Source of the DNA: Flammeovirgaceae bacterium
Lineage (GTDB): Bacteria > Bacteroidota > Bacteroidia > Cytophagales > Cyclobacteriaceae
Direction of reading: 5' to 3'
Assembly (NCBI GenBank): GCA_003228395.1
Contig: QIDJ01000124.1
Span: 1 to 11,532, forward strand
DNA: 11,532 nt
Below the pieces are notes generated by a model that was given only the letters and a program-made list of their open reading frames with translations, had not been told where the DNA came from and ran no database searches. Below are positions 1-11,532 of the stretch, in pieces. Both the position numbers and the translations under genes were made by a program. Position 1 is the stretch's first letter; each line of letters opens with the position of its first letter.

Positions 1-84
1 TGGGCCAATCCTGGCAATAATTTCAGCCAGCACCAAATCGTGTTGGCTGAGGAATTCTAACGCCGTTTGTAACTGTTTTTTCAA
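1..84 (-). CDS. N-terminal fragment, probable DNA-3-methyladenine glycosylase II (AlkA-like)
   Basis: The minus strand reads 28 uninterrupted codons to the left edge, starting LKKQLQTALEFLS and ending LVLAEIIARIGP. The ending resembles the 'DPVLA-LI--IGP' signature near the N-terminus of DNA-3-methyladenine glycosylase 2 family proteins, which excise alkylated bases by cleaving the N-glycosidic bond (base excision repair). An in-frame TAA at 88-90 lies two codons upstream, so the only start visible in this frame is TTG at 84-82. A more conventional ATG at 101-99, with AAGG six bases before it, is in another frame and reaches TGA after six codons, just where the glycosylase frame begins. So the gene either uses TTG or has a one-base frameshift near its start. 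The HhH and catalytic Asp regions lie outside the window. The assignment rests on a short motif. Confidence 0.5.
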   Translation of the reverse strand, partial: MKKQLQTALEFLSQHDLVLAEIIARIGP

Positions 85-119
85 GGATTATATATTTTCA
101 TCAAACACCTTAATTACGC

Positions 120-199
120 AATCCTCCAAGGTTTTGTTTTGATAGCCAGTAAGTTGTATATGAATTTAAGTGATTTAATAAATGAAACCCTGGAGGATT
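120..199. repeat. 15-bp inverted repeat with 50-bp spacer
   Basis: The left arm AATCCTCCAAGGTTT (120-134) and right arm AAACCCTGGAGGATT (185-199) are reverse complements at 14 of 15 positions. The 50 bases between them are AT-rich and without a gene. The repeat lies in the 220-bp divergent region between the glycosylase fragment and the amidohydrolase gene. The right arm ends in a GGAGG placed before an ATG at 202 that opens only a four-codon frame (Met-Pro-Asp-Phe-stop). The arms could be a pair of operator half-sites or the ends of a small decayed element. No target-site duplication was seen and no function can be assigned. Confidence 0.5.
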
Positions 200-304
200 A
201 AATGCCTGATTTTTAATTTTTTAAAACTACTTGCGGATTTTAGCAAATAGTTGAGGGCAATTTATTAATTTGTGGTAGAACAATCACGCAAAATCATAAA
301 TCCT

Positions 305-1696
305 ATGAAATTCCTTTCTGTAATCAGCTATGTATTCCTTGTTTTTGGTTCACCGGGTTGTGGCAATGGCGCATCGCAGCAAACTGAACAACCGGATGTT
401 CAGTACGCCGTTTCCAATGTAAATGTAATTCCCATGGACCGTGAAATTGTTCTGGAAAACCAGACAGTTCTGATTACGGACGGAAAATTCTACACGATCG
501 GTGATGCAGATAAAGTTGATATACCGGAAAGCGCTGAGGTAATTGACGGATCGGGAAAATTCCTGCTGCCCGGACTGGCCGAAATGCACGCACATATACC
601 GGGTAATCAAAATATGGAGCTGCTAGAGGAAACCCTTTTCCTATATCTTTCAAACGGGATTACGACCATTCGCGGTATGCTTGGTCAGCCGTATCACCTG
701 GAATTGCGGGAGAAAGCTGCCCAAAATGAGGTACTCAGCCCGCGAATTTTCACTTCCGGCCCTTCGCTCAATGGCAACAGCGTAAAAACGGTATCTGAAG
801 CACGTGAAAAAGTAATAGCTTACCAGGAAGCAGGGTATGATTTTCTGAAGCTGCATCCCGGCCTTACACTTGAGAATTTCAATGAAATTGTAAAAACCGC
901 CAGTGAGGTGGGTATTACGTTTTCCGGACATGTATCCATAGATGTAGGCGTACGCAGGGCGCTGGAGGCCGGATATGCATCTATTGACCATGTAGATGGT
1001 TACATCGAAGGACTTGTACCGGAGGATGCAGGCGTGGATCCATCACAGAACGGATTTTTCGGCTACAACTTTACGGATATCGCCGACCGGAATGCCATAC
1101 CTGAATTAGTTAACATGACCAAAGACGCCGGGGTATGGGTAGTGCCGACACAAAGCCTGTTTGAACGATGGGCGGGAACCCACACACCTGAAGCCCTTGC
1201 CGGCGAGCCGGAAATGAAGTACATAGCGGAGAAAACGCGTAATAACTGGATAAAGGCGGTGACTGATTATCAGAGCAGGCCGGAATTTGACCGGGAAAAA
1301 GCAGTACGGTTCAATCAGTTGCGCCGGGACATTATTAAAGCCCTCCACGATGCCGGGGCGGGGTTGTTGTTAGGCTCCGACGCCCCTCAGATATTTAATG
1401 TACCGGGTTTTTCTATTCAGCATGAACTTCAGTATATGATCAAATCAGGGCTTACGCCCTACGAAGCGTTGAAAATAGGGACAGTGAACCCGGCGGTGTT
1501 TTTTGACAGGGAAGGTGAATTTGGCATGATAAAAACAGGCGCTTCCGCTGATTTTCTACTTCTGGACGCCAATCCGCTGGAAGACATTGGAAATGTACAA
1601 GCCCGGGCAGGTGTAATGGTACGGGGGGTATGGCTTCCGGAGGAAGAAATTCATGAAAGGCTTGGCAAGATTGCAGCAAAGTATGCGGAAAAGTGA
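305..1696 (+). CDS. Exported amidohydrolase-family metal-dependent hydrolase (probable lipoprotein)
   Basis: This 463-residue protein belongs to the amidohydrolase superfamily (PF01979 type), in the imidazolonepropionase/Xaa-dipeptidase-like branch. Numbered from the GTG at 272, the metal-site signatures appear in order: HxH at His106/His108 (EMHAHIP), the candidate carboxylated lysine Lys193 (FLKLHP), His220 (SGHVS), His240 (IDHVDG) and Asp370 (GSDAP). The C-terminal 'LTPYEALKIGTVNPA' and 'GASADFLLLDANPL' segments are typical of the family and rebuild the small beta domain. The open frame extends to GTG 272, but ATG 305 is preferred because it gives a compact signal peptide, MKFLSVISYVFLVF, followed by SPGC, a relaxed lipobox with Cys30. 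The product is therefore likely exported and possibly lipid-anchored. The substrate cannot be read from sequence; cyclic amides or dipeptides are plausible. It stands alone and converges on the WG-repeat gene. No Shine-Dalgarno is evident. Confidence 0.9.
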   Translation: MKFLSVISYVFLVFGSPGCGNGASQQTEQPDVQYAVSNVNVIPMDREIVLENQTVLITDGKFYTIGDADKVDIPESAEVIDGSGKFLLPGLAEMHAHIPGNQNMELLEETLFLYLSNGITTIRGMLGQPYHLELREKAAQNEVLSPRIFTSGPSLNGNSVKTVSEAREKVIAYQEAGYDFLKLHPGLTLENFNEIVKTASEVGITFSGHVSIDVGVRRALEAGYASIDHVDGYIEGLVPEDAGVDPSQNGFFGYNFTDIADRNAIPELVNMTKDAGVWVVPTQSLFERWAGTHTPEALAGEPEMKYIAEKTRNNWIKAVTDYQSRPEFDREKAVRFNQLRRDIIKALHDAGAGLLLGSDAPQIFNVPGFSIQHELQYMIKSGLTPYEALKIGTVNPAVFFDREGEFGMIKTGASADFLLLDANPLEDIGNVQARAGVMVRGVWLPEEEIHERLGKIAAKYAEK

Positions 1697-1829
1697 TTGA
1701 CGCCAGATTGCCTGTTAAGTTCTGTTTCAAATTTTTTAGGCATGTTGATAAAAATCAGCAAGAAAAATGTAATAGCTAAAGCACGGTGTAAAATCTTCCC
1801 TGATTTTGACCATAGTGCAGGGTAATAAA

Positions 1830-4151
1830 TCAGTTTATGCCCGACGTCTCTCCTGAAAGCTGCTCTCTGGTGTAGGTTTTCCATTTGCCGGGCACCATCG
1901 CCAGGAAGGTATCACTTACTTTGGAATACAGGAGTTGCTTGTATAAAAACGGGATACGGATAACGCCATCCATATCCACAACCCCATACAATCCCCGCCG
2001 TTTTACAATGATCAGGTTATTTTTAAGAGGCTGCACACGTTCATATTTAGGAAATAACAATGTTTTGCCACTACGGTCGATCAGACCATATAATCCATCC
2101 TTTTCGGAAACCCATAGTCCGTTAATCGATTTTGTAAGCTTATCGGAATCAACTTGCTTGATCAGCTTTCCCTGCCCGTTTATAATACCCCATTTTGTTC
2201 CCTGGCGCACGGGGCATACCCCGTTTTCGAACTTCCCCGTTTCATTATAAAGAGGCTGAACGGCCAGGATTTCACGTTTATCAATAAAGCCCCATTTGCC
2301 CCGTATTTTCACTGCGGCAAGGCCCTCGCTGAATGGTTTTGCTGCCTCATACCTGTTTGCGATCCGCAGTTTGCCGCTCAGGCTGGAAAAGCCGTAAAAC
2401 CCCTGATGTTTGATTCTTAATAACCCTTCGACCGGCGGATCAATATCTTCATAAATCCCGAACGGAATGTATGTTCTGCCTGAAAAGGATACCACGCCTG
2501 CACTCCCTTCTTTTTTGATGATATACAGGCTGTCCCGGAACTGAATGTGTTCGGTGAAACCTGAGTCTGATTTAGAAAAAATAACGCCTTGAAAACTCAC
2601 AAACCAGGAAGTTGCACTGTCGATCTTTTCTTCCAGGTAGCTGTCTTTTGCAATGAGTTTTTTTTCTGTAAAATAAATTAGCGTCTGATCGAAGTCTTTC
2701 AGCCATGTGAGTTTTTTTGATTTTTCAAGATATAGCGTATCGTTGATAATCGTAATTTCTTGTTTTTCAGGAAGGATGAGCCAGTTCCCCGCTTTATCAA
2801 TCACGCCCTGCTCATTATGAAAGACAACGATAGATTTTCCTGAATTAAAAGGAGTAACACCTTCGAAGACACAGTGAATGACTTCGTGGCCGCTCCGGTT
2901 CATGAAACCCCACTTACCATTTCTTTTCACAGCAAATAACCCCTCGCTGACAGGCTTTACCGCCGTGTAGAAATACTGATTTTTCCGGATCCCCAGCGTG
3001 TCATAAACCGACCATCCCGCGTCGCGGCCTTTTGATCTTAAAACATAAACGAATCCGGTGTCCACATAAAGACTGTCGTAAACCGGTTGTATCAGTTCTT
3101 CGCCTGTTTGGGTTATAATTCCGGTTCGTCCGTTCAGCGTTACCTGGTAAAAACTACCTGGAATAGGCAGCATTGAATTGTAGGCTATTTTTGTAATTAA
3201 TTCGCCGGGGATTGTAAGGCGGTACATGTTGTTAATACCTGCAATAAATGCATTTTGTGATGTTTCTTCTATCGTATCAAATAGCATCACACGTTGCGTT
3301 GTATTGTCTGGTGAAAGCAAATGCCATGCACTGACCGGCAGCGCGCTCACTGTGTTATTCGCGATCTCAATTTTTCTGAATTCAGGATTCAGTACATTTC
3401 TCCCGGCCATATCAACCAATCCTGCTTTGCCGTCACGAAAAATAAAAAAATAGTCTCCGTCAGCATGGGCAATGCTGTCAATTTGAAACCGAAGCGCTTC
3501 CCTGCCATTTGTGTTTACCAGCGACAACTTTCCGTTTTCCCGGGTCACTGCCAGCAGTTTTTCAGTTAACCGGTAAATGTTTGGGTAAGCAAAAGGGAGT
3601 AATTGGGTATTATTCAGGTCAATTAATCCATAAACGCGTTTGTTATGATCATATTTTTGGGCTATTACGGTCGGGCCGGTTACCGAGAGTCCGGCATAAG
3701 CGAAAGGGATAATTAACTTACCTCTGGAATTTATAATGCCATAAAACTCCTCACCACTGAGCAATCCTTCTTTTGAGGCAACGATCAGGTCGTTACCAGC
3801 CCGGTAAATTTGGTTGTACTTCGCCGTGAGGGTGATGGAATTAGCTGACGAGATAATGCCCCATTTACCACCGGATCTGAACCCGATAACTCCATCATGA
3901 AATACAGGAATGCCTTCTGACCACCCGATTTCTTCGTATTGCGCCGGAATTATCTCTTTGCCATCCTGGTTAATAACGCCTTTTAATCCATTTTCTTCAT
4001 AAACATTTAAAAACGGGCCGTTTTCAATCTGCGCCCTACCCTGAAAAGGAGTGAATGCAAATTGAAAAAGGAGTATTCCAAAAACGATTTTTTTCGTTGT
4101 CACAGCAGCCGTCTTCACATGTATTGAATTGCCAAAAATACAAGTTAACAT
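1830..4151 (-). CDS. Exported WG-repeat protein
   Basis: The 773-residue protein has an N-terminal signal peptide (KKIVFGILLFQFAFTPF, residues 20-36, then GRAQ) and is otherwise made of about 16 degenerate WG/KWG-type repeats (PF14903 family) from about residue 52 to 745. Clear units are GKWGII (95-100), YGIINSRGKLIIPF (137-150), YGLIDLNN (174-181), GKWGFMNRSG (412-421), GKWGFIDK (618-625), TKWGIINGQGK (652-662), GLYGLIDRSGK (686-696) and GLYGVVDMDG (720-729). Between them lie links such as 'KPFSEGLAAVK'. No catalytic motif is visible; such repeats form beta-rich scaffolds of mostly unknown role, here probably periplasmic or cell-surface. The ATG at 4151 gives a 20-residue n-region. GTG at 4103 (Val17) would give a more usual signal peptide, so the start is uncertain. 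It is divergent from the HHH gene, with 40 bp between the annotated starts. Confidence 0.88.
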   Translation of the reverse strand: MLTCIFGNSIHVKTAAVTTKKIVFGILLFQFAFTPFQGRAQIENGPFLNVYEENGLKGVINQDGKEIIPAQYEEIGWSEGIPVFHDGVIGFRSGGKWGIISSANSITLTAKYNQIYRAGNDLIVASKEGLLSGEEFYGIINSRGKLIIPFAYAGLSVTGPTVIAQKYDHNKRVYGLIDLNNTQLLPFAYPNIYRLTEKLLAVTRENGKLSLVNTNGREALRFQIDSIAHADGDYFFIFRDGKAGLVDMAGRNVLNPEFRKIEIANNTVSALPVSAWHLLSPDNTTQRVMLFDTIEETSQNAFIAGINNMYRLTIPGELITKIAYNSMLPIPGSFYQVTLNGRTGIITQTGEELIQPVYDSLYVDTGFVYVLRSKGRDAGWSVYDTLGIRKNQYFYTAVKPVSEGLFAVKRNGKWGFMNRSGHEVIHCVFEGVTPFNSGKSIVVFHNEQGVIDKAGNWLILPEKQEITIINDTLYLEKSKKLTWLKDFDQTLIYFTEKKLIAKDSYLEEKIDSATSWFVSFQGVIFSKSDSGFTEHIQFRDSLYIIKKEGSAGVVSFSGRTYIPFGIYEDIDPPVEGLLRIKHQGFYGFSSLSGKLRIANRYEAAKPFSEGLAAVKIRGKWGFIDKREILAVQPLYNETGKFENGVCPVRQGTKWGIINGQGKLIKQVDSDKLTKSINGLWVSEKDGLYGLIDRSGKTLLFPKYERVQPLKNNLIIVKRRGLYGVVDMDGVIRIPFLYKQLLYSKVSDTFLAMVPGKWKTYTREQLSGETSGIN

Positions 4152-4191
4152 GAATCCCGGAAAGAAATAAGCCTGAAAGAACGGATAAGGT

Positions 4192-5160
4192 ATGGAATAT
4201 GCCGTGTTATTTAAGAAAGATTTGTCGTATTTTGACTGTGTGATTAAGCGGATAAAAAAATGGGCGCGGTTTTATTTTGGCTTCAGCAAAACCGAAGCAA
4301 ATGGCTTTATTATACTGGCTGTAATTTTAATCGCAGTTACTTTTTTACCCTGGATTGTAAAAATAGGGATTTACAGAGATGCTGTTTCTGATGCACATGC
4401 ATTGGACAGCCTGGTGGCTTTAATGGATAAGCGCATTCATTATGAGCGAACAGAAGAACCGAATGAACCGGTTACCTTTCAGCTTTTTAACTTTGATCCG
4501 AATACAGCTACGCTGTCTGATTTTAAAAAACTTGGCCTGGGTGATGAGATAAGCAACCGGATTATTAAGTACCGCGAAAAAGGGGGTGTATTTTATGAGG
4601 CGGATGATTTGAAAAAAATCTATGGCTTGCGTGAAACGCAATTTGAGATTATCAAACCGTTCATCGCCTTGCCTGGCAAAGAAACCCGTATGGAATCTAA
4701 GCACGTTGAAGAAGCGGCGTCTGCCGTACAATCCGGCAGAATCCCTGAGCCCGGGCGGGTACTTCAATTTGACATTAACAAGACCGATTCGCTGACATTG
4801 ATGCAGGTACAGGGTATCGGCCCGGTGCTCTCGGGCAGGATTGTACGATTCAGGAATAATTTGGGTGGTTTTGTGCACATAGAGCAATTGAACGAGGTCT
4901 ATGGTATTGAAGATTATGCGCTGGTGAATCTGGCAAAAACGGCTTTTATCAGTGCTGATTTTAAACCCGTGATGATAAACATAAACCAGGCACCTTTTGA
5001 AGAACTTGCCGCACATCCGTATGTCAGTTTTACTATTGCCCGCGTTATTATTGCTTACCGGGAACAGCATGACCTGTTTGAAAAGGTAAATGACCTTTTA
5101 AAAATTCAAATTATTGACAAACAATGGCTTAACCGGATGGCTCCGTATCTTGAAATATGA
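4192..5160 (+). CDS. Membrane-anchored triple helix-hairpin-helix protein (ComEA-like)
   Basis: The 322-residue protein has one membrane segment (FIILAVILIAVTFLPWIV, residues 39-56) preceded by a basic Arg/Lys stretch and the motif FGFSKTEANG, which recurs in bacteroidotal helix-hairpin-helix proteins. Three ComEA-type HHH units follow: residues 101-147 (FDPNTATLSDFKKLGLG, ending KKIYGL), 193-239 (FDINKTDSLTLMQVQGIGP, ending NEVYGI) and 262-305 (ININQAPFEELAAHP, ending DLLKI). Such motifs bind DNA without sequence specificity through the backbone. In ComEA they capture incoming DNA at the membrane during transformation, but a competence role here is only inference. The N-terminus points to a soluble domain outside the inner membrane if the basic flank stays inside. 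GTG at 4240 (Val17, before IKRIKKWARFYFG) is a credible alternative start matching the usual family N-terminus; ATG 4192 is kept. No other competence gene is adjacent. Confidence 0.88.
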   Translation: MEYAVLFKKDLSYFDCVIKRIKKWARFYFGFSKTEANGFIILAVILIAVTFLPWIVKIGIYRDAVSDAHALDSLVALMDKRIHYERTEEPNEPVTFQLFNFDPNTATLSDFKKLGLGDEISNRIIKYREKGGVFYEADDLKKIYGLRETQFEIIKPFIALPGKETRMESKHVEEAASAVQSGRIPEPGRVLQFDINKTDSLTLMQVQGIGPVLSGRIVRFRNNLGGFVHIEQLNEVYGIEDYALVNLAKTAFISADFKPVMININQAPFEELAAHPYVSFTIARVIIAYREQHDLFEKVNDLLKIQIIDKQWLNRMAPYLEI

Positions 5161-5230
5161 TACTACTTCAATTCCCAATGCATGAACAACTCACAACACG
5201 GAAATTGTTTACCGGAAATACGCATAGATT

Positions 5231-5243
5231 TTCAATAATTGAA
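5231..5243. promoter_or_regulatory. 13-bp perfect palindrome upstream of helicase gene
   Basis: TTCAAT-A-ATTGAA is a perfect 6-1-6 palindrome lying 60 bp before the helicase start, within the 143-bp gap after the HHH gene. Its size and position would suit a dimeric repressor or activator site. The gap is AT-rich, so a chance palindrome is possible, and no regulator gene is adjacent. Confidence 0.25.
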
Positions 5244-5294
5244 CTTACTATGAACATTCCTTGCGTCAGATTTATTATATTTTGATTTATTTGC

Positions 5295-5299
5295 AGGAG
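5295..5299 (+). promoter_or_regulatory. Shine-Dalgarno sequence of the helicase gene
   Basis: AGGAG lies four bases before ATG 5304. It is the clearest Shine-Dalgarno of the genes in this window, most of which have AT-rich leaders without one, and it supports 5304 as the start. The spacing is slightly short. Confidence 0.5.
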
Positions 5300-5303
5300 C
5301 AAC

Positions 5304-8300
5304 ATGCAGAAAATTCTTAAATCCTATTTACGGCGGCTTACAAACCTTACTGCCACCAACCGCTCACTGTTGTTGATGAGGTTGGTTTCGGAGCAATTTA
5401 TCGATCTGCACGACCTCAATTTTGCGCAGAACAGGCCTTCATTTGAGATCATAGAAGAACTGATTGGCAGGAAGCAGGTAATCTCACTTTGTCCCCTGCA
5501 GGATGCAAGAGATGAGTTTACGAATGCCATGAGCCGGAAACTCAAGAGGCTGAACCGGGTTGAAAAATTCATTTTTGAAGAAAGAGGATCAAAAGACCTG
5601 TATGTAGGCTGGCCCTTTTTAAGAGGAAAATTTTCCGACGGTACGCTTGTACGGTGTCCGCTCATGTTTTTCCCGGTAGAACTCGAATCGAAAAATAACC
5701 GGTGGATGCTGAAACAGCGGGAAGAAGTCAATATTACGCTGAATAAAACCTTTCTGCTGGCCTACGCTTATTTCAATAAAGTAAAGATTGGTGATGATCT
5801 TCTGGAACGGGTGTTTGATGACTTTGATACGGACAGTACGGTGTTCCGGACGGCGCTGTACCAGCTTTTCAAGGAAAGCCCGATTAAAATCAATTTCAAT
5901 CCTGACAATTTTTCAAACAAGCTGGACTCATTCGAAAGCTTTACAAAAAAAGATTTTGAAGCAGCCACGCAGAACGGGGTGATAAAACTGATGCCGGAAG
6001 CGGTACTGGGTATATTTCCTCAGGCAGGCTCGCACCTGGTGCCCGACTATCTGGAAATGATCGAACACAATAAGGTAGCGGATATCGAGGAGTTTTTTAC
6101 TTCACGGGTCATGCTGGAAGAAGACCTGAGTAAAATGCCATTAACGAATTTTCTCGGAAAAGTGAGAGAAGAGCGGATCATCACGCCTTACCGGCTGGAC
6201 GCATTTCAGGAGAATGCACTGAAAGCCGTTAAAAAGGGTAATTCCATCGTCGTTCAGGGGCCTCCGGGGACGGGTAAGTCACAGTTAATCTGCAATCTTA
6301 TTGCTGACAGTATTGCCTCCGGCAAAAAAGTGCTGGTGGTATCACAAAAACGGGCAGCGCTGGATGTGGTGTATAGCAGGCTTAAAGAAAAAGGTATTGC
6401 TGAATTTACAGGACTGGTACACGATTTTAAAAACGACCGAAAGGAAATATACGCCAAACTCGCGAACCAGATTACCCGGATTCCTGATTATCAATCGCGA
6501 AATAACAGCCTTGATGTAATCCAACTGGAGCGGCAGTTTCAAACATCGAGCCGTACCATCGATAAACTTACTGAAGAGCTTGAAGAATATAAAGAGGCCC
6601 TTTTCAATGAAAACGAATGTGGTTTATCGGTAAAAGAGCTCTATCTCACTTCTGACCGGTCTGCACGGATCCTTGATCTGAGACAGGTTTACAAAAATTT
6701 TAATTTCAATGACATAGATGCGTTCATGGATAATCTACATGAATACATTACCTATTCGAGATTATTTTCGAAAAAATCTTATTTACTATCTGACCGCAAA
6801 TCCTTTCACACATTCGGGCTACAGGACCTGAAATCTATGCAGGAGATTCTTGAAGAGATTCCATCGCTGGAATACGATACAGGCAGGAAGATTGAGAAGA
6901 TCATCGGTGAAAGACTGGGTATTGAAGAGTGCCTAAAGTTGAATGAACAAAAAGAAACGCTCCGTGATTTTTTCAGGATACTTAAAGAGGACAGGGTCTA
7001 TGAGTATTTTCGCCGGATCATCAAATTTCCCGAAAAAGACGCGAATTTATTGTCGCTGTCAAATTCCGAGCGTGTAATACTCGAATGTTTCAGGGGCCAG
7101 GGTATAGAATCAAGCCTGCATGCATCCGAATTAGGCAGGTTTCAGGAAATCCTGGAGCGTGCCATTGATGCGAAAAAACGCCTTATCCCTTTCCTGAAAT
7201 GGATGCTGTTTGGGAAAGACAAGTATCTCATCAAGCGGGTACTGGTTGCCAACCGGCTGAGCAACGATAAAAAAGGCTTCAAGGCATTGATTGAAAAAAT
7301 GGATAACCGCCTGAACCTTGAACATAACCTTACCAAACTGCGTGAAAAAACCTGGGTGGAGGTCCTTCCTGAAGATTATAAAAAAGTGAATTTCCAGACC
7401 TGGTTTCATCTGCAGAAACAAGCCTTGAAAGCAAAGGAGATTTTCAATGCAATCCGGAATTTCAAGAATTTTTTTCGGATAAACACCTTGCTGTACGATG
7501 AGTTTCTGGGAAAAGTAGAACAGATGTTTGCAGTAATTGATACCGTAATCGAACACCGCAACAAGTGGTTGCAGTATTTTACCGCTACGCAAATCTCCAG
7601 ATTAACAGCAGATGATTCATTAGCTTACCGGATGTCAGAGGCGCTGAACCGGGATTTCGATGCGTTGTGCGAATATGATAAACTTATTGACGGGCTTAAA
7701 TCCTATGAACTGGAGGTGCTTGGAAAACTTTATGACATGCAGGATGAACTTGAGATGGAAGCAGAAGTATTATTTCAGAACAGCCTCAGAATGGCCTGGA
7801 TAGACCATATTGAAGCGAAATATCCCATCCTGCGATCCACTGCTTCGGGCAAGTTTATCCGGATGGTACGCGATCTGCAGCAGGCAGTAGAAAAAAAGCA
7901 TGAGGCAAGCGAAGACATACTTTTGATTAAGGCCCGGGAGAGATCATACTATGAAGTGGAATACAACCGGCTCAACAATATGGTTACCTATCGTGACCTC
8001 CTTCATCAGGTTACTAAAAAGCGCAGGGTATGGCCGGTACGCAAGCTTATTGCCGCCTTCCACCACGAGTTGTTTGATTTGTTACCCTGCTGGATGGCCT
8101 CTCCGGAGTCTGTCTCTGCTATTTTCCCCATGCAGCAGTTATTCGATATCGTAATATTTGACGAGGCGTCGCAATGTTTTGCTGAAAAAGGAATTCCCGC
8201 CATGTACCGTGGAAAACAGATTGTGATTGCCGGCGACTCCAAACAGTTGCGCCCTAATGACCTCTACCAGATCAGGTGGGAGGAAGAAGAAACGGACGAA

Positions 8301-9326
8301 CCTGTTCTGGAAATCGATTCGTTGCTTGAGCTGGCATCACCATATCTGATGAACGTACAACTTAAAGGACATTACCGGAGCAGGTCGCTGGATCTTATTG
8401 ATTTCAGCAATTTCCATTTCTACGAAGGAAAACTCAGTATGCTTCCGGATAAAAAAATAGCCAATATGCACCAGCCCGGGATCGAATATTTGAAGGTAAA
8501 TGGGGTCTGGGAGAATAACACCAACAGGGAGGAAGCGCTAAAAGTAGCTGATATTGTTTTCAAAATTCAAAGCGGCACGCCTGATAAATCGGTAGGGGTG
8601 GTCACATTTAATGCCCGGCAGCAAAATCTCATTATGGATATTCTTGAAGAAAGAATGACGGAAAGCGGGGTAATGCTATCCGGATCCGTATTTGTGAAGA
8701 ATATTGAAAATGTACAGGGTGATGAACGTGATATCATCATTTTTTCAACCGCATACGCCGAAGATCAAAGCGGCCGCCTGATCATGCAATTCGGGAGTTT
8801 GAATGCAGTGGGTGGCGAAAACCGCCTGAATGTGGCTATTTCGAGGGCACGGGAGAAAATCTATATTGTCAGCAGTATTTATCCGAATCAACTAAAAGTA
8901 GAGGAAGCAAAAAATGAGGGCCCCAAACTTCTAAAGGCCTATTTAAGTTATGCCCTCGAAGTTTCGAAAGGCAATTACAAGGCTTTTCAAAGGGATGCTT
9001 CCAGGCACAGCCCCATGTGGTATCTTAAATCTAAGATTTCAAAAACGGCGATCGATAAAATCGGGGATATTGAAATTCTGGATGAGATGCCTTTTGCGGA
9101 TCTCACCGTAAGAAAAGGCCAGGATTATATCGGGCTTATTTTAACAGACGACGACCTGTATTATCAGTCCATTTCGGTAAAGGAGGCCTACGTTTATACG
9201 CCATTTACACTCTCTGAAAAAAACTGGAATTTCACAGAAGTTCACAGCCGGATGTACTGGCTCGATGCAGAGAAGGTAAATGAAAATTTATTGTGGTTTA
9301 TCAACAGCAATACAACTACAACTTAA
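5304..9326 (+). CDS. DUF4011-type superfamily 1 helicase with degenerate Vsr-like C-terminus
   Basis: This 1340-residue protein is a UPF1-like SF1 helicase. Residues about 5-160 match a DUF4011 module (YLRRLTNLTATNRSLLL; then KRLNRVEKFIFEERGSKDLY and CPLMFFPVELE). Helicase motifs are complete: Q-motif RLDAFQENAL (297-306, Gln302), Walker A GPPGTGKS (319-326), Ia VVSQKRAALDVV (345-356), Walker B IFDEASQ (951-957), III IAGDSKQLRP (975-984), IV GHYRSRS (1022-1028), V NVQGDERD (1136-1143) and VI NVAISRARE (1176-1184). About 570 residues separate motif Ia from Walker B and are helical, probably coiled-coil. The stretch WPVRKL...LLPCWMASPESVSAIFP (910-942) before Walker B is typical of DUF4011 helicases. 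Residues about 1236-1333 resemble the Vsr/MTES_1575 nuclease domain but lack several expected active-site residues. ATP-driven nucleic-acid translocation is expected. Related DUF4011-helicase-Vsr proteins have been linked to phage defence; a defence role here is inference. No partner gene is adjacent. Confidence 0.9.
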   Translation: MQKILKSYLRRLTNLTATNRSLLLMRLVSEQFIDLHDLNFAQNRPSFEIIEELIGRKQVISLCPLQDARDEFTNAMSRKLKRLNRVEKFIFEERGSKDLYVGWPFLRGKFSDGTLVRCPLMFFPVELESKNNRWMLKQREEVNITLNKTFLLAYAYFNKVKIGDDLLERVFDDFDTDSTVFRTALYQLFKESPIKINFNPDNFSNKLDSFESFTKKDFEAATQNGVIKLMPEAVLGIFPQAGSHLVPDYLEMIEHNKVADIEEFFTSRVMLEEDLSKMPLTNFLGKVREERIITPYRLDAFQENALKAVKKGNSIVVQGPPGTGKSQLICNLIADSIASGKKVLVVSQKRAALDVVYSRLKEKGIAEFTGLVHDFKNDRKEIYAKLANQITRIPDYQSRNNSLDVIQLERQFQTSSRTIDKLTEELEEYKEALFNENECGLSVKELYLTSDRSARILDLRQVYKNFNFNDIDAFMDNLHEYITYSRLFSKKSYLLSDRKSFHTFGLQDLKSMQEILEEIPSLEYDTGRKIEKIIGERLGIEECLKLNEQKETLRDFFRILKEDRVYEYFRRIIKFPEKDANLLSLSNSERVILECFRGQGIESSLHASELGRFQEILERAIDAKKRLIPFLKWMLFGKDKYLIKRVLVANRLSNDKKGFKALIEKMDNRLNLEHNLTKLREKTWVEVLPEDYKKVNFQTWFHLQKQALKAKEIFNAIRNFKNFFRINTLLYDEFLGKVEQMFAVIDTVIEHRNKWLQYFTATQISRLTADDSLAYRMSEALNRDFDALCEYDKLIDGLKSYELEVLGKLYDMQDELEMEAEVLFQNSLRMAWIDHIEAKYPILRSTASGKFIRMVRDLQQAVEKKHEASEDILLIKARERSYYEVEYNRLNNMVTYRDLLHQVTKKRRVWPVRKLIAAFHHELFDLLPCWMASPESVSAIFPMQQLFDIVIFDEASQCFAEKGIPAMYRGKQIVIAGDSKQLRPNDLYQIRWEEEETDEPVLEIDSLLELASPYLMNVQLKGHYRSRSLDLIDFSNFHFYEGKLSMLPDKKIANMHQPGIEYLKVNGVWENNTNREEALKVADIVFKIQSGTPDKSVGVVTFNARQQNLIMDILEERMTESGVMLSGSVFVKNIENVQGDERDIIIFSTAYAEDQSGRLIMQFGSLNAVGGENRLNVAISRAREKIYIVSSIYPNQLKVEEAKNEGPKLLKAYLSYALEVSKGNYKAFQRDASRHSPMWYLKSKISKTAIDKIGDIEILDEMPFADLTVRKGQDYIGLILTDDDLYYQSISVKEAYVYTPFTLSEKNWNFTEVHSRMYWLDAEKVNENLLWFINSNTTTT

Positions 9327-9360
9327 TCCTGACTGCGAAATAAAGGTGGTATTAGTTGAT

Positions 9361-9840
9361 TTAATTTTTGGAATCTGCCTTTTCAACCCGCAATCCTACG
9401 GATATTATCTCAGGCAGACTGTCGTACCGCATGTATTGCTGAAACGACATGGCATATTTTCCTGAATCAGGGAAAGTAAACTTATCCAATATCAATTGTT
9501 GGTGCTCAAAAATATCTCCGGCGCTGCTTTTTCCATTGGGAAATCCCGTTTTCGGATCAAATAAATTAATATTTATCAAATCTGATTTTAAATCTTTCCG
9601 GAGGCTGTCTTTCAGGGAGTACCTGATGTAAATATTATAGTGCGGGTATTCGGATGTGTTACGCAAATTGAGATATAAATTGTAATGCAGCCCGGAATGG
9701 GCAATATGGAAATCAAACGTTTTAATATCGGGGGTACTCCATATTCTGTCTTGTAAGTCTATATTGTCTTCATAAACTCTGCCTGAATCACACCCTGATA
9801 AAAGTACAACGGCTGCAAAAAGCCAGATTATTTTATTCAT
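9361..9840 (-). CDS. gldH: Gliding-motility lipoprotein GldH
   Basis: The 159-residue product starts MNKIIWLFAAVVLLSGC, a lipoprotein signal peptide with lipobox LSGC and lipidated Cys17. The mature part has GldH-family features: the early YEDNIDLQDRIW, an FDFHI strand, a Tyr/Asn-rich beta core (LHYNLYLNLRNTSEYPHYN), LFDPKTGFPNG, AGDIFEH and the C-terminal GKYAMSFQQYMRYDSLPE. GldH is a membrane-anchored lipoprotein required for gliding in Flavobacterium johnsoniae and tied to the Gld/T9SS machinery; it also occurs in non-gliding Bacteroidota. The frame stays open for 51 codons upstream inside the ricT-like gene, but only ATG 9840 gives the signal peptide, and the family is about 160 residues long. 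It follows ricT by 13 bp in the same direction, so an operon is very likely. It converges on the helicase gene with a 34-bp gap lacking an evident terminator. Confidence 0.92.
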   Translation of the reverse strand: MNKIIWLFAAVVLLSGCDSGRVYEDNIDLQDRIWSTPDIKTFDFHIAHSGLHYNLYLNLRNTSEYPHYNIYIRYSLKDSLRKDLKSDLININLFDPKTGFPNGKSSAGDIFEHQQLILDKFTFPDSGKYAMSFQQYMRYDSLPEIISVGLRVEKADSKN

Positions 9841-9853
9841 AAATACCGTGAAT

Positions 9854-10987
9854 TTACCGCTTGTTTTTCTTCCTTCTTTTACTATTATACTTCTTTCTGG
9901 AGTTTCTGGTTTTATTCCTGTATTTTCTGTCGAGTTGCTCAAGATCGGTATTGATGGCCCGTGCAATCTCCAGTTTCGAATCGATGTCCTCATGCAGATC
10001 TGATGGTCTTTCGCCCCGTTTGTTCATTTCCAGTATTTCCATTACCCTGGCGGTATCTATGGCATGCCAGCTTGCTTCGCCCTCAAACCCGAACCACATC
10101 AGTTTTCTGAATATATCCGTTTTCTGCAGTGTAGCTTGTCCGCGCAAAGTCAGGAGAGGACCTTCCAGTGTAGGAATATCTTCAAGCGCATTCATGTAGG
10201 TTTCCAGTTCGTAATTCAGGCAGCATTTCAGCCTGCCGCATTGGCCGGAAAGTTTTGAGGGATTGAGTGAAAGGTTCTGATATCGTGCTGCCCCTGTTGT
10301 CACAGATTTAAAATCTGACAGCCAGGTAGAACAACAAAGTTCTCTGCCGCATGATCCGATACCACCCAGCATACCGGCTTCCTGTCTCAGACTTATCTGC
10401 CTCATTTCTACACGTATTTTAAATTCGGATGCCAGCACTTTAATAAGCTCTCTGAAGTCCACACGTTCATCTGCCGAATAATAAAATGTTGCCTTCGTGT
10501 TGTCGGCCTGAAACGCTACATCAGAGAGTTTCATTTCAAGTTTCAGCTCCTCAATTAATTCCCTGGTTCTGTAAAGGGTAGGTATTTCGCGGTTCTTGAT
10601 GGTTTGGTATTTTTCAAGATCCTTCAGGCTGGCTTTCCGGTATATCTGCCTTATATTTTCATCATCTGCAATCCCTTTCTTTATCATTTGCAACCTTACC
10701 AGTTCACCCTGCATGGCCACAAAGCCAAGATGATGGCCATTCGGTACATCCAGGATCAAGGCATCTCCACAGGTCACGTCAAGTTTCAATGTATTACGAA
10801 AGAAATCCTTTCTACCAGATTTAAATCTGACCTCCACAACATCAAAGACTTCGTACGGAGGCAGGTCCATATCTGATAACCAGTCAAACGTATTCAGCTT
10901 GTTGCACCCGCCGGTCGAACACCCGCCGTTGTTCTTACAGCCTTCAGCTATCAGCAAATCTCCGGATGTGCACGTAGAACAACTCAT
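9854..10987 (-). CDS. ricT: PSP1-domain protein, RicT/YaaT family
   Basis: The 377-residue protein carries the PSP1 C-terminal domain. Its signatures are RVDFRELIKVLA (175-186), RVEMRQISLRQEAGMLGGIG (192-211), the Cys cluster GSCGRELCCSTW (212-222, Cys213/218/219) and GQCGRLKCCLNYE (248-260, Cys250/255/256). In Bacillus subtilis RicT joins RicA and RicF in an Fe-S complex that promotes RNase Y-dependent mRNA maturation; conserved cysteines take part in cluster binding. Those partners are not known to me from Bacteroidota, so the role here may differ. A Cys-rich N-terminal extension (Cys3, 6, 17, 23, 28) precedes the fold, and a very basic tail (from about residue 354, RKYRNK to KRRKKNKR) suggests nucleic-acid contact. 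ATG 10987 is the only usable start: the five upstream ATGs lie in an 8-bp repeat and each is stopped after three codons. gldH follows 13 bp downstream. Confidence 0.88.
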   Translation of the reverse strand: MSCSTCTSGDLLIAEGCKNNGGCSTGGCNKLNTFDWLSDMDLPPYEVFDVVEVRFKSGRKDFFRNTLKLDVTCGDALILDVPNGHHLGFVAMQGELVRLQMIKKGIADDENIRQIYRKASLKDLEKYQTIKNREIPTLYRTRELIEELKLEMKLSDVAFQADNTKATFYYSADERVDFRELIKVLASEFKIRVEMRQISLRQEAGMLGGIGSCGRELCCSTWLSDFKSVTTGAARYQNLSLNPSKLSGQCGRLKCCLNYELETYMNALEDIPTLEGPLLTLRGQATLQKTDIFRKLMWFGFEGEASWHAIDTARVMEILEMNKRGERPSDLHEDIDSKLEIARAINTDLEQLDRKYRNKTRNSRKKYNSKRRKKNKR

Positions 10988-11027
10988 TTAATCATTTAAT
11001 CATTTAATCATTTAATCATTTAATCAT
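10984..11027 (-). promoter_or_regulatory. Leader of five chained three-codon mini-ORFs (Met-Ile-Lys-stop) overlapping the ricT start
   Basis: On the coding strand of ricT the repeat reads ATTAAATG, giving ATGs at 11027, 11019, 11011, 11003 and 10995 before the ricT ATG at 10987. Each of the five upstream ATGs opens ATG-ATT-AAA-TGA. The TGA of each overlaps the next ATG as ATGA, and the last TGA (10986-10984) overlaps the ricT ATG in the same way. This is the geometry of termination-reinitiation coupling. The leader is AT-rich with no Shine-Dalgarno before any of these ATGs. That they are translated is inference. Confidence 0.4.
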
Positions 11028-11028
11028 T
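10985..11028. repeat. 8-bp tandem repeat (CATTTAAT)x5 plus CATT
   Basis: Five perfect copies of CATTTAAT (10985-11024) and a partial sixth copy, CATT (11025-11028), are arrayed head to tail. The first CAT is the complement of the ricT-like start codon, so the array abuts and includes that start. Perfect short tandem repeats of this kind can change copy number by replication slippage. Because the array lies upstream of the start codon, such changes would alter the leader but not the reading frame of the gene. Confidence 0.97.
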
Positions 11029-11130
11029 CTATACATTAGGTTATAAATCCTTTTCTGATATATTTATGCTTAAACCTATTTACAGGTTAAAATGCTGAAA
11101 GATAACGAATATGAAATTAAAATTAAATAA
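11029..11130. other. AT-rich spacer between purD and the ricT leader
   Basis: This gap follows the purD stop and precedes the repeat leader of ricT. It holds a 5-bp inverted repeat, AACCT (11073-11077) and AGGTT (11084-11088), with a six-base loop. The minus strand next to the left arm contains TAGGTTTA, seven of eight bases from the bacteroidotal -7 consensus TAnnTTTG, but no TTG lies at a proper distance upstream. It could hold the purD terminator or the ricT promoter; neither is clear. Confidence 0.3.
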
Positions 11131-11532
11131 TTACATCATTGAAAGAATGTCATCGCCAATATCTTTCCGGTACTGCCTTCCTTTCCAGGTTATATTTTCG
11201 AGGCTCTGATAGGCTGTTTTCCGTGCAGCAGCTACATCAGGGCCACGACCGGTTACAGCCAGCACACGTCCTCCGTTAGTTCGAATAGTGCCTTCTTTAT
11301 TTATCGTACCCGCATGAAATACAAGTCCGGCAATAGTATCGTCCAGGCCGGCAACAGGTTGCCCTCTCTCGTAGCTACCGGGGTATCCTTCTGAAGCAAG
11401 CACTACGGTAACTGCCGCTTCTGCATCAAATTCAACGTTAATGGCAGAAAGCGTTCCATTGGCAGTGGCTGTGAGAAGTTCTACAAAGTCGGTCTTTATC
11501 CTCGGTAATACGGCCTGTGCTTCGGGATCACC
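11131..11532 (-). CDS. purD: Phosphoribosylamine-glycine ligase (GAR synthetase), C-terminal part
   Basis: The frame runs uninterrupted from the right edge to TAA at 11131-11133 and gives the last 133 residues. It opens GDPEAQAVLPRIKTDFVELL, the end of the ATP-grasp domain with the GDPE-Q metal/ATP-site signature. The C-terminal domain follows, with EAAVTVVLASEGYPGSYERG, AGLVFHAGT, TNGGRVLAVTGRG and KTAYQSLENITWKGRQYR. PurD joins 5-phosphoribosylamine to glycine with ATP, the second step of de novo purine synthesis, in the cytoplasm. The true start lies outside the window; the internal GTG at 11403 is not a start. No other purine gene is visible. The stop lies 143 bp from the ricT start, so co-transcription with ricT-gldH is possible but not shown. 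Confidence 0.95.
   Translation of the reverse strand, partial: GDPEAQAVLPRIKTDFVELLTATANGTLSAINVEFDAEAAVTVVLASEGYPGSYERGQPVAGLDDTIAGLVFHAGTINKEGTIRTNGGRVLAVTGRGPDVAAARKTAYQSLENITWKGRQYRKDIGDDILSMM

Follow-up and report, generated by a model that had tools for sequence, protein, structure and literature searches.

The perfect octamer array that ends at the ricT start codon is, with a probability of roughly 80%, what remains of one end of a mobile element of the S23 type, and an evolved translational rheostat need not be assumed. The array lies in the window, by which we mean the whole stretch of 11,532 nucleotides that was analysed, and the window belongs to a genome of 2.06 Mb that is 59% complete (G000 below; its two congeners are G001 and G002).

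The array consists of ATTAAATG units with a period of 8, 5.6 copies and a 100% match according to TRF (Table 1). Within it, a script located five overlapping minus-strand occurrences of the 12-mer ATGATTAAATGA, starting at 11027, 11019, 11011, 11003 and 10995; successive copies overlap by ATGA and the frames rotate, making the array a chain of five ATG-ATT-AAA-TGA mini-ORFs, and its sixth ATG, at 10987, opens the 377-aa ricT ORF. The earlier note had described just such a chain of five mini-ORFs, with ATGA overlaps and rotating frames, abutting the true ricT start; TRF and the script reproduced the chain, and the start assignment holds as well, because both congeners begin the coding sequence at the equivalent ATG. 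Four array units, allowing up to 3 mismatches, matched three times in the window against a mean of 0.00 in 200 shuffles, so that chance is not expected to supply them. The identity of RicT is given by NF041131 (255 bits, cut-off 70) and also by PF04468, and only 13 bases separate the ricT stop from the gldH start, a spacing that makes one transcript for both genes plausible. The window gave no match in Rfam. Its ORF list, our only source for the two following entries, also includes a 1340-aa ORF with a GPPGTGKSQ motif (5304-9326) and, at 1830-4151, an ORF of 773 aa in which internal repeats contain WG.

Table 1. Features of the purD-ricT-gldH region, in window coordinates
Feature	Position	Strand	Remark
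gldH	9361..9840	minus	PF14109 GldH_lipo
ricT, 377 aa	9854..10987	minus	opens at the final ATG of the array, a start that both congeners share
Perfect 8-bp array of ATTAAATG	10984..11028	minus	TRF and script
End-A copy	11034..11081	minus	agrees with the L055 element end at 36/48 positions
17-base block upstream of the insert	11098..11114	minus	identical in three congeners
purD 3' end, cut by contig end	11131..11532	minus	PF02843 GARS_C

The octamer is not confined to ricT. Two exact units in a row occur in the genome only at the ricT site and on contig C123, and a degenerate three-unit form with up to 3 mismatches gave 48 overlapping matches on 16 contigs, the window's included, with none for the reversed control. 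The arrays seen around those matches hold 3 to 22 units and lie mostly in gaps between ORFs, only the one on C158 falling inside an ORF of at least 90 aa; three sites (C3, C158 and C263) carry inward-facing array pairs. A device private to ricT was therefore rejected, the family being dispersed on 15 other contigs. Copies of the octamer array in other non-genic places had been named by the earlier note as what would speak against a tuning role, and this is largely what we see, at mostly inter-ORF positions on those contigs. Of 59 relatives' genomes only G000 had three perfect MTTRAATG units, and of 395 genomes of the phylum four had them, G000 included, so the unit itself is seldom met beyond the genus. 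In stretches taken without bias, TRF gave two rows of period 7 or 8 across 265 kb of G000, none across 294 kb of G001 and four across 255 kb of G002, too few to weigh. A different repeat, arrays of the heptamer GTTGGCA, was seen on contigs C80 and C83 of G000 and C24 and C53 of G002, and in none of eight other genomes searched; in G002, one S23 gene (L114) has GTTGGCA as its flanking unit.

By comparing the purD-ricT gap with those of the congeners, whose ricT genes are 91 and 88% identical to that of the window, we found that in both of them ricT stands behind a shorter leader and the array is absent. The gap, counted from the alignment, measures 143 bases in the window versus 66 in G002, and the extra 77 bases adjoin the ricT start. 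To judge from these sequences, neither congener has an insert at the ricT site, and the array would have been gained in the lineage of the window. The array could be read as a repeat-number rheostat, in which the chained mini-ORFs evolved to step ricT-gldH translation by termination-reinitiation and slippage supplied the variants. The exact geometry and the ending of the array at the start codon suit this reading; the conserved block at 11114-11098 may hold part of a promoter, which would place the array in a transcribed leader, and in one published case (PMC4990558, as far as the excerpted text goes) the heptamer copy number before an S23 ORF varies among strains. However, both congeners do without the array, the predicted fold of the ricT leader is ordinary (z -0.24), and at other sites the family's units frequently have C as their first base, so that no ATGA chain can form there; the chain is a property of the homogenised ricT copy. 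We regard a rheostat as quite improbable, although slippage in unit number at this array is plausible.

The window begins to diverge from the congeners at about the point where a match to an element end, end A, begins. Window positions 11081-11034 align with the end of the element at L055 over 48 positions ungapped, 36 of them identical, for a score of 48; neither 1000 dinucleotide shuffles nor 1000 AT-matched pieces of G001 produced a score as high. Ten element ends compared with the window flank scored from 14 to 48, the next best being L159 at 42, and the exact S23-bearing end L333 scored 26; for the end-A motif at up to 3 mismatches the expectation in the window is 0.01 occurrences, and the single one found is at the ricT flank. 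Neither a rheostat nor a microsatellite arising on the spot predicts this 48-base upstream match to a genus-specific element end. The second of these, a neutral AT-rich microsatellite grown by slippage from the ancestral leader with no mobile element involved, draws on the congener leaders, which end in AATAAATAAATG, close to the array unit, and on the perfect identity of the units, which suggests recent slippage. However, it leaves the extra upstream stretch with its end-A match unexplained, together with the dispersed family of ATTAAATG-type octamers, and we consider it improbable.

The element itself runs from end A through a short octamer array, the core and an inverted array to end B, where end A is GGCTTTACCACGAATTTAATGAGGAATGGATTTATAACYGAATG and end B is CATTTCCACTAAAATAACAGTAGAACC; the two ends begin weakly alike (GGCTTTACC versus GGTTCTACT). 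Among stretches chosen by a pattern-search match, and counting once a G002 element seen twice, elements with both ends numbered 17 in G002, two in G001 and three in G000. Fourteen of those in G002 measure 134-180 bp and the others 291, 478 and 498 bp, the two in G001 measure 145 and 236 bp, and those in G000 span 140-158 bp. The 478- and 498-bp copies contain S23 sequence, with no full-length ORF listed in either, and S23 remnants were seen in L333, L342, L350 and L351. The cores of the short elements begin like the S23 ORF, and L348 joins an S23 start to an S23 tail; since both ends are kept and the cores resemble an S23 start plus tail, the 134-180-bp copies look like internal deletions. Shared ends in the S23-bearing 478/498-bp copies and the 134-180-bp copies thus give the derivation expected of a MITE-like element.

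The end-B pattern matched in the three congeners (G000, G001 and G002) and in 0 of 36 other relatives searched, and by this search copies of the element appear only in the window's genus. End-A matches at up to 3 mismatches numbered 13 in G000, 17 in G001 and 29 in G002, with 0, 1 and 1 for the reversed controls, and many of the three-mismatch matches may be chance. In five G002 copies (L327, L336, L338, L339 and L343) a GC-rich, hairpin-like CCTGCC...GGCAGG insert lies within end A, as though the element had itself been invaded by a REP-like sequence.

Eight array flanks of G000 were searched in G001 and G002, and six sites could be compared; the C158 flank found no match in either congener and the C89 flank short matches only. 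Solo arrays of G000 at C8 and C246, the latter of 22 units, each correspond to an inverted-pair element in G002; in G001 no array was seen at C8, and the C246 site is empty. At C85, the solo array of G000 is matched in G002 by an array-bearing insert of about 590 bp and in G001 by a short remnant with end B. The array pair at C3 is absent from both congeners, and that at C263 is absent at the G002 site, the G001 site not being found. No clear target-site duplication was seen at the compared sites. Orthologous sites thus differ in whether they carry an element, a MITE-like presence pattern, and the three sites with a solo array in G000 and a fuller element in a congener (C8, C85 and C246) support the reading of the ricT array as an element end.

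The gene that goes with these arrays is found on C123, where an intact 120-aa S23-family ORF (TIGR02436 and PF05635, both above cut-off) has an octamer-family array before it and a reverse-complement array behind it. This cassette is shared with G002 and absent from G001 (532 versus 17 bases), and its end A is present only in diverged form. Its best fold pairs the two arrays and is no more stable than shuffles (z -0.57).

According to the above comparisons, an S23-type element would have entered the purD-ricT gap in the lineage of the window, and the copy there would have lost everything beyond end A and its array: what is seen at ricT is a single arm, with core, end B and S23 ORF absent. Slippage would then have made the octamers uniform, leaving ATTAAATG repeats whose last unit meets the ricT ATG exactly. 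In an AT-rich leader, additional AUGs before the true start could compete for ribosomes or hand them on, so an effect of the array on ricT translation is possible, and any such effect would probably be a side effect of the insertion. Against an element origin it may be said that the membership of the ricT copy depends on a 75%-identical flank of 48 bases plus the octamers, and that the congener leader already ends in a AAATAAATG-like stretch, which might have given rise to octamers locally. The low score of the S23-bearing end L333, the diverged end A of the C123 cassette and the lack of a clear target-site duplication count on the same side.

The association of S23 genes with short-period arrays extends well beyond the genus. 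TIGR02436 is present in 46 of 59 genomes of the same order, with no match in G001. Flanks of 150 bp were scanned for periods of 5-12. In the order set, 65 of 66 S23 genes were used, one flank being too short; this set and the pooled set described below omit nine loci (L005 and L006, which repeat L039, and seven re-fetched duplicates). Upstream of the 65 genes, 38 flanks were periodic (31 of period 7, six of period 8 and one of period 12), and downstream 42 (33 of period 7 and nine of period 8). The ricT flanks of relatives, taken as a control, were periodic in 3/27 and 3/27 cases, none of period 7 and one of period 8. A second, named set, the best 80 of at least 586 S23 loci, spans about 15 phyla as read from record titles, many of the records being MAGs; period 7 was found in 58/79 upstream and 51/80 downstream flanks. 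Gene ends are badly placed at four loci of this set (L250, L268, L288 and L291), and its sole period-5 match, at L243, comes from a string of N. Of 78 control segments, drawn from 45 loci of the named set, 13 were periodic, eight of them with period 7, so arrays of this sort are present in the named loci beyond the S23 flanks as well. Rfam gave no match in the 20 of the 80 named loci tested.

When the 146 S23 loci were pooled, 126 had a period-7 or period-8 flank: 113 had period 7 only, 11 period 8 only and 2 were mixed, and 20 had neither. Loci with period 7 or 8 on both flanks always agreed (60 and 3, never mixed). Period 8 is clustered on a tree of 140 of the 146 S23 proteins, where this label needs 8 changes against a shuffled mean of 10.7, with 1 of 500 shuffles as low. 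A strict dictation of the period by S23 subfamily was rejected, because the C123-like relatives are mixed in period: among 27 of them, 18 had period 7 on one or both flanks and no other, one had 5 and 7, three had 8 and five had none (three of the 30 loci in this set yielded no ORF that could be used, and L315 repeats the C123 locus).

The array units differ between S23 loci and genomes. The 58 upstream heptamer units of the named set share a circular T[TG]ANNAA (6.28 bits versus at most 4.82 in 20 shuffled sets). The heptamer-phase form of the window unit is TGATTAAA, that is, the T[TG]ANNAA form plus one base. The ATG/TGA chain at ricT follows from this repeat class, in which a G at position 2 gives AATGA. 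Upstream arrays followed a sense stop within -30 to 60 bases in 65/77 cases, and downstream arrays preceded a sense start within the same range in 50/77, with a median gap of 5 among those, both being uncontrolled raw counts; the ending of the ricT array at a start codon fits the downstream habit. Complementarity between the two arms beat all 20 mismatched partners at 25 of 65 S23 loci, and at the 99% level 15/65 loci were complementary in inverted orientation but 8/65 in direct orientation too, which makes the case for arm complementarity as a general rule weak.

The fixed 7- or 8-base period of S23 flanks could also be taken to mean that the array is a row of tandem sites for a regulator, an S23-family or other RNA-binding protein, on the ricT mRNA. 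Two solved relatives of S23 have five chains per entry, which would be compatible with a ring reading tandem sites, and a regulator-binding role has been proposed for TAACTGA arrays before start codons in the excerpted text of MacGregor 2015 (PMC4679880). However, the units vary between loci and genomes, and the 59%-complete genome has one TIGR02436 gene, on a contig other than that of ricT. We hold a binding site of this kind to be highly improbable.

Several known systems resemble the genus element in part. REPIN/RAYT systems combine dispersed inward-facing repeat pairs with one gene that REPIN/RAYT repeats flank; there the gene is a Y1-type transposase and the repeats are palindromes. The gene of the genus element, unlike RAYT, is what we take to be an S23 four-helix protein, and its repeats are 7-/8-base arrays. 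BrickBuilt of Porphyromonas gingivalis is a MITE with an internal minisatellite (PMC4596501), and like it the genus element is small, intergenic and equipped with tandem repeats in a Bacteroidota genome; unlike the genus element, BrickBuilt has 23-base units, and its abstract describes neither an S23 gene nor inward-facing octamer arrays. In the 23S rRNA intervening sequence (IVS) of Coxiella, an S23 gene lies between complementary ends, and tandem heptamers stand directly before the S23 start in two or three copies by strain; the excerpted text calls the function and origin of IVS/S23 elements unclear (PMC4990558). The genus element likewise pairs an S23-family gene with tandem repeats, but unlike the Coxiella IVS as excerpted there its cassettes lie between protein genes, gene-less derivatives exist and the ricT copy has no gene. 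Since the ricT and C123 sites lie between protein genes, not inside a 23S rRNA gene, and Rfam gave no match, we did not file the element as a 23S rRNA IVS.

Dispersed heptamers are already on record from several groups of bacteria. TAACTGA itself stands beside S23 genes at L258 (Microcystis, downstream flank) and, on the other strand, at L265 (Nostocales, upstream flank). The name for such cyanobacterial heptamers is STRR. In the excerpted text of MacGregor 2015 (PMC4679880), TAACTGA arrays occur in Beggiatoaceae, cyanobacteria and Bacteroidetes, mostly intergenic, often just before starts and with a patchy distribution; that text finds no evident transfer mechanism and does not mention S23, nor is S23 mentioned in the excerpted text on dispersed heptamers of PMC4692102. 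The ricT array is like the TAACTGA arrays of the MacGregor excerpt in its short unit, its intergenic place and its position before a start codon, and unlike them in its period of 8, not 7. Titles and abstract openings, from a literature with subscription journals mostly outside it, yielded no general link between S23 genes and tandem arrays.

Taken together, we tentatively put forward, at somewhat less than even odds, that S23 genes form a widespread class of mobile elements located mainly between co-directional protein genes and not in rRNA, that the termini of these elements are inverted 7-/8-base arrays (T[TG]ANNAA, with an extra base in the 8-base form) which a pentameric S23 protein may read, and that many orphan heptamer and octamer arrays of bacteria, including the cyanobacterial TAACTGA arrays and the ricT array, are deletion debris. 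The fixed-period arrays beside S23 genes in many phyla link two problems, that of the dispersed heptamers and that of the origin of IVS/S23 elements. The ricT case calls for caution, since the repeat unit of a mobile element can produce an elegant ATG/TGA chain.
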